Below, one piece after another: positions 1 to 64,000 of a stretch of 64,000 nt of DNA. Each line of letters begins with the position of its first letter. Position 1 is the first letter of the stretch. The position numbers and the translations under genes are program-made. The DNA comes from Mucilaginibacter sp. GTDB taxonomy: Bacteria; Bacteroidota; Bacteroidia; Sphingobacteriales; Sphingobacteriaceae. The DNA lies in the NCBI GenBank assembly GCA_025352225.1, contig JANXTT010000065.1, positions 1-64,000 on the forward strand, written 5' to 3'. The notes below the pieces were generated by a model, which searched no databases, was not told where the DNA came from, and saw nothing but the letters and a program-made list of their open reading frames with translations.

Positions 1-106
1 CTACTTGATACTTTTTTAAAATGTCCGATTTTTTTTTAACCAGTTGACACATTTGGATATTAGCCTTATATTAGCTCATGTTTCACTTAAACATCCCTTA
101 AAAAAA

Positions 107-457
107 ATGAAGAAGTATTTGTTTTTAATATTTGGTTTAATACTGGCAAATATAGCTATGGCTCAGCGCGCTCCCGGGTCGTATATGAGAGATGCCGCGA
201 GAGAAAGGAATGAACGAAATGAACGGCAGGCACGAGAAGACAAAGCAAAACAACAATCTACTGTCCGGTCTACTCCTGAAAAAAAAGTAGATTCTTACAC
301 CCCACAGACTACCAAGCAGGTGAAACACGAAGAAACCGAGGATGAAAAGCAATTAAGGGAGGAACAGGAAAAAAAAACAGCGGCTGAAAAGAAACAGAAG
401 GCCCTAGCAGGAACAGAAAGAGTTCTGGAGCCCTGTCCACAATGCTTCGACTGGTAA
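107..457 (+). CDS. small secreted Arg/Glu/Lys-rich protein
   Basis: A 116-aa protein of unknown function. The ATG at 107 was chosen because it begins a clean signal peptide (MKKYLFLIFGLILANIAMAQ), so the product should be exported to the periplasm or beyond. The mature part is almost entirely charged and low in complexity, rich in R, E, K and Q, which suggests a helical or disordered segment. It ends in a short CPQC motif followed by FDW. The two cysteines in CPxC could be redox-active or bind metal, but nothing else supports that. It stands alone, with a repeat-rich gap downstream. I do not recognise a family. Being a gene is fairly likely from the signal peptide. Confidence 0.6.
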   Translation: MKKYLFLIFGLILANIAMAQRAPGSYMRDAARERNERNERQAREDKAKQQSTVRSTPEKKVDSYTPQTTKQVKHEETEDEKQLREEQEKKTAAEKKQKALAGTERVLEPCPQCFDW

Positions 458-510
458 GCATGACATCCCGTTTTTAAAAGTCTAAAGTTAAAAAGTATGG
501 TGTGCCGGGT

Positions 511-560
511 GTCATTCTGGGTAACCTTATTTGCACTCAAATAAGGTTACCCAGAATGAC
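511..560. terminator. long perfect hairpin, possible terminator or palindromic repeat
   Basis: Two 22-base arms (511-532 and 539-560) are exactly complementary around a 6-base loop, GCACTC. The flanking T510 and A561 extend the stem by one pair. A run of T begins three bases after the stem (565-570). It could terminate the 107-457 gene. The arm ends GTCATTCTG/CAGAATGAC are not GC-clustered like a classical terminator and may belong to a repeated palindrome family. Confidence 0.6.
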
Positions 561-574
561 AGGCCTTTTTTAAA

Positions 575-762
575 AACGCCCATTAATACCCATGTGTTAT
601 TTGGGTGTCAAGTAGCTAGTATCAAGTAGTTAGACTTTGAAAACATATTTGATATAAAGTTTAAACACCCACAAATACCCATGTCCACATTAAAAAAAAT
701 ACTTGATACCTGACACCAGCGACTTGATACTAACTAAAAAATACCCACAAATACCCATGTCC
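575..762. repeat. cluster of dispersed short repeats
   Basis: The 20-base word ACCCACAAATACCCATGTCC occurs at 667-686 and again at 743-762. A related unit in the same sense, AATACCCATGTGTTATTTGG, lies at about 583-602. Words of the form CTTGATAC or its complement sit between them at about 618, 701 and 722. Reverse-complement relatives occur at 7271-7322 and 7429-7480, and a similar unit at 50098-50160. The second copy ends inside the amidase gene and contains its ATG. The gap 458-756 holds this cluster and the hairpin at 511-560, and no other gene I can support. Confidence 0.65.
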
Positions 763-1554
763 GTTTTTTTACTGATGCTGGTAAGCTCGTGCGCTACGGG
801 GCCATACGGCGTTACTAATAAGGTTTATCGCCGGCAGGCTAAAACCTTCAGTAAAACCTTGCAGGAAACGGCTCCGGCCTTGCTGCTTGATTCTACGGGC
901 ATGGCTATCCCGTCTGACTGGGTGGGGGCGGTTAATTTTGGCATGCGCAAGCCAAACTTTGTAATTATACACTATACCGCCCAAAAAGCCGCCAGCGAAA
1001 CGCTCAAAACCTTTACCACCGTTAAAACAGAGGTAAGCGCGCATTATGTAATTGGCAAAGACGGCAAGGTACACCATATGCTGAACGACTACCTGCGGGC
1101 ATGGCATGCCGGAACCAGTAAATGGGGTAGTGTTACGGATATGAATAGCTGCTCAATAGGTATTGAACTGGATAATACGGGCGAGGAGCCTTTTGCCGAC
1201 GCGCAAATGAACAGCCTGCTTGCCTTATTGGCCAAGCTTAAAAAAGCTTATAACATACCAATGGCTAACTTTATTGGGCACTCGGATATTGCCCCGCCAC
1301 GCAAGCAGGACCCTGGCACGTATTTCCCGTGGAAATTAATGGCCCTGCATGGGTTTGGCATCTGGAGTGATGATGTGCTGGAGCTGCCTCCTGATAATTT
1401 TGATGTGGTACAGGCCCTGCGAATTATTGGCTATGATACTTCGGATCTGAATATGGCTATTATCGCGTTTAAACGGCACTTTATCCAAACCGATATTAAA
1501 CCCGAGCTAACCCAATTGGATCTGAATGTGTTGTATAATGTGAGCGGGAAGTAG
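757..1554 (+). CDS. N-acetylmuramoyl-L-alanine amidase, lipoprotein (Amidase_2 family)
   Basis: A predicted peptidoglycan amidase that cleaves the bond between MurNAc and the stem peptide. The Amidase_2 fold shows in the zinc-site segments VIIHYT (about residue 71), the glutamate in GIELDN, the histidine in GHSDIAP and the following KQDPG; the family uses two His and one Asp/Cys as zinc ligands. A lipobox-like LVSSC (Cys12) suggests membrane anchoring in the periplasm. The ATG at 757 lies inside a copy of a dispersed repeat, and the resulting signal peptide has no Lys or Arg before the hydrophobic stretch. A TTG at 703 in the same frame would add residues including KK, so the true start is unsettled. 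AmiD-like is the nearest description. Confidence 0.85.
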   Translation: MSVFLLMLVSSCATGPYGVTNKVYRRQAKTFSKTLQETAPALLLDSTGMAIPSDWVGAVNFGMRKPNFVIIHYTAQKAASETLKTFTTVKTEVSAHYVIGKDGKVHHMLNDYLRAWHAGTSKWGSVTDMNSCSIGIELDNTGEEPFADAQMNSLLALLAKLKKAYNIPMANFIGHSDIAPPRKQDPGTYFPWKLMALHGFGIWSDDVLELPPDNFDVVQALRIIGYDTSDLNMAIIAFKRHFIQTDIKPELTQLDLNVLYNVSGK

Positions 1555-1600
1555 CCTCACCTAAACCTCTCCAAGGGAGAGGGGTTTATAAGCAGCTCCA

Positions 1601-2668
1601 CTACAACTTTTCAAATTTAATCTGGAAAAGCTTATCCCATTTTTTGCCGGTGATGAAAAGGCGTTTACCCTGGCTGTCCCAGGCTATGCCGTTGAGTACG
1701 TTATTGTCCGGGTCGCTTTTTACGCTGTAGGGGCGGGTGGCCATGGGATACAGGTTTTTAAGGTCGATGGTTTGTACTACGGCCCCGTTTTTGGGGTTTA
1801 TCACAATAATAGTATCGGTGGTGTAAATATTGGCGTAGATGAGGCCATTAATATATTCCAGTTCATTTATCCGGTTAACGGGGCCCTTATCATCGCAAAC
1901 GTCAATATAGCCCTGGGGTTTAAAGGTGTCTTTGTTTAAAAACCAAATGCGGTTAGTGCTATCATCCTGTAAGATCCGCTTTCCGTCAAAGCACATGCCC
2001 CAGCCTTCGGGCGCCCAGGTAAAAGGGATGGTATCTAATAATTTAAAGGTGTTTTTATCGTATATAAAACCAACCTTTTCCTTATAGGTTAGCTGGAGTA
2101 TCTTATTGCCTACGGTGGCTATGCCTTCGCCAAAATACTTAGGGGCAAGGGTTACTTTTTGCACAACCTTCCCGGTAGCCAGACTAACTTTTCGCAGGCT
2201 CGAATTGCCGTAATTGCCAGCACTTTCGTAGAAAAAGCCATCGTGGTATTCTAAACCCTCGGTATATGAGCTGGTATCGTGCGGGAATATATGCTCTATT
2301 TTAAACGTATAGGCAACTGGTGGCGCGGCAGCTAAAAGGATAATGTTGGTTGATACTTCCTGGGGTTTGCCGCCGCTGTATACACGTGCCGTAATTAGTT
2401 TGGAGCCCAGCGTAAGGGAGTCGGTTTTGATCTGAGTGCCCAGGGTATCTTTGCGGCTTGTGTTTTTTACCGAATCAATGAGGTAAACAATAGAATCTGC
2501 CGACATACCGTTCGGTATATGCACGTTAAGCCTAACCACATTGCCCAGTTTATAAGTGGTGCCAGCATCCGGCGAAAGTGTAAGGTTTTGATTTTCGGTG
2601 CCGCTGTTTGTGCAGCCGGTTATTGCCAGGGCCGCTAATGCGGCAAACAATGCTATTTTGTATCTCAT
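1601..2668 (-). CDS. glutaminyl-peptide cyclotransferase (glutamine cyclotransferase family), lipoprotein
   Basis: Predicted to convert N-terminal glutamine of peptides to pyroglutamate, acting in the periplasm. The 355-aa product starts with a lipoprotein signal ending AITGC (Cys19). Residues of about 25-115 form an Ig-like leader domain. From about 125 onward there is a five-bladed propeller of the plant/bacterial glutamine cyclotransferase type, with TEGLEY, GEGIATVG, GWGMCFDG, NELEYINGLIYANIY and LNGIAWD blade motifs. It is the last gene of the minus-strand set dnaG-yraN-this gene, 14 bases after yraN. Family assignment rests on blade motifs; substrate is not known. Confidence 0.85.
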   Translation of the reverse strand: MRYKIALFAALAALAITGCTNSGTENQNLTLSPDAGTTYKLGNVVRLNVHIPNGMSADSIVYLIDSVKNTSRKDTLGTQIKTDSLTLGSKLITARVYSGGKPQEVSTNIILLAAAPPVAYTFKIEHIFPHDTSSYTEGLEYHDGFFYESAGNYGNSSLRKVSLATGKVVQKVTLAPKYFGEGIATVGNKILQLTYKEKVGFIYDKNTFKLLDTIPFTWAPEGWGMCFDGKRILQDDSTNRIWFLNKDTFKPQGYIDVCDDKGPVNRINELEYINGLIYANIYTTDTIIVINPKNGAVVQTIDLKNLYPMATRPYSVKSDPDNNVLNGIAWDSQGKRLFITGKKWDKLFQIKFEKL

Positions 2669-2682
2669 TTATTGTATATTAT

Positions 2683-3054
2683 TTAGATAGGTGGCGTTGG
2701 CCAAAATGCGTCTTCAATGTGTTTTAACGTGTGTTTTTGCTGCCCATCAAACAAAACCGAAACAATATCGAACCGCACTTCGCCCTGATGGTTCATGAGG
2801 TAAATATATTCATCCGCGGCTTTAGCGAGCAACTTTTTTTTGCGGTCGTCAACAAAATCTTCGGGTTGGCCAAACCAGTTGCCTGTGCGGGCCTTTACCT
2901 CCACAAATATGATGGTTTTATCCTTATATACGATCAGATCGACTTCCGCTTTACCGTATGTCCAGTTCTCATCCATTATCTCATAACCCTGCGTTTGGAG
3001 ATGGGTTTTGGCTAAAAGTTCGCCTAAGCGGCCAAGTTCAAGGTGTTGGGCCAT
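2683..3054 (-). CDS. YraN family protein (UPF0102, endonuclease-like fold)
   Basis: A 123-aa protein of the UPF0102/YraN family, which has a restriction-endonuclease-like fold and is thought to act in DNA processing, though its function is not settled. Visible family marks are the N-terminal ELGRLGELLAKTHL helix and the putative nuclease core EVDLIVYKDKTIIFVEVKAR, which carries the D...ExK pattern. The start codon overlaps the dnaG stop by one base (TAATG), so translation is probably coupled to the primase gene. The length is normal for the family. Confidence 0.9.
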   Translation of the reverse strand: MAQHLELGRLGELLAKTHLQTQGYEIMDENWTYGKAEVDLIVYKDKTIIFVEVKARTGNWFGQPEDFVDDRKKKLLAKAADEYIYLMNHQGEVRFDIVSVLFDGQQKHTLKHIEDAFWPTPPI

Positions 3055-4988
3055 TATTTAGTAATTACGATGCCTAAATAATCAGTAATGCTTTTTTCAA
3101 CCTTTTTCATGTGGATGTACTGGCTCAGTAAAATATCCTGATCCTCGGCAATGATGCTGGTTTTAAGCTGATTGCGGATGTTGGTCAATATCTTGCCCAC
3201 CTTTTGGAGTTTAAGATGGAAAATGGCATCTAAAATGGTCGCCTTCATATCTTTTTCCTCATCCGTGGTCGAAATTTTATGCATTTCGTACCAGTTAGGG
3301 CTCAGTGTATATTGCGACAGGAGTACCGATATGGCTATATCAGTAATTTGCTTGTCGGGATGGTTGATATAATAGAGTTCTTCGGGTAAAATGCCTTTTT
3401 CAACCTCTTCATGATAAATTTGGATAAAGCTTTTGCATACTGGGTGTTCGAACTCAACATCACTCAGTTCGGCAATCATAAAGGGGCCAATGTAGGTATT
3501 GGCAATGCCATCCCAATTGATAATGCGGCTGCCATAGGTTACCAACAGGCGCACAATCTCTTTTTCCTGGGTTTCATCCTGGGTGTTTGTCAAACGCAGG
3601 CCTAGCTCATCCTCCTCAACCGGTGGTGCCGCTTCCCGTTCAACCTGTTGTTTGTTTTGCTGTTGCTGATGGTCTTTCTTTTGTTTGGCCTGCCGCATTT
3701 TATTAAGCTCGGCATTAAGCGACCGTTCTTCGATCTGCAACAAGCCGCTGCATTCGCGGATGAAAACCGAGGCCTTAATAGAATCGGGTATTTTGGCTAT
3801 ACTCTCAACAATATCGCGTATCACATCCGCTTTTTTAATGGGATCGTTACCGGCTTCCTTAAGCAGCAGGTTTGTTTTATAGAGTATAAAGTCCTTTTTG
3901 TTCTGTTCTATGTAATTCTTAAAACCAGTACTGCCTAAAAGCCTGACGTACGAATCCGGGTCGTGCCCATCAGGAAAGAGTACCACTTTAACGTTGAGGC
4001 CCTCTTCTAATATCAGGTCCAACCCGCGTAAAGATGCTTTGATACCCGCTGCATCACCGTCATAAAGAATAGTGATATTTTTGGTTAAGCGGCCAATCAG
4101 TTTAATCTGTTCAATAGTTAATGATGTACCTGATGAGGCTACGACGTTTTCGATACCCGATTGGTGTACCGATATTACATCAGCATAACCTTCTACCAGA
4201 TAACAGTTATCCTCATCGCGGATAGCCTTTTTGGCAAAGTGCAGGCCATACAGCACATTTGATTTATGGTAGATCTCAGACTCGGGCGAGTTTACATATT
4301 TGGGTACGCTTTTATCGCTCTTAAGCGTGCGCCCGCCAAAGGCGATGACCCTGCCGGTAAAACTATGGATCGGGAACATTACCCGGCCTCTATACCTATC
4401 GTACAAAGTACCGTTATCCCGTTTAACAGACAAGCCGGTCTCTTCCAGAAACTCTTGCTGGTAACCATCCTTTAAAGCCGAACTGGTAAAAGCCTCCCAT
4501 TGATCGGGCGAGTAGCCCAGCTCAAACTTTTTAATGGTATCATCGCGAAAGCCGCGTTCTTTAAAATAACTGCCGGCAATGCTTTTACCCGCCTCGGTTT
4601 CCAATAAACTATGCTGGAAAAATTTGGCCGCATATCCGGTAACGATCAATAAGCTTTCGCGGTGGTTCTCTTCTTCGCGGTTTTCGGGGGCGTCGTTGAG
4701 TTCTTCTACCTCGATGCCGTATTTTTTGGCGAGCCATTTAAGGGCCTCCGGGTAGTTAAACTTTTCGTGCTCCATTAAAAACGTTACCGCCGAACCACCC
4801 AGTCCCGATGAAAAGTCTTTAAAGATGCCCTTGGCCGGAGATACCGTGAAGGATGGGGTACGCTCGTTAGCAAAAGGCGAAAGGCCAACATAATTGGCAC
4901 CACGCTTTTTTAACTGCACAAATTCGCCAATCACCTCCACAATATCTGTGGCTTCCATTATACGGTCGACGGTTGCTTTGGTGATCAT
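3054..4988 (-). CDS. dnaG: DNA primase
   Basis: Synthesises RNA primers at the replication fork. The 644-aa product has the N-terminal primase domain (residues 1-100), the catalytic DnaG_N region, and a TOPRIM domain at about 255-345 with EGYADV, DGDAAG and DPDS metal-binding motifs. A C-terminal helical region should bind DnaB helicase. In the N-terminal domain the four positions that normally carry CHC2 zinc ligands read S, A, D and S (GLSPFANERTPSF, then FKDFSSG), so the zinc site is gone. A TATATTTG box on the minus strand (4995-5002) lies only six bases before the ATG, so the mRNA leader would be very short. First gene of a three-gene operon. Confidence 0.95.
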   Translation of the reverse strand: MITKATVDRIMEATDIVEVIGEFVQLKKRGANYVGLSPFANERTPSFTVSPAKGIFKDFSSGLGGSAVTFLMEHEKFNYPEALKWLAKKYGIEVEELNDAPENREEENHRESLLIVTGYAAKFFQHSLLETEAGKSIAGSYFKERGFRDDTIKKFELGYSPDQWEAFTSSALKDGYQQEFLEETGLSVKRDNGTLYDRYRGRVMFPIHSFTGRVIAFGGRTLKSDKSVPKYVNSPESEIYHKSNVLYGLHFAKKAIRDEDNCYLVEGYADVISVHQSGIENVVASSGTSLTIEQIKLIGRLTKNITILYDGDAAGIKASLRGLDLILEEGLNVKVVLFPDGHDPDSYVRLLGSTGFKNYIEQNKKDFILYKTNLLLKEAGNDPIKKADVIRDIVESIAKIPDSIKASVFIRECSGLLQIEERSLNAELNKMRQAKQKKDHQQQQNKQQVEREAAPPVEEDELGLRLTNTQDETQEKEIVRLLVTYGSRIINWDGIANTYIGPFMIAELSDVEFEHPVCKSFIQIYHEEVEKGILPEELYYINHPDKQITDIAISVLLSQYTLSPNWYEMHKISTTDEEKDMKATILDAIFHLKLQKVGKILTNIRNQLKTSIIAEDQDILLSQYIHMKKVEKSITDYLGIVITK

Positions 4989-5131
4989 TAATTACAAATA
5001 TAAGCGGAACTTATGAAAGTGTATGATCAAGTTATAGCAACTGCTAAATACTCTTTTAAAAAACCGGGGGTATTAATCGAAAAATTGTGGGTTTGGCCCC
5101 GATAGTTATGATCAAAAATTAGACGCGACTA

Positions 5132-5159
5132 TTGTAATCCCCAAATAATTGTAATTTTG
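5132..5159 (+). promoter_or_regulatory. Bacteroidota-type promoter for asnS
   Basis: TTG at 5132-5134, then 17 bases, then TAATTTTG at 5152-5159. This matches the Bacteroidetes primary sigma consensus TTG-N17-23-TAnnTTTG. The start codon is 18 bases after the box, which leaves a leader of about 12 bases. Confidence 0.65.
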
Positions 5160-5177
5160 CCGCTCAAAGATTTTATA

Positions 5178-6626
5178 ATGAGCCAGAGAACAAAGATCAA
5201 AGCACTATTGCAAACCAACGAAACAGGTTTCGAGGTAACGGTTAAGGGTTGGGTACGTACATTTCGCAATAACCAGTTTATAGCGCTTAATGACGGCTCT
5301 ACAAATAATAACCTGCAAATAGTGGTTGACTTTGAAAACACCGACCCTGCAACCTTAAAGCGTTTAACAACCGGCGCCGCCATTAGCGTGGTAGGTAACG
5401 TTGTACCATCGTTAGGCAAGGGGCAAAAGGTGGAAGTTAAAGCGACCTCCATTGAAATTTTGGGCGATTGCGACGCGGAAAAATATCCGCTGCAGCCAAA
5501 AAAACATAGTCTTGAGTTTTTAAGGGATATTGCGCATTTACGTTTCCGCACCAATACCTTTAGTTCGGTTTTCAGGGTGCGTAACAGTTTGTCGTTTGCG
5601 GTGCACCAGTTTTTTCAGGAACGTGGGTTTGTTTACCTGCATACACCCGTCATTACCGCGTCGGACGCGGAGGGCGCTGGCGAAACATTCCGTGTAACCA
5701 CACTTGACCCAGTTAAACCGCCACTAAATGAGCATGGCGAGGTTGATTTTAAACAGGATTTTTTTGGTAAGGCAACTAATTTAACCGTGTCCGGACAATT
5801 AGAGGGCGAGCTTGGCGCGATGGCCCTGAGTGATATTTATACTTTTGGCCCAACTTTTCGTGCCGAAAACTCCAATACAACCCGCCACCTGGCCGAGTTT
5901 TGGATGATAGAACCCGAAATGGCATTTTATGACCTGGTTGACAATATGGACCTGGCCGAGGCCCTGTTAAAATATGTGATCAGTTACGCTATAGCGCATA
6001 ACAAAGAGGATATTGAGTTTTTAACCCAGCGTTTGCTGGAAGAAGAAAAATTAAAGCCACAGCAAGACCGCTCCGAATTATCGCTGATAGACAAGCTGCA
6101 GTTTTGTTTGGATAACGATTTTCAGCGGCTTACCTATACCGAGGCTATTGATATTTTAAAAGAGTCATCTCACAATAAGAAGAAAAAATTTCAATACCTG
6201 ATAGAAGGCTGGGGTACTGATTTGCAAAGCGAGCATGAGCGTTATTTGGTGGAGAAGCATTTTAAAAAACCCGTTATCCTGACTGATTATCCGGCCGAGA
6301 TCAAAGCTTTTTACATGCGCCAGAACGAACCCGATGCACAAGGACGTAAAACAGTACGCGCCATGGATATCCTGTTCCCTGGTATTGGCGAAATGGTTGG
6401 CGGCTCGCAACGTGAAGAACGCCTTGATAAGCTGGAGCAGCGTATGGACGAAATGGGGATCCCTAAAGACGAACTTTGGTGGTATTTAGATACCCGCCGC
6501 TATGGTGCCTGCCCGCATGCTGGCTTTGGCCTGGGCTTTGAGCGATTAGTGCAGTTTGTTACGGGCATGGGTAACATAAGGGATGTAATACCTTTCCCAC
6601 GCGCGCCAAAAACCGCCGAATTTTAA
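5178..6626 (+). CDS. asnS: asparaginyl-tRNA synthetase
   Basis: Class II aminoacyl-tRNA synthetase charging tRNA-Asn. The 482-aa product has an N-terminal OB-fold anticodon-binding domain (about 10-110) and the class II catalytic core. Motif 2 is visible as [16 protein letters not shown] and motif 3 as [17 protein letters not shown], followed by IRDVIPFPR. The ATG at 5178 was preferred over a TTG at 5157 because the latter falls within the promoter box. Length fits bacterial AsnRS. The cognate tRNA-Asn(GUU) is also in this window at 51170. Confidence 0.97.
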
Positions 6627-6681
6627 GGAAGGCTCAGCCTGCCCCGCTCTCTACAGGAGGGGGCTTCTATAACAATACCTT

Positions 6682-7140
6682 ATGGCCACGATAAAACTGG
6701 TTACCCATATCAATGCGCCCATGGATAGGTGTTTTGACCTTTCGCGAAGCATTGATCTGCATATGGAATCAACCAGGCAAACCGGCGAGCAGGCTATTGC
6801 CGGGCGAACCAGCGGACTTATCGGCCCGAACGAAACTGTTACCTGGCGGGCAAAGCATTTTGGTATTTGGCAAACACTTACCTCAAAGATTACCGGGTTT
6901 AATACGCCCCATTTTTTTGCCGACGAAATGATTAGCGGAGCGTTTAAAAGTTTCAGGCATGAGCACCATTTTTTATGGGATGGGCAACAAACCATTATGC
7001 GCGATGTATTTGTATTTGAATCGCCATTAGGGATATTAGGGCGGCTTGTTAACCATTTGTTTCTTACCCGGTATATGAGGAAACTATTGATCAAAAGAAA
7101 TGAGGTGATCAAACTAGTAGCAGAAGATCAAGCGGTTTGA
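6682..7140 (+). CDS. SRPBCC family protein
   Basis: A 152-aa protein with the START/SRPBCC lipid- or ligand-binding fold. The N-terminal strand ATIKLVTHINAPMDRCFDLSRSIDLH is the typical polyketide-cyclase-like opening, and the protein keeps the ETVTWRAKHFGIWQTLTSKI and DVFVFESPLGILGRLVNHLFLTRYMRKLLIKR segments seen in small bacterial SRPBCC proteins, sometimes annotated as cell-division inhibitor-like. Ligand and role are unknown. It lies 55 bases after asnS on the same strand; a short inverted GC-rich stretch separates them. Cytoplasmic, no signal peptide. Confidence 0.75.
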   Translation: MATIKLVTHINAPMDRCFDLSRSIDLHMESTRQTGEQAIAGRTSGLIGPNETVTWRAKHFGIWQTLTSKITGFNTPHFFADEMISGAFKSFRHEHHFLWDGQQTIMRDVFVFESPLGILGRLVNHLFLTRYMRKLLIKRNEVIKLVAEDQAV

Positions 7141-7270
7141 GCAACTATCCAATGATGTCTTTAAATCTTTTTGCTAGTAACCTGTAGCCGGTGCGGGCTC
7201 AATATTAGCTATAATAACGCCTGCGTTTCCATAGGTTTCATGTACAACACAAGTTCCATCGGGTGCTTAA

Positions 7271-7480
7271 TAGCAGCTATTTTAAACAAATAACCAAAAT
7301 AACACATGGGTATTTGTGGGTATACAAACAATTAATTTGATTCACTTTAGTAAGTGATGGCTGTCATTATAAGCGGTATTTAAAGAACAAAGTGCTGCTG
7401 CCACCCACCCATTGCCTACTTGGCTTCATAGCAGCTATTTTAAACAAATAACCAAAATAACACATGGGTATTTTTGGGTG
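7271..7480. repeat. pair of ~52-bp direct repeats in a 672-bp gene-free gap
   Basis: Bases 7271-7322 and 7429-7480 are near-identical, beginning TAGCAGCTATTTTAAACAAA and ending in ACACATGGGTATTT; they differ at one or two bases near the end. The shared core is the reverse complement of the repeat at 583-602 and 743-762. The gap 7141-7812 has no other gene I can support; a 65-codon frame at 7464-7661 begins in the second repeat and shows no coding signs. Confidence 0.7.
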
Positions 7481-7812
7481 TTTGAAAAAAAAATATTTTC
7501 TAACACATTGCCATTTTTGCTGGTTTTCAATAGCTGTTATTGTTTATTTCAATTACAATATAGCGTTTTTTTTGCATTGGCACAAGGGTGATTTTAACGT
7601 CTGGCACGCCGGGCCTGCCCAAGAGGTAGCGAGGGCAATTGCGATAGCTACTTGTGCCTAGAACAGTCTGAAAGGTGTACATGTAGCCTTTGTGCACATC
7701 CCGAGCACAACATGCGCCAGGAAGGATAATAAGAGATTATTGGTATTTATATATGGCAGCTTAATTAAGGTAATATTAAACTGAAGCTCCTTAAGAGAAA
7801 ATCAGAACTATT

Positions 7813-8832
7813 TCAATCTAAAGCATTAAGTATATCTGGCACTGCCTTTTTAGCAATCCCTTCAGGCTTGGAATAGATAGTATCGTCGTTGATACCCATC
7901 TCCCGTAATTCCTTTCTAAGGCGGTGACCGATGGACTTATGGAAGTTGATGCACATCATAGGGGTGCGGGGTGTGTTTCTCCCTTTGGACATGTTACCGA
8001 GATAGTGCATTGTCCAATGCAAAAGGAAAACTTGCTCAAGCGGCATGTTAGAGGAATTGTTATAAATGAATAGACCTTTCTGGTTCGTGATATGCAGATT
8101 GTTGACCAGTGAGAAGACTGGTTTGCCGGACTTGAACCGTTCATCTATATATTGAAATTTTTTCTTTTTTAAAGTTTTATATTTAACCGCCGAGTTACTG
8201 CTGATGCTAAGCTGGCTAAAAGAGGAAACCGTGTCAAGAATATGATCTTCAATCAGCATATAAAAAGAGAAGTAATCATCTATTTCATAAGTGTCCGCGC
8301 CATTTTGGAAATGCTCTAATTGCTCGTCCGTACAACCTGACAAGGCAAAATAAAGGCTCGTATATAGATCAGTTGTCCAGTCCATGAAAGGGGTTGGCGC
8401 GCCGTAATGCTGTAGGAAACTCAGTATGGCAACATCATTATCCCGTAAGCCGGCTGTTTTAAAGAAATTGGATAGCACTGAATTGTTGACTGTCCTGGCA
8501 TTTTCTATCATTTGCTCAATCGATTGATGATAGGTTTTTTCATCCTTCACATTAATAGCCTTATTGGCCTGGTAGGCCCGCTGGGCTTTATTGAACAATC
8601 TATACTTTGCCTGTGTCATTCCCCGGAAAACCACCTTTTTGTCTGCAAGCAGTTGGGGCAACTCATACTGGATAAAATAAAAAAACTTGGTACCGCTTTC
8701 AAAATTCTGATATCCGCCAAAGGCATTCCTCTTTTCAGTCAAAGAGCTATAAACAAGCAGGTGATCCGTTTTAGGTCGTTGGTCCTCTTTTTCCAATAGT
8801 TTAACAAATATTTCGACTTCTGAAGGTGACAT
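7813..8832 (-). CDS. FRG domain-containing protein
   Basis: A 339-aa protein with the FRG domain, named for a conserved F-R-G motif. It is seen here as VVFRGMTQAKYRLFNKAQRAY (about residues 63-84), together with the companion block AILSFLQHYGAPTPFMDWTTDLYTSLYFALSG (about 135-166), which carries the QHYGxPTPxxDWT signature. The function of FRG is not established; the domain often occurs in defence or toxin-like contexts. The gene starts 7 bases after a small membrane-protein gene and probably shares a transcript with it and the GldL-like gene upstream. No signal peptide. Confidence 0.8.
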   Translation of the reverse strand: MSPSEVEIFVKLLEKEDQRPKTDHLLVYSSLTEKRNAFGGYQNFESGTKFFYFIQYELPQLLADKKVVFRGMTQAKYRLFNKAQRAYQANKAINVKDEKTYHQSIEQMIENARTVNNSVLSNFFKTAGLRDNDVAILSFLQHYGAPTPFMDWTTDLYTSLYFALSGCTDEQLEHFQNGADTYEIDDYFSFYMLIEDHILDTVSSFSQLSISSNSAVKYKTLKKKKFQYIDERFKSGKPVFSLVNNLHITNQKGLFIYNNSSNMPLEQVFLLHWTMHYLGNMSKGRNTPRTPMMCINFHKSIGHRLRKELREMGINDDTIYSKPEGIAKKAVPDILNALD

Positions 8833-8839
8833 AACAAAA

Positions 8840-8998
8840 TTATTTATTAATCAGTTTTTGAAACGATTCGATAGTAGTTTCCGATAAGGCCGCCGCCTCA
8901 TTTCTGGTGGGGGCGTTTTTTTTCTGCCTTTTGAAATTCCTCGAATGTAATAAAAGTATTGCATTCAAAGCCACCATGGCACAGGCTATAAACATCAT
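8840..8998 (-). CDS. small single-TM membrane protein
   Basis: A 52-aa product read from the ATG at 8998, which follows a GGGGA ribosome-binding-like run. Residues 1-18 (MMFIACAMVALNAILLLH) form one membrane helix, followed by a basic stretch (RNFKRQKK) and a hydrophilic tail. It begins just after the stop of the GldL-like gene and ends 7 bases before the FRG gene, so it looks like the middle gene of a three-gene operon. No family recognised. A longer frame exists upstream but overlaps the neighbouring gene out of frame. Confidence 0.5.
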   Translation of the reverse strand: MMFIACAMVALNAILLLHSRNFKRQKKNAPTRNEAAALSETTIESFQKLINK

Positions 8999-9006
8999 TC
9001 CCCAGT

Positions 9007-9192
9007 TTACTTTTTGTCGCCCTTTAAAATCACAATAATCAACCATAAAACCGCAAACATCTGCACCAGCATACCCGCGCCAAATATGATGGATGTGCCT
9101 GGCCAATGCTGTATTTTAAATGCCATACCGGCTATAATCAATATAAAACTCGCTAAAAAAATAACAACGGGGTAAACGTATTTAGAGTTCAT
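9007..9192 (-). CDS. small GldL-like two-helix membrane protein
   Basis: A 61-aa protein from the ATG at 9192 with two membrane helices. The segment FILIIAGMAFKIQHWPGTSIIFGAGM closely resembles the transmembrane hairpin of GldL, the type IX secretion/gliding motor subunit, whose N-terminus carries a similar FKIxHWPG turn. The large cytoplasmic part of GldL is absent, so it is not a functional GldL on its own. Many Bacteroidota encode such short hairpin proteins. It leads the operon with the 52-aa protein and the FRG protein. An upstream in-frame start would add about 26 mostly hydrophobic residues. Confidence 0.6.
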   Translation of the reverse strand: MNSKYVYPVVIFLASFILIIAGMAFKIQHWPGTSIIFGAGMLVQMFAVLWLIIVILKGDKK

Positions 9193-9359
9193 GGCGGCAA
9201 AGATAATCAAGATAAATAAAAACAGAATAACGCTCTTAAACGGAACAATCACCCGGCGCCAAACAATCAATTATTGACTATCGGCTCTCAACTTTTTACC
9301 TCCCCAACTGAAATAATTTCCTTAAATTTGCGCCTCTTAAAATTGAGGTAACTGTATTG

Positions 9360-12300
9360 ATGTACAACGAATATAAGCAGCTAAATCTATCACAGGTGGG
9401 TAAAGACGTTCTGGAATTTTGGAAACAGAACCACATCTTCGAAAAAAGTATCAGCAGCCGTCCGGCAAGCAAACCCTATACATTTTACGAGGGGCCGCCG
9501 TCGGCTAACGGCATGCCGGGTATACACCATGTCATGTCGCGGTCAATTAAGGATATTTTTTGCCGTTACAAAACCCTTAAAGGCTATCAGGTAAAACGCA
9601 AAGGCGGCTGGGATACCCACGGCCTGCCCATTGAGCTGGCTGTAGAAAAATCATTAGGCATCACTAAAGATGATATTGGCAAAAAAATATCTGTTGAAGA
9701 TTATAACAATGCCTGCCGTGCGGAGGTAATGAAATATACCGATGTATGGAACAATCTTACCCAAAAAATGGGCTATTGGGTTGATCTGGAAAACCCGTAC
9801 ATCACCTACAAAAACGAATACATTGAAACCCTTTGGTGGATATTAAAGGAACTTTACAACAAAGATTTTCTTTATAAAGGCTATACCGTACAGCCTTACT
9901 CGCCTGCGGCGGGCACGGGTTTAAGTTCGCACGAGTTGAACCAGCCCGGCACCTACCGCATGCTGAAAGACACTTCTATCACCGCGCAGTTTAAAATTAA
10001 AAGAAATAGCAAATCTGAATTCCTATTTAATGGTATAAATACTGATATATTTTTCTTAGCATGGACAACAACTCCATGGACTTTGCCATCTAATTGCGCG
10101 TTGGCTGTAGGAGAAGGTGATAAAATTAGATATACAGCAATAACTACTTATAATCAATACACTAACATAAAAGTTACAGTTATAGCTGCGACAGCCTTAC
10201 TTCCAAAGCTTTTTGATGAAAACAAATACGAATACGTTGCTGATGGCCGAATCGACTCGCCTAAGACGGCATCGGGAAAAATCCCCTGTTGGTTTGCTTA
10301 CAATGATTTAACATTGTATGGTCAAGATTTAGTCGGAATACATTATGAGCAACTAATGCCCTACGTAACTAACGCTGATCTGGAAGCAAACGCCTTCCGG
10401 GTAATCGCGGGTGATTTTGTAACTACCGAAGATGGTACAGGTATAGTACATATAGCTTCTGTTTTTGGCGCGGACGATTTTAGGGTGGCTAAAGCCAATG
10501 GTGTGCCATCTGTGTTGGTATTGGATGAGAATGGCAAAGAAGTGCCCCTGGTTGATAAGCGCGGACGTTTTGTAGATGAAGTAACCGATTTTGCAGGGCG
10601 CTTTGTAAAAGAAGAATACTATAGCGATGCCGAACGCGCCGCACCCGATTTTAAGCCTACCGATGTGCTTATCGCCATTAAGCTGAAGGAAGACAATAAG
10701 GCATTTGATGTAAAGAAATATGAGCATAGTTACCCGCATTGCTGGCGTACTGATAAGCCAATATTGTATTATCCATTGGATAGCTGGTTTATCCGCACCA
10801 CAGCGGTTAAACAAAAACTGGTTGACCTGAATAAAACCATCAACTGGAAGCCAGAATCTACCGGAACGGGCCGTTTTGGTAACTGGCTGGAAAACCTGGT
10901 CGACTGGAACCTATCGCGCTCACGCTATTGGGGAACGCCCTTGCCCATATGGCGATCAGAGGATGGCACAGAAGAAAAATGTATAGGATCTCAGCAGGAG
11001 TTAAGATCAGAAATTGATAAATCGATACAGGCGGGCTTTTTAGCCGAAGGTTTTAACCTTTCGGATCTGCACCGCCCATATGTTGATGATGTTATTTTGG
11101 TATCGTCAACAGGTAAAAAAATGTTCCGCGAGCCCGACCTGATTGACGTTTGGTTCGATTCGGGAGCTATGCCTTACGCGCAATGGCATTACCCTTTTGA
11201 AAATAAGGAGCAATTTGAAAACACCTACCCGGCAGATTTTATTGCCGAAGGTGTTGACCAAACCCGAGGCTGGTTTTTTACCCTGCATGCCATAGCCGTA
11301 ATGCTAAGCGAAGCCAGCGATGATATTAAAGCCGTTAACGCCCGTATTGGCAACCCCGGTATCGCGTTTAAAAACGTGGTGTCAAATGGCCTGGTGCTGG
11401 ATAAGAACGGTAATAAAATGTCGAAACGATTGGGTAACGCTGCCGATCCATTCGAAACCATTGAACAGTTTGGTGCCGATGCTACCCGCTGGTACATGAT
11501 TAGCAACGCCGCCCCCTGGGACAACCTTAAATTTAACATGGAAGGGCTGGACGAAGTGCGCCGCAAGTTTTTTGGTACCCTGCATAATACCTACTCGTTT
11601 TTTGCACTTTATGCCAATATTGATAACTTTAACTACGCCGAAACCGAAATAGCACCAGCCAGCCAACCCGAAATTGACCGTTGGATCATTTCATTACTTA
11701 ATACCTTAACCAAAGAGGTTGATGAATATTATGCCGATTTTGAACCCACCAAAGCTACCCGTGCCATACAGAGTTTTGTGGATGAGCATTTAAGCAACTG
11801 GTACGTTAGATTAAGCCGTCGCCGTTTCTGGAAGTCGGACGATTCTGCCGATAAACTATCGGGATACCAAACCTTGTATACTTGTTTGGTTACCATCGCT
11901 AAATTAATATCGCCGGTGGCACCGTTTTTTGCCGAGCGTTTGTTTACCGACCTTAACACGGCAACCCAAAAAGAAGCTGTAGAATCGGTTCATTTGGCAG
12001 ATTTTCCCGCTTACCGCGAAGAACTGGTGGATAAGGATCTGGAAGAACGCATGCAACTGGCACAGGATGTATCGTCGCTAGTGCTATCGTTACGAAAAAA
12101 AGTAAGTATCAATGTAAGGCAACCCTTAAGCCGGATATTATTGCCTATATTAGATAAAAACTTTGAGCACCAGGCCGAGCTGGTTAAAGAGTTGATTTTG
12201 TTAGAAACCAATATTAAAAATATAGAGTATATAACCGATACGGCAGGTTTCATAAAAAAGAAAATAAAGCCTAACTTTAAAGCATTAGGTGCCAAGGTGG

Positions 12301-12770
12301 GTAAGGATATGAAAGCTGTTGCAGAGGTTATAAACGCTTTTACACCCCAGCAAATAACCGAGATTGAAGCACAAGGCCAAATTTGGATACTTGATGCTAA
12401 ATACTTAATACTATTAAGCGACGTTGAGATTATAGCCGAAGATGTACCCGGATGGCAGGTTGCCAATTTAGGCAAGTTAACCGTGGCATTGGATATTAAT
12501 ATAACAGAGGAATTAAAAGAGGAGGGGATATCGCGCGAGTTAATTAACAGGATACAAAACCTGCGGAAAGAAAAGAATTTTGAGGTAACTGATAAAATTA
12601 ACGTTCGCTTAACAAACCATCCCTACATCGCCGGGGCGGTGAAAAATAATTTATCATATATTTGCGCCGAAATTTTGGCAGAGAGTTTACAGCTTGACTC
12701 CCAATTAGATGAGGGTGATGTAACTTATATTGATGGAAAAGAAATTAAAATTGCAATAACTAAAGTATAA
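9360..12770 (+). CDS. ileS: isoleucyl-tRNA synthetase
   Basis: Class I synthetase charging tRNA-Ile, with an editing (CP1) domain that removes mischarged valine. At 1136 aa it is of the long type common in Bacteroidota. The HIGH-like motif reads GIHH at about residue 52 within PPSANGMPGIHHVMSR. KMSKRLGN is at about residue 687, and the CP1 editing domain lies between them, with WTTTPWTLPSN at its start. The ATG at 9360 directly follows a TTG; a TAAATTTG box sits at 9323-9330. A stretch inside the editing domain (about 9990-10240) is markedly AT-richer than the rest. Upstream of the DksA-like and lspA genes. Confidence 0.97.
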   Translation: MYNEYKQLNLSQVGKDVLEFWKQNHIFEKSISSRPASKPYTFYEGPPSANGMPGIHHVMSRSIKDIFCRYKTLKGYQVKRKGGWDTHGLPIELAVEKSLGITKDDIGKKISVEDYNNACRAEVMKYTDVWNNLTQKMGYWVDLENPYITYKNEYIETLWWILKELYNKDFLYKGYTVQPYSPAAGTGLSSHELNQPGTYRMLKDTSITAQFKIKRNSKSEFLFNGINTDIFFLAWTTTPWTLPSNCALAVGEGDKIRYTAITTYNQYTNIKVTVIAATALLPKLFDENKYEYVADGRIDSPKTASGKIPCWFAYNDLTLYGQDLVGIHYEQLMPYVTNADLEANAFRVIAGDFVTTEDGTGIVHIASVFGADDFRVAKANGVPSVLVLDENGKEVPLVDKRGRFVDEVTDFAGRFVKEEYYSDAERAAPDFKPTDVLIAIKLKEDNKAFDVKKYEHSYPHCWRTDKPILYYPLDSWFIRTTAVKQKLVDLNKTINWKPESTGTGRFGNWLENLVDWNLSRSRYWGTPLPIWRSEDGTEEKCIGSQQELRSEIDKSIQAGFLAEGFNLSDLHRPYVDDVILVSSTGKKMFREPDLIDVWFDSGAMPYAQWHYPFENKEQFENTYPADFIAEGVDQTRGWFFTLHAIAVMLSEASDDIKAVNARIGNPGIAFKNVVSNGLVLDKNGNKMSKRLGNAADPFETIEQFGADATRWYMISNAAPWDNLKFNMEGLDEVRRKFFGTLHNTYSFFALYANIDNFNYAETEIAPASQPEIDRWIISLLNTLTKEVDEYYADFEPTKATRAIQSFVDEHLSNWYVRLSRRRFWKSDDSADKLSGYQTLYTCLVTIAKLISPVAPFFAERLFTDLNTATQKEAVESVHLADFPAYREELVDKDLEERMQLAQDVSSLVLSLRKKVSINVRQPLSRILLPILDKNFEHQAELVKELILLETNIKNIEYITDTAGFIKKKIKPNFKALGAKVGKDMKAVAEVINAFTPQQITEIEAQGQIWILDAKYLILLSDVEIIAEDVPGWQVANLGKLTVALDINITEELKEEGISRELINRIQNLRKEKNFEVTDKINVRLTNHPYIAGAVKNNLSYICAEILAESLQLDSQLDEGDVTYIDGKEIKIAITKV

Positions 12771-12778
12771 TAAAATTG

Positions 12779-12811
12779 CTCTGTTACTAAAACAATAACC
12801 AGGTAACAGAG
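12779..12811 (+). terminator. hairpin after ileS
   Basis: CTCTGTTAC (12779-12787) pairs with GTAACAGAG (12803-12811) across a 15-base loop. The T-run is weak, so it may be a partial terminator or processing site between ileS and the DksA-like gene. Confidence 0.4.
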
Positions 12812-12840
12812 TTTACAACACAATTTAAATAAACACCCGG

Positions 12841-13221
12841 ATGAAAGAATACGAAAAGACCAGATATTCCGATACTGAACTACAGGAATTTAAGGGATTG
12901 CTTTTAGATAAATTAAAGGCCGCTAAAGAAGAATTAAACGCGTTGGCCTCATCATTGAGTAATCCAAACTCAAATGGCACCGATGACACCGCAGGCACCT
13001 ACAAAACCCTCGAAGACGGCTCAGCCACTTTAGAGAAAGAACAGATTAACCAGCTTGCCGCCCGTCAGAAAAAATTCATTGAACAATTGGAAGCCGCTTT
13101 GGTACGTATAGAAAACAAAACCTATGGCATTTGCCGCGAAACCGGCAAACTGATCCCTAAGGAGCGTTTACGTGTAGTACCGCATACTACCTTAAGTATG
13201 GAAGCAAAATTGAAACAATAA
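12841..13221 (+). CDS. TraR/DksA family protein lacking the zinc cysteines
   Basis: A 126-aa protein of the DksA/TraR superfamily, whose members reach into the RNA polymerase secondary channel and tune transcription with ppGpp. The N-terminal coiled coil (about 8-95) is followed by the degenerate finger block YGICRETGKLIPKERLRVVPHTTLSMEAK. Only one cysteine remains where the classical protein has four, so zinc is probably not bound. This cysteine-poor form is known in Bacteroidota next to lspA. The stop codon abuts the lspA start with no gap, implying one transcript and coupled translation. Confidence 0.88.
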   Translation: MKEYEKTRYSDTELQEFKGLLLDKLKAAKEELNALASSLSNPNSNGTDDTAGTYKTLEDGSATLEKEQINQLAARQKKFIEQLEAALVRIENKTYGICRETGKLIPKERLRVVPHTTLSMEAKLKQ

Positions 13222-13827
13222 ATGAAGGTATCGTATATCAAACCTTTTCTTACTGCTGCTTTTATAATTCTTGCCGACCAAATTATTAAGATCTGGGTTA
13301 AATCCCACATGTATATTGGACAGGAGATTAAGTTTATGGGCGATAGGGGCATGCTGCACTATACCGAAAACAACGGCATGGCATGGGGGCTTGAACTTGG
13401 TGGTGATTTTGGCAAATTGTTGTTAACCCTTTTTCGTATCGCGGCGGTTTGCGGCATTGGCTACGGGTTGTATTATATGGTAAAACACAAACACCACCGG
13501 GGCCTTATCATGAACCTGTCATTTATTTTTGCCGGGGCAATGGGTAATATCGTAGATTCTACGTTTTACGGTGTGATCTATAAATACGCGCCCATTTTTC
13601 ACGGCCGTGTGGTTGATATGTTTTACTTTCCACTTATTTCGGGGTATTTCCCTAAATGGATACCCTATTGGGGAGGCGAAGATTTTATATTTTTCAGGCC
13701 CATATTTAACCTGGCAGATTCTGCCATATCCATCGGCGTTTTCCTGATCCTGATCAATCAGAAACATTATTTTAAACACGAGGTAAAAGAGCAAACCAGC
13801 CTCAACAGTGAGATGGTTGAAGAATAG
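13222..13827 (+). CDS. lspA: lipoprotein signal peptidase (signal peptidase II)
   Basis: Inner-membrane aspartyl protease that cleaves signal peptides from prolipoproteins. The 201-aa product has four membrane helices. The two catalytic aspartates are visible in GNIVDSTFYGVI (about residue 113) and FNLADSAISIGV (about residue 166), with GRVVDMF between them. It is slightly longer than E. coli LspA because of a loop around SGYFPKWIPYWGGEDFIF. The window encodes several lipobox proteins that would be substrates. It starts on the base after the DksA-like stop codon. Confidence 0.95.
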   Translation: MKVSYIKPFLTAAFIILADQIIKIWVKSHMYIGQEIKFMGDRGMLHYTENNGMAWGLELGGDFGKLLLTLFRIAAVCGIGYGLYYMVKHKHHRGLIMNLSFIFAGAMGNIVDSTFYGVIYKYAPIFHGRVVDMFYFPLISGYFPKWIPYWGGEDFIFFRPIFNLADSAISIGVFLILINQKHYFKHEVKEQTSLNSEMVEE

Positions 13828-13830
13828 TTA

Positions 13831-13905
13831 TAATGTACAAATGAGTAAACAGGCGGGTATGGCAATTATTATAGCCTTAACTCTGCGATACCCATTTGTA
13901 CATTA
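13831..13905. terminator. long nested dyad between convergent genes
   Basis: TAATGTACAAAT (13831-13842) pairs with ATTTGTACATTA (13894-13905), and inside it GGGTAT (13855-13860) pairs with ATACCC (13888-13893), with a GGC/GCC pair within. The structure fills the space between the convergent ends of lspA and the M28 peptidase, so a bidirectional terminator is likely. It lacks a clear U-run. Confidence 0.5.
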
Positions 13906-13909
13906 ACAG

Positions 13910-15550
13910 CTACTTCCCCATATATTTATCCCGTATAGCTTTAAATTCAGACCCAGCCTTCCATCCCGGAAACGTGGATTCATTACTTAACTTATACCCT
14001 ATATTAAACAGTATATTGGCTATCTGCGCCATGCCTGTGGCATCCATATTGCTGGTGTAGTTATCAGTTACCTGGTGGTAGCGGTGCGCGTTATAATCCT
14101 CCTTTTGTTGCCTGCCCCAATTACCACCATGCGCAACGCTTTCAAATCCATTTACAATATCAAGCGCGGGTACACCAACTTTGGCAAAGTTAAAATGATC
14201 CGACCGGTAATAGCTTCCTGCCCCTGGCCGGGCATCTCCAACTACAGTTAAGCCGTCGCGTTTTGCTTCATTAACTACATAATCCTCTAAATCGTTTTGC
14301 CCTTTGCCGGTAACTGCAATGTCTTTAGTTTCGCCGTAAAAGCCCAGGGCATCCATATTCAAGTTGCCTACCGTTTTATTGAGTGGAAACACCGGATGCT
14401 TGGCATAATATTCAGAACCCAGCAAACCCTGTTCCTCGCCGGTTACCGATAAAAAAACAACCGACCGCTCCGGCTTATCTTTAAGCCCGCCAAATGCTTT
14501 TGCCAGGCTTAATAAAGCAGCAACACCGCTCGCGTTATCAACGGCTCCATTATAAATGGAATCGCCTTTAACGGCGCGGCCCACACCAAAATGATCCCAG
14601 TGAGCGGTATAAATAATATTTTCGTTGGGCCTGGCACTTCCTTTTAAAACACCGATCACGTTATGCGACATGGCATATTTCAATTTATTACTTATGCCTA
14701 TGTTAAGTGTAAGGTTTAAGGGAATTGCCTTAAAACTCCGTTTACGTGCCAGAGTACGTATGTCGCCTGTAATGCCAGCACTTGCTAATATTTTTGTAGC
14801 GGCATCTTCTGTTATCCAGCCCTCCACCTGGCAGTGCAATCTATAGTTATCTTTTTCCTGAAGGTATAGTTTTGCACCCATATTGCTATTCCTTATTACC
14901 GCCCAACCGTAGCTCGCAGCTTCTGTTTGATGAACAATAATTACCCCCGCGGCTCCATGCCGGGCTGCCTCTTCGTACTTGTAGGTCCAGCGGCCATAAT
15001 AGGTCATGGTATCGCCCTTGAATAAAGAGCGGTCGCCCGATTTAAAACCCGGGTCGTTAACTAATACCATCACTGTTTTGCCCTTAACATCCAGCCCGGC
15101 GTAATCATTCCAATGGTATTCTGGTGCCACTACACCATAGCCGGCAAATACCACCGGCGAATTTTTAAGTTGTACGGTTTCCTGTTCCCGCCGGCTAAAT
15201 GCCACAAAATCATCTCCCAATTTTAAATCGAGGTTTGCTTTCCCGCCTTTAATCAGCATGTTTACCGAAGGGCTGCTCGTAACCTCAACCATTGGGATGT
15301 CCTGAAAATAACTTCCATTATTGCCCGGCCAGAGCCCCGCTTTTTTAAGTTCTGCCGCAATATAATTGATCGCCCGGGTTTCGCCCACTGTAAAAGGTTT
15401 TCGCCCCATTAACGAATCGTTTGCCAATACCGCTATATGCCCCTTTATCTCATCAGCTGTTACCGGGCCTACTCCTTTGTTTTTAATGTCAAATGCCGTT
15501 AAAATTCCCAAAGCCACAACTATCCAAAAACACTTATCTACAAGTTTCAT
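13910..15550 (-). CDS. M28 family zinc metallopeptidase with PA domain
   Basis: A 546-aa exported aminopeptidase-like protein. An N-terminal hydrophobic segment (about 8-20) serves as signal or anchor. A protease-associated insert lies at about 110-270 (VVFAGYGVVAPEYHWNDYAGLDVKGK). The M28 zinc site is complete: the histidine and aspartate of AHWDHFGVG, the bridging aspartate of DNASGVAAL, the catalytic glutamate pair of TGEEQGLLGSEYYA, the aspartate of NMDALGFYG and the final histidine of YRSDHFNFAKVG. Likely role is periplasmic peptide degradation. It is divergent from the small precursor-like gene at 15715 and has its own promoter. Confidence 0.93.
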   Translation of the reverse strand: MKLVDKCFWIVVALGILTAFDIKNKGVGPVTADEIKGHIAVLANDSLMGRKPFTVGETRAINYIAAELKKAGLWPGNNGSYFQDIPMVEVTSSPSVNMLIKGGKANLDLKLGDDFVAFSRREQETVQLKNSPVVFAGYGVVAPEYHWNDYAGLDVKGKTVMVLVNDPGFKSGDRSLFKGDTMTYYGRWTYKYEEAARHGAAGVIIVHQTEAASYGWAVIRNSNMGAKLYLQEKDNYRLHCQVEGWITEDAATKILASAGITGDIRTLARKRSFKAIPLNLTLNIGISNKLKYAMSHNVIGVLKGSARPNENIIYTAHWDHFGVGRAVKGDSIYNGAVDNASGVAALLSLAKAFGGLKDKPERSVVFLSVTGEEQGLLGSEYYAKHPVFPLNKTVGNLNMDALGFYGETKDIAVTGKGQNDLEDYVVNEAKRDGLTVVGDARPGAGSYYRSDHFNFAKVGVPALDIVNGFESVAHGGNWGRQQKEDYNAHRYHQVTDNYTSNMDATGMAQIANILFNIGYKLSNESTFPGWKAGSEFKAIRDKYMGK

Positions 15551-15566
15551 TAAATACAGTTATATT

Positions 15567-15599
15567 CAAATATAACCAATGGCGGGCCAAAAAAGTCAA
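15567..15599 (-). promoter_or_regulatory. promoter for the M28 peptidase gene
   Basis: Read on the minus strand: TTG (15599-15597), 22 bases, TATATTTG (15574-15567), matching TTG-N17-23-TAnnTTTG. The ATG at 15550 follows 16 bases after the box. On the plus strand a TAAATTTG box at 15613-15620 could serve the divergent gene at 15715. Confidence 0.55.
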
Positions 15600-15714
15600 T
15601 CATTAATATATTTAAATTTGCTTAATGATAAAATTATATGCGCATAAAAATATTTTTTTATAATATATTATTGAATTATAAGTATTTATTATCTTGGTTC
15701 AAATTATAAAAACC

Positions 15715-16173
15715 ATGAATACAGAAAACCCTAAAAAACCATTAATTAATGAGTCCGATTTACCTCAAACATCATCAGGTAATTCAACAGTTGGCCCTAA
15801 CTCAGAAACTCCCGAGTTGCTGAAAAAATTTTTAGAAGCTCATAACAGTTTTGTCCTTTCAAATATCCCTGAACAAAATTTAGGAGGCATTAAGGCTGTA
15901 TCGGAAGGCAAATCAGTACTTGACGGCGGAATAAAAACCATACGCGACGCCAAGAGTGACGCCGACGATAAAACCGATGCTGATAAACAAGCTAAGGATG
16001 ATAAAACTGACTTGGATGGTAAACCTAATAGAGACGCAAATAAAGACAAGCACGACAAAGACAAAAATGACACTACCACAGACCAACTTTCCGCTGCTAC
16101 TGTGTCTCATAATCCGGTTAATGAGTTTCTTAAAAACATGATAGATACTATAGAAAGTTTGAAAAAAAAATAG
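15715..16173 (+). CDS. candidate graspetide-like precursor peptide (Asp/Lys/Thr-rich)
   Basis: A 152-aa protein with no cysteine, no signal peptide and a strongly biased middle. Residues 78-123 are made almost only of D, K, N, T and A, with a repeated DDKTD unit (84-88 and 95-99). The first part (1-75) and the last part (124-152) are of ordinary composition. Two proteins with features of RimK-type peptide ligases follow. Graspetide ligases join Asp/Glu side chains to Ser/Thr/Lys, so an acid-rich, Lys/Thr-rich segment would suit as a core with the N-terminus as leader. This is inference: no known precursor family is recognised. The ATG at 15715 was chosen because no upstream ATG exists. Confidence 0.6.
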   Translation: MNTENPKKPLINESDLPQTSSGNSTVGPNSETPELLKKFLEAHNSFVLSNIPEQNLGGIKAVSEGKSVLDGGIKTIRDAKSDADDKTDADKQAKDDKTDLDGKPNRDANKDKHDKDKNDTTTDQLSAATVSHNPVNEFLKNMIDTIESLKKK

Positions 16174-16213
16174 ATCCATTAAAGGGTATCTAATTATCAA
16201 ATACTTATAAATA

Positions 16214-16241
16214 GGCTGTCTCTAATAATACAGAGGCAGCC
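16214..16241 (+). terminator. hairpin between precursor-like gene and ligase-like genes
   Basis: GGCTGTCTCT (16214-16223) pairs with AGAGGCAGCC (16232-16241) with one G-U pair and an 8-base loop; a TTGTTTTAATT tract follows. It would end most transcripts after the 15715 gene and lower expression of the two downstream genes if they are read through. Confidence 0.6.
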
Positions 16242-16359
16242 GATTGTTTTAATTAGCTATAAATAATTTAGTACTCAATTTTTCATTTTACTGCTCAGTC
16301 CTCTGTAGCTGTAGATTTTTTTTGTAAGCTTACTAAATATTAAAATTATTAATAAAAGC

Positions 16360-17205
16360 ATGTGGTTCATCTTTACTGATAAATACTTTCCTTATACCAT
16401 CAGCACCGTCTCTAAAGTATTGGGTGAGGATTGCATTATAATTCAAAACTCCGAAATAGGGAACTCTATTCATACTTCTGTAGAAATTACAAATAACCAT
16501 TTTAAGTGCTGCTTAATTATCGATAATGAAAAGCATACGTTAACATCCAACGATTTTATTTGGTTATACAGGCGCCCATATTCATTTAAGGGGGATGACA
16601 CTACAGATCTTGAAAAATATCAGGAAAGCGAGCATAATTGCGCCGTCCAAGGTTTTATGCAAAATTGCGCAGCAAAAAAGATCAACGCGTATTCTTGCCA
16701 TAATAAGCTGATGAATATGAATGTATTTTCGGTGTTATACACTTTTTTACAAGATAACCAACAATTGGTTATGCCTGTAATAAATGTAACACACGGGCCA
16801 CCGCCGGTAAATCAATTTGCAAAGTGGCCAATAGATGATGTAAATAAAAATGGTTTTTTTTATTTTTCGCTGAGCGACAAATCTTTAGGAAATCTCCAGC
16901 TTGTGATTGCTTTGGGTGAACATATCCTTGTTTATGAAATTAAAGATAATATGCCTTTATTTATCGCAGACGTAAATAAAAACTTAAAAACAGAAATACA
17001 GCAATTAAAAAATAAGCTCAATAAAGATTATCTCGAACTTATCATAATAAAAAGCTCGGACAACTATCCGGTATTTTATGTAAAAGATGACCCAACTTAT
17101 CTAGAATACCTATTATCAAACGGGTGTATGGAATTCGAGGAAATTCTTCATAACTATGTAACTGCGAATACAATAATAACAAACAAGGCCAGCTTATACA
17201 TTTAA
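16360..17205 (+). CDS. graspetide-ligase-like protein with pre-ATP-grasp N-terminus and no visible catalytic C-terminus
   Basis: A 281-aa cytoplasmic protein. IWLYRRP at residues 67-73 matches the (V/I)WxRRP motif at the end of the N-terminal domain of MvdC/MvdD-type graspetide ligases. The following segment (about 90-145, KINAYSCHNKLMNMNVFSVL) resembles the part of those enzymes where an asparagine/lysine pair precedes the ATP-grasp domain. Beyond that I cannot find the ATP-binding lysine, the RxxR segment or the terminal ExNxxG motif. It may be an inactive partner or a substrate-recognition subunit. It lies 37 bases before a more complete RimK-like gene. Function is inference from motif and context. 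Confidence 0.5.
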   Translation: MWFIFTDKYFPYTISTVSKVLGEDCIIIQNSEIGNSIHTSVEITNNHFKCCLIIDNEKHTLTSNDFIWLYRRPYSFKGDDTTDLEKYQESEHNCAVQGFMQNCAAKKINAYSCHNKLMNMNVFSVLYTFLQDNQQLVMPVINVTHGPPPVNQFAKWPIDDVNKNGFFYFSLSDKSLGNLQLVIALGEHILVYEIKDNMPLFIADVNKNLKTEIQQLKNKLNKDYLELIIIKSSDNYPVFYVKDDPTYLEYLLSNGCMEFEEILHNYVTANTIITNKASLYI

Positions 17206-17242
17206 TTAGCCTTGCTTACCACCAATAAACTTTCTTATATAT

Positions 17243-18139
17243 ATGATATTAATTTGTGGCTTATATGACGAACCTGTTGTTGAAAAACTACTGGCTTATA
17301 TGTTGAAGAATAACGTTGATTTTTGCCTTATTGATGAAAGAGATTATTCAAAAAAAGTTTTTTTAGATTATACTATTTATAAAGATAAGATTGAGGGCAG
17401 GATTGATTACGGTTCCTGGCATGTAGATTTTGAAAAAATAACTGGTGTATTTAACAGGTTAGGAATGATGAATAATAGTCAACCCGCAGATTATTATAAT
17501 AAAACGCCATTATCAACTTTTTTAGATATTTTCCCTCGGCCGGTATTAAATCGCCCTTATGCGCTTTACAGCAACGCCTCAAAAATTGCGCAGTATGCGT
17601 ACATTATTGAAGCCGGATTAAATGTGCCCAACACTTTTGTAGGTTATAACAAGCCGGATTTAAATAGTTTTATAAATGTAAATGGAGAAATTATAACCAA
17701 ATCTGTTAGTTCTATAAGATCATTAGTTAAAGAAGTAGATACCGTAGATATTCCACAAATACTTAACAGTGATTACAAGCATATTCATCAGTTTCAAAAA
17801 AAGATAGTTGGGCGTAATATCAGAGCCCATGTATTAAATGATCAGATATTTGCGTGTGAAGCAGTAACCGATTATTTAGATTACAGATATGCCCGTTCTA
17901 AAGGGTCTACATTAGATTTAGTCCCATGTCAATTACCCCTTGATATTGCAAATAAATGCATTAAGCTAAACCAGTTGCTAGACCTCGAATTTTCAGGCAT
18001 TGATCTGATCCGTACTGACGATGATGAATGGTATTGTTTTGAAGTTAATACCTCACCAGGATATAGCTGGTTTGAAGAAAATGCCGCTCTGCCAATTACA
18101 AAAAACCTGGTTAATTATTTACTAGGGTCTGACTATTAA
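17243..18139 (+). CDS. RimK/MvdD-type ATP-grasp ligase
   Basis: A 298-aa protein with the ATP-grasp layout of peptide side-chain ligases. VFNRLG (69-74) stands where ligases carry xxRRP, and LNRPYALYSNASKIAQYAYI (102-121) forms the linker. ITKSV (151-155) offers the ATP-contacting lysine, FQKKIVGRNIRAHVLND (184-200) matches the xDIRVxV strand, and CFEVNTSPGYSWFE (265-278) is the metal-binding ExN block before a final helix, as in MvdD. It should form an amide or ester bond on a peptide or small acid. With the acid/lysine-rich protein at 15715 and the partial ligase at 16360 it makes a plausible RiPP cluster. A RimK-like or glutathione-synthetase-like role cannot be excluded. Confidence 0.72.
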   Translation: MILICGLYDEPVVEKLLAYMLKNNVDFCLIDERDYSKKVFLDYTIYKDKIEGRIDYGSWHVDFEKITGVFNRLGMMNNSQPADYYNKTPLSTFLDIFPRPVLNRPYALYSNASKIAQYAYIIEAGLNVPNTFVGYNKPDLNSFINVNGEIITKSVSSIRSLVKEVDTVDIPQILNSDYKHIHQFQKKIVGRNIRAHVLNDQIFACEAVTDYLDYRYARSKGSTLDLVPCQLPLDIANKCIKLNQLLDLEFSGIDLIRTDDDEWYCFEVNTSPGYSWFEENAALPITKNLVNYLLGSDY

Positions 18140-18268
18140 AATTAAATATTAAAAAGGAACATACTTGCTTGATTATAACGTTACATGGAATCACATCCTT
18201 AGAACATAAATCAAATCATCATGTTACCTTTCTACATATTTATAGTCTAACCTTTAAACACAAGAACC

Positions 18269-18949
18269 ATGAAAAAAATAATTATTGCAGCATTAGTGCT
18301 TTTTACATTAACTGCTAATGCCCAAATGGCCGATCTGCGCCGCAAGATAGAAGTAACAGGCAGTGCCGAAAGCGAGGTAACTCCCGACATTATTTACTTT
18401 GGCGTTTCTTTAAAAGAATATATGGACGGCCGTACCCGGATAGATATCAACCAACTGGAAACACAGTTGCAAAAAGCGGTTGCTGATGCCGGTTTTGCTA
18501 ATACCGACCTCACTATTAATAACATTTCGGGCTATACCACGTATCAGAAGAAAAGAGACCCTAACTTTTTAGTGAGCAAACAATACCGCATTAAATTACA
18601 CGATTTAAATAAAATAAATCAGATTTTGGGCGGGATTGACGCCAAGGGTATCCAATACACCGGTATTGATAGTTATGACTATTCGAAAATTACAGAGTTA
18701 AGAAGCGAGCTTAAATTAAAGGCCCTTATTGCCGCCAGAGATAAAGCATCCTACCTGTTAAACGGGATAGGCGAAAGATTAGGTGGCGCAATTGAGGTAA
18801 CCGAAGTGGATGACAATAGCTATTCGCGGCCAATGATGTATGCTAACAAAATGGTGACGGCTGATGCTAATCAATCCCCGCAGGATATTGATTTTAAAAA
18901 GATCAAATTGAATTTCCAGATCAAGGCGGTTTTTGAAATTTCAAAATAA
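18269..18949 (+). CDS. SIMPL domain-containing exported protein (DUF541)
   Basis: A 226-aa periplasmic protein with a signal peptide (residues 1-19, cleavage after ANA). The mature part is one SIMPL/DUF541 domain, recognised by KIEVTGSAESEVTPDIIYFGVSLKEY at the start, TNTDL-type central strands, and the closing KIKLNFQIKAVFEI strand. The domain forms ring-shaped oligomers in relatives; biological role is unclear and has been linked to oxidative stress. Standalone gene with a terminator at 18970-19010. Confidence 0.88.
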   Translation: MKKIIIAALVLFTLTANAQMADLRRKIEVTGSAESEVTPDIIYFGVSLKEYMDGRTRIDINQLETQLQKAVADAGFANTDLTINNISGYTTYQKKRDPNFLVSKQYRIKLHDLNKINQILGGIDAKGIQYTGIDSYDYSKITELRSELKLKALIAARDKASYLLNGIGERLGGAIEVTEVDDNSYSRPMMYANKMVTADANQSPQDIDFKKIKLNFQIKAVFEISK

Positions 18950-18969
18950 AAACACCTCATTATTTAATC

Positions 18970-19010
18970 TAACGCAGATCATAAACTAACTGGTTTAGGT
19001 ATCTGCGTTA
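18970..19010 (+). terminator. intrinsic terminator after the SIMPL gene
   Basis: TAACGCAGAT (18970-18979) pairs with ATCTGCGTTA (19001-19010); inside, TAAAC pairs with GTTTA. A T-rich tract (TTCTTTTTTAT) follows at once. Confidence 0.8.
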
Positions 19011-19030
19011 TTCTTTTTTATCGCCATAAG

Positions 19031-19060
19031 TTGAATTACCTTAAAAGACTGTTATCTTTA
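19031..19060 (+). promoter_or_regulatory. putative promoter for the 19077 gene
   Basis: TTG at 19031-19033, 19 bases, TATCTTTA at 19053-19060. This differs from TAnnTTTG in the last base only. The ATG at 19077 is 16 bases after the box. Confidence 0.45.
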
Positions 19061-19076
19061 GGATATAAACCAATGT

Positions 19077-20129
19077 ATGCAGGAGCAGTCACGGGAAGAT
19101 GTCCCATCCAGAAAGAAGTTCTTTTATCCTATTATTGACCCACTTAGGAAGTACCTGGTTAAATACGACCGCGAAGTAAAGTTACCCGTTCAATATGCCG
19201 ACTTGCTCCGCTTTAACCTGCATACTCCGTTGCTAAATAAGGACGGCACCGATACCCTTTGGCAAACTGTTTATTACGACCAAAGCGAAATGCGGGAACT
19301 TTACCCAAGCCTCACTTATATCTATGCCTTGCTCAATACCGATGGTGATGTACATGTAATGGAACACCTTTCTGTAGCGCGCATTGATTATTGTACATTT
19401 GGTAATTCGCGGCCATTTCGTATCCGTATTATTAATCGCCTAAACGATAATTACGATCACTTTTATATTAAAGTGGCCGATGCTTCCCGGGTTTACGGAT
19501 TAGAGCTGGAGCATATTTTTTCGCCTAACCGCATTACCTACCTATCAAACGAAAATACCCTGATAGAAGAGCATATTGCCGGCATACCCGGCGATGTGTT
19601 TATAAGTACCCGGCTTGCTACTACCAAATTTAACCAGATCCGCATCTGTAAAGAGTTTGTTAAGTTTAATGAGCGGTGTTTTTCAAGGCTTTTAGGTGAT
19701 ATGCGTTCGTACAATTTTGTGGTTGATATTACACCTGATATTGAAGGCAATCAATACCGAATCAGAGCCATTGATTTTGACCAGCAAACCTACGATGGGA
19801 AACGCAAAATGTACCTGCCACATTTTTTTAAAGAAAACAATGTATTGGTAACTCTGGGTCAAAAATACCTTACAGAAACCACCGTCAAACAATATCAGGA
19901 AGAAGAACGCAGCCTTATAACCCATCGGCTACGCATGGCAACCCGCCGGCTAAACAGTTTGTTAGAGGTAATGTGCGACGAACAAATAGCACCTCAAGAA
20001 AAGGTAGTGCAACTTGCCAGCGAATTGGGGGCCTATCATAACACGGAAGCTTTTAAAAAGTGCCATACCATGGGCCAAATACTATCAGAACATCTTAACT
20101 TGATATTAACCCGTTCAAAACTGGTATAA
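19077..20129 (+). CDS. orphan protein with kinase-like motifs
   Basis: A 350-aa cytoplasmic protein I do not recognise as a named family. Several segments, in the right order, recall a protein-kinase or APH-type fold: a lysine in FYIKVADASRVYGLELEHI (Lys132), a loop LLGDMRSYNFVVD (206-217) resembling HGDxxxxNxxVD with Asp208 and Asn213, and AIDFDQQ (231-237) in place of DFG. The typical glycine-rich loop is not obvious. If real, it would be a phosphotransferase or pseudokinase. The C-terminal 80 residues are helical. Single gene between the SIMPL and ferritin-like genes, with its own likely promoter. No signal peptide. Confidence 0.55.
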   Translation: MQEQSREDVPSRKKFFYPIIDPLRKYLVKYDREVKLPVQYADLLRFNLHTPLLNKDGTDTLWQTVYYDQSEMRELYPSLTYIYALLNTDGDVHVMEHLSVARIDYCTFGNSRPFRIRIINRLNDNYDHFYIKVADASRVYGLELEHIFSPNRITYLSNENTLIEEHIAGIPGDVFISTRLATTKFNQIRICKEFVKFNERCFSRLLGDMRSYNFVVDITPDIEGNQYRIRAIDFDQQTYDGKRKMYLPHFFKENNVLVTLGQKYLTETTVKQYQEEERSLITHRLRMATRRLNSLLEVMCDEQIAPQEKVVQLASELGAYHNTEAFKKCHTMGQILSEHLNLILTRSKLV

Positions 20130-20270
20130 GGAATATTTTATCTATTTATTTACTGTAGATTATTTTTATTTCTTTTTAGATTAATAAAATTAAGAATATA
20201 TAAAACCTTCCGTTTGTTGCAGCGTTATAATTAAACATTTTAACCAAATAGTTAATATAAAACTTACGCT

Positions 20271-20813
20271 ATGAAAACTGCAACATCAAAATCAACAAGA
20301 ACTACCGGAGTAGAAGATTCGGCATTAAACGAATTATTTTTAGATGAATTAAAAGATATATTTTGGGCCGAAAAGCATTTAGCAAAAGCTTTACCTAAAA
20401 TGATCAAAGGCGCTACTTCCGAAGAATTAAAAACAGCTATTGAAAACCACCTACAGGAAACTGAAAATCATGTTAGCCGTTTAGAAAACGTTTTTGAATC
20501 AATTGGCGAAAAAGCTGTTGCCGTAAAATGCGAAGCAATGGCCGGTTTATTAAAAGAAGCTGAAGAGCTTTTAACCGAAACTGAAAAAGGAACCTTAACA
20601 CGCGATGTAGCCATTATATCGGCTGCTCAAAAAGTAGAGCATTATGAAATTGCCTCATACGGCACCATGAAAACATTAGCCACTGTTTTAGGTTATACTG
20701 AAGCGGCAGATTTATTAGATGCCACTTTACAGGAAGAAAAAAATGCTGATAGCTTATTAACCCAGATAGCCGAAGGTTCGGTTAACGGGCAAGCTAAAAG
20801 CGAAAAAAAGTAA
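20271..20813 (+). CDS. ferritin-like DUF892 protein (YciE/YciF family)
   Basis: A 180-aa four-helix-bundle protein of the YciF/YciE group, associated with stress and stationary phase. Family marks are LNELFLDELKDIFWAEKHLAKALPKMI near the N-terminus, the HLQETENHVSRLENVF helix, and QKVEHYEIASYGTM with its ExxH pattern, which together supply the di-iron-type Glu/His residues. The tail (VNGQAKSEKK) is basic and disordered. It lies 27 bases before the DUF2383 gene with an AGGAGG-like site between them, so the pair is probably co-expressed. Function beyond a stress link is not established. Confidence 0.9.
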   Translation: MKTATSKSTRTTGVEDSALNELFLDELKDIFWAEKHLAKALPKMIKGATSEELKTAIENHLQETENHVSRLENVFESIGEKAVAVKCEAMAGLLKEAEELLTETEKGTLTRDVAIISAAQKVEHYEIASYGTMKTLATVLGYTEAADLLDATLQEEKNADSLLTQIAEGSVNGQAKSEKK

Positions 20814-20840
20814 ACTAAAAAAACTAAAGGAGGAACAGTT

Positions 20841-21296
20841 ATGTCGGATATAAATAATAAATTAAAAGAGCAACTGGAACATTTGCTTTTAATATGTAAT
20901 GATGGTATCGAAGGATACAAAAAGGCTGCTGATAACTCCAAAGGGCAAGAGTTTACCACGCTTTTTACTGATTATGTAATTCAACGTACAGAGTATTCAA
21001 ACGAATTGAAAGATTTGATCCGCCAGTTAGGTGGCGATGCCGATAACCATAACGGCGGCACTTTAGGTACCTTGCATCGGTTGTGGACAGACATTAAATA
21101 TAAGTTAAGCAACGATGAAGAGCATACTGCTCTGGAAGCATGCATTACAGGAGAAAAATCGGCAGTTGAAGCTTATGATGGTGTATTGAAAGATACCACC
21201 CTATCAGCCGAAGTGCGTGAATTGCTTCAGGATCAGCGAGATGGAATTGAACGAGCTTTGATAAAAGCCGAGCAATTGCTCCGTGTTTATTCTTAA
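20841..21296 (+). CDS. PA2169-type four-helix-bundle protein (DUF2383)
   Basis: A 151-aa ferritin-like protein of the DUF2383/PA2169 family. The N-terminus LKEQLEHLLLICNDGIEGYKKAADN and the later LEACITGEKSAVEAYDGVLKDT carry the repeated E...Y/H pattern of this group. An AGGAGGA ribosome-binding sequence precedes the ATG at 20841. It follows the DUF892 gene closely, and both families are linked to stress responses. A strong terminator (21322-21354) ends the unit. Confidence 0.9.
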   Translation: MSDINNKLKEQLEHLLLICNDGIEGYKKAADNSKGQEFTTLFTDYVIQRTEYSNELKDLIRQLGGDADNHNGGTLGTLHRLWTDIKYKLSNDEEHTALEACITGEKSAVEAYDGVLKDTTLSAEVRELLQDQRDGIERALIKAEQLLRVYS

Positions 21297-21321
21297 TAAA
21301 AAAACACTGGTTATAGTCAAT

Positions 21322-21354
21322 AAAATAAGGGTCATCAAAAGTGGCCCTTATTTT
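21322..21354 (+). terminator. intrinsic terminator after the DUF2383 gene
   Basis: Thirteen-base arms 21322-21334 and 21342-21354 pair around the loop TCAAAAG with one G-U pair. The right arm ends in a T-run extending to 21356. Confidence 0.85.
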
Positions 21355-21378
21355 TTGCCGCATTTTTTCAAATAAAAA

Positions 21379-21402
21379 ACCCGGATATGTTTGTACCCGG
21401 GT
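21379..21402 (-). terminator. intrinsic terminator for the 52-aa membrane protein gene
   Basis: On the minus strand ACCCGG (21402-21397) pairs with CCGGGT (21384-21379), followed immediately by TTTTTT (21378-21373). It lies 20 bases after the stop codon at 21423. Confidence 0.8.
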
Positions 21403-21422
21403 ATGTTTATTAAATTGTTTGG

Positions 21423-21581
21423 TTAGTCAACAATGGTAGGCCTTCTGATAAAGCCTAAAATCAAAGCTATAACAGCAATTACCAGCAATACATGGATCAA
21501 GCCAGTTGCCGAATACATAAATACGCCTAGTGCCCATCCTATTATAAGGATAACCGCAACGATATACAATAATGAGTTCAT
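21423..21581 (-). CDS. lmo0937-type small membrane protein
   Basis: A 52-aa protein translated from the ATG at 21581: MNSLLYIVAVILIIGWALGV opens it, and IRRPTIVD closes it. It has two membrane helices separated by a short YSATGLIH turn. The pattern LLYxIAVILxIxWxxGxF with a central S/A-T-G-L-I-H turn is that of the short lmo0937-like membrane proteins, often near stress genes. Its terminator lies just beyond the stop. It sits convergent to the ferritin-like pair. Function unknown, though the reading frame, terminator and family pattern make it a secure gene. Confidence 0.82.
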   Translation of the reverse strand: MNSLLYIVAVILIIGWALGVFMYSATGLIHVLLVIAVIALILGFIRRPTIVD

Positions 21582-21824
21582 AGTAGATAGTTTTAAAAGT
21601 TAATAATAATTGTTTCTAAGTTCTTACATATATAAAAGTTAATTTAAAAGAAATTGTTTTAATTGGTTTGGTTTTTTTCAGATATATTGCGTCAATTTTT
21701 CGGCAGCTAACTGGGAGTATACAAATCATTGCTTTGTTGAGAAAATTCCGCATATTTGAACTAGCTTATACCACCTAACAGCAAATTATTAACCGCTTTA
21801 TTCAATGTCTATCTGGTTTATCTT

Positions 21825-22955
21825 ATGAGCGAAAATTCGACTTACCTTCCAACAAAAAACCATTATGAGATCCTCGATGGTTTGCGTGGCGTGGCGTCTA
21901 TATTAGTAGTATCTTTTCATGTGTTTGAAACCTTTTCGGGCGACCGCTTCCATCAGATTATTAATCATGGTTATTTGGCTGTCGATTTCTTTTTTTTACT
22001 ATCGGGTTTTGTGGTAGCCTACGCCTATGACGATCGCTGGGAAAAAATGACGCAATGGGATTTTTATAAGCGCCGTCTTATCCGTTTACAACCTATGGTA
22101 ATAATGGGGATGTTAATTGGCGCCACGCTTTTCTATTTTCAGGCCAGTACTGCGTTTCCGCTTATAAGTTTAACGCCGGTGTGGAAAATGTTGCTTGTAA
22201 TGGTTATTGGTTTCACCATGATTCCGCTACCGGTATCAATGGACATTAGGGGCTGGCAAGAAATGCATCCGCTGGACGGCCCCGCATGGTCGCTGTTTTT
22301 TGAATATATCGCCAATATTTTATACGCGCTTATTGTACGCCGGTTTTCCAAAACACTGCTCACTATACTCGTAGTTCTGTCTGCTGGCTTATTGGTGCAA
22401 TATTTAATAATGGGGCCGCATGGCGATGTTATAGGCGGTTGGTCTTTAGATGGTACCCAGCTTCACATTGGTTTTGCCCGTTTGCTTTATCCTTTTTTTG
22501 CGGGTGTATTGCTCATGCGGACGGGTAAATTAATTAAAGTTAAGGGGGCCTTTGCCATCTGCAGTCTTTTACTGGTTGCTCTTTTTGCTATTCCACGAAT
22601 CGGCGGCAGCGAACATCTCTGGATCAATGGGCTGTACGAATCCGTGTGTATTATCCTGTTTTTTCCACTTATCGTTTCTATAGGGGCGGGGAGCAGCATG
22701 AGCGGTAAACAAACCATTAAAATATGCAAGTTTCTGGGGGTGTTATCATACCCACTATATATTATACATTACCCATTAATTTATTTGCATTTGGCCTGGG
22801 TTACAAATAACAAGGTTCCAATGTCCACCGGGCTATTGGGTGGTTTAGTGGTATTAATAGCAAGCATTGCCATAGCTTACGCGTCATTAAAACTTTACGA
22901 CGAGCCTGTTCGCAAATGGCTTACTAACAGGTTTTTAAAGACCCCTCGAGTTTAA
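21825..22955 (+). CDS. acyltransferase family 3 membrane protein (OafA/YrhL-like)
   Basis: A 376-aa integral membrane acyltransferase with about ten helices. The opening YEILDGLRGVASILVVSFHVFE carries the invariant Arg and His of the family, and GYLAVDFFFLLSGFVVAYAY and FYKRRLIRLQPM are the next conserved blocks. Members transfer acetyl or other acyl groups to sugars of surface polysaccharides. Substrate cannot be told. The gene stands alone after a 240-bp gap with no recognised feature, and ends 27 bases from the end of the convergent M61 gene. Confidence 0.92.
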   Translation: MSENSTYLPTKNHYEILDGLRGVASILVVSFHVFETFSGDRFHQIINHGYLAVDFFFLLSGFVVAYAYDDRWEKMTQWDFYKRRLIRLQPMVIMGMLIGATLFYFQASTAFPLISLTPVWKMLLVMVIGFTMIPLPVSMDIRGWQEMHPLDGPAWSLFFEYIANILYALIVRRFSKTLLTILVVLSAGLLVQYLIMGPHGDVIGGWSLDGTQLHIGFARLLYPFFAGVLLMRTGKLIKVKGAFAICSLLLVALFAIPRIGGSEHLWINGLYESVCIILFFPLIVSIGAGSSMSGKQTIKICKFLGVLSYPLYIIHYPLIYLHLAWVTNNKVPMSTGLLGGLVVLIASIAIAYASLKLYDEPVRKWLTNRFLKTPRV

Positions 22956-22982
22956 CAAGCACGTCAAAACTAATTGTTACTT

Positions 22983-24794
22983 CTACGGCAGCTTAAGCCA
23001 TTTTTTTCTCATCGCCAATTGTTCTGGAGTTAGGTTATCTGCGTCTACTATTTTATACTTTACCTGTGGGTTTTTAAGCAGGGTAACAGGTATCACCAAT
23101 TTTATACCATCTCTAATCAAGTTAACATTTATAATCTCTCCAATCTTTTTGGCCTCAACAACCTTATTAACATCCTTAATATCTTTTAAAGTAGTATCGT
23201 CCAATGCAATTAACTCGTCGTTCACATTAAGCCCGTCAACCCAGGCGGGGCTGTTTCTAGCCACACTGGTTATATAGATTTTACCATTATTTAATGCTGT
23301 GGTCTTTACGCCCAGGTAAGGGTCGTTTTTATCTGCTAGCTCATTGGTAAGCTTATATCCGGCATAAGCCAAATAGCCGTTATAATCAATATCATTTACA
23401 CCATTAATATATTTGCTGTAAAATTCATCAAGGTTTTTACCTGTAAATTTTTCGAAACCCCGCTTAAACTCAGCATCAGTATATCCGCGTTTTTTTAGCT
23501 TATAATAGGTGTCGTACATATATTTCATTACATCGTCTAAACATTTTGCTCCTTTGGTATTATGGATAATTTCCAAATCGAGCAACAAAGCTATTATGGA
23601 GCCCTTGCTGTAATAAGATATGGTTGTATTGCCCGAGTTCTCGTCGGGGCGGTATGCCTTTATCCAGGCATCAAAGCTCGATTCGCTTAAAGATTGTATT
23701 TTAACACCCGGCTGGTTCTCCACCGAATTAATATCGTCAGCCAATACAGCAAGATAATTATCTGCCGGATACAAATTTGTACGCCTTATAATCAGGTTAT
23801 CATAATATGCTGTAAAACCTTCGGCTATCCAAAGGTTGGTGGTATAGTTTTCATTATCATAGTCAAATGGCCCTAAAACTATGGGCCTTAAACGCTTAAC
23901 GTTCCATAGATGGAAATGCTCGTGGGCAACCAGACTTAAAAACCGCTGGTAATTAGCTTCGTTGGTATAACCTTCGCGGGATGCTCCCAATACGGTAGAG
24001 CTCAGGTGCTCTAAACCACCGCCACCTTTTACATAGTTATGTACAATAAAAAGGTATCGCTTATTGGGGTTTTCTTTAAAAACCGAAGTTTCTTCCTCTA
24101 TTATTTGGGTCATATCCTTTGTTAAGCGCTCTTTATCATAATTGCCGCCGCCACACATGGCCACTTCATATTTAATCCCGGCAGCGTTAAATCCAAAAAC
24201 ATCCTGCGTACCAACCTGAATTGGCGAATCGAACAAAATATCAAAGTTGGGCGCATATACAGTAAATGGATCTTTATTAACCGGCTCCAGACTGGTTGAT
24301 ACGGTTGTCCATCCTTTATAGGGCTCAATATGGATAATTGAAGGTTCGTGTAGCATGGCTGCTGGGTACATAAAAATTCCGGAGGTAGATAAAAAACCCG
24401 ATGCGGCGTCCACAAAACTGGTACGCACAGAAACCTCAAAAGCATATACCCGGTAGGTTATTTTAATGGTTGTCGCTTTACCATTCTCAACGCGCCATGT
24501 GTTTTTATTGATCTTAACGGTGGCAATTGCATGCCCGTCTGCATGGGCTTCAAATCCTTCAACATTTTTGGCAAACTCTCTCACCAGGTAGGAGCCAGGC
24601 GTCCATACTGGCATTTTAATATCTGTTTCTTTTTGAGTGAGGTTTGTAATGTTCATTTCAACATTTACATAATGAGCTTGGGCCTCGGGGAAAGTAACCT
24701 TGTAATTTATACGGACCGGCTTATTAACGGCCGATGCATTGACATTCATAAGCAATAATATATTAAAAAAAGCGATTGAGGAAAACATTTTCAT
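22983..24794 (-). CDS. M61 family metallopeptidase with PDZ domain
   Basis: A 603-aa exported zinc aminopeptidase of the glycyl-aminopeptidase (M61) family. A signal peptide covers residues 1-22. The N-terminal beta domain (about 25-190) is followed by the catalytic domain with HEHFHLWNVKRLRP (zinc motif HExxH at about residue 290) and the third ligand in LWIAEGFTAYYDN. A C-terminal PDZ domain spans about 490-580 (LGVKTTALNNGKIYITSVARNSPAWVDGL). Likely role is peptide trimming in the periplasm. Monocistronic, start at the ATG at 24794. Confidence 0.93.
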   Translation of the reverse strand: MKMFSSIAFFNILLLMNVNASAVNKPVRINYKVTFPEAQAHYVNVEMNITNLTQKETDIKMPVWTPGSYLVREFAKNVEGFEAHADGHAIATVKINKNTWRVENGKATTIKITYRVYAFEVSVRTSFVDAASGFLSTSGIFMYPAAMLHEPSIIHIEPYKGWTTVSTSLEPVNKDPFTVYAPNFDILFDSPIQVGTQDVFGFNAAGIKYEVAMCGGGNYDKERLTKDMTQIIEEETSVFKENPNKRYLFIVHNYVKGGGGLEHLSSTVLGASREGYTNEANYQRFLSLVAHEHFHLWNVKRLRPIVLGPFDYDNENYTTNLWIAEGFTAYYDNLIIRRTNLYPADNYLAVLADDINSVENQPGVKIQSLSESSFDAWIKAYRPDENSGNTTISYYSKGSIIALLLDLEIIHNTKGAKCLDDVMKYMYDTYYKLKKRGYTDAEFKRGFEKFTGKNLDEFYSKYINGVNDIDYNGYLAYAGYKLTNELADKNDPYLGVKTTALNNGKIYITSVARNSPAWVDGLNVNDELIALDDTTLKDIKDVNKVVEAKKIGEIINVNLIRDGIKLVIPVTLLKNPQVKYKIVDADNLTPEQLAMRKKWLKLP

Positions 24795-24933
24795 ACGTTG
24801 GCAATTTAATAATTATAAATGTGCGGAAAAATTTGATTTGTATTTTTAATGTCTATGTAAAATGGTTGATACATATAACTATTATAAACCCAAACTAAAT
24901 AAATTTGAGCTATAATTGTTATATATAATTCCA

Positions 24934-25407
24934 TTGGAAAAACCAATTTCACATCAGTTATTGCAATTAGCTAAAGTATATTTGGGTGCATTTTCTAAGC
25001 GCGTTGAGCATCTTGATATTACCCATTACCATTATATCCTGTTGCTGATAGCTGAAAACGAGGGCCAGTTAACCCAAAAAAAACTAGCCGGAATTATAGG
25101 TAAAGATAAATCATCAATGGTAAGTATTATTGATGCCCTTACAGCAAAAGGGTACGTTTACCGTGAAATTAACCCTATTGACAGGCGCGAACAACTGATT
25201 AAAGTTACAGAAAAAGCCCACCGGGACATGCCAGCCATTAGAGAGTCATACGATATGTTAAACCGCAAAGCCCTCCAAGGCATCGATATTAATCAAATAG
25301 CTACATTTTACGATGTTTTAAAGCAAATGGGCGATAATTTAAAGCCGCTGGCATCAACCAAAATATCCTTCAAATTAAAAAAGCCAAAACCATCAAAGAC
25401 CCCATGA
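24934..25407 (+). CDS. MarR family transcriptional regulator
   Basis: A 157-aa winged-helix regulator. The DNA-binding part reads LTQKKLAGIIGKDKSSMVSIIDALTAKGYVYREINPIDRREQLIKVT, the MarR helix-turn-helix with the DxR wing. There is no ATG near the 5' end; TTG at 24934 gives the usual family N-terminus (EKPISHQLLQLAK), while TTG at 24916 would fall nearly on the transcription start set by a TAAATTTG box at 24900-24907. Its stop overlaps the ATG of the efflux adaptor by four bases (ATGA). MarR proteins in this position usually repress their own pump operon and respond to a pump substrate. Confidence 0.88.
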   Translation: MEKPISHQLLQLAKVYLGAFSKRVEHLDITHYHYILLLIAENEGQLTQKKLAGIIGKDKSSMVSIIDALTAKGYVYREINPIDRREQLIKVTEKAHRDMPAIRESYDMLNRKALQGIDINQIATFYDVLKQMGDNLKPLASTKISFKLKKPKPSKTP

Positions 25408-26492
25408 AACAAAAGTATATCATTTACACTTTGTTAGCTTTATTGATCGCCTATCTGATCTATAATAAATTTTACGGTACAAAGGCTAAAGAAATGCAAG
25501 CGGCGGCTGCGGCAGGTATAAAAAAAGGTAAAAAAGGCGGGGGGCCTGTACCTGTTAATGTAATGATAGTTAAAGATACCGCTTTTAATACCGCCATTGA
25601 TGTTACCGGAAGCATATCAGCTAATGAGCAGGTGGAGTTAAGAAGCTCAACTGCCGGCAACATAACCGGGATATATTTTAAAGAAGGCTCGCTGGTTAAA
25701 AAAGGGCAATTATTGGTAAAGGTGTACGACAATGATTTGCAGGCATCGTTAAAGCAAATGCAAGTACAAATTAAACTTGCCGAGCAAACCGAATACAGGA
25801 ATCGTATTTTATTAAGCAAAGAAGCCATCAGCAAAGAAGAGTACGACATATCTTCAACCTCGTTAAACTCCTACAAAGCGCAGGCCGACCTGATTAGGGC
25901 GCAAATTGCCAAAACGGAAGTTTTTGCCCCATTTTCGGGGACTATTGGTTTAAGAAATATTAGTCCGGGCGGGTATTTGTCTCCTCAAGGGTCAATTGCC
26001 ACATTAGTAGCCGTCGATCCGGCTAAAATTACTTTCTCTGTTCCGGAAAGGTATCTTCCGCTCATCAGTATAAACAGCAAAATTAAGTTTAATGTGGAAA
26101 GCTCACGTAACCAATTTACCGGCACCGTATACGCTATTGAACCCAAGGTTGATGTTAATTCCCGTACAATAATGCTAAGGGCTAAAGCCGACAATAAATC
26201 CGGGGTATTAAAGGCGGGGAGCTTTGCAAAAATTCACTTTACGCTCGATCAGATCCCCAAAACAATAATGGTACCGACAGAAGCCGTGATACCTGATTTA
26301 AAAGGGAGCAATGTATTTATAGCCAAACATGGCGTGGCTGTTTTAAGAGCTGTTAAAACAGATACCAGAACTGATGCTAAAATACAAATCGTAGATGGCT
26401 TGCAGCCCGGCGATAGCCTTATAGTAACGGGTATTATACAAATGCGCCCCAAGGTAGAAATTAAAGTGGTTAAGGTAATTAACAACGATTAG
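25404..26492 (+). CDS. RND efflux periplasmic adaptor subunit
   Basis: A 362-aa membrane-fusion protein of the HlyD/AcrA group that bridges the inner-membrane pump and the outer-membrane channel. Residues 1-22 form the membrane anchor. The barrel-sandwich (lipoyl-like) domain shows in VELRSSTAGNITGIYFKEGSLVKKGQLLVKVYD and its partner half FAPFSGTIGLRNISPGGYL. A helical hairpin lies between them. The beta-barrel and membrane-proximal domains follow (IMVPTEAVIPDLKGSNVFI). Translationally coupled to the MarR gene and followed one base later by the pump gene. Confidence 0.93.
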   Translation: MKQKYIIYTLLALLIAYLIYNKFYGTKAKEMQAAAAAGIKKGKKGGGPVPVNVMIVKDTAFNTAIDVTGSISANEQVELRSSTAGNITGIYFKEGSLVKKGQLLVKVYDNDLQASLKQMQVQIKLAEQTEYRNRILLSKEAISKEEYDISSTSLNSYKAQADLIRAQIAKTEVFAPFSGTIGLRNISPGGYLSPQGSIATLVAVDPAKITFSVPERYLPLISINSKIKFNVESSRNQFTGTVYAIEPKVDVNSRTIMLRAKADNKSGVLKAGSFAKIHFTLDQIPKTIMVPTEAVIPDLKGSNVFIAKHGVAVLRAVKTDTRTDAKIQIVDGLQPGDSLIVTGIIQMRPKVEIKVVKVINND

Positions 26493-26493
26493 T

Positions 26494-29400
26494 ATGAGTT
26501 TATCCTCAGTAAGTATAAAAAGGCCTGTTTTGGCTACCGTTTTATCAATTACGATTGTAGTGTTTGGTGTTATAGGCTACAACTTTTTAGGGGTACGGGA
26601 TTTTCCTTCTGTTGATCCGCCTATTATTACCGTTTTTACCAATTATTCGGGGGCCAACTCCGATGTAATTGAGTCGCAAATTACCGAGCCATTAGAAAAA
26701 GCGATTAACGGTATACCCGGTATTCGTAATATATCATCAACCAGTAATGTTGGCTCAAGTAATATTACAGTAGAATTTAACCTCGACGCCGACCTTGAAA
26801 CCGCCGCCAATGATGTGCGCGATAAAGTAGCCCAGGCGCAGCGCCAGTTGCCGCATGATATTGATGCCCCGCCTGTAGTAACCAAAGCAGATGCCAATTC
26901 CGATCAAATCATTTTTTTAACGGTAAGCAGTAATACGCGCAATATTTTGCAGATCAATGATTATGCTGAAAATGTATTGCAGCAATCGTTTCAAACCATA
27001 CCCGGAGTTAGCGCCGTAAACATACTTGGGCAACGGCAATATGCCATGCGTTTATGGATAGACCCCAACAAGCTTACCTCATTAGGCCTGGCGGCCAGCG
27101 ATATAAGCACCGCCCTAAATAAAGAAAACGTAGAATTGCCGGCCGGTAAAATTGAAGGTAATAATACCGAACTAAGCATCCGCGCGTTAGGTAAACTATC
27201 TACCGAAAAAGATTTTAATAACCTCATTATCAAGGCCGATAGTATTCACGTTATACACCTTAGTGATGTTGGTTATGCTATTCTGGGCTCTTCAAACGAA
27301 GAAACATCGTTAAAGGAAGGTGGAGTACCTATGGTTGGACTTGCATTGGTGCCACAACCGGGTGCTAATTATGTGCAAATTGCCAAAGACTTTTACAAAA
27401 GGCTCGATCAGGTAAAAAAAGACTTACCGCCGGATATTAAAGTAAATATTGCGCTTGATAATACCCGCTTTATTAATCAATCTATAAAAGAGGTTGAAGA
27501 AACATTATTGATTTCGTTTATACTGGTGGTTATCATTATCTACTTGTTCTTCCGCGATTGGCTCATTGCATTCAGGCCGCTTATTGACATACCTGTATCG
27601 TTAATCGGTACGTTCTTCATTATGTATGTATTCGGTTTTTCTATTAACATACTAACCCTTTTGGGGATTGTACTGGCAACCGGGTTAGTAGTAGATGACG
27701 GCATTGTGGTAACCGAAAACATATACAAAAAGGTGGAGGAAGGGATGCCCATCAGGCAGGCTGCCTTTGAAGGGTCGGCAGAAATATTTTTTGCGGTAAT
27801 ATCCACATCGGTAACCCTTGCGGCGGTATTTTTACCCATCGTTTTTTTACAGGGGTTTACCGGCCGCCTTTTCCGTGAGTTTGCCGTGGTAGTTGCCGGC
27901 TCCGTATTAATTTCGGCCTTCGTTTCTCTATCGCTTACGCCAATGCTTAATGTTAAGCTGATTCGTAAAAACCAAAAAAAATCAAAATTTTACGAAAAAA
28001 CTGAACCTTTCTTTCAAAACATGACCAGCTCTTACGCCTCATCACTAGCCGATTTTATGAAACGCAGATGGGTGTCAATAGCTATCCTTCTGGGATCAAT
28101 AGTGCTGATTAGCGTGCTTTTTAAAAGTATTCCATCAGAGTTGGCGCCGCTTGATGACAGGAGCTTGTTGCGCATGTCTGTTACCGGGCCTGAGGGTGCC
28201 TCGTACGAGTTTATGAGCAAGTACATGAATAAGGTTTCGCAACTGGTAGCCGACTCCGTGCCCGAAAACAATATCAACATTACCGTAACAGCTGCCGGGT
28301 TTTTGGGCGGCGGGGTTAACTCCGGCTTTGGGCGTATTGGCCTGGTTGCACCCAACCTGCGCGGGCGAACCCAACAGCAAATTGCGCAGTATATGACCAA
28401 AAAGCTAAACCAAATGCCCGATGCCCGCACATTTGTAATACAAGAACAAACCATTAGTGGCGGCGGCAGTGGCGCACGTACCTCATTACCTATACAATAT
28501 GTAATACAAAACCAAGACTTTGAACAACTGCGCAAAGTATTACCGGCATTTTTAGCAGAGGCTAATAAAAGTCAGGTATTTCAGGGTGTAGATGCTAATT
28601 TAAAATTCACCAAGCCCCAATTATCCATCGCAACAGATCGTGACCGGGCTCGCGATCTGGGCGTATCTGTGAGCGATATTGCCCAAACCCTGCAGTTATA
28701 TTATAGTGCAGGCCGCATAGATTATTTTTTAATTAACGGCAAGCAATACCAGGTTATAGCTCAGGTTGACAGGGCTAACCGCGATCAGCCGTTGGATTTA
28801 AAATCAGTATATGTGCGCAGTACAACAGGCAAGCTGGTACAGCTTGATAATGTGGTAAAAGTAACAGAAAACTCAACACCGCCATCTATTTATCACTTTA
28901 ACAGGTTTAAATCGGCCACGGTACAGGCAGGGCTGGCACCGGGCCATACTATTGGCGAGGGTATAGCAGAGATGCAGCGTATTGCTAAAGATGTGATCAA
29001 AGAATCTTCTTTTAGTTCTGATCTGGCCGGGCCTTCGCGAGATTATGCTGAGAGTTCATCAAATATTGTTTATGCCTTTGCTTTTGCATTATTGCTGATA
29101 TACCTTGTGCTTGCAGCCCAGTTTGAAAGCTTTATTGATCCATTGGTAGTGATGCTCACCGTGCCGTTGGCAATTGCAGGAGCATTTTTATCATTATGGT
29201 TATTTAACCAAAGCCTTAATATTTTTAGTGAAATAGGGATGATAACCCTGGTTGGTTTGGTTACCAAAAACGGCATTTTAATTGTTGAATTTGCAAACCA
29301 GCGCATGGAGCATGGTATCCCCAAATTTGAAGCCGTTGTAGAAGCTGCTACATCCCGTTTAAGGCCTATTTTAATGACAAGCCTGGCGGTAGTGCTTGGC

Positions 29401-29619
29401 TCGGTACCCATTGCGTTTGCTCTGGGCTCGGGTACTAAAAGCCGGGTATCACTGGGTATTGTAATTATGGGCGGCATGTTGTTTTCGCTGGTTTTAACAT
29501 TGTATGTTATACCAATGATGTATGTACAGCTGTCACCAAAAGTAAAGCGCAACCCAAACGATGAACCAATGGAAGAACCACCAATAAAAGGACTTTTACT
29601 GGAACATAACGAAGTATAA
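26494..29619 (+). CDS. RND efflux transporter permease (HAE1/AcrB family)
   Basis: Proton-driven multidrug exporter in the inner membrane, 1041 aa, with twelve helices and two large periplasmic loops. Visible landmarks are SLSSVSIKRPVLATVLSI at the N-terminus, FTNYSGANSDVIESQITEPLEKAINGIPGI of the porter domain, the helix-4 GIVLATGLVVDDGIVVTENI carrying the proton-relay aspartates, and the equivalent second-half block NIFSEIGMITLVGLVTKNGILIVEFANQR. Middle gene of MarR-adaptor-permease-TolC. Substrate is unknown. Confidence 0.95.
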   Translation: MSLSSVSIKRPVLATVLSITIVVFGVIGYNFLGVRDFPSVDPPIITVFTNYSGANSDVIESQITEPLEKAINGIPGIRNISSTSNVGSSNITVEFNLDADLETAANDVRDKVAQAQRQLPHDIDAPPVVTKADANSDQIIFLTVSSNTRNILQINDYAENVLQQSFQTIPGVSAVNILGQRQYAMRLWIDPNKLTSLGLAASDISTALNKENVELPAGKIEGNNTELSIRALGKLSTEKDFNNLIIKADSIHVIHLSDVGYAILGSSNEETSLKEGGVPMVGLALVPQPGANYVQIAKDFYKRLDQVKKDLPPDIKVNIALDNTRFINQSIKEVEETLLISFILVVIIIYLFFRDWLIAFRPLIDIPVSLIGTFFIMYVFGFSINILTLLGIVLATGLVVDDGIVVTENIYKKVEEGMPIRQAAFEGSAEIFFAVISTSVTLAAVFLPIVFLQGFTGRLFREFAVVVAGSVLISAFVSLSLTPMLNVKLIRKNQKKSKFYEKTEPFFQNMTSSYASSLADFMKRRWVSIAILLGSIVLISVLFKSIPSELAPLDDRSLLRMSVTGPEGASYEFMSKYMNKVSQLVADSVPENNINITVTAAGFLGGGVNSGFGRIGLVAPNLRGRTQQQIAQYMTKKLNQMPDARTFVIQEQTISGGGSGARTSLPIQYVIQNQDFEQLRKVLPAFLAEANKSQVFQGVDANLKFTKPQLSIATDRDRARDLGVSVSDIAQTLQLYYSAGRIDYFLINGKQYQVIAQVDRANRDQPLDLKSVYVRSTTGKLVQLDNVVKVTENSTPPSIYHFNRFKSATVQAGLAPGHTIGEGIAEMQRIAKDVIKESSFSSDLAGPSRDYAESSSNIVYAFAFALLLIYLVLAAQFESFIDPLVVMLTVPLAIAGAFLSLWLFNQSLNIFSEIGMITLVGLVTKNGILIVEFANQRMEHGIPKFEAVVEAATSRLRPILMTSLAVVLGSVPIAFALGSGTKSRVSLGIVIMGGMLFSLVLTLYVIPMMYVQLSPKVKRNPNDEPMEEPPIKGLLLEHNEV

Positions 29620-29621
29620 CA

Positions 29622-30938
29622 ATGAAGTTTTTTAAAATATATTTTACTGTTTTTTGCCTGAGCACAGTATGCGCCGCGCAGGCACAACAACTGCCATTGC
29701 TCGGCCTTAAAGATGCTGTAGAAATTGCTTTAAAGAACAATTTTAACATCCGGTTATCTAAAAACAACATCGCGATAACGCAAAATAATGTTACACGCGG
29801 AAATGCCGGTATGTTGCCCCAGATAGCGGCCGCAATAACATCAGTAAACAGTATTCAGGATACGAAGCAAACTAAAGCAGATGGCACAACGCCAACCAAA
29901 AATGGCGTGCTTAACTCCAGTTTAAACTACGGAGTAAATTTGAACTGGACCATTTTTAACGGGTTTGCCATGTTCGCTAATTATGACCAGCTTAAGCAAT
30001 TGAACCAGTTGAGCGAAGTTGCCGCCAGGGATACTATTGAGCGTACCATGGCCCAGGTAATTTATACCTATTATAACCTGGTAAACCAAAACCAACAGAT
30101 TAAAGCCATTCGCGGAGCAATAGAGATTTCAAAAACCCAGCTAAGGTATGCTAATGATAAATTTACAGTAGGCAGGGCTTCGGGCTTAGATGTGTTAAAC
30201 GCGCAGGTTAATGTAAATTCAGATACGTCAAACCTAATCACGCAGATCCAGCGGTACCGCACCGCCAAGATCAGGATGAACCAGCTTTTAGTGCGCGATC
30301 TGCAAACAGATTTCATGGTAACCGATACCATTATAATTGATGATAAACTGATTTTGGGCGATATTCTTAATCAGGCCCAATCACAAAACCCAGTTATATT
30401 ATCGTCACAGATTAACAGGCAACTTGCTGAAATTAATTTAAGGCAGGTTAAAGCCACCCGCTATCCAACTGTGGGCATTACATCGGGCTATAATTTTAAT
30501 GATAGCAAAAGCCCCGCGGGCATATTTCTTCAACAAAATACTAGAGGATTTAACTATGGCTTAAGCGCATCTGTTAACCTGTTTGATGGGTTAAATCAGG
30601 CTCGAAAAGAAAGGAATGCAAAAATACAAATCGATAACGCTAATATTAATTTAAGTAAAACCCAACAAAATATTGAGGCAGAAATAAGTAATTTATACAT
30701 CAACTATTTATCCGGCCTTGATTTAGTGCGACTTAACCAATCCAATATTGCGGTGGCTAAAAGAAATTTGAAAATATCTTTAGAAAAATATAAGCTTGGA
30801 AATATAACACCATTAGCCATCCGCGAAGCCCAAAAAAGCTATCTGGATGCCGAATCGCGGTATTTTGAAGCGCAGTACCAGGCAAAAACCGCCGAAGTTA
30901 ACTTAAAGGAATTAATAAATAATATCAACATTCAATAA
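29622..30938 (+). CDS. TolC family outer membrane efflux protein
   Basis: A 438-aa outer-membrane channel completing the tripartite pump. A signal peptide ends near residue 22 (AAQAQQ). The mature protein is two repeats of the OEP helix domain, with repeated long helices such as AQVIYTYYNLVNQNQQIKAIRG and IEAEISNLYINYLSGLDLVRLNQSNI, the latter followed by SLEKYKLGNITPLAIREAQ, the usual C-terminal TolC block. Starts two bases after the permease stop. The gene ends 42 bases before a receiver-domain gene. Confidence 0.93.
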   Translation: MKFFKIYFTVFCLSTVCAAQAQQLPLLGLKDAVEIALKNNFNIRLSKNNIAITQNNVTRGNAGMLPQIAAAITSVNSIQDTKQTKADGTTPTKNGVLNSSLNYGVNLNWTIFNGFAMFANYDQLKQLNQLSEVAARDTIERTMAQVIYTYYNLVNQNQQIKAIRGAIEISKTQLRYANDKFTVGRASGLDVLNAQVNVNSDTSNLITQIQRYRTAKIRMNQLLVRDLQTDFMVTDTIIIDDKLILGDILNQAQSQNPVILSSQINRQLAEINLRQVKATRYPTVGITSGYNFNDSKSPAGIFLQQNTRGFNYGLSASVNLFDGLNQARKERNAKIQIDNANINLSKTQQNIEAEISNLYINYLSGLDLVRLNQSNIAVAKRNLKISLEKYKLGNITPLAIREAQKSYLDAESRYFEAQYQAKTAEVNLKELINNINIQ

Positions 30939-30980
30939 TTTTTTTACTTTTTATCAATTAAACTATTATTTTTGGGAATA

Positions 30981-31367
30981 ATGGTTTCATGTTGCTACAA
31001 AGTATGCTTGCTAATTGACGATAATTTTATCGACAATTATGTTACGCGCAAAATTTTGCAAACCGGCAATTTTGCGGATGAAATAATTATTTGCCAATCT
31101 GGCGCGGAAGCTATTGAATGTATTCGTGATAAAAACGTACGGCCAGACGTAATCTTTTTAGATATCCGGATGCCGATGATGGATGGGTTTGAATTTTTAC
31201 AGGAGTATGATAAGTTAGATGAAATGCTAAAAGCTCACCCCAAAATATTCATGCTATCATCTTCACTTGATCCCATAGACTACAGGCTTTCCAGTCAAAA
31301 TAAATACATAACCCAGTTTATACATAAGCCCTTAACTTACAAAGTTTTGGAGTCTATTTGTTCATGA
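30981..31367 (+). CDS. single-domain response regulator (receiver only)
   Basis: A 128-aa CheY-like receiver without output domain. Acidic pocket residues appear in LLIDDN (Asp13-14), the phospho-acceptor in VIFLDIRMPMMDG, the switch serine in FMLSSSLDP and the lysine in FIHKPL. The ATG at 30981 is preferred to TTG at 30972, which lies within a TATTTTTG box (30967-30974). No kinase gene adjoins it; it overlaps the following BadF-type kinase gene by four bases (ATGA), so the two are coupled. Signal and partner unknown. Confidence 0.88.
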   Translation: MVSCCYKVCLLIDDNFIDNYVTRKILQTGNFADEIIICQSGAEAIECIRDKNVRPDVIFLDIRMPMMDGFEFLQEYDKLDEMLKAHPKIFMLSSSLDPIDYRLSSQNKYITQFIHKPLTYKVLESICS

Positions 31368-32221
31368 TAGTAGTTGCTGACAGCGGTTCATCAAAAACAG
31401 ATTGGTTAATAGAATGCCCCGGGCAAGAGCCCGAAGCCTTCAGAACCAGCGGTTTGAATCCATACTTTCTCACTGAAAAAGAAATAACCAAAATTATACA
31501 AGCGCAATGCCCGGGTTTGGTTAAAAGATCCAATCAGGTAAGCGAGTTGTATTTTTTTGGAGCGGGGTGTTCCAGTCCTGATAGGCGCGAAATTGTATCC
31601 AATGCCCTATCCCATGTATTTTCAAAAGCTTTTATTAGTGTTGACAGCGACCTGCTGGGTTCGGCATATGCCACCTGCGGCCATGCGAAGGGCTTTTGCT
31701 GTGTTTTGGGTACCGGATCAAATATTGCTTTTTTTAATGGGGAAGAAATTAATGATGGTAAACATGGCCTGGGCTTTGTTTTGGGCGACGAAGGCTCTGG
31801 AAGCTGGTTTGGTAAAACATTGGTAACAGATTATTTATATGGCAATATGCCCGAAGAAATAAGCACGCAATTTTACAAAACCTATAAACTTGATAAGGAA
31901 ACAATTATTTATAATGTTTACCAAAAAGCCGGGGCAAATTCTTTCCTGGCATCGTTCACTAAATTTTTAAGTGAAATTAAGGCTACCAGGTATAGCCAGG
32001 AAGTTATACAAAGAGGATTGTCAGAATTTATTGAGAATTGTATTAAAACCTATCCGGACTATCATAACTATAATTGCCACTTTATAGGCTCCATTGCCTA
32101 TTATTTTAGCGAACAGCTCCGCACCCTTTGCGAAGCCGAAGGCATACACGTCGGCAAAATCATCAAGCACCCCATACACGATTTACTGGATTTTATTCAG
32201 CAAAGAAATGCAATGGTGTAA
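31364..32221 (+). CDS. BadF/BadG-type ATPase, N-acetylglucosamine kinase-like
   Basis: A 285-aa ASKHA-fold sugar kinase-like protein. The phosphate-1 loop reads MIVVADSGSSKTDWLIE at the N-terminus, phosphate-2 reads CCVLGTGSNIAFFNG, and GLGFVLGDEGSGSWFG is typical of the N-acetylglucosamine kinase/BadF group in Bacteroidota. It probably phosphorylates an amino sugar recovered from cell-wall turnover; this is family inference. The ATG at 31364 overlaps the receiver gene stop. Confidence 0.85.
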   Translation: MIVVADSGSSKTDWLIECPGQEPEAFRTSGLNPYFLTEKEITKIIQAQCPGLVKRSNQVSELYFFGAGCSSPDRREIVSNALSHVFSKAFISVDSDLLGSAYATCGHAKGFCCVLGTGSNIAFFNGEEINDGKHGLGFVLGDEGSGSWFGKTLVTDYLYGNMPEEISTQFYKTYKLDKETIIYNVYQKAGANSFLASFTKFLSEIKATRYSQEVIQRGLSEFIENCIKTYPDYHNYNCHFIGSIAYYFSEQLRTLCEAEGIHVGKIIKHPIHDLLDFIQQRNAMV

Positions 32222-32347
32222 TTAGGATAAATAAGCAGTTCCTTTGCAAACCCCAATTTTTTGCAAATACCGGAATTGTTTTTTCGGTATTGAGCTTTGG
32301 AATGCTGATCAAATAGTGTCAAATTCGCATGCAGAAATAGATTATCC

Positions 32348-34591
32348 ATGACCGCTCATTATAAAAAAATTGCCGCCGAACTTTCTATTACCGAAAAACA
32401 AGTAAACGCTACTGTTAACTTGTTAGACGAAGGTGCTACGGTGCCCTTTATATCGCGGTACCGAAAAGAAGTAACCGGCACGCTTGACGAAGTGGAGGTT
32501 GCAGCTATACGCGACAGGATACAGCAACTGCGTGACCTGGATAAACGGCGGGAGGCTATTTTGAAATCGTTGACCGACATGGAGAAGCTGACCGATGAGT
32601 TAGCCAGAGCCGTTAACGGGGCCGAAAGCATGACAATGCTCGAAGATATTTACCTGCCTTATCGCCCAAAGCGAAAAACAAGGGCAACAGCCGCCCGCGA
32701 AAAAGGCTTGCAACCATTGGCCGATTTGATTTTACAACAGGGCAAAGCCGACTTGCAAACAGAAGGAGCTAAATATATAAGCGAAGAAAAAGGTGTAAAA
32801 ACTATTGAAGAGGCATTGGCCGGGGCAAGAGATATTATTGCTGAACAACTAACCGAAAATGCTGATCTGCGCAGTAAAATAAGGCAGTTGTTTGTGGACA
32901 AGGGAAACTTCCACTCGCGGGTAATTGAAGGTAAGGAGCAGGAAGGCATCAAATACAAAGATTATTTTGACTGGAAGGAGCCCGTAAAAACCGCGCCATC
33001 ACACCGAATATTGGCTATGCGCCGGGGAGAAAAAGAAGCTATTTTATGGTTAGACGTTGCTCCGCAGGAAGATGAATCGATACATGTTATGGAAACCATG
33101 TTTCTTAAAGCCAATAACCCATCAGCAGCCGAAGTAAAGCTGGCTATTGCCGATGGGTATAAACGCCTGCTTAAGCCATCAATGGAAACAGAAATACGGT
33201 TGTTGACAAAGAAAAAGGCAGATGAAGAAGCCATCAGGGTTTTTACGGAAAACATGCGGCAGCTTTTATTAGGTGCACCGCTTGGGCAAAAAAGAGTAAT
33301 GGCTGTTGACCCCGGCTTCCGTACTGGCTGTAAGGTTGTGTGTTTGGATGAGCAAGGGCAACTGTTAGATAATACCAATATCTACCCCCATACAGGTGCA
33401 GGCAATGTAAAAGAGGCCGAAAAAACAGTTGCCCATCTTTATGAGAAGTATAATATACAAGCCATAGCTATTGGTAATGGTACCGCGGGCCGCGAAACCG
33501 AAACGTTTTTGCGTAGCTTAAATTTGCCTGGAGTAGCCATTGTAATGGTTAACGAAAGTGGGGCCTCCATCTATTCCGCATCAGATGTGGCAAGAGAAGA
33601 GTTCCCGGATAAAGATATTACTGTTAGAGGTGCGGTATCTATCGGCAGGCGGCTGATGGACCCTCTGGCCGAACTGGTAAAAATTGATCCAAAATCAATT
33701 GGCGTAGGCCAATACCAGCACGATGTGGATCAAAACAAATTGCAAGCCGCTTTAGATGATACTGTTATTAGTGCGGTAAACGCGGTTGGGGTTGAATTGA
33801 ATACGGCTTCGAAGCAAATATTGGCCTATGTTTCGGGCCTTGGGCCACAGCTGGCACAAAATATTGTGGAATACCGTAATGCCAATGGAGCCTTTAAAAA
33901 ACGCAGCGACCTAAAGCATGTTGCCCGTTTAGGTGATAAAGCTTTCGAGCAGGCGGCGGGTTTTTTGCGGATCCGGAATGCCAAAAACCCTTTAGACTCC
34001 AGTGCTGTTCACCCGGAACGATATGCATTGGTTGAAAAAATGGCCAAGGATTTAACCTGTACCGTACAAAATTTAATGCAGAACGATCAACTGCGTAAAA
34101 AGATAAACTTACACCAATATGTTACCGCAGAGGTAGGGCTGCCAACCTTGAATGACATTATAAATGAGCTGGCTAAACCCGGCCGCGACCCGCGTGAGCA
34201 GTTTGAAGCCTTTAGCTTTACAGAAGACATAAACCAGGTAAGCGATTTGAGAATTGGGATGCAACTACCCGGCATAGTAACCAACATTACTAATTTTGGG
34301 GCATTCGTTGATATCGGCGTTCATCAGGATGGATTGGTGCATTTGAGTCAAATCACTAACAGGTATATCAAAGATCCAAACGAAGTTTTAAAGGTTTACC
34401 AAAAGGTAAAGGTTACTGTTACAGAAATTGATATAAATAGAAAAAGAATTTCATTATCTATGAAAGAAAATGAAGCCAAGAACCTCATCAATAACCACGA
34501 AAGAATAAAACCACAGGCAAAAGCAAACAAGCCTCAGACAGATATGGACTTAGGATCCAAGCTAGCTGAGTTAAAAAATAAATTCAGATAA
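32348..34591 (+). CDS. tex: Tex family RNA-binding transcription accessory protein
   Basis: A 747-aa multidomain nucleic-acid-binding protein. In order: Tex N-terminal helical domain (VPFISRYRKEVTGTLDEVEV), central YqgF/RNase H-like fold (RVMAVDPGFRTGCKVVCLDEQG at about 318), helix-hairpin-helix motifs (VEYRNANGAFKKRSDLKHV), and a C-terminal S1 domain (LPGIVTNITNFGAFVDIGVHQDGLVHLSQI at about 640-670). Tex binds RNA and affects transcription and stress tolerance; precise role is unsettled. Its stop is adjacent to the stop of the convergent Lrp gene, with no spacer. Confidence 0.95.
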   Translation: MTAHYKKIAAELSITEKQVNATVNLLDEGATVPFISRYRKEVTGTLDEVEVAAIRDRIQQLRDLDKRREAILKSLTDMEKLTDELARAVNGAESMTMLEDIYLPYRPKRKTRATAAREKGLQPLADLILQQGKADLQTEGAKYISEEKGVKTIEEALAGARDIIAEQLTENADLRSKIRQLFVDKGNFHSRVIEGKEQEGIKYKDYFDWKEPVKTAPSHRILAMRRGEKEAILWLDVAPQEDESIHVMETMFLKANNPSAAEVKLAIADGYKRLLKPSMETEIRLLTKKKADEEAIRVFTENMRQLLLGAPLGQKRVMAVDPGFRTGCKVVCLDEQGQLLDNTNIYPHTGAGNVKEAEKTVAHLYEKYNIQAIAIGNGTAGRETETFLRSLNLPGVAIVMVNESGASIYSASDVAREEFPDKDITVRGAVSIGRRLMDPLAELVKIDPKSIGVGQYQHDVDQNKLQAALDDTVISAVNAVGVELNTASKQILAYVSGLGPQLAQNIVEYRNANGAFKKRSDLKHVARLGDKAFEQAAGFLRIRNAKNPLDSSAVHPERYALVEKMAKDLTCTVQNLMQNDQLRKKINLHQYVTAEVGLPTLNDIINELAKPGRDPREQFEAFSFTEDINQVSDLRIGMQLPGIVTNITNFGAFVDIGVHQDGLVHLSQITNRYIKDPNEVLKVYQKVKVTVTEIDINRKRISLSMKENEAKNLINNHERIKPQAKANKPQTDMDLGSKLAELKNKFR

Positions 34592-35068
34592 TTAATCCAA
34601 AGTTATTTGTCTTTTTATACTTTCTTCCAAAGATATAAAGGTTTCTGTACGTTGGATGCCTTTTACACTTTGTATCTGCTCATTCAGGATTTCGCGCAGA
34701 TGATTAGTGTCGTGGCATACAATTTTCGCGAAAATACTCCAGCTTCCTGTAGTATAATGCAGTTCAACAATTTCTTTAACGTTTTTTAGTTGTTTTACTG
34801 CTTCATTGTACTGTGATCCCTTCTCCAGAAAGATCCCCAAGAACGCGCAAATGTCATACCCTAATTTTTGAGGATCCACTTCCAGATTGGCGCCTTTTAT
34901 CACGCCCATCTCTTCCAACTTCTTCATCCGAACATGTATGGTTCCGCCAGATACGATCAAATCTTTCGCTATCTCCGTGTATGGAGTAGTAGCGTTCTTC
35001 ATTAATATTGATAAAATTTGGATATCCAAATTATCAATTTCTAAATTCTGAGCTTTTTTGTGCGACAT
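34592..35068 (-). CDS. Lrp/AsnC family transcriptional regulator
   Basis: A 158-aa regulator with an N-terminal winged helix (LDIQILSILMKNATTPYTEIAKDLIVSGGTIHVRMKKLEEMGVI) and a C-terminal RAM ligand-binding domain (AFLGIFLEKGSQYNEAVKQL and VELHYTTGSWSIFAKIVC). Members form octamers that respond to amino acids. Target genes are not known; it is divergent from the tandem tRNA-like RNAs, and the 160-bp intergenic region could carry its operator. Confidence 0.92.
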   Translation of the reverse strand: MSHKKAQNLEIDNLDIQILSILMKNATTPYTEIAKDLIVSGGTIHVRMKKLEEMGVIKGANLEVDPQKLGYDICAFLGIFLEKGSQYNEAVKQLKNVKEIVELHYTTGSWSIFAKIVCHDTNHLREILNEQIQSVKGIQRTETFISLEESIKRQITLD

Positions 35069-35142
35069 AAATTTATAAATGTTTATCTAAATACAAGTTT
35101 AATTAAAATATATGTAAAAATAAAAATATTTTATTGAAATAT

Positions 35143-35173
35143 TTGCAAGAAATGAATTTCAGTGTTAGATTTG
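35143..35173 (+). promoter_or_regulatory. promoter upstream of the tandem tRNA-like RNAs
   Basis: TTG at 35143-35145, 20 bases, TAGATTTG at 35166-35173. This has the same layout as the tRNA-Asn promoter at 51117-51147. Transcription would start near 35180, about 48 bases before the first tRNA-like fold. Confidence 0.6.
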
Positions 35174-35227
35174 TATCAAGCAAATAACCTAAAAGCTTAA
35201 CACGTTCTTTTTTTTGAAACAACAAAT

Positions 35228-35339
35228 TGTTGGGTGGTGAAATTTTTGGCAGACACACCTCCTTGTCGCGGTGGCGGAGAATATGGGAAACCCGAAGCGG
35301 GCTAACCACTCTATGAAGGTTCGAATCCTTCCCCAACAG
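35228..35339 (+). ncRNA. tRNA-like RNA, copy 1 (GUC anticodon position, giant variable arm)
   Basis: About 112 bases fold as a tRNA. The acceptor stem is TGTTGGG/CCCAACA (35228-35234 with 35332-35338), the D stem GTG/CAC and the D loop contains GG. The anticodon arm is CCTCC/GGTGG with a central T-T mismatch and loop TTGTCGC, placing GUC at 35265-35267. The T arm is GAAGG-TTCGAAT-CCTTC. The variable region is about 40 bases and itself forms GAG/CTC, TGG/CCA and CCCG/CGGG. The D arm looks leucine-type, but the discriminator is G and the anticodon position would be Asp. CCA is not encoded. Confidence 0.65.
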
Positions 35340-35340
35340 C

Positions 35341-35360
35341 AATTCCGGTGAGATGGAATT
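35341..35360 (+). other. spacer hairpin between the tRNA-like RNAs
   Basis: AATTCC (35341-35346) pairs with GGAATT (35355-35360) around an 8-base loop, exactly between copy 1 and copy 2. Possibly a processing signal; no U-run follows. Confidence 0.4.
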
Positions 35361-35366
35361 ATATCC

Positions 35367-35481
35367 TGTAGGATGGTGAAATTTTGGCAGACACACCTCC
35401 TTGTCGCGGTGGCGAAGATTCTGGGAAACTCTTAGCAATAAGAATAACCACTTCGTGAAGGTTCGACTCCTTCTCCTACAG
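35367..35481 (+). ncRNA. tRNA-like RNA, copy 2 (GUC anticodon position, giant variable arm)
   Basis: About 115 bases with the same layout as copy 1. The acceptor is TGTAGGA/TCCTACA (35367-35373 with 35474-35480), the D and anticodon arms are identical to copy 1 (GUC at 35403-35405), and the T arm is GAAGG-TTCGACT-CCTTC. The variable region forms CGAAG/CTTCG, TGG/CCA and TCTTA/TAAGA with a GCAA loop. Stems differ in sequence from copy 1 but keep pairing, while GGGAAAC and TAACCAC are unchanged. The discriminator is again G. Confidence 0.65.
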
Positions 35482-35519
35482 CTCTTCTCATAATTTAGGT
35501 TTATAATTGGTTAGTAAAG

Positions 35520-35538
35520 GCCCCTGCCCATCAGGGGC
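35520..35538 (+). terminator. terminator after the tRNA-like RNAs
   Basis: GCCCCTG (35520-35526) pairs with CAGGGGC (35532-35538) around CCCAT, followed by TTTGCTGTTTT. It ends the tandem RNA unit. The rest of the gap to 35733 is AT-rich and shows nothing I can name. Confidence 0.8.
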
Positions 35539-35733
35539 TTTGCTGTTTTACAGCATTTTTAAAAAATATAAATGATGAAGGATATGCATAATTAATTCTC
35601 GAATTTTTCACAAATAATTTGCAATAAGTTGATTGCTAATGACTTATATAAAGATAGGTATTAACAGCGATTCACGCAATTTATTCTTAACGAATGATTA
35701 GTATACTACGCTACAATTATCCGCTTGCAATTT

Positions 35734-36351
35734 TCAGTATAAGGCTACCAACTCGCTAAAATCTGATATTTTATGTTTTGACGTGTGGGTGGCATGGCGC
35801 CCGTTTTTATCATAGTGTATAGTGTCTATCCCAAGCTGGTGCGCTGCTTTAATTTCTGATTCGGGATCATCACCAACAACCAACACGTCTTCGGCCTCGT
35901 AATTGTATCTTTTCATAATATCAGCAAATACATCTTTTTTTGTTTTTGGTGATACTGTAAAGTCAACTATATGGATCTCTTTAAAGTCGTTTTCAATTTC
36001 CATACCCCTAATTTTACTATACTGTAGTTTTTTAAAACCGGTCGTCACCAGAAAACGCTCGGCGGGCACCTTTTTGATATGATGATAATCTTCAAACGGT
36101 TTTATTTCACCCTCGAAAGTCAGATTTTTGATCATATCAATTGAAGCCGCATTAAGTTTTTCATCGAAATTATGTAAAGCGGCTACTACCTGAAATGGCT
36201 TAGACATAATATCAAGTTTGATCTGATCAATATTATAGTCAGGGTCGCCAGAATCTTTAATAAGTTTAAGCAAGGGTTTAAATAACTCGTCCAGTATGGA
36301 GCTAACCGCGTATATGGTGTTATCAAGATCGTATATGATCGCCTTTTTCAT
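35734..36351 (-). CDS. HAD family hydrolase
   Basis: A 205-aa phosphatase-like protein of the haloacid dehalogenase superfamily. Motif I is IYDLDNT (nucleophile Asp8, acid Asp10), motif II is FLVTTGF, motif III is the lysine in SPKTKKDVF and motif IV is VVGDDPESEIKAA. The helical cap of about 70 residues between motifs I and II suggests subfamily I. Substrate unknown; candidates are sugar phosphates or nucleotides. It lies downstream of carB on the same strand but behind a strong terminator, so it is probably expressed separately. Confidence 0.88.
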   Translation of the reverse strand: MKKAIIYDLDNTIYAVSSILDELFKPLLKLIKDSGDPDYNIDQIKLDIMSKPFQVVAALHNFDEKLNAASIDMIKNLTFEGEIKPFEDYHHIKKVPAERFLVTTGFKKLQYSKIRGMEIENDFKEIHIVDFTVSPKTKKDVFADIMKRYNYEAEDVLVVGDDPESEIKAAHQLGIDTIHYDKNGRHATHTSKHKISDFSELVALY

Positions 36352-36394
36352 GATGGAGGTTGAAAATATATAGGTGTAATGGCAAAAGTATATT

Positions 36395-36446
36395 AAAACT
36401 AAAGGAGCAAAAATTAATTTTATTTAACCTTTGCTCCTTTAGTTTT
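36395..36446 (-). terminator. intrinsic terminator after carB
   Basis: Seventeen-base perfect arms (36395-36411 and 36430-36446) with an 18-base loop. On the minus strand the 3' arm ends in AGTTTT and T-rich sequence follows. It lies 22 bases beyond the carB stop. Confidence 0.85.
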
Positions 36447-36467
36447 AGATCATTATTGCAAACACTA

Positions 36468-39287
36468 CTATTTGCTCAGATACATTGATTTTTGTTTGTA
36501 TAAAAATCTGAAATATGGGTCTTCCAGATCCGGTATAAAGCGGATCGCTTCACCCGTCGATTTCATTTCAGGCCCAAGCTCCTTAGTAACTTCGGGGAAC
36601 TTATCGAATGAGAACACCGGTTCTTTTATAGCATAGCCTTTAAGCTTACGCACAATGGTAAAGTCTTTCAATTTATTTACACCAAGCATTACTTTGGCAG
36701 CGATATTAATATATGGAACATCGTATGCCTTGGCTATAAATGGTACTGTGCGTGAGGCCCGCGGGTTGGCTTCAATTACATATACTTCTTCGTTTTTAAC
36801 AGCGAACTGTATATTAAGTAAACCACGAACGTTTAAAGCTTTGGCTATTTTAACGGTATGTTCTTCCATCTGTTTAATCACCTTGTCTGATAAATTAAAG
36901 GGGGGTAACACCGCGAATGAATCGCCGGAGTGTATCCCGGCAGGCTCAATGTGTTCCATTAAACCAATGATGTGCACATCATCGCCATCACATATGGAGT
37001 CCGACTCGGTTTCTTCTGCACGGTCAAGAAAATGATCTATCAGTACACGGTTTCCCGGAAGGTTTTTCAATAAGTTTACTACTGCTTTTTCCAGGTCCTC
37101 ATCATTAATTACAATGCTCATACCCTGGCCACCTAACACATAACTCGGGCGAACCAATACCGGATAGCCAACCTTATGGGCCACTTCAATAGCTTCTTCG
37201 GCACTTTCGGCAACACCGTATTTAGGGTATGGAATCTCCAGTTCTTTCAACAGGTCAGAGAAACGGCCACGATCTTCGGCAATATCCATGTTATCAAACG
37301 AGGTACCGATAATTTTTATCCCATGTTGATGCAGTTTTTCTGCCATCTTTAAGGCGGTTTGCCCGCCTAGTTGTACAATAACACCTTCGGGTTTCTCCAA
37401 TTCAATAATTTCGCGCACATGTTCCCAAAATACAGGTTCAAAGTATAGCTTATCGGCCATGTTAAAATCAGTAGAAACTGTTTCGGGGTTGCAGTTGATC
37501 ATGATAGATTCGTAACCGGCTTCTTTAGCGGCTAATAAACCATGTACGCAGCTATAATCAAACTCAATACCCTGGCCAATGCGGTTAGGGCCCGAGCCTA
37601 AAACTATTATTTTCTTTTTGTCAGATGCTACCGATTCGTTTTCGCCTTCGTAAGTGGAGTAGTAATAAGGAGTTTTGGCTTGAAACTCTGCGGCGCAGGT
37701 ATCAACCATTTTATAAACCCGGTTTATACCGAGGGCCTTACGGCGATGGTACACATCTTCTTCGGTAGTAACGCCACCTAGAACGTGTGCTATCTGTATA
37801 TCACTAAAACCTTTTTGTTTCAGTGTCATTAAAAATTCTTTAGGTATATTGGTTACAGCGTAACGGCGCAATTCTGTTTCCAGGATGATCAGTTCCTGAA
37901 TCTGATTTAAAAACCAGCGGTCAATTTTTGTAGCCTTACGAATAGACTCAATAGGTACACCTAAACTTAAGGCGTCATATATATGGAATAACCGGTCCCA
38001 GCTTGGTTTTTCAAGGCTGTGCATAATCTCGTCCAGATTGCGGCTTTGTTTACCATCAGCACCTAAACCCGCGCGGCCTATCTCTAAACTTTGGCAAGCC
38101 TTCTGCAAGGCTTCAATAAAGCTGCGGCCGATGCCCATAACCTCGCCAACTGATTTCATTTGCAGGCCAAGTTCGCGGTTAGCACCTTTAAATTTATCAA
38201 AGTTCCATCGGGGGATCTTTACAATTACATAATCAAGGGTGGGCTCAAAATATGCAGATGTTGTTTTGGTGATCTGATTCTCAATTTCGTCCAGGTTATA
38301 ACCTATGGCCAGTTTAGCAGCAATTTTAGCAATGGGGTAACCAGTTGCTTTTGAGGCCAGTGCTGATGAGCGTGATACGCGGGGATTGATCTCAATAGCT
38401 ATGATATCATCGTTTGCCGGGTTTACGGAAAACTGTACGTTACAACCACCTGCAAAATTACCTATGGCGCGCATCATTTTTATGGCCTGGTTACGCATTT
38501 CCTGATAACAACGGTCGCTCAGGGTCATTGCGGGGGCAACAGTTATGGAGTCGCCGGTATGGATGCCCATCGGATCAAAATTTTCGATTGAGCAGATAAT
38601 GATAACATTGTCATTACTATCACGCAACAGTTCAAGCTCATATTCTTTCCAGCCTAACACAGCCTGCTCAACCAGCACTTCGTGGGTGGGCGATGCTTGC
38701 AATCCACGATTAAGAGCTGCGTCAAAATCTTCTTTTTTGTGTACAAAGCCTGCCCCTTTACCGCCAAGTGTATAACTTGGGCGTATAACCAGCGGGTAAC
38801 CAATTTCTTGCGCGGCTTCTTTACCTTCTAAAAAGGAGTTGGCAATTTTTGAGGTGGCCACACCAACACCAATCTCTACCATCAACTTGCGGAACTCTTC
38901 GCGGTTCTCGGTTTTTTCAATCGCGGCAATATCTACACCAACAATTTTAACGCCATATTTTTTCCATATGCCTTGTTCGTCGGCCTCAATACAAAGGTTT
39001 AATGCTGTTTGTCCACCCATTGTTGGCAATACGGCATCAATTTTTTGCTCCTGCAGAATAAGCTCCAGGCTTTCGCAATTGAGGGGCAACAAATAAACAT
39101 GGTCGGCAATTACCTTATCGGTCATGATGGTTGCCGGGTTACTGTTAATAATGGATACAGAGATCCCTTCGTCTTTTAAAGAAAGGGCAGCTTGTGAGCC
39201 GGCGTAATCAAACTCGCAGGCTTGGCCTATAATAATAGGTCCTGATCCGATAATTAATACTGATTTTATTGAGGTGTCCTTGGGCAT
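36468..39287 (-). CDS. carB: carbamoyl phosphate synthase large subunit, without the allosteric domain
   Basis: Makes carbamoyl phosphate for pyrimidine and arginine synthesis, using ammonia from the CarA glutaminase, which is not in this window. Two homologous ATP-grasp halves are visible, opening with KSVLIIGSGPIIIGQACEFDYAG and KKIIVLGSGPNRIGQGIEFDYSC, each with its ATP lid and ExNPRxSR motif. The protein stops at residue 939, right after the second synthetase half, so the MGS-like C-terminal domain that binds UMP and ornithine in E. coli CarB (about 1070 aa) is missing. The gene has a clear promoter and a leader with alternative hairpins. Confidence 0.95.
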   Translation of the reverse strand: MPKDTSIKSVLIIGSGPIIIGQACEFDYAGSQAALSLKDEGISVSIINSNPATIMTDKVIADHVYLLPLNCESLELILQEQKIDAVLPTMGGQTALNLCIEADEQGIWKKYGVKIVGVDIAAIEKTENREEFRKLMVEIGVGVATSKIANSFLEGKEAAQEIGYPLVIRPSYTLGGKGAGFVHKKEDFDAALNRGLQASPTHEVLVEQAVLGWKEYELELLRDSNDNVIIICSIENFDPMGIHTGDSITVAPAMTLSDRCYQEMRNQAIKMMRAIGNFAGGCNVQFSVNPANDDIIAIEINPRVSRSSALASKATGYPIAKIAAKLAIGYNLDEIENQITKTTSAYFEPTLDYVIVKIPRWNFDKFKGANRELGLQMKSVGEVMGIGRSFIEALQKACQSLEIGRAGLGADGKQSRNLDEIMHSLEKPSWDRLFHIYDALSLGVPIESIRKATKIDRWFLNQIQELIILETELRRYAVTNIPKEFLMTLKQKGFSDIQIAHVLGGVTTEEDVYHRRKALGINRVYKMVDTCAAEFQAKTPYYYSTYEGENESVASDKKKIIVLGSGPNRIGQGIEFDYSCVHGLLAAKEAGYESIMINCNPETVSTDFNMADKLYFEPVFWEHVREIIELEKPEGVIVQLGGQTALKMAEKLHQHGIKIIGTSFDNMDIAEDRGRFSDLLKELEIPYPKYGVAESAEEAIEVAHKVGYPVLVRPSYVLGGQGMSIVINDEDLEKAVVNLLKNLPGNRVLIDHFLDRAEETESDSICDGDDVHIIGLMEHIEPAGIHSGDSFAVLPPFNLSDKVIKQMEEHTVKIAKALNVRGLLNIQFAVKNEEVYVIEANPRASRTVPFIAKAYDVPYINIAAKVMLGVNKLKDFTIVRKLKGYAIKEPVFSFDKFPEVTKELGPEMKSTGEAIRFIPDLEDPYFRFLYKQKSMYLSK

Positions 39288-39349
39288 AGGGCTTTTTTAA
39301 TTCAAAAGTTCTAAGTCGAAAAGTCCAAAAGTAAGACCTTTTTCCTATG

Positions 39350-39384
39350 CGCTGAAGCGAAAATTCCCGACTTCAGCGTCGGGA
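39350..39384 (-). promoter_or_regulatory. mutually exclusive hairpins in the carB leader
   Basis: On the minus strand TCCCGA (39384-39379) can pair with TCGGGA (39370-39365), with ATTTTC following. Alternatively the loop of that hairpin, CGCTGAAG (39378-39371), can pair with CTTCAGCG (39357-39350). Both cannot form together. The layout recalls an attenuator, though it could also be a dispersed repeat that happens to lie here. Confidence 0.4.
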
Positions 39385-39386
39385 TG

Positions 39387-39417
39387 CAAAGATAGTTTTT
39401 TGTATGATTTACGACAA
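39387..39417 (-). promoter_or_regulatory. promoter for carB
   Basis: On the minus strand TTG (39417-39415), 20 bases, TATCTTTG (39394-39387), a match to TTG-N17-23-TAnnTTTG. The leader to the ATG at 39287 is about 95 bases. Confidence 0.65.
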
Positions 39418-39550
39418 TGTTTTTTTATTTTTATGATATAATCCCGTAAACGTTGTTTAAATTAGATCAGAACATTTTTAATGCTGGTTTGTTATTAGAT
39501 TGCAATTTTTACGTTACTAATAAGTAACTTTAACATTTAAACTATTGATC

Positions 39551-40075
39551 ATGAAAAAGCGATTCCTATTTTTAATAGCGGTAATTTTTATAGCTGCCGG
39601 GTGTGCTACAGTACAATCAATTGTTAAATCAACTTTCCCATATACAGCAGACCTGATATTGCCCGTATCATCACAAACCGGAACAGAATTTTCGGTTATC
39701 AGTAAAGCAACCAGTTTTGATCAGGTTTTTGATAAGAATGGTAATACCGGTGATAAAGTAAGCCAAGTACATATGGTATCGGCAAAACTGCAGTCGGTGG
39801 ATCCATCAATGTTTAATATTGGTGATATTAGCTCAGTTAAGGTTTATGTCTCTAATTCAACGGGGGGTAACGAGGTTTTGGTAGCTTCCAGAAGCGATAT
39901 AGGGGCAAGTGTAGGTAACAACCTCGTTTTGGATATTGATAATACGCACTTTTTAGATGAATATGTTCGCAAAGCTAGCATTAGAGTTAGGATGCGCTAT
40001 GTTTTACGCAATAAATTAACTTCGGACGTAAGTTTAAAATTGAGTTTGGGTTTGAGCGCGTCGCCGTCTTACTAA
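39551..40075 (+). CDS. lipoprotein of unknown function
   Basis: A 174-aa lipoprotein. The ATG at 39551 starts a signal (MKKRFLFLIAVIFIAAGC) with the acylated cysteine at about residue 18; a TTG six bases earlier is less likely. The rest is a beta-rich domain without cysteine, ending in a strand-rich RKASIRVRMRYVLRN segment. No family recognised. It is flanked by the divergent carB and the convergent glycosyltransferase gene. Confidence 0.75.
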   Translation: MKKRFLFLIAVIFIAAGCATVQSIVKSTFPYTADLILPVSSQTGTEFSVISKATSFDQVFDKNGNTGDKVSQVHMVSAKLQSVDPSMFNIGDISSVKVYVSNSTGGNEVLVASRSDIGASVGNNLVLDIDNTHFLDEYVRKASIRVRMRYVLRNKLTSDVSLKLSLGLSASPSY

Positions 40076-40093
40076 CCTGTTTAGCCAGCCGAT

Positions 40094-40972
40094 CTATTTA
40101 ACTCTTTTATAGTTTCTATACTCACCGATACGCCATCCGGTTGCGCTTTCAATAAATTGCAATAAACGTCTTCGTAAGGTCATGCGTTTATTGGCTTCTA
40201 CAATATCAAGGTCTAATTTCCAGTTCATGGCATTCACCCGGTTTTGCATAACAGCCGGGTGTGTTTGTTTAAACAGTAATAGATTATCAGCATTACCATA
40301 ATCAAACTCCTGGCTATCGACCACGCTCTCGTTGGCAACAAAGTCCGGATTGTAGTAACCTGTAAAATTCTGCCCCTTGCGTATCAGGCCTTTTGAAGAT
40401 TTTACCCAACCATAGTGATATATGTAAGCGTCTATTAGTTTAACCTTTAGCTTTCTGCCATCCCATCTAAACCCTTGGGCGTCGCGGTAAGCATGTACCG
40501 CCGTGTTGTTCCTCACTATTCTAACCTCGCGGCGGTAATACCGTCGCGAATGCGCATAATAATCATACGATCCATAAAAGTGCAGATATTTAAATAACAA
40601 GCCCTCAATGTTTGTATCATTAAGGTTATCTTCCAGTTCCTTTTTAATAAGCGGCAGATATTTTTCGTGCACACATTCATCCCCCTGAATATAGAATGCC
40701 CAGTCAACATCTGTTGATATGGCGGCAAAGGCCTTATCAGTTTCTATAGCAAATACTTTACCCCCTTGTTTTAGATCGTCGTTCCATACCGTATTGATGA
40801 TTTTTATTTTTGGAGAATTTAAACTGCTTATTAGTTGTTCAGTTCCATCGTCGCTTTGGCCAAGTGCAATTATAAATTCGTCGCAAAGGGGTAATATAGA
40901 AGTAATGGCCTCAATTACGGGGTAGTCATTTTTTACAGCGTTTCTTATAAAAGTAAATCCGGCAATTTTCAT
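40094..40972 (-). CDS. glycosyltransferase family 2 protein
   Basis: A 292-aa GT-A fold transferase acting at the cytoplasmic face. The N-terminal IAGFTFIRNAVKNDYPVIEAITS and LCDEFIIALGQSDDGTEQLI segments form the nucleotide-sugar site, and WAFYIQGDECVHEK supplies the metal-binding D-x-D-like residues. Acceptor and sugar unknown. Runs in the same direction as, and 23 bases after, the GT4-type transferase gene, so both probably work on one surface glycan. Confidence 0.88.
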   Translation of the reverse strand: MKIAGFTFIRNAVKNDYPVIEAITSILPLCDEFIIALGQSDDGTEQLISSLNSPKIKIINTVWNDDLKQGGKVFAIETDKAFAAISTDVDWAFYIQGDECVHEKYLPLIKKELEDNLNDTNIEGLLFKYLHFYGSYDYYAHSRRYYRREVRIVRNNTAVHAYRDAQGFRWDGRKLKVKLIDAYIYHYGWVKSSKGLIRKGQNFTGYYNPDFVANESVVDSQEFDYGNADNLLLFKQTHPAVMQNRVNAMNWKLDLDIVEANKRMTLRRRLLQFIESATGWRIGEYRNYKRVK

Positions 40973-40995
40973 AAAGGATTATATAAGGGTATATA

Positions 40996-42054
40996 TTACT
41001 CTGCAAGGCATTGGACATACAATTTTAGGTATTGCTGCGCCGTTTGCTGCCAGCTAAACTTATTGGCATGTGTTATTATTTCTGCCTGCATGCTATCATT
41101 GTAGTATTTATCCATCCCAGTTTTAAAAACGTTTTGCATATCATCGGCATTAAAGCTATCAAAATAAAACGCAGCATTGCCCCCTATCTCGGGCAATGAG
41201 GTATGGGTAGATAAAAATACAGGTTTTCCAAAATGCATAGCCTCAATTACCGGTAAACCAAAACCTTCGGCTATTGAAGGAAAAACAAAAGCGTCACAAT
41301 TTTTATAATACCAGCTTTTATCATCATCGCTTACAGACCCGGTAATTATTACCCGGTTTTGGCAGTTGTGCTTTTGGGCCTCTTCCATAATTTTGTCTTT
41401 ATAGGGCGTTTCTATACCGGCAATTATTAGTAAAAGATCGTTCCCCTTTAAAAGTGCCGGCAATACATGGAAGTTTTTTTTAGCTGATACATGGCCTATT
41501 GTAAATAAAAATGGCTTTACAGGATTAAATGCGGGTACATGATCTTTAGGAACGATCAATTTATCAGCACCATTGTAAATAACCTTTAACTTACTTGCGG
41601 CTTCGGGTATATAGTTCAAAATATCATTTGCAACAAAGTTTGAGATAGCTACCACCTGATCGCATAGGTTTATGTAATTAGTGAGCTTATTAATATGTTC
41701 TTTAATCTTATGTGCTGGTTTTGTTTTTTCGTGGATGGGGTTAAGGTCGTGGATGGTCAATATTTTTTTAGCATTAACTTTTTGTGGCTTTAACCTACAA
41801 TACTGATCGGTAAAATGTACCAGGTCATATTTGTTTGAAAAAGGGTAATACAGCTTATGAAACCATGACAGGTAGTTTATTGCCACTTTACTATTAAATT
41901 GATATTTGGAGCGTTTATGTAAGTAATAAGTAAGATCAAATTGATGATTGTTCTCTTCCAATAAACGATCGCCCAAGCTTTTTCCAAAATAAAAAAATCC
42001 GGAATTGGGATATTTCATGGAGTCGAACGTGAGCAATATCTGAGGCTTATGCAC
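40996..42054 (-). CDS. glycosyltransferase family 4-like protein
   Basis: A 352-aa GT-B fold transferase. The C-terminal donor domain shows PFLFTIGHVSAKKNFHVLPALLKG, RVIITGSVSDDDKSWYYKNCDAFVFPSIAEGFGLPVIEAM with the EGFGLPxxE signature. GTG at 42054 (VHKPQILLTFDSM) was chosen because a TATATTTG box lies at 42082-42089 on the same strand; an upstream GTG at 42120 would be before the transcription start. Likely adds a sugar in exopolysaccharide or lipid-linked glycan synthesis, together with the GT2 gene. Confidence 0.88.
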   Translation of the reverse strand: MHKPQILLTFDSMKYPNSGFFYFGKSLGDRLLEENNHQFDLTYYLHKRSKYQFNSKVAINYLSWFHKLYYPFSNKYDLVHFTDQYCRLKPQKVNAKKILTIHDLNPIHEKTKPAHKIKEHINKLTNYINLCDQVVAISNFVANDILNYIPEAASKLKVIYNGADKLIVPKDHVPAFNPVKPFLFTIGHVSAKKNFHVLPALLKGNDLLLIIAGIETPYKDKIMEEAQKHNCQNRVIITGSVSDDDKSWYYKNCDAFVFPSIAEGFGLPVIEAMHFGKPVFLSTHTSLPEIGGNAAFYFDSFNADDMQNVFKTGMDKYYNDSMQAEIITHANKFSWQQTAQQYLKLYVQCLAE

Positions 42055-42081
42055 TTTGTTTTTATTTTTACAATTATAGAG

Positions 42082-42089
42082 CAAATATA
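42082..42089 (-). promoter_or_regulatory. -7 promoter element for the GT4 gene
   Basis: TATATTTG on the minus strand matches TAnnTTTG, with no clear TTG at the usual distance. It fixes the GT4 start to the GTG at 42054. Confidence 0.4.
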
Positions 42090-42178
42090 TCAGACATGTT
42101 TCTAACAGAATTATTTGCACTAAATTTTATTGACCTATATTAGTATCTTGTTAATTAAGAAATTTTTTAATTATTAAA

Positions 42179-43075
42179 ATGGCCGAACTACCCATAAATA
42201 GCTCATCTAAAATTGACTTTAAGTCGGTTGCAAGGTTATTAACCATAGTGGAGAATGACCTCTACGGCGCTGATGAACTTTTAAGGAATTTAAATATAAA
42301 TGCCAATGCCCCGGTAATAGGAATAACTGGCCCACCCGGTGCCGGTAAAAGCACGGTGGTGAATAGTTTGATTAGTGAGTTATTATTAAATGGTAAAAAA
42401 ATTGCCGTTTTAGCGGTTGATCCGACTTCGCCATTTAATTTCGGTTCGTTATTAGGAGATCGGATCAGGATGAATACCCATTTTAATCATCCTGATGTTT
42501 TTATCCGATCGGTAGCTACAAGAGGGGCGGTAGGTGGCTTGGGAATAAAGACAATGGAGATGGCCGATGTTATAAGAGGATACGGGTTTGACTATGTTAT
42601 TATTGAAACCGTAGGCGTAGGCCAGTCGGAAATTGATATTGCCGGCTTGGCTGATATTACCATGATAGTTCTGGTGCCCGAATCAGGCGATGAAATTCAG
42701 CATATTAAATCTGGGTTAATGGAAATTGGAGATGCTTTTATAGTTAATAAAGCCGACCGTGAGGGAGCCGACAGGTTTGCCAATAATTTGCAAAAATTAA
42801 TCTGCAATGAGCAGGGCGAAATACCGGTTTTTAAAACGGTAGCCATCAACGATACAGGGATTGCCATAATAGCTGATTTTATAAGAGCCTTTAGCAGTAC
42901 CCAAAATAGTAAACATCTTTTTTTGTTAACCGAAAAGGTATATCGGATTATTCAACAATCCAAGATGAAAATCGTTGAAAAAACGAAACTTCACCAATTA
43001 GTTGCCGAAGCATCATTAAAAAAGGGATTTAGTATTTATCGTTTTGCTGATGAATTTAACGCGACGAATTCATGA
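42179..43075 (+). CDS. meaB: methylmalonyl-CoA mutase-associated GTPase MeaB
   Basis: G3E-family GTPase that protects and reloads the B12-dependent methylmalonyl-CoA mutase. The 298-aa product has the P-loop GITGPPGAGKSTVVNSL (about 44-60), VLAVDPTSPFNFGSLLGDRIRM, the switch region VFIRSVATRGAVGGL, the ETVGVGQSE Walker B-like block and NKADREGADR for guanine recognition. Slightly short at the C-terminus compared with MeaB of about 330 aa. The mutase genes are not in the window. Its last 20 bases overlap the convergent aminopeptidase gene. Confidence 0.93.
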   Translation: MAELPINSSSKIDFKSVARLLTIVENDLYGADELLRNLNINANAPVIGITGPPGAGKSTVVNSLISELLLNGKKIAVLAVDPTSPFNFGSLLGDRIRMNTHFNHPDVFIRSVATRGAVGGLGIKTMEMADVIRGYGFDYVIIETVGVGQSEIDIAGLADITMIVLVPESGDEIQHIKSGLMEIGDAFIVNKADREGADRFANNLQKLICNEQGEIPVFKTVAINDTGIAIIADFIRAFSSTQNSKHLFLLTEKVYRIIQQSKMKIVEKTKLHQLVAEASLKKGFSIYRFADEFNATNS

Positions 43076-44351
43076 TTTCTTCAATTTCGCTAACTTCAAT
43101 GGGTATATGAGCCATTAAATCTATGTTGCCATCTTTAGTAATCAGTATATCGTTCTCTAACCGTATCCCCAATCCTTCTTCTTTAATATAAATCCCGGGT
43201 TCGCATGTTAAAACGTTACCCGTTTCAAATGGTTTGTAACGGCTGGCAAAATCGTGCACATCCAAACCTAAATGGTGGGATGTGCCGTGCATAAAATATT
43301 TTTTATAGGCTGGCATAGCCGGGTTTTGTTTTTCAACATCATGTTTATCTAATAAACCCAGGGCAATAAGTTCGCTTGTCATTATTTTACCAACTTCCTC
43401 ATGATATTCGTTCCAGATGGTTCCGGCGATGATCATCTTTTTTGCTTCTTTCATTACATGCAGTACGGCATTATATACATCACGCTGCCGTTTGGTAAAT
43501 TGGCCGTTTATCGGGATTGACCTGCTGAGGTCGGCATTATAGTTTGCATACTCGGCACCAAAATCAAATAATATCATATCGCCATCTTTGCAAACCTGGT
43601 TATTATCGTTGTAGTGCAAAATATTTGCATTACCCCCAGAGGCGATGATAGGATTATATGCATGCCCTGTTGCACGCTGCCTTATAAACTCATGAATAAC
43701 TTCCGCCTCAATTTCGTATTCAGTAACACCGGGTTTAACAAATTTTAATACCCTAACAAAGGCATCTTTAGTTATATCGCAAGCTTTTTGTATCAAATTT
43801 ACTTCACTGTCTGATTTTATGGATCTCAAGTCGCGCATTATGGGCGCAGCTCTTAAATAATGGTGAAGCGGATATTTGGAACGCAGCTCTTTTATAAACC
43901 TTAAATCTTTGTAAGGTACTGTTTGTTGGTAACGGTCGTTCTCGTTTGTGTTTAAATATATATATTCAGCATAATTAATAATACTATTCAAAATATTATC
44001 AAAGTCATCAATCCAATATATGTTTTTGATGCCCGAAATGTTTCTTGCTTCCTCTTTTGTATATTTATGTCCCTCCCAAACCGCGATGTCCTCGTCGATT
44101 TGTCTTAAAAAAAGTACTTCTTTGTATAGTGGATTAGGACAATCGGGGAATAATAATAAGATACTTTGCTCCTGATCTATGCCAGTTAGATAAAAAAAGT
44201 CGGCATTTTGCTTAAAAGTAAACAATTGATCACCACTTCGTGGGTACTCGTCACTAGAGTTAAATATAGCTAAAGCGCATGATTTTAATCGTAAAAAGAA
44301 ATTTTTTCTACTTTTGATAAAATCATCAGGACTTATACGTATGTATTTCAT
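43056..44351 (-). CDS. aminopeptidase P family protein (M24B, Xaa-Pro aminopeptidase)
   Basis: A 431-aa cytoplasmic metallopeptidase removing an N-terminal residue before proline. The N-terminal creatinase-like domain covers about 1-170 (GDQLFTFKQNADFFYLTGIDQEQSILLLFP). The pita-bread catalytic domain follows, with metal ligands in LFDFGAEYANYNADLSR, HGTSHHLGLDVHD, CEPGIYI and GIRLENDILIT. All five ligands are present. Starts divergently from the OmpA gene. The end overlaps meaB by 20 bases on the opposite strand. Confidence 0.94.
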   Translation of the reverse strand: MKYIRISPDDFIKSRKNFFLRLKSCALAIFNSSDEYPRSGDQLFTFKQNADFFYLTGIDQEQSILLLFPDCPNPLYKEVLFLRQIDEDIAVWEGHKYTKEEARNISGIKNIYWIDDFDNILNSIINYAEYIYLNTNENDRYQQTVPYKDLRFIKELRSKYPLHHYLRAAPIMRDLRSIKSDSEVNLIQKACDITKDAFVRVLKFVKPGVTEYEIEAEVIHEFIRQRATGHAYNPIIASGGNANILHYNDNNQVCKDGDMILFDFGAEYANYNADLSRSIPINGQFTKRQRDVYNAVLHVMKEAKKMIIAGTIWNEYHEEVGKIMTSELIALGLLDKHDVEKQNPAMPAYKKYFMHGTSHHLGLDVHDFASRYKPFETGNVLTCEPGIYIKEEGLGIRLENDILITKDGNIDLMAHIPIEVSEIEEIMNSSR

Positions 44352-44455
44352 TGTAATTCACGTATTTTATTATTTTTATAAGTTTTTTATATTTTTTTTA
44401 TCAAACAATTACGAGATTTGGAACAATGTTTGGTAAACGTTTCAAACATAATAAC

Positions 44456-44463
44456 TAAATTTG
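44456..44463 (+). promoter_or_regulatory. -7 promoter element for the OmpA-family gene
   Basis: TAAATTTG at 44456-44463 fits TAnnTTTG; a TTG at 44430-44432 is 23 bases upstream. This makes the ATG at 44503 the start and excludes the TTG at 44461. Confidence 0.5.
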
Positions 44464-44502
44464 AAAAAAAAATCACAATTAAAATTGTTTAATCTTAAAA
44501 CT

Positions 44503-45882
44503 ATGAATTATTCTACATTGAAGAAAACAGTCGCTTTGTCATTTGCTTCTTTGATGGCTGTAGGTGCAGTTAGTGCACAAACAACCTCGGACTCGACAAA
44601 ATCGGCAACAGCTTCTACCCCAAAGGTATTTGGCGGAAGAGCACAGTACAGAACTTGGAATTTAGGTGTTAATGCTGGTGTCCTTTCACCTTTCCTTGCA
44701 ATTGGCGGTACAAATAACTATACTAACTGGGACGCAGAGTTAGGTTATGGTATTTCCATAAGAAAACAACTTGCCCATTCTTTCGGTTTACAATTAGATG
44801 GACTTAGAGGTAATGTATCTGCAGACAATGCCAATGCAGCTGGTGGCGCGCAAAACGGCATAAAATCTGTAAAAACAAAAATCCAGTATTCTGTGAGTTT
44901 AAGCGGAGTAGTACAAGTTGGTTCGGTTGATTTCCTTCGCCGTAAAAATGCTGTTAATTTCTTTGTTTCCGCAGGTGCTGGTTTAATTGCTTACAATCCG
45001 GTGCTTACCAATGCAAATGGAACAACGACTGATCTTGCAAAAACCCGTCCGAGTAAGGATGACTATGGTAAAGAATTGGTTTTGCCAATTGGTGCAGGGG
45101 TAAAATTCAGACTGAGTGACAGGGTTGCTTTAAATTTAGGCTATACAGCTAACTTTATTGACAATGATAGCTTTGATGGACAAAAACTTTTACCTGGTGA
45201 AGCTTTGCACAAAGATAAATTCTCTTACGGGTACGGTGGTCTTGAATTCTCTTTGGGATCAAGTGCAAAACCAAATTTAGATTGGGTGAATCCACTTGCA
45301 TTAATGTATGATGAATTGAACGATCCAACTTTACGTCAAGAAGTTGAAGCTTTAAAAGGCCGTGTAACAAACGTTGAAAAATCAGTTGATGACTTGAAAA
45401 AGGATTCTGATGGTGATGGTGTTGCTGATCAATTTGACAAATGCCCTGGTACTCCAGCAGGTACAGTTGTGGATGGTTCTGGTTGCCCAATTAAATTCCC
45501 AGCTCCTGATACTACTAACAAAGTATCTAGCATGGCTCCAATGGCAAAAGGTACTGCTTACTCTAACATTCAGTTTGAATTTGATAGTTCAGTATTAAGA
45601 ACATCATCTTACCCTGTATTAGATGCAACATCTGCAGATTTAAGAGCTAATGCTGGTAAAACAGCTTGGATCAATGGTTATGCTTCATCTGAAGGTACTG
45701 CAGCTCATAACCTGCAATTATCTAAAGATCGTGCTAATTCAGTTAAAACTTACTTAGTAAATTCAGGCGTTGATGCTAAACGTTTAAAAGTAAAAGGTTT
45801 AGGCGAAACTCATCCAATTGCTGATAACTCAACCGAAGACGGACGTGTATTAAACCGTCGTGTTGAATTCAAAACAAAATAA
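44503..45882 (+). CDS. OmpA family outer membrane protein with TSP3-type repeat
   Basis: A 459-aa outer-membrane protein. A signal peptide ends at about residue 26 (AVSAQ). An N-terminal beta-barrel of roughly 250 residues is followed by a short coiled linker (TLRQEVEALKGRVTNVEKSVDDLKKD) and a calcium-binding thrombospondin-3-like repeat (DSDGDGVADQFDKCPGTPAG). The C-terminal OmpA domain binds peptidoglycan (QFEFDSSVLRTSSYPVLD, SKDRANSVKTYLVNSGVD, RVLNRRVEF). Codon choice in the second half, with many GCT/GGT/TTA codons, and the strong terminator suggest high expression. Confidence 0.93.
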   Translation: MNYSTLKKTVALSFASLMAVGAVSAQTTSDSTKSATASTPKVFGGRAQYRTWNLGVNAGVLSPFLAIGGTNNYTNWDAELGYGISIRKQLAHSFGLQLDGLRGNVSADNANAAGGAQNGIKSVKTKIQYSVSLSGVVQVGSVDFLRRKNAVNFFVSAGAGLIAYNPVLTNANGTTTDLAKTRPSKDDYGKELVLPIGAGVKFRLSDRVALNLGYTANFIDNDSFDGQKLLPGEALHKDKFSYGYGGLEFSLGSSAKPNLDWVNPLALMYDELNDPTLRQEVEALKGRVTNVEKSVDDLKKDSDGDGVADQFDKCPGTPAGTVVDGSGCPIKFPAPDTTNKVSSMAPMAKGTAYSNIQFEFDSSVLRTSSYPVLDATSADLRANAGKTAWINGYASSEGTAAHNLQLSKDRANSVKTYLVNSGVDAKRLKVKGLGETHPIADNSTEDGRVLNRRVEFKTK

Positions 45883-45903
45883 TTTATCTAAACAGATAAT
45901 TTG

Positions 45904-45933
45904 AAGAGGGTTCCAGGAAACTGGAACCCTCTT
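45904..45933 (+). terminator. strong intrinsic terminator after the OmpA gene
   Basis: GAGGGTTCCAG (45906-45916) pairs perfectly with CTGGAACCCTC (45921-45931) around GAAA; two flanking A-T pairs extend it, and a run of T's follows. This is the clearest terminator in the window. Confidence 0.92.
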
Positions 45934-45952
45934 TTTTTTATATATTTGAAGG

Positions 45953-46096
45953 ATGTATTTTTTCCGTAAAAAGGACCCTAACAGGCCAACAAATTTTAAT
46001 TTAAGGGTGATGCATATCATTAATGCCACAGCTATAATTATGTTTTTAGGAGGCATTATTTGGAAATTAATAGAGTGGTTTATCTTAAAAAAATGA
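45953..46096 (+). CDS. 47-aa basic single-TM protein, coupled to ridA
   Basis: Translates as MYFFRKKDPNRPTNFNLRVM followed by a hydrophobic helix (IINATAIIMFLGGIIWKLIEW) and FILKK. The positively charged start should stay in the cytoplasm. A TATATTTG box lies at 45941-45948, and a GAAGG site precedes the ATG. Its TGA overlaps the ridA ATG (ATGA), so translation is coupled, which argues for a real gene. I think similar short proteins occur in other Sphingobacteriaceae, but cannot confirm that here. Function unknown. Confidence 0.7.
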   Translation: MYFFRKKDPNRPTNFNLRVMHIINATAIIMFLGGIIWKLIEWFILKK

Positions 46097-46473
46097 AAAC
46101 TATAATTAACACAGAACAAGCTCCGGCTCCTATTGGGCCATACAATCAGGCAATATTGGCAGGTAATATGCTTTTTGTGTCAGGGCAAATAGCTTTAGAT
46201 GCGGTTTCAGGATCTTTAGTATTAGATAACATTGAGGTAGAAACCCATCAGGTAATGAAAAACATACAGGCGATTTTAACTAAAGCAGGCTTAGGCTTTA
46301 GCGATGTTGTAAAAACAAGCATATTTTTGTCTGATATGGGTACCTTTGCTAAGGTGAACGAAATATACGGTTCATATTTTACATCAGATTATCCTGCCAG
46401 AGAAACAGTGCAGGTTTCAGTTTTGCCTAAAAATGTAAATATTGAAATATCAGTAATTGCTTATAAGGGCTAA
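46093..46473 (+). CDS. ridA: RidA family reactive intermediate/imine deaminase
   Basis: A 126-aa YjgF/YER057c/UK114 protein that hydrolyses reactive enamine/imine products of PLP enzymes. Family motifs are APAPIGPYNQAILAGNMLFVSGQIALD, the helix HQVMKNIQAILTKAGLGFSDVVKTSIFL, and the active-site arginine in YPARETVQVSVLPKNVNIEISVIAY. The ATG at 46093 overlaps the preceding small gene's stop codon. The cytoplasmic trimer is typical of the family. Confidence 0.95.
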   Translation: MKTIINTEQAPAPIGPYNQAILAGNMLFVSGQIALDAVSGSLVLDNIEVETHQVMKNIQAILTKAGLGFSDVVKTSIFLSDMGTFAKVNEIYGSYFTSDYPARETVQVSVLPKNVNIEISVIAYKG

Positions 46474-46525
46474 TGTGTTTGTAAAAAATGGTACATTTAC
46501 TAAGGCTAGCTAAATACGCCTGAGC

Positions 46526-48634
46526 TTGAACGAGCAGATATTCCAAACGCCTATAGCATATCTTAAAGGAGTAGGTGTTGCGCGTGCCGATGTGCTGAAA
46601 AAAGAACTAGGGATAACCTCGTTTGCTGATCTTTTACGTCATTTTCCGTATAAATATATTGACCGTACCCGGTTTTATAAAGTATCAGAAATAAATGGTG
46701 ATTTGCCTCATTTGCAGCTAATTGTACGTTTAGCCAGTAAAGAACTTATAGGGGAAAAACATGCCAAACGGCTTATTGCGCAGGTTTATGACGATACAGG
46801 CAAAATGGAACTTGCCTGGTTTCAGGGAATTAAATGGGTTGAAAAACAGCTTATTGTTGGCAAGGCATATATCATATTCGGAAAACCGGGTTCATTTAAT
46901 GGAAAGGTGCAAATGGCTCATCCCGAAATTGAACTGTACACTGCTAATGCTCTTAAAGAAAAAGGTAATTTAACTTTACAACCTGCATACAATTCTACTG
47001 AAAAGCTTAAATCATTTTTGTTGGATAGCAAAGGTTTACAAAAGCTCATTGCCATTTTACTAGAGCAAGCAAACCAACAAATTGCGGAAACCCTTCCGGC
47101 AAGTATTTTGCAGCAATTTAAGCTGATAAGCAGGAGGGAAGCATATCAGAATATTCATTTTCCGGCAGATGCGTTACAATTGGCGGCAGCTATACACCGG
47201 CTAAAGTTTGAAGAATTGTTCTTTATCCAGTTTAAACTGCTCAAAAATAAGTTATTACGTTCATTAAAATTTAAAGGTAATATATTTGGCACTGTAGGTA
47301 ATTACTTTAACGAGTTTTATAAAAATAAATTACCTTTTGATTTAACTAACGCGCAAAAACGTGTTTTAAAAGAGATTAGGTTAGACACCCAACGCGGTAT
47401 ACAAATGAATCGTTTACTACAGGGCGACGTAGGCAGCGGTAAAACTGTTGTGGCCTTAATGAGCATGTTACTGGCTATTGATAATGGTTTTCAAACCTGC
47501 ATTATGGCCCCGACGGAGATTTTAGCCAATCAGCATTATCAATCTATTGAAGGTTTAATTGATGATGAGTTTTTAGAAGTAGCCTTATTAACCGGATCAA
47601 CATCAAAAAAATCAAGAAAGGTTTTACATACCAAACTTGAAAACGGGGAGCTTAAAATATTGATTGGTACCCATGCTTTAATAGAAGATAAAGTGCAATT
47701 TAAAAACCTGGGTTTTGTAGTGATTGATGAGCAGCATCGGTTTGGTGTGGAACAACGTGCCAAATTATGGCGAAAAAACAGTATACCGCCACATGTATTG
47801 GTGATGACGGCCACTCCCATACCACGTACCCTGGCCATGACATTGTATGGGGATTTGGATATTTCTGTTATTGACGAGTTGCCTGTTGGAAGAAAGCCAA
47901 TAGAAACGTTGCATTTTTATGAAAGCAGCCGTTTGCGCATGTTTGGTTTTATGAAAGAAGAGATCAAAAAGGGAAGACAGATTTATATTGTTTATCCTTT
48001 AATTAAAGAAAGCGAAAAGCTTGATCTTAAAAACCTTACGGACGGGATAGAGGTAATATCAAGGGAGTTTCCGCTGCCTGAATACAAATTAAGTATTGTA
48101 CATGGTAAACTGTCGGCATCTGATAAAGAAGCAGAAATGAAACGGTTTGTTAAGGGAGAAACCCAGATTATGGTGGCTACAACTGTTATTGAGGTAGGTG
48201 TTAATGTGCCCAATGCTTCGGTAATGATTATAGAAAATGCCGAGCGGTTTGGCTTGTCGCAATTACATCAGCTACGTGGGCGTGTGGGGCGCGGTGCAGC
48301 TCAGTCGTATTGTATTTTAATGAGTAGCCATAAGCTAAGCCATGATGGCAAGGTACGGCTTGATACAATGGTTAAAACCAACAATGGTTTTGAGATTTCT
48401 GAAATAGACTTGCAATTGCGAGGCCCTGGCAATATTGAAGGCACCCAGCAAAGTGGGGTGCTGGATTTAAAGTTAGCCAATTTGGCTACTGACCAGCAAC
48501 TGCTTATGCTTGCCCGGAAATGTGTAGAGGATATTTTTACAAACGACCCTCAATTACAATTACCAGATAATGCTATTTTAAATCAAACATCGCAATCAAC
48601 CAATGGGGGCTTAACCTGGGATAAAATATCCTAA
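46526..48634 (+). CDS. recG: ATP-dependent DNA helicase RecG
   Basis: Remodels stalled forks and Holliday junctions. The 702-aa product has the wedge/OB region (about 60-160) and superfamily 2 helicase domains: Walker A LLQGDVGSGKTVVALM, DEQH box VIDEQHRFGVEQR, MTATPIPRTLAMTLYGDLD, and motif VI QLRGRVGRG. The opening FQTPIAYLKGVGVARADVLKKELGI is the RecG N-terminus. The start is TTG at 46526: an in-frame TAA lies 15 bases upstream and no ATG is available. Terminator at 48623-48647 overlaps the stop codon. Confidence 0.96.
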   Translation: MNEQIFQTPIAYLKGVGVARADVLKKELGITSFADLLRHFPYKYIDRTRFYKVSEINGDLPHLQLIVRLASKELIGEKHAKRLIAQVYDDTGKMELAWFQGIKWVEKQLIVGKAYIIFGKPGSFNGKVQMAHPEIELYTANALKEKGNLTLQPAYNSTEKLKSFLLDSKGLQKLIAILLEQANQQIAETLPASILQQFKLISRREAYQNIHFPADALQLAAAIHRLKFEELFFIQFKLLKNKLLRSLKFKGNIFGTVGNYFNEFYKNKLPFDLTNAQKRVLKEIRLDTQRGIQMNRLLQGDVGSGKTVVALMSMLLAIDNGFQTCIMAPTEILANQHYQSIEGLIDDEFLEVALLTGSTSKKSRKVLHTKLENGELKILIGTHALIEDKVQFKNLGFVVIDEQHRFGVEQRAKLWRKNSIPPHVLVMTATPIPRTLAMTLYGDLDISVIDELPVGRKPIETLHFYESSRLRMFGFMKEEIKKGRQIYIVYPLIKESEKLDLKNLTDGIEVISREFPLPEYKLSIVHGKLSASDKEAEMKRFVKGETQIMVATTVIEVGVNVPNASVMIIENAERFGLSQLHQLRGRVGRGAAQSYCILMSSHKLSHDGKVRLDTMVKTNNGFEISEIDLQLRGPGNIEGTQQSGVLDLKLANLATDQQLLMLARKCVEDIFTNDPQLQLPDNAILNQTSQSTNGGLTWDKIS

Positions 48635-48647
48635 CGGGATATTTTTT
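48623..48647 (+). terminator. intrinsic terminator overlapping the recG stop codon
   Basis: AAAATATCC (48623-48631) pairs with GGATATTTT (48637-48645) around TAACG; the TAA of recG is in the loop region. A T-run continues to 48647. Confidence 0.7.
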
Positions 48648-48721
48648 ACATTTAAAATCAATTTGGATTTTTACATTTTATAAATTTTGCATTAATTACT
48701 TTTGCTTTATATCTATTATCT

Positions 48722-50005
48722 GTGGAAGAAGACCAGGGTATTATAAAAAAAGATCCTTTTGCAGCCTTGCGTTATCAGGAGTTTAGATCCTACCTGGGTA
48801 TGCGTTTTTTTTTAACGTTTGCTTACCAAATGCAGGCAGTTATTGTTGGGTATTATATTTACCAGTTAACGCACAACGCGTTTGCCCTAGCTATGATAGG
48901 GCTTGCCGAAGCTATACCATCAATTGGCATTGCTTTATATGGAGGGTACGTTGCTGATAAATCCGAGAAAAAAAGATTGCTTTTGGGAATTTTCTCGTGC
49001 ATGTGGTTATGCTCAACCATTATGTTTGTGGTTACATTACCTCAGGCCCATTATTATATTAGCAGCGACCTTTCGTTGGTGATTATTTATATTATGATAT
49101 TTTTCATTGGGTTGGCGCGTGGCTTTTATGGGCCAACCGCGTTTTCGGTAATGACGAAGATCATCCCGCGCGAGCTTTATCCAAATTCGTCAACGTGGAA
49201 CAGTTCTACTTACCAAACAGCTTCGGTATTAGGGCCGCTGGTGGGTGGGGTTATTTTTAGCTATTATGGTATATCGGTTACATTTTTATTGGTTGTGATT
49301 TCTATTTCGATAGCGTTTATATCTATTTTAACGTTAAACAGGTATCAAGCCGAATTTACACCTAAAGAAAGCATATTTGACAGCCTTTCTGAAGGGATTC
49401 ATTTTGTATTTAGCAGCCGTATGTTATTAGGGGCTCTCAGCCTTGATCTTTTTTCGGTATTTTTTGGCGGAGTTGTAGCGGTACTACCCATATTTGCCCA
49501 TGATATATTAAATGTAGGTGCATCTGGTTTTGGTTTAATGAGATCTGCAGATTCAATTGGCGCGGTATTGGCGATGCTTGTAATGACAAGATTTTCGCCC
49601 ATGGGTAAGCCATGGCGAAATTTATTGATCGCGGTTACGGGCTTTGGCATGTCAATAATTTGTTTTGGCTTATCGCGAAATTTTTACTTGTCCTTATTAT
49701 TCCTGTTTACGCTAGGTGCATTTGACAGCATTAGTGTCCTTATCCGCTCAACTATAATGCAGTTGTTAACACCCGATAAAATGCGTGGCAGGGTATCAGC
49801 GGTAAACTCCATGTTTATAGGTTCGTCAAACGAGTTGGGTGCCTTTGAATCAGGAACGGCGGCCAGATTGTTGGGTACAATTCCTTCGGTACTTTTTGGT
49901 GGGACAATGACTTTGTTAATTGTTACCATTACCTGGTTAAAAACCAAAAAACTGGTACCAATGAAACTTAACGAGATACATGTCCAAGATGTTTTGAAGG
50001 AGTAA
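48722..50005 (+). CDS. MFS transporter
   Basis: A 427-aa major facilitator with about twelve helices. The N-terminal half contains FLTFAYQMQAVIVGYYIYQLTHN and the loop GGYVADKSEKKRLLL, the MFS motif A-like GxxxDxxxKR pattern; RGFYGPTAFSVMTKIIPRELYPNSSTWNSS resembles the DHA3/MdtG-like and enterobactin-exporter (EntS) group. The start is GTG at 48722, with a TACTTTTG box at 48697-48704. Substrate unknown. Single gene; the 157-bp gap after it holds a repeat. Confidence 0.9.
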   Translation: MEEDQGIIKKDPFAALRYQEFRSYLGMRFFLTFAYQMQAVIVGYYIYQLTHNAFALAMIGLAEAIPSIGIALYGGYVADKSEKKRLLLGIFSCMWLCSTIMFVVTLPQAHYYISSDLSLVIIYIMIFFIGLARGFYGPTAFSVMTKIIPRELYPNSSTWNSSTYQTASVLGPLVGGVIFSYYGISVTFLLVVISISIAFISILTLNRYQAEFTPKESIFDSLSEGIHFVFSSRMLLGALSLDLFSVFFGGVVAVLPIFAHDILNVGASGFGLMRSADSIGAVLAMLVMTRFSPMGKPWRNLLIAVTGFGMSIICFGLSRNFYLSLLFLFTLGAFDSISVLIRSTIMQLLTPDKMRGRVSAVNSMFIGSSNELGAFESGTAARLLGTIPSVLFGGTMTLLIVTITWLKTKKLVPMKLNEIHVQDVLKE

Positions 50006-50097
50006 TAACCATGGTGAGCGAGCCGCTGCTCTTCGTTCCTCCACAGGCTAACCATAATATCCAGCGCACCATAAAATGGAGTTGTGGGTTAGTTTTT

Positions 50098-50148
50098 GGT
50101 TTGTATCAAGCAGTAATACTTTGAAACATTCTTGACTTGATACAAACC
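50098..50148. repeat. inverted repeat related to the dispersed CTTGATAC repeats
   Basis: GGTTTGTATCAAG (50098-50110) is the exact reverse complement of CTTGATACAAACC (50136-50148), with a 25-base loop; CCAAATACCGATA follows. The words CTTGATAC and CCAAATACC link it to the repeats at 575-762. It may also act as a terminator for the convergent MFS and PfkB genes. Confidence 0.5.
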
Positions 50149-50162
50149 CAAATACCGATAAA

Positions 50163-51083
50163 CTAAGAAACAATATTAAAGTGCGACAGATCGACAAATT
50201 GCTGCACTCGGGCTTTAATAGCTTGCTCGGTTAGATCTTTTATACTTTCGGTGCCAAATTTTTCCACACAGAACGAGGCCAGTGCCGAGCCGTATATAAT
50301 GGCGTTTTTCATATTATTAAAATTAACAGTGCCTACTTTAGCCATATAACCAATAAAGCCACCTGCGAAGGTATCACCAGCACCGGTTGGGTCAAATACA
50401 TCGGCTAAGGGCAGCGCAGGGGCCGAGAAGATCATGTCCTGGTGGAACAACAGGGCACCGTGTTCGCCTTTTTTAATAATCAGGTATTTTGGCCCCATGA
50501 TCAAAATTTTACGGGCAGCTTTAACCAATGAATACTCGCCGGATAATTGGCGGGCCTCGGCATCGTTGATGGTTAATACGTCAACCATTTTAATGGTTTC
50601 GAGCAAATCGTCCATAGCGATATCCATCCAGAAGTTCATGGTATCCATTACAATTAATTTAGGGCGGTGCTTTAATCGTTTAATAACGGTTTGTTGTACC
50701 TGGGGGGTTAAGTTACCCAGCATTAAATAATCGCAATCCTGATACGACTCCGGGATGATGGGGTCAAAATCCGCCAGCACGTTCAGTTCGGTTATTAGTG
50801 TATCACGGCTGTTCATATCATTATGATATCTGCCGGACCAGAAAAACGACTTTTGACCGGCCTTAATTTGCAGTCCTTCAGTGCTAATATGGTGATTATT
50901 AAAGTCTTCTATTTCTGATATAGGAAAATCATCACCAACAACCGCCACAATTTTAACTTTATTATAAAAGTAAGATGCTGCCAAACTTGCATAAGTAGCA
51001 GCACCTCCAACTATCTTATCTGTTTTACCAAAGGGCGTTTCAATGGCGTCAAATGCCACAGTACCAATAACTAACAAGCTCAT
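50163..51083 (-). CDS. PfkB family carbohydrate kinase
   Basis: A 306-aa ribokinase-fold sugar or nucleoside kinase. The start of the fold, SLLVIGTVAFDAIETPFGKTDKIVGGAATYASLAASYF, has the glycine pair that binds the sugar. The C-terminal signature VFDPTGAGDTFAGGFIGYM carries the catalytic Asp and the anion hole. The ATG at 51083 was chosen; an upstream frame start would add 23 residues unlike the family. Substrate is not evident; adenosine or a ribose-like sugar are possible. Confidence 0.92.
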   Translation of the reverse strand: MSLLVIGTVAFDAIETPFGKTDKIVGGAATYASLAASYFYNKVKIVAVVGDDFPISEIEDFNNHHISTEGLQIKAGQKSFFWSGRYHNDMNSRDTLITELNVLADFDPIIPESYQDCDYLMLGNLTPQVQQTVIKRLKHRPKLIVMDTMNFWMDIAMDDLLETIKMVDVLTINDAEARQLSGEYSLVKAARKILIMGPKYLIIKKGEHGALLFHQDMIFSAPALPLADVFDPTGAGDTFAGGFIGYMAKVGTVNFNNMKNAIIYGSALASFCVEKFGTESIKDLTEQAIKARVQQFVDLSHFNIVS

Positions 51084-51116
51084 GAAGAAATATTTTAATT
51101 TTTTTTTCTGCAAATA

Positions 51117-51147
51117 TTGTGAATTTACACGGATAATCATACTTTTG
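51117..51147 (+). promoter_or_regulatory. promoter for tRNA-Asn
   Basis: TTG (51117-51119), 20 bases, TACTTTTG (51140-51147); matches TTG-N17-23-TAnnTTTG. The tRNA begins 22 bases after the box. Confidence 0.7.
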
Positions 51148-51169
51148 CACACCCGAAAACGGAAAACAC

Positions 51170-51243
51170 TCCTGAGTAGCTCAGCTGGTTAGAGCATCTG
51201 ACTGTTAATCAGAGGGTCGCTGGTTCGAGCCCAGCCTCAGGAG
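51170..51243 (+). tRNA. tRNA-Asn (GUU)
   Basis: A 74-base cloverleaf: acceptor TCCTGAG/CTCAGGA, D arm GCTC-AGCTGGTTA-GAGC, anticodon stem TCTGA/TCAGA with loop CTGTTAA giving anticodon GTT, T arm GCTGG-TTCGAGC-CCAGC, discriminator G. CCA is not encoded. A perfect terminator follows at 51262. The downstream side of this tRNA borders a set of accessory genes, so it may have been an integration site. Confidence 0.97.
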
Positions 51244-51261
51244 CCTCAAAATCAATGATTT

Positions 51262-51285
51262 AACCCAACTCTGGCGAGTTGGGTT
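51262..51285 (+). terminator. terminator after tRNA-Asn
   Basis: AACCCAACTC (51262-51271) pairs perfectly with GAGTTGGGTT (51276-51285) around TGGC, with T's following. Beyond it, TTTCTCACACA is repeated twice in tandem (about 51291-51313). The remaining gap to 51637 is AT-rich, and I see no intact integrase or other gene in it. Confidence 0.9.
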
Positions 51286-51637
51286 TTTTGTTTCTCACAC
51301 ATTTCTCACACATTTTTGAAAGTTTTTAAATTAGGCGAAGTTTTTTGTGCAAGAGCTAAATAAGGATTTCGGGTAGTAAAATGGTTAAGAATGGAATATT
51401 TTGGACATTATTTGATTGCAAATAGACAATCAGTAAGCTAAATTTTGATAGCCTAATAATATGACATCCTGATCGAACTAAAATATTTTCCGCCACTCAA
51501 ATATCTGGTTTGTCAAGTAGTGAAAATTTTGCTTTGGCCGCTTTTTTCTGTTCCATTTTTTTTCAACCACCTGCATTAACATTGTATTGAAGACATATAA
51601 GTGTTCTTTTCGGTGCACATCTTAACTACGTTAAAGA

Positions 51638-53425
51638 TTATGCTCTAACTATCTGATAGGTTTTTAAATCGTAATAGTTAGTTTGCATTTCCCCAGAACA
51701 TGTTGTAAGTGAAAACCGCGCAATGTTTGAATCATACTTATCCATATTGTTCTCTATAGGCAAATCAATTGCTAATTGTGAAGCAGTAGCAAAAACATAA
51801 ACAGGTTTTTTTAAAAGGAATAAGTTGTAAAAGTCATCGCTACTCAAACCATTAGTGCTACGTTGTTTATTTGATAGTCCGTCATAAAGTTTATCGAAAA
51901 ATGATCTTTGCTTGGCAGTTATAGCTTCTCTAAGTCTTCGTGCACTAATTAATATTTGATTGGTTAACTCTCTAACTCGCGATGTAAAGCTATGTTTAAC
52001 ATGAATCAGATATAATTCGTTTCCAGAAACGTAAAGTATGTCACACAATTCTATACCGTCTACAATAATAGTATCAAATACAAAATAGTTCGGTAAACCG
52101 TTGTATTGCATATTGTATTCGCCTTCATCATCAAATTGCTTTTTTACAGTGTCGAAAGTCCAAGGAAAGTGCAAGATGGAGTGCGTCAACTTCGTGTTAC
52201 GGAGAATACGTTCGGTTTGAGCTATAAGACTTTCTATAAACGATTGTTTTAATCGATACCACTTACTATCGACCAGAAACACCGCATCACTGCCAACCGA
52301 AAATTCAGCGTTGAAATGATACATAAAGCCGGCTGCGGCAGTTTGTCTTTTACCTACATAGCATTGTACACTTACACCATACAAATAAAATAAAATTCCA
52401 TTCTCATTGTTGCCATTCAGCTCATATGCTCTTCGTATTACGGTAGAGTATATTTCGTTTTTATCTCTGACAGTTGCGAAAAGTCCATCTTTTTTACGAT
52501 TACTTTCAGTTCTTTCAACCAAATCATAGTATTCCGCCTCATAAAACTCCTCAATCTTATTAGGGTTACAGAAATCAAACTCAAATGCATCATTAGGGTC
52601 TTTACTTTGACTCACAACAACGGGAATATTATTGTATATCTTCCTTGTTAATATGCCTTTTAACTGAATCAGGTATTGGCTATCACGAACTTCTATGTAA
52701 GAGCTTAATAAGTCTTTCGGTGCCATAGACATAATGATACATAGCTCGTTAATTAATCGATGCAATGTGTCAAAATCCACTTCTTTGTTTACTTTGAACC
52801 CTTTCCCCACAGCGATCTGTAGTTTTTCCAATGGTTTTGCAAGTACAAAATTAAAATGCGAAAAGCTTGTATCGGCGGATAGCCTTACGTGTAATTCCTT
52901 CGGTATCTTTCCAAATTGAAGATAATTCATCATTCGGTAATCATCCCTAAACTGTTCGCTTACTCCGGTGTTGTAACCGGTCATCCTTCTTGATTTTGTT
53001 GAAACAGCTTCATCATTCTCTAAAGAAATAATACGGTCATACGTCACTAAGCCGAAAAGGTGGTCCATGTAGCTTGCAACTATCCAATAAGCAGATCCAC
53101 CCACTATGGTAAAAAGATCAAATTCAGTGTCGATGAATAAAACTAAATTTACTTTGCTTTGGGCAAAGACTGAAGTATCTTTCAATTGGGATGGCAAAAA
53201 TTTTGACCAATCAGATTCAATATCATTAGTCCGGTATACATATAGAAAATACGTATAATCGTCCTTTTGGAATTGAGTTAGCGTAAGTGCTTGTTCATCT
53301 ATACTCTTTTCTCTTTTTTTGTAAGATTGAGTAATAATGTATTTAACGATTTCCTCAGTGTTTGTTAGATTTTGAAGAGCTGCTTGGGACTTTTCAATTC
53401 TAAATATGTTAGGTACAATCTTCAT
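51638..53425 (-). CDS. TIGR04141/DUF6119-like sporadically distributed protein
   Basis: A 595-aa protein resembling the TIGR04141 family of sporadically distributed bacterial proteins of unknown function, often found in variable and defence-related regions. Points of likeness are SKVNLVLFIDTEFDLFTIVGGSAYWI followed by LFGLVTYDRIISLEND in the first third. In the last third, FVFDTIIVDGIELCDILYVSGNELYLIHVKHSFTSRVRELTNQILISARRL matches the family's ExCDLL...LIHVKR...LSHLFxQG block. No signal peptide or membrane helix. It lies beside tRNA-Asn and two AbiTii proteins. Assignment is by remembered pattern; function unknown. Confidence 0.65.
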   Translation of the reverse strand: MKIVPNIFRIEKSQAALQNLTNTEEIVKYIITQSYKKREKSIDEQALTLTQFQKDDYTYFLYVYRTNDIESDWSKFLPSQLKDTSVFAQSKVNLVLFIDTEFDLFTIVGGSAYWIVASYMDHLFGLVTYDRIISLENDEAVSTKSRRMTGYNTGVSEQFRDDYRMMNYLQFGKIPKELHVRLSADTSFSHFNFVLAKPLEKLQIAVGKGFKVNKEVDFDTLHRLINELCIIMSMAPKDLLSSYIEVRDSQYLIQLKGILTRKIYNNIPVVVSQSKDPNDAFEFDFCNPNKIEEFYEAEYYDLVERTESNRKKDGLFATVRDKNEIYSTVIRRAYELNGNNENGILFYLYGVSVQCYVGKRQTAAAGFMYHFNAEFSVGSDAVFLVDSKWYRLKQSFIESLIAQTERILRNTKLTHSILHFPWTFDTVKKQFDDEGEYNMQYNGLPNYFVFDTIIVDGIELCDILYVSGNELYLIHVKHSFTSRVRELTNQILISARRLREAITAKQRSFFDKLYDGLSNKQRSTNGLSSDDFYNLFLLKKPVYVFATASQLAIDLPIENNMDKYDSNIARFSLTTCSGEMQTNYYDLKTYQIVRA

Positions 53426-53833
53426 TAAGGTAAGGTTTAAGTTTAATCTAACTCAATGTACTGATTAAAAACTAATTGATTATATATTTATACTCAAATT
53501 CAATATCGGACATTAGTTCGAGCCGACTAAATCAATGTAGCATAGCGAAATTGGTGCGAGCTAAGCAAACGGTCTTTGCAATAGAAGCGAATAACACGGC
53601 TGCAAAGTATCTGGGACAAACAACTGGCACTGTGATTGAGGAGTCGTTCGCTTCGGCGAAGGCGAACCTAATGATCGTTTTATTCTTTTGACGGCGACGG
53701 TTCCCGTTATCTTCTCATAATGCAGAAGCCTTAGCCGCGGTCAAGCATGGGCGTTTGGCGGGCTTGGTAAGTAACTGATTCTTCTACAATCTCTTTTCAC
53801 TGTTCTAATTTGCTTAGTTTTACCAAAGTAATC
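53426..53833. other. gene-free gap inside the accessory island
   Basis: About 400 bases separate the TIGR04141-like gene from the first AbiTii gene. A 71-codon frame at 53476-53691 has no recognisable product and low-complexity content. The second half is GC-richer than its surroundings and includes CAAGC/GCTTG inverted words near 53742-53766. I cannot support a gene here; remnants of an inserted element are possible. Confidence 0.4.
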
Positions 53834-54742
53834 ATGAAACTAATCAGCGATATTATAAATGAATTAATGGACCATGCTCATCCCATTGCAGGTCCGTTAT
53901 TAAAAACAAAGGTTTTGGCAGCCAGAATTGGCAATGCCGAATTATCGGCTTGGGTGGATAATGAAATCAACGGTTATTGTGAAAATGGTAATACGCCTGA
54001 CTACAGGCGGTCGTCCGGCATTTTAATGGGAACATTTGTAAACGGCAATAAACAATACAGCCGAGCGCAAGTGCCTTTGGGTGATATTACCGATGAGGAA
54101 CGTCATTTGTTAACAGATTTTGTTATTAAAGACAGCATTAGTTCAGTTGAGAAAATGCAGGAAAGTAAGGATTTAAAAATAAGTGTCAGCGCCGACGCTA
54201 AAGCTTTTATAGAACATTCAGTTAGAAGCTTAGGTAATCGTTTTTTTGAGATCCTGGTCGTTTATATAGATGTTCCCTCAGCTTTATTTGCCAATATCCT
54301 GGCCATTGTAAGATCTAAATTACTTGATTTTATGTTGGCTATTGAGCATGAGTTTGGTCAGGAAACAGAACTGGAGGATCTACGCGCAAAGAACAAATTA
54401 ATCAATCAAATTATGCATACTACAATAAATAATAACGGTGACGGTAATGTCATTAATACCGGCACTAATGCTCGTATATCTGCGAGCAATACCATAATCA
54501 AAGGTAATGCGGAAGCGTTAAAACATACCTTAAAAGAACATGGTGTTCAGGATCAGGATATAGATGACCTTCTTTTAGTTATAGATGAGGTACAACCTGA
54601 GCAGCCTAATACTTATAGTCCAAATGTTGCTCAGTGGATAAAAAATATGGTGGGTAAATCATTGGATGGTACCTGGCAAATTGGTATTGGAGCAGCAGGC
54701 ACATTACTGGCGGAGGCTTTGACTAAGTATTACGGATTATAA
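53834..54742 (+). CDS. AbiTii domain protein 1 with C-terminal extension
   Basis: A 302-aa protein. Residues 1-190 match the AbiTii domain of abortive-infection proteins: ISDIINELMDHAHPIAGPLLKTKVLAARIGNAELSAWVDNEINGY, then TPDYRRSSGILMGTFVNG and a C-terminal helix ANILAIVRSKLLDFMLAIEHEFG. A Gly/Asn stretch (NNNGDGNVINTGTNARIS) links to a unique C-terminal part (about 230-302), ending in a weakly hydrophobic helix. The ATG at 53834 gives the normal domain start. It faces a second AbiTii gene. Anti-phage function is inferred from the family name; mechanism unknown. Confidence 0.78.
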   Translation: MKLISDIINELMDHAHPIAGPLLKTKVLAARIGNAELSAWVDNEINGYCENGNTPDYRRSSGILMGTFVNGNKQYSRAQVPLGDITDEERHLLTDFVIKDSISSVEKMQESKDLKISVSADAKAFIEHSVRSLGNRFFEILVVYIDVPSALFANILAIVRSKLLDFMLAIEHEFGQETELEDLRAKNKLINQIMHTTINNNGDGNVINTGTNARISASNTIIKGNAEALKHTLKEHGVQDQDIDDLLLVIDEVQPEQPNTYSPNVAQWIKNMVGKSLDGTWQIGIGAAGTLLAEALTKYYGL

Positions 54743-54762
54743 ACGTTATCTCTTTGCGCTAA

Positions 54763-55473
54763 TTAATTACGAGTAACATCGATTTCTGTACCTGAGCCGG
54801 TATTGATCACATTGTTATGCCCTTTATTGATGACTTCAGTCCGAAAATAATTGTTAACCACGTTGTTATTGACGGCTTGATCTGTTTTGAAAGGAACAAG
54901 GTCAATTTCGAAGCTATAAGTTTCAGCAAGCTGCATACAGAAACCTAGCAACCTTGACCTTACGGTACTCAATATTTGAGGTAAGATATTGGCATTGGCA
55001 AGAATTATTGCACCTGTAACTGTTACACCGCCGTCAACGCGGTATAATTTTGATGCTGCTGGTTGAATTTGTGTGACCATCTCCATGGGCAATCCCGTCA
55101 TCAGGAGCTGGTTTTTTACCGGATCAGTGTTCTGGGTCATATGTTCTAATACCCGGACTCCGTCAAAAATCGTATGATATCTCATCCGTTCATTTAGTGG
55201 AGCCGGCAGCATGGAAATCGGCAATTCTCGATTTGTTTCATCTCCATATGCGGTTTGCAAGTTAATTTTTAAAGTAGCAATTCCTTTACGGTAATCAGGC
55301 GCCTCCATGCCTTTATAACCGCTGATCTCAGCATTGGTGTAGTTAATTAGTTCTTCGTTTTTGATCATTCTACCAAAGTAATTCAGCTTAAAAAGTGCAC
55401 CTTCCAAGGAACTTTTGACGTCAATCAGGTCATTAATTACGTCCTGTAAAATAAAAGTTTTGGTTTCGCTCAT
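54763..55473 (-). CDS. AbiTii domain protein 2
   Basis: A 236-aa protein with the same domain: LQDVINDLIDVKSSLEGALFKLNYFGRMIKNEELINYTNAEISGY, APDYRKGIATLKINLQTAYG and ILPQILSTVRSRLLGFCMQLAETYSFEIDL. It ends in a short NNYFRTEVINKGHNNVINTGSGTEIDV tail, which shares the NVINTG motif with the first copy but lacks its C-terminal extension. The two genes converge with a 20-base gap. They are clearly diverged from each other, so this is not a recent duplication. Confidence 0.78.
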   Translation of the reverse strand: MSETKTFILQDVINDLIDVKSSLEGALFKLNYFGRMIKNEELINYTNAEISGYKGMEAPDYRKGIATLKINLQTAYGDETNRELPISMLPAPLNERMRYHTIFDGVRVLEHMTQNTDPVKNQLLMTGLPMEMVTQIQPAASKLYRVDGGVTVTGAIILANANILPQILSTVRSRLLGFCMQLAETYSFEIDLVPFKTDQAVNNNVVNNYFRTEVINKGHNNVINTGSGTEIDVTRN

Positions 55474-55778
55474 GTCTGGTCGGCTTAAAAATGAAATTTT
55501 TACTGTGAATTTCGTAAATTAATCCAATATTATGGGTTAATATTAACTAATATCTTCATGTCTGAAAAATAGTCGCAGAAATTGAATATAACTGGCTTCC
55601 GCAACATATAAGAATTGGTCAAGTGTTTGAATAAAAACGTCTGGCTAAAATTGCAGCTAACATATACAGGTCAATAGCGAAATTTTATAATTATTAATCT
55701 CACAGGAGCATAAATTACAAATTACACGTTTTTATATTTTATAAAATCAGCATCAAAATAGTGGCTATTAAGGATAAT
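55474..55778. other. gene-free gap between the AbiTii gene and the GH95 locus
   Basis: About 305 bases, AT-rich, with no frame or RNA fold I can support. It should contain the promoter of the minus-strand AbiTii gene and perhaps an island boundary. A CTCACAGGAGC word at about 55699 loosely resembles the tRNA-Asn 3' end but is not an acceptable att copy. Confidence 0.4.
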
Positions 55779-55812
55779 TTAAAAGCGGAATAAATGACTA
55801 TTCCGCTTTTAA
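55779..55812 (-). terminator. terminator after the GH95 gene
   Basis: TTAAAAGCGGAATA (55779-55792) and TATTCCGCTTTTAA (55799-55812) are exact complements around AATGAC. It lies just past the GH95 stop codon at 55821 and ends the locus on the minus strand. Confidence 0.8.
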
Positions 55813-55820
55813 TTATTAAT

Positions 55821-58442
55821 TTACCTGTTACTAGCTTGTTTTATAACTATTCCAGATTTAGTTTGGTTACCATAATATAGCGTTACTACATACGTGCCTG
55901 GAGCGGTGTTAATTTGTATGGTATTGGTATGCTCGCCGGCTGATAGTTGTTGTGCATCACTCTTATAAGCTGTAGTGGCATTTAACAAATTGGATACAAC
56001 GAGCCTTACACTACATGCCGTTTTTAAATTATATTTTACATTTAATGTATTTGAAAATGGATTGGGATAAACTACAAAATTTACAGAATCGGTTTTGGAT
56101 ACTGGGTTTGCCTTAATAATTAAAACGGTATCTGATGGCATACTAACCGATTTAAATGAACTGGCAGGTGCTGCATTTTGTACAAATACTATCCGTGGGT
56201 CGGTTTTAATATTAACTAATTTACCCATCACCCTCACTTCGGGTGTTTGCCCGTTTAATGATCGGATTGTAGCTTTTTTCAAGGTATGATTCGTCCATTG
56301 TATATCAACTTCGTATCCACCACGTGCTCTCATACCCAGCACATTTCCTTTATCCCACGAAGTTGGTAAGGCTGGTAAAATATCAATAAAACCAGTATGG
56401 CTTTGCAAAAGCATTTCGCCAAAACCGCCAAAGGGATAGTCATACAATGTAGGAAACCCTAAACCCAATGAAGCCACTGACTTATCCCCATCAAGTAACC
56501 TGGCCCACATGCCTGCTTTATCAGGATGATAACCACCACCTTGCCTCAACTCTAATGACTTAATTGCTGCTTGAAAAAATTGCTGGTTTTTATCTTTACT
56601 GATCTGGCTTAATGGCCATACAGATACTAAGTGCGAGGCATGCCTGTGGGTAGGTTCCCATTCTTTAAAATCTACCGACCACTCTTGCAACTGGCCTTGA
56701 GAGCCTACTTGAAATGGAAGTAACTTAGGCAAGGTAGCCTCTAACTGATTTCTAAAAGTAACATCTGTGTTTAGGATGGTACTTGCCTTAATGCAGTTTT
56801 CAAATAGCTCTTTTAAAAAGGCCATATCCATAGTAGAACCCATGCTTACTGCTACCCGGTTACCCTGAGCATCCAAAAAATGATTTTCTGGAGAGGTTGA
56901 TGGTGAGGTTACAAGGAAACCATTTTTGTTTTTAACCAACAGATCAAGGGCAAATTCAGCTGCGCCTTTCATTACCGGGTAAGCTTTAGTTGCCAAATAG
57001 TTTTTATCCAAACCAAAAGCATAATGTTCCCAAAGATGCTGGCAAAGCCATATACCGCCCATTGGCCAATCGGCCCATGCGGGGTCGCCGGGGGCGATAG
57101 TACTCATGGCCCAAATATCTGAGTTATGATGTGTTACCCACCCATGAAAGCCATAATTTACTTTTGCCGTTACCGCACCCGCTTTTGACAGATCGCCAAT
57201 AAAATTTATTAAAGGCTCGGTAACTTCTCCAATGTTGGCAGGCTCAGCAACTGTATAATATTTTTCAGGGTTTTCATTCAATGTATAATTTGATGCATAG
57301 TGCGGTTGAATATCCCTGTTCCAAATTCCCTGTTCATTTCTGGGAGCACCGCCACCTGGCCGGGAGCAAGCTATTAAATTATAACGTGCCCATTGATAAC
57401 CCAGGGCATATTTGTTAACATTTTCGCCATTAATATCAACCCAAAGCCTTCTGAACATGCCTTGATGATCTACTATATGGTTTTCAAGCAGTGTTTGATA
57501 AGAATGCAATAAAGCTTTACTCATATAAGATTTTGCAATAGCCGAAGCATCTTTACCTTGCGTACCTGCTTCCATATCAAATCCATTAAAGCTGGTAGCT
57601 GCCGAAAATATTAAAACGGCTGTATCTGCTTTTGATATTTGAATATCTTGGTTAGTGGATTGAATAGTACCCCCATGGGTTTTTACATTAAGAATCGACT
57701 CAAAACGGATCCCCATTTTTGTATCAAATACTACAGTAGGGGTTACACTTATTGGTGCATGCCCTGTTAATGTAATTTCATTTCCGGCTACAGTAGTTTG
57801 ACCTTTTAACTGCGTATCCATATGGGTATCAAAATTTACAGCACCTTTTTGATCGCTGTAAATACGCATTACAATTACCTGTTCGGGGTAACTGGCAAAC
57901 GTTTCGCGGGTAAAATGCACGCCATTTACTGTGTAATGGGTAGTTACAATAGCGCGATCCAAATCAAGTACATTACTGTAATTACTAAAGGCAGTTTGAC
58001 CTGGAAAATTTAGATACAGGTTTCCTAATGGCTGGTAAGACTCCGAAGTTGGGCCTTCCATTCTCCTGGCCAATGCATCAGCGTTTTTATAATCAGAAGC
58101 GGCAAGTGCAGTACGTACCTGGGTTAAAACTTGCTGAGCATTAGCGTTTTCATAATGATGTGGAGTGCCAGACCATAAGGTAACATCGTTTAAGCATACC
58201 AATTCAGACGCTACACCACCAAAAACTTTGGCCCCCAACCTGCCATTTCCTATAGGGAACGCTCCAGCAAAATCATTTACACTGGTAGGTTGGTTGTTGG
58301 TTAATTTAAGTGTTTGCCATGCACCTGGCTTAGGGCTTATTTGCGCATGGCTTAAACTTACAGATAACAATAAATAAATAAAAAACAGAAGGTTTGGTAC
58401 AACGGGCAACTTTGTTGCTATGTACTTGAATTTACTTTTCAT
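55821..58442 (-). CDS. GH95 alpha-L-fucosidase with type IX sorting domain
   Basis: A secreted inverting glycoside hydrolase expected to release alpha-linked L-fucose (some GH95 members act on L-galactose). The 873-aa product has a signal peptide to about residue 34 and an N-terminal beta domain with AFPIGNGRLGAKVFGG and NDVTLWSG. The (alpha/alpha)6 domain includes the base-assisting asparagines in LNENPEK and the acid glutamate in STSPENHF. The C-terminus (about 795-873: VYPNPFSNTLNVKYNL, ending SGIVIKQ) is a type A type IX secretion sorting domain, so it is probably moved to the cell surface. Last gene of the locus. Confidence 0.92.
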   Translation of the reverse strand: MKSKFKYIATKLPVVPNLLFFIYLLLSVSLSHAQISPKPGAWQTLKLTNNQPTSVNDFAGAFPIGNGRLGAKVFGGVASELVCLNDVTLWSGTPHHYENANAQQVLTQVRTALAASDYKNADALARRMEGPTSESYQPLGNLYLNFPGQTAFSNYSNVLDLDRAIVTTHYTVNGVHFTRETFASYPEQVIVMRIYSDQKGAVNFDTHMDTQLKGQTTVAGNEITLTGHAPISVTPTVVFDTKMGIRFESILNVKTHGGTIQSTNQDIQISKADTAVLIFSAATSFNGFDMEAGTQGKDASAIAKSYMSKALLHSYQTLLENHIVDHQGMFRRLWVDINGENVNKYALGYQWARYNLIACSRPGGGAPRNEQGIWNRDIQPHYASNYTLNENPEKYYTVAEPANIGEVTEPLINFIGDLSKAGAVTAKVNYGFHGWVTHHNSDIWAMSTIAPGDPAWADWPMGGIWLCQHLWEHYAFGLDKNYLATKAYPVMKGAAEFALDLLVKNKNGFLVTSPSTSPENHFLDAQGNRVAVSMGSTMDMAFLKELFENCIKASTILNTDVTFRNQLEATLPKLLPFQVGSQGQLQEWSVDFKEWEPTHRHASHLVSVWPLSQISKDKNQQFFQAAIKSLELRQGGGYHPDKAGMWARLLDGDKSVASLGLGFPTLYDYPFGGFGEMLLQSHTGFIDILPALPTSWDKGNVLGMRARGGYEVDIQWTNHTLKKATIRSLNGQTPEVRVMGKLVNIKTDPRIVFVQNAAPASSFKSVSMPSDTVLIIKANPVSKTDSVNFVVYPNPFSNTLNVKYNLKTACSVRLVVSNLLNATTAYKSDAQQLSAGEHTNTIQINTAPGTYVVTLYYGNQTKSGIVIKQASNR

Positions 58443-58626
58443 AAGGTTAGATTTAATTTTTGGTTTTTGATAATTCGCAGGATGTTTTTTGTGGAAGTAA
58501 TGTAATACTTCCGAGCTTTTCCTTACTAAATAAGGCTTATTTTTAGATTGTCTTTGATGTTTCTTTCTTCATAAATTAGTGTTTAAGTGAATTATTGGTT
58601 TATTTTAGATTATAGCTTAATGGCCA

Positions 58627-58680
58627 AAACAGAAAACAATCAGGCTGTGGTTTTTACACTCGCCTGGTTATTTTCTGTTT
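58627..58680 (-). terminator. long imperfect hairpin between susD and GH95
   Basis: Bases 58627-58645 and 58662-58680 pair over 19 positions with two non-Watson-Crick positions (G-U or C-A depending on the strand), around a 16-base loop. It should reduce read-through from susD into GH95. The 267-bp gap 58443-58709 otherwise shows no gene. Confidence 0.6.
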
Positions 58681-58709
58681 AGAATTACTTAAATCAGTAG
58701 TTACGGCTA

Positions 58710-60239
58710 TTACCAGCCTGGTGTTTGGGTTAGCCCTTTGTTTAAATTTAATGCATATTGAGGAATAGGAAGAAGTTCTGGACTGCTGGTAGCTTTACCC
58801 ACAGTTGCTAAAGCAGTTTTCCATTTACCCATCCTTATTAGATCAATTTTTCTAACCCCTTCAAAGAATAAATCCCACGATCTTTCTTTTAATATAGCAG
58901 CGTTAAATGCATCAGCAGAAATTACGTCGGCGGGGGCTAAATTACCTATTGCTGCTCCGCCATGTGCCAGACGAACCTGATTTACAAAGCCCTGAGCTTC
59001 GGTAGTAGGGCCACTTTGCTGATTAATAGCTTCTGCCAACATTAATAATACGTCGGCATAGCGTATAATAGGCATATCGTTTCCTTGCCATGGATTAGCA
59101 CTTGCATCATCCTGAGCTGGATATTTTACAATTACAGGGCCGGGCATGTTTGTGCGGTTCCTTACCATACCCAAGGGGTTTGTATAGGTTGCAACCAGCA
59201 TAGCATCTCTTCTTTTGTCTAAGGGATTAAAACTATCATAAAACTGCCATGTACCTGTCATTGCACCTCGTGGGCCAGCCCATCCTCCTTTTATAGTTGA
59301 GCCATTGGTTCCATTAAAGTCGCTTGGTAAGCAATACCATGGCCATGCGTTGAATTGTGGAGCAAGGTTATTATCAGCGGCTAGTGCCGGCTGACAAACA
59401 ATTGCCCAAATGGTTTCATCGTTCTTTTCAGTTGCTTCTTTAAAAAGACTACTGTAATCCTTTACAAGACTATATCCTAATGTTAAGATTTTTCGGCCGG
59501 CTTGTTCTGCCGCCTGCCAATTTTTTTCGTTAAGGTTTAGACGCATTAAAAATCCCAACGCTAACCCTTTATTAAATCTCCCATATGCAGCTTCCTGGCC
59601 TTTACCCGGAAGATTGTCGCCGGCAAAACTAAGGTCAGCAGCTATAGCCGCTACATAGTCTGCTCTTGAAGGACGGGTAAGATTATCCTCAGCATTTGTT
59701 CCAATTTTACTTGGATCAAGAATTACAGGTAGCGGGCCATACATGTGTAATAAATAATACATTGTTATGGCTCTTCCTGTTCTTACTTCTGCTATGTATT
59801 CGGTTTTAACAGCAGTAGGTAAATTTGATTTCTGCAGATCATCAATAATTTTAGTCATTCGGGTTATATACCTAACTTTTTCAAAATGACTTTGCTGATC
59901 CTGGGTCTTTAAAAAAGAAAAATCAGCAGTAGTAAACCCAGCAAATAACCCTCCCCAATCTGTAAACGAGGCGATTAAATCTGTTGGGCCATCAAACTCA
60001 ACTACATGGCCGTATTCATAAGAAAAAAAGAAATTTGTTTTCTGACCATTGGCGGCTGCATTATAATACTGGTATCTACCACCAAATGGTTCATAAGTTG
60101 CCAGCGTATATAAATTCCAGTCGGAATTGGATTTAGGGAAAACATCAGGTGTAAGTTGACCCTTAATTACCGGATCAAAATTTTTATTACATCCACAAAA
60201 TAACAACATACTGAATGATATAAGGAGTATCTTTTTCAT
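58710..60239 (-). CDS. RagB/SusD family nutrient-binding outer membrane lipoprotein
   Basis: A 509-aa surface lipoprotein that captures glycans for the SusC transporter. The signal MKKILLISFSMLLFCGC ends in the acylated cysteine at about 16-18. TPR-like helices follow, with the SusD family pattern in YITRMTKIIDDLQKSNLPTAVKTEYIAEVRTGRAITMYYLLHMYGPLPVI and the C-terminal RYADVLLMLAEAINQQSGP and ILKERSWDLFFEGVRKIDLIRMGKW blocks. It follows susC by 18 bases, so both are on one transcript. Ligand unknown; the GH95 enzyme points to fucose-containing glycans. Confidence 0.95.
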   Translation of the reverse strand: MKKILLISFSMLLFCGCNKNFDPVIKGQLTPDVFPKSNSDWNLYTLATYEPFGGRYQYYNAAANGQKTNFFFSYEYGHVVEFDGPTDLIASFTDWGGLFAGFTTADFSFLKTQDQQSHFEKVRYITRMTKIIDDLQKSNLPTAVKTEYIAEVRTGRAITMYYLLHMYGPLPVILDPSKIGTNAEDNLTRPSRADYVAAIAADLSFAGDNLPGKGQEAAYGRFNKGLALGFLMRLNLNEKNWQAAEQAGRKILTLGYSLVKDYSSLFKEATEKNDETIWAIVCQPALAADNNLAPQFNAWPWYCLPSDFNGTNGSTIKGGWAGPRGAMTGTWQFYDSFNPLDKRRDAMLVATYTNPLGMVRNRTNMPGPVIVKYPAQDDASANPWQGNDMPIIRYADVLLMLAEAINQQSGPTTEAQGFVNQVRLAHGGAAIGNLAPADVISADAFNAAILKERSWDLFFEGVRKIDLIRMGKWKTALATVGKATSSPELLPIPQYALNLNKGLTQTPGW

Positions 60240-60257
60240 TTTTTTAATTTTTAAGCG

Positions 60258-63200
60258 TTAAAAATTTGCGTTTACACCTAGGGAAAAGGTTCTGGCCATT
60301 GGATACGGCGCTGTAGAGCCATATGCATTATTTATTTCGGGATCGAATATTTTATAGTTAGAAATTACAAACGCATTCTGCATATCAACATACAATCTGA
60401 GGCTGTTTATATGTCGTTTTAATGCTGGCGATGTAAAAGTGTAGCCTGCCGTTATATTACGGCATTTAATAAAATCTCTTTTTATAAGATTAATGTTTGA
60501 GGCAGCATCTAACCCCAATAATGCTTCATTATAAGCTGCCCCCGGGAAATTTCCGGCAGTATTGGCGGTACTCCAGGCATTTTTTAAACCATCGGAGCCT
60601 GCAGAAATAGGCGATAAGAAAGAAACTACATCTCTGTAACGCGCTGCATAATCATTTCCCCAAGCCCCTGCTTGCCCATAAAAGAAAACATTTAAATCGA
60701 CGTTTTTATACTGAAAAGTATTACCAAGGCCGATGATGATGTTGGGATCCATGGAGTGTTTTACTACATCCTTGTAATCTAATTTATTATCACCATTTTG
60801 ATCTACAAATATAGGTGAGCCAGGTTTGGTTGCACCAGCAGGCTGAAAAGCAGGAACTTGCTGGCCAATTTGTAAAATGCCATTAGTAGCGTAGGTGTAT
60901 ATTGTGTTAACCGGGTCTGTTACGCCAATATAAGGGCTTAAACCTACGTTTGCAAAGCGCTCTTTCCAACGGTAATCATAATGGGTAATATTAATGTTAG
61001 TATTCCATTTAAAATCCTTTTTTTGTATATTAACAGTATTTAAACTTAAATCAAAACCGGTTCGTTGTTGTGCAGCACCGTTTATTGGGGCAGTACCAAT
61101 TTGCGATAATGGAGAAGTAGAACTAACCAATAACAGATTGGTTATATTTTCATTATACCAGTCAAATGATCCTGTTATGCGGCTATTAAAAAATCCAAAA
61201 TCAAACCCTGCATCTAATGTAGTGGTGGCTGGCCAGGTAAGATTAGGGTTGTTTAAAGCAGTAAGTAAATATGGAATATTTATTATGCCATCGCCAAAAA
61301 CTATTGCAGTACCAGCAGCAACGCCGCTTGATAGTGGCAGAATGCTTCCGCCTGATGAATAACCGCCATACGCACTGGTTGATAGGCCGGTTAAATCGCC
61401 TGTTTTACCGTAGCTGGCTCGTAGTTTAATTAAGTCGATCACTTTTATACGCTTAAAAAAGGGCTCACTTGATAATTTCCAGCCAATAGATGCAGAAGGG
61501 AAGTTTGCATATTTTTTATCAGGGAAAAACTTATCCGAGCCATCGCGCCTTAAACTCAATGATAAAAGATATTTATCAAGATAGTTAAAATTGGTTCGTG
61601 CAAAAAACGAGCGCTCTTTATCGTAACTTGCATTAGAACTTGCTTTTGGATTTTGACCCGAACCTATATTATCGGTATTGATGGGATCAAGTATGTTAAT
61701 GGCTTGCACAGAAAAACCGGATAGATCTGTCATATATTGCCCTATACCTGCAACGGCATCTAATTGTAAATCGCCAAAGCTCTTTTTATATGACATTGAA
61801 GCTTCTAAGGTTTGCTTTTCCCTTTTTGATTCTCCAAGAAATGCTTTTGAAGTTTTTGTTAATGCAAAATAAACTGTTGAAGGAATATAAAAATTACGAT
61901 TTGCCGTTTCACTATTATTACCATATAACAATTTGGCTGTTAATGTATTGGGGATTAGCGTAAAATCTGCAGATAAATTGGTGAGCAGGGTATTATATAT
62001 AGTTTTATCTGCAATTGCAAGTTCAGATACTGGGTTTGGAGCAGACAAGCCACTAAATATGGTGTAATCGCCATTAGCATCCCTTATTGGTAAATAAGAT
62101 GGGTATGCAAGCGCAGACTGGAGCGCATTAAACCCCTGTGAATTAGAAAGATCCTTCTGATTCCCAGCCGAAGGGTTTAAGGTTGTATTCTTACTTCCAT
62201 TTGTACTGGCATTTAACGAAACAAAATCGTTTAATTTAAAAGTCAGGTTCATCCGCCCGGTGTATTTCTCCAAATTAGATCCTTTAAGGGTACCAACCTG
62301 ATTGAAATAATTACCCGAAAAAAAGTAAGTAACTTTTTCAGCCCCTCCGCTTATACTCAAATTATGGTTATCAATACTTCCGTTTCTTAATATCTCACCT
62401 ACCCAATCGGTTCCAACACCAGCAGATTGAATTTGTTGAGCTGTGAACTTAGGTGTATAGCCGCTTAAACTAACCGCAGTTGTACCGAAAGGTGTCATAT
62501 TATTATCTGCAAGATATTTATCCTGGCTTAACTGGTTAAAATAGCTCATATAATTCTGAGCGTTTAATGGCTTTAGATAAGGCAGGGTTTGGGAACTTGA
62601 TCTGCTTCCGTCATAGCTCACGCTCATTCTTCCGGCTTTACCTTTTTTTGTAGTTATCAGTACTACACCATTACCAGCCGTTACCCCATAAATTGCCGCA
62701 CTTGCATCTTTAAGTACTTCAATTGATTCAATATCATTTGGATTAATACCTGCCAAAGCTCCACGATGCCCTCCAACAATAGAATAATCCCCATTACCAG
62801 GGTCTAATCCACTATTAGGGTAAACTATACCGTCTACAACGTAAATAGGAGAACCCTTACCACGTATGGATAAATCAATTTGCCCATCAGGCTCAGCACT
62901 TTGTTGGGTAACCTGTAAACCGGCGGCACGGCCAAATAAAAGGTCGGGGATACTACTACTGGCAGCTTTCTGGATTTGTTTAGGATCAATTTTCGAAATA
63001 GCAGTAGTAAGATTTCTGCGCGATGAGGTTCCATAACCTATTACAACAACATCATTCAAGGCGTTAGCGGTGGGCAATAGTGTAACTTTTAGTGTGGTTT
63101 TTGTTCCAACTAAAACTTCTTGAGTGGCAAAACCGATAAAGGAAAAAACAAGTACAGCTTTTTCATCCGTAACATTTAAAACAAAGTCTCCATTTCCGTC

Positions 63201-63683
63201 AGCCATGGTACCTGTTGTGCTACCTTTAATAATAATACTTACTCCTGGAAGCGGCTGACCTTTATCATCAATCACAGTCCCTTTTATTTTTTGTACAACA
63301 ACAAGCGTTTTACTTTGAAATTCGTTGTTTTCTTTTAATGCAATTGTCTTTTGAATTATTTTATAACTTACCGGAAGCCCGATGAGACATTGATTAAGAA
63401 CATTCTCAATAGTCTGTTTGTCTACATTAATATTTAAGGTTTTTGTTTTGAGAATTTCAAGTTTGTTATCATAGATAAAATGATATCCGCTTTGTTTTTC
63501 TATTAGTGTTAAAACCTTTTCTACAGATGCATTCCTTTCATGAAGAGTTATTTCCTGACTATAGCTTTTGGCACTAACTTGTGTAAGAGCTACAAACATT
63601 ATGATCATAATAAGTTTCATAACAAGTAAAATTTTATGTACAGCGGGCCATGTCGCTGCCGCGCACTTCAATTTAATTTTCAT
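60258..63683 (-). CDS. SusC/RagA family TonB-linked outer membrane transporter with STN domain
   Basis: A 1141-aa TonB-dependent importer. After the signal peptide (to about residue 42, VSAKSYSQ) comes a secretin/TonB N-terminal (STN) domain (ITLHERNASVEKVLTLIEKQ to about 115). A carboxypeptidase-like regulatory domain follows (IKGTVIDDKGQPLPGVSIIIKGS at about 134), then the plug (DVVVIGYGTSSRRNLTTAIS) and a 22-strand barrel ending SLGVNANF. The STN domain in this family usually contacts an anti-sigma factor, so the regulator is probably an ECF sigma/anti-sigma pair beyond the window end. No TAnnTTTG box was found within the upstream 100 bases. Confidence 0.95.
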   Translation of the reverse strand: MKIKLKCAAATWPAVHKILLVMKLIMIIMFVALTQVSAKSYSQEITLHERNASVEKVLTLIEKQSGYHFIYDNKLEILKTKTLNINVDKQTIENVLNQCLIGLPVSYKIIQKTIALKENNEFQSKTLVVVQKIKGTVIDDKGQPLPGVSIIIKGSTTGTMADGNGDFVLNVTDEKAVLVFSFIGFATQEVLVGTKTTLKVTLLPTANALNDVVVIGYGTSSRRNLTTAISKIDPKQIQKAASSSIPDLLFGRAAGLQVTQQSAEPDGQIDLSIRGKGSPIYVVDGIVYPNSGLDPGNGDYSIVGGHRGALAGINPNDIESIEVLKDASAAIYGVTAGNGVVLITTKKGKAGRMSVSYDGSRSSSQTLPYLKPLNAQNYMSYFNQLSQDKYLADNNMTPFGTTAVSLSGYTPKFTAQQIQSAGVGTDWVGEILRNGSIDNHNLSISGGAEKVTYFFSGNYFNQVGTLKGSNLEKYTGRMNLTFKLNDFVSLNASTNGSKNTTLNPSAGNQKDLSNSQGFNALQSALAYPSYLPIRDANGDYTIFSGLSAPNPVSELAIADKTIYNTLLTNLSADFTLIPNTLTAKLLYGNNSETANRNFYIPSTVYFALTKTSKAFLGESKREKQTLEASMSYKKSFGDLQLDAVAGIGQYMTDLSGFSVQAINILDPINTDNIGSGQNPKASSNASYDKERSFFARTNFNYLDKYLLSLSLRRDGSDKFFPDKKYANFPSASIGWKLSSEPFFKRIKVIDLIKLRASYGKTGDLTGLSTSAYGGYSSGGSILPLSSGVAAGTAIVFGDGIINIPYLLTALNNPNLTWPATTTLDAGFDFGFFNSRITGSFDWYNENITNLLLVSSTSPLSQIGTAPINGAAQQRTGFDLSLNTVNIQKKDFKWNTNINITHYDYRWKERFANVGLSPYIGVTDPVNTIYTYATNGILQIGQQVPAFQPAGATKPGSPIFVDQNGDNKLDYKDVVKHSMDPNIIIGLGNTFQYKNVDLNVFFYGQAGAWGNDYAARYRDVVSFLSPISAGSDGLKNAWSTANTAGNFPGAAYNEALLGLDAASNINLIKRDFIKCRNITAGYTFTSPALKRHINSLRLYVDMQNAFVISNYKIFDPEINNAYGSTAPYPMARTFSLGVNANF

Positions 63684-63752
63684 AATTTTGGTAAGTTTGG
63701 GTTTACGTTAGATTTTATTTCTTTACTTCTGATGATTAAGTACCCAGATATC

Positions 63753-63783
63753 AACCGGGAAAGTGTTAGCGCACTTCCCGGTT
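63753..63783. terminator. hairpin upstream of susC
   Basis: AACCGGGAAAGTG (63753-63765) pairs with CACTTCCCGGTT (63772-63783) with one bulged A. It may end transcription of a gene entering from beyond the window, or lie in the susC leader. The rest of 63684-64000 is AT-rich with no gene visible; a weaker GCTCAC/GTGAGC hairpin lies at 63954-63975. Confidence 0.5.
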
Positions 63784-64000
63784 TTGGAAATGGTATTCCT
63801 GTTGCATAATTTAACTTAGTATATTAAGTATAAATTATACATCATAAAGAGTACTAATGAAATTTTGTAGGGTTTGTATCTCTTTTTACATAATTTAATT
63901 TTTAGGGTGAATAATTGGTTTTATCAAGTCAAATAATTTAAGACATTCAATAGGCTCACCTTCTCATGAGTGAGCGTATGTCTATTTTTTTATAATTATA

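Follow-up and report, generated by a model that had tools for sequence, protein, structure and literature searches.

Tandem tRNA-like RNAs of Bacteroidota combine aspartate identity elements with GatCAB-substrate elements and may act as carriers for asparagine formation

Judged from sequence conservation, a family of tRNA-like RNAs in the Bacteroidota combines elements of tRNA-Asp that face AspRS with elements of tRNA-Asn that face GatCAB, since the aspartate determinants, a U1-A72 pair and a GGCA D loop are frozen while positions 33 and 37 drift. We consider it rather probable that these RNAs are hybrid, probably non-decoding carrier tRNAs for the formation of asparagine. That such a carrier is charged and amidated appears likely; that asparagine supply is its purpose is a view we hold with somewhat less assurance, though we favour it. 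Compared with the openly licensed literature, the new element is the dedicated hybrid RNA carrier.

Two members of the family lie in tandem in the window, by which we mean the whole stretch of 64,000 nucleotides analysed here; the genome to which it belongs (4.56 Mb, 97% complete) is referred to as the window genome. The following features of the window are used below:

5157..6626, + strand: AsnRS gene (TIGR00457, 588.5 bits at 5193-6623), not positionally linked to the RNAs
34592..35068, - strand: Lrp/AsnC-family regulator of 158 aa, divergent from RNA copy 1 and 160 bp away from it
35125..35143, no strand assigned: 19-bp dyad AATATTTTATTGAAATATT, which overlaps the -33 element and is a candidate AsnC operator
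35142..35173, + strand: Bacteroidota-type promoter, with TTTG at 35142-35145 and TAGATTTG at 35166-35173
35228..35339, + strand: RNA copy 1, 112 nt, placed by sequence, Rfam tRNA score and covariation; acceptor TGTTGGG/CCCAACA, D arm 35237-35256, anticodon stem-loop 35258-35274 with GUC at 35265-35267 and C38 at 35269, variable arm 35275-35314 (40 nt, three helices), T arm 35315-35331, G73 at 35339, no CCA encoded
35367..35481, + strand: RNA copy 2, 115 nt; acceptor TGTAGGA/TCCTACA, GUC at 35403-35405, C38 at 35407, variable arm 35413-35456 (44 nt, three helices), G73 at 35481, no CCA encoded
35517..35541, + strand: terminator-like hairpin 3' of the tandem pair
51170..51245, + strand: ordinary tRNA-Asn (GUU) with U1-A72, for comparison only

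The sequence-only reading had placed two RNAs of 112 and 115 nt at these positions, each with a long structured variable arm. The sequence bears this out: every stem that had been named is present, the arms form three helices in both copies and both RNAs score as tRNA. When the region was analysed with cmscan, copy 1 (35.6 bits, E 6e-06) and copy 2 (34.1 bits, E 1.5e-05) exceeded the gathering score of 29 bits of the Rfam tRNA model RF00005 with all arms present. With our own covariance model R2, which has both copies among its building sequences, they reached 126.8 and 123.1 bits. ARAGORN called neither RNA in the window, and a whole-window cmscan run with fast filters listed the tRNA-Asn at 51170 as its sole match. 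As ARAGORN also called none of the family members in ten further loci, genes of this type have probably been overlooked in many genomes.

Using blastn, the pair or a single copy was found in 23 of 24 other genomes of the same genus and in two of 16 from other families. The covariance model R2 was derived from 12 copies and applied to the window's family (251 genomes) and class (395 genomes; we take the class to be Bacteroidia in GTDB terms); the printed tallies of 251/251 and 330/395 do not equal membership of the RNA family, many of the matches being short. Calling a genome positive at a match of at least 105 nt and at least 62 bits, we obtained at least 68 RNA-positive genomes among the 395, in at least 19 families; this includes one (G486) that scored 56.8 bits in the class search and 98.6 bits in a separate search of its locus, and was counted as positive. 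Homologues with paired stems, which the sequence-only reading had asked for in related genomes, thus turned up in the covariance search, and beyond the genus. RNA-negative calls may be false, as the strict filters scored 9-14 candidates per genome. Ten short R2 matches (76-84 nt, 53-59 bits) were called by ARAGORN as tRNA-Leu (GAG) in nine cases and as tRNA-Asp (AUC) in one. The count of 68 is a lower bound, because the length criterion misses a short-armed member in genome G320. This 76-nt relative (L314:239-314, minus strand; G320:C23:55338-55413), called tRNA-Asp (AUC) by ARAGORN, keeps U1-A72, G2-C71, U35, C36, C38, G73 and GGCA, and has AUC in place of GUC and a short variable loop. The broader model R3 gives it 66.7 bits. 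Perhaps the giant arm is not essential, or its loss is recent.

When genome contigs were scanned for one sequence of the anticodon arm, 82 stretches were obtained, 69 of which hold the D and anticodon arms of the RNA; the other 13, which do not, comprise one cut at its end (L100) and 12 from other phyla. Some copies stand alone, others form tandem arrays (three copies in L203, five in L198) or are spread over several contigs of one genome (G115). For the analysis of individual positions we used the best 115 of 121 R2 matches, which correspond to 100 distinct sequences; one copy cut by the end of its locus and five weak tRNA-like matches were left out.

The evidence for RNA structure is comparative, not energetic. 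Single-sequence folding energies were unremarkable (z 0.03 and -1.23 for the two window RNAs), and the reverse complement of copy 1 folded somewhat better (z -1.63). In a free alignment of 12 distinct copies, 28 pairs were 96.1% paired versus 48-60% in slid controls. Among 81 distinct copies (83 aligned) the same number of pairs was 96.8% paired versus 51-62%, and 17 pairs had changed on both sides; because the structure guided this larger alignment, its counts are biased in that direction, and the free alignment is the cleaner test. The selection on structure that had been claimed for the pair is therefore supported by covariation in both alignments. The seven pairs of the acceptor and the five of the T stem were paired in 99.8% and 100% of cells, respectively.

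The 100 distinct copies measure 107-195 nt, with 37-123 nt (median 48) between anticodon stem and T stem. The variable arm is built of three helices (basal, short second and variable apical) and an internal loop. The internal loop, which we take to resemble the UAA/GAN motif of rRNA, carries GAN on one strand (82/100) and UAA on the other (88/100; CAA in 11). In 27 of 38 arms of at least 65 nt the apical part carries GACCAC, mostly as GGGUUGACCAC (for example L244:4876-5016 and L181:1501-1671), and in 26 of these 27 it lies within GGNU(U/A)GACCAC or the form without N; this is a possible protein-binding or docking element. Two divergent members (L216:4936-5042 and L237:4807-4922), with the odd anticodon loops CGUUCUA and UCGUCUA, are possibly decaying copies; L216, a weak member, looks decayed.

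For decoding, U33 and a purine at position 37 are usual; G10 is a minor aspartate element in E. coli, and long variable arms are accompanied by a Leu-like D arm. Among the 100 distinct copies U1-A72, G2-C71, U35, C36, G73 and the D-loop sequence GGCA were invariant (100/100 each), while G34 was present in 97 and C38 in 98, giving a GUC anticodon in 97. We read GGCA as A at position 20a, that is, as the lack of U20a. Position 37, by contrast, was U in 90 copies, G in six, C in three and A in one (a purine in 7/100), and position 33 was U in 87, G in 11 and C in two, so that the family does not show the usual decoding features, which the window copies themselves keep (U33 and G37). The pair 29-41 was C-G in 55 copies and a U-U mismatch in 41, and G10 was found in only 45. 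With tRNA-Asp the family shares the anticodon, C38, G73 and G2-C71 but neither G1-C72 nor the short variable loop; the ordinary tRNA-Asp of the window genome has G1-C72, GGUU, the anticodon loop CUGUCAC and A37. Both sequence features of a GatCAB substrate, U1-A72 and the lack of U20a, are present, and neither the anticodon nor the usual arm length of the class II tRNA-Leu and tRNA-Ser is.

The excerpts of PMC9976931 on which we draw name G73, G34, U35, C36 and C38 as strong aspartate determinants, assign a minor part to the second pair, and describe how G1-C72 of tRNA-Asp aids the positioning of the acceptor end on E. coli AspRS. They also state that U1-A72 permits amidation of Asp-tRNA-Asn by GatCAB, and that G1-C72 together with U20a protects Asp-tRNA-Asp from it. 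By the same excerpts, GUC, C38 and G73 form one aspartate set, and the conflict of identity elements perceived by the sequence-only reading dissolves. Its suggestion of a non-translational role gains support from the relaxed positions 33 and 37 across the family. Of that reading as a whole, the selection on structure, the homologues and the non-translational option stood and the identity conflict did not, while U1-A72, GatCAB, the AsnC gene and the spread beyond the genus had escaped it.

Gene content was compared in 80 hand-picked genomes (40 RNA-positive and 40 RNA-negative, 91-100% complete), among which related genomes are not independent. GatB was detected in 40/40 RNA-positive versus 21/40 RNA-negative genomes, GlnRS in 29/40 versus 20/40 and both together in 29/40 versus 1/40 (Fisher p 2e-11, kinship ignored); the RNA-negative genomes had GatB alone of the two in 20 cases, GlnRS alone in 19 and both in one. 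AsnRS, an enzyme that needs free asparagine, was over the cut-off in 80/80. Within this set, GatCAB in genomes with both GlnRS and AsnRS is thus nearly confined to those that carry the RNA, and the window genome, too, has GatB, GlnRS and AsnRS. A second comparison drew on 72 genomes, all from the window's family, and gave GatB in 38/39 RNA-positive versus 11/33 RNA-negative ones; the RNA-positive G067 gave no GatB match. At the level of genera, GatB was present in 7/7 RNA-positive versus 0/3 RNA-negative genomes of g37, and in all three RNA-negative and all five RNA-positive genomes of g34.

The sole RNA-negative genome of the 40 with both GatB and GlnRS, G035, encodes a GatB-AspRS fusion of 1106 aa with the Pfam domains GatB_N, GatB_Yqey, anticodon OB fold, tRNA-synt_2 and GAD. 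This suggests that another lineage retained GatCAB for the same Asp-to-Asn chemistry. The fusion gene (L306:1304-4624; G035:C19) immediately follows an amidase-family gene, presumably gatA, and the genome also has GlnRS, AsnRS and a stand-alone AspRS. At an AspRS site that we take to matter for tRNA specificity, the Asp/Asn ligases in the PDB (4wj3, 4rmf and 5w25) have His and the E. coli enzyme (1c0a) has Leu. The fused AspRS of G035 has His; the enzymes of 13 RNA-positive genomes other than the window genome show Leu, Lys or Phe at this site, and in no case His. By this marker the host AspRS looks discriminating, and a non-discriminating AspRS acting on tRNA-Asn was rejected as an explanation, the His being absent from 13/13 RNA-positive AspRS read.

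With respect to asparagine supply, the window genome gave no match to AsnA, and its best AsnB hit among the matches listed (E 1.2e-12) fell short of the cut-off; since the genome is 97% complete, a synthetase gene may have been missed. Its GatCAB and hybrid RNA make a tRNA-dependent route to asparagine plausible. As a general rule, the idea that the RNA replaces AsnA or AsnB failed. Among the matches listed, AsnB homologues of any type were over the cut-off in 68/80 genomes and in 33/40 RNA-positive ones, AsnA was found in 3/40 RNA-positive versus 4/40 RNA-negative genomes, and by best E-values 7/40 versus 4/40 were without AsnA and over-cut-off AsnB, so that synthetase absence does not separate the two groups. 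With an AsnB homologue in 33 and AsnA in three of the 40, the RNA is not the sole source of asparagine in most RNA-positive genomes. In the excerpts used here, PMC4206432 lists 18 genera, Bacteroidetes included, with AsnRS, GlnRS and GatCAB and without asparagine synthetase, reads such enzyme sets as possibly making asparagine on ordinary tRNA-Asn, and reports that tRNA-dependent synthesis rescues asparagine-auxotrophic E. coli.

The gene next to the RNAs encodes a regulator in which both the helix-turn-helix domain (Pfam HTH_AsnC-type, PF13404) and the ligand-binding domain (AsnC_trans_reg, PF01037) score over the cut-off. When 450 ORFs from 60 hand-chosen loci of 53 genomes were clustered, this Lrp/AsnC gene was the only neighbour recurring in more than three families (12 families). 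It stands beside the RNA in 35/60 loci, the window included; the other 34 neighbour genes are 52-88% identical to the window's, and in 34/35 loci the gene lies divergently upstream at 106-220 bp, the exception (L199) having it 51 bp downstream of the nearest RNA copy. A relative of at least 51% identity occurs in 40/40 RNA-positive genomes. Among the 40 RNA-negative ones, clear relatives are found in all seven of the window's family and in G026, and weaker candidates in G327, G295, G284 and G313. With model R3, no RNA was detected within about 1.5 kb of the AsnC gene in the eight RNA-negative genomes with a clear relative (0/8). In 16 RNA-negative loci, with ORF starts read by eye, we did not find an asparagine synthetase gene taking the place of the RNA beside the AsnC gene.

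A sigma-type promoter and a terminator had been claimed to flank the RNAs. In the stretch 35060-35740 no sigma-70-like promoter was seen upstream; the TTTG / TAnnTTTG pair at 35142-35145 and 35166-35173 matches what we take to be the Bacteroidota promoter consensus, and TAnnTTTG occurs within 125 bases upstream of 74/100 RNA copies. The terminator was recovered as the terminator-like hairpin at 35517-35541, with two such sites in the region versus 0.4 expected. Allowing up to two mismatches, the pattern of dyad AATATTTTATTGAAATATT was found in 33/90 upstream regions versus a mean of 13.8 and a maximum of 23 in 200 shuffled sets, the pattern having been derived from the same upstream regions on which it was scored. 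Because of this shared origin of pattern and test data, the case for the dyad as a candidate AsnC operator is weak, if suggestive.

Downstream, the first base after G73 is C in 100/100 copies, and CCA follows directly in 9/100. A trailer with AGGTTTATAATTGGTTAGT and a terminator with a GCCCATC loop stands 3' of 20/100 copies (35482-35516 in the window; also L198, L204, L242 and L255), those seen all belonging to the window's family, and is conserved though non-coding. A boxA-like GTTCTTTA, which in our view resembles an rRNA leader element, lies within 70 bases upstream of 14/100 copies (for example L198:3984, L204:4892 and L242:6442). The five copies at L198:3984-5601 are spaced about 370-400 bp apart, each with a terminator-like hairpin 3' and promoter-like sequence 5' as read by eye, an array that suggests selection for gene dosage.

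From these data we infer a course of events that runs through transcription, CCA addition, charging, amidation, ribosome exclusion, asparagine release and control by AsnC. The RNA would be transcribed from the Bacteroidota promoter, trimmed and given its CCA end. A discriminating AspRS should load it with aspartate, because its anticodon loop, G2-C71 and G73 are those of tRNA-Asp, and GatCAB should convert the bound aspartate to asparagine, because U1-A72 and position 20a are of the GatCAB-substrate type. The sequence evidence bears directly on these two enzyme steps. The resulting Asn-RNA would be unable to read asparagine codons, and its odd loop and large variable arm would probably keep it from reading aspartate codons; asparagine would be released for AsnRS or other use, and the divergent Lrp/AsnC regulator probably controls the promoter. 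In its fullest form, as a metabolic, tRNA-derived Asp-to-Asn platform with AspRS and GatCAB elements, an arm that keeps the ribosome off or brings in a releasing enzyme, and a level set by AsnC, we put this scheme forward tentatively.

In favour of the carrier we count the frozen determinants, the relaxed decoding positions, the co-occurrence with GatCAB, the G035 fusion, the AsnC neighbour, the lack of AsnA and of an over-cut-off AsnB in the window genome, the AspRS without His and the rescue in the PMC4206432 excerpts. Against it, U1-A72 may lower charging, since G1-C72 aids acceptor-end positioning in E. coli AspRS, and G10 is kept in only 45/100 copies. Synthetase absence is no commoner in RNA-positive genomes, G067 has no GatB match, and GatB occurs in 11/33 RNA-negative genomes of the second set. 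The tRNA-Asn alternative in the PMC4206432 excerpts also counts against it.

Other destinations for the charged and amidated RNA have to be weighed. Its asparagine or aspartate might be passed to a lipid, a peptide or a cell-wall precursor by an aminoacyl-tRNA transferase, for which the peptidoglycan tRNA-Gly of staphylococci is a precedent. A relaxed loop with conserved charging and amidation elements fits this equally well, the elaborate variable arm could dock a transferase, and with the AsnB homologues in 33/40 RNA-positive genomes, among the matches listed, free asparagine would often not be needed. We nevertheless think it unlikely: neighbour clustering of the 60 loci, with cluster representatives read by eye, gave no recurrent transferase or hydrolase, only the AsnC gene, and an AsnC-type regulator, together with the joint loss of RNA and GatCAB, suggests amino-acid supply.

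It is improbable, in our estimate, that the RNA serves as a scaffold or sensor which binds AspRS and GatCAB as a regulator or transamidosome scaffold, while metabolic flux runs over tRNA-Asn and any charging of the RNA would be a side effect. In favour of this, the RNA retains the binding determinants, U1-A72 is likewise found in the window's tRNA-Asn, synthetase, tRNA and amidotransferase assemble into transamidosomes (PMC9976931, excerpts), and PMC4206432 proposes, in the text excerpted, synthesis on tRNA-Asn for such an enzyme set. Flux over tRNA-Asn needs a non-discriminating AspRS, though, and the 13 RNA-positive AspRS are without His; nor is there an obvious need for an invariant G73.

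A translating tRNA that inserts asparagine (or aspartate) at aspartate codons, as regulated mistranslation, would account for the complete cloverleaf, the GUC anticodon, the RNA's own promoter and the U33 and G37 of the window copies, and some odd-shaped allo-tRNAs do translate in E. coli (PMC7609411, excerpts). We give it little credence, because position 37 is not a purine in 93/100 copies, U33 is lost in 13, the U-U stem mismatch occurs in 41 and the genome has a normal tRNA-Asp. Ordinary tRNA-Leu variants, pseudogenes or mobile-element debris are very improbable: a Leu-like D arm, several copies in some genomes and the hypothesis in the excerpts of PMC7609411 that some allo-tRNA-like genes accompany transposable elements stand against covarying stems, invariant identity positions, at least 19 families and AsnC synteny in 12. 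An ordinary tRNA-Leu was rejected on length, GUC and score gap, and a tRNA-Leu model does not explain the two copies, the family measuring 107-195 nt versus 76-84 nt for the ten short matches, nine of them tRNA-Leu with GAG; chance resemblance was rejected on covariation.

The carrier reading has counterparts among known systems. In the tRNA-dependent asparagine synthesis of Deinococcus, Thermus and Bdellovibrio, as given in the excerpts of PMC4206432, GatCAB likewise amidates aspartate bound to a U1-A72 tRNA in cells that also have AsnRS and GlnRS, but the carrier is the ordinary tRNA-Asn and the AspRS is non-discriminating; here AspRS looks discriminating, and the presumed carrier is a separate hybrid RNA with an aspartate anticodon and, in nearly all copies, a giant arm. 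Allo-tRNAs resemble the window family as odd tRNAs with long variable arms and GUC among their anticodons (PMC7609411, excerpts). They differ in having 12-bp acceptor branches of 8/4 or 9/3 and mostly serine (some alanine) identity; the window family has 7 + 5 pairs, not 8/4 or 9/3, and aspartate identity. The excerpts of PMC7609411 mention irregular tRNA arrays in soil metatranscriptomes, and the word 'Bacteroidetes' does not occur in the text of this review.

The staphylococcal peptidoglycan tRNA-Gly is, like the RNA family, a paralogue for a job outside translation with eroded decoding features, and differs in its amino acid, its ordinary size and the lack of a GatCAB step. In E. coli, AsnC controls asnA, and asnC and asnA form a divergent pair. 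The arrangement in the window is alike in that an AsnC-family regulator diverges from a presumed asparagine-forming unit, that unit being an RNA instead of a synthetase gene.

If confirmed, the carrier would be a tRNA retained to make an amino acid and not to read the code, and a candidate source of asparagine in genomes for which no synthetase was detected, such as the window genome. If the reading is true, its identity rules would be legible from conservation alone, with charging and amidation positions frozen and decoding positions free, and it would explain why many Bacteroidota keep GatCAB despite having GlnRS and AsnRS.
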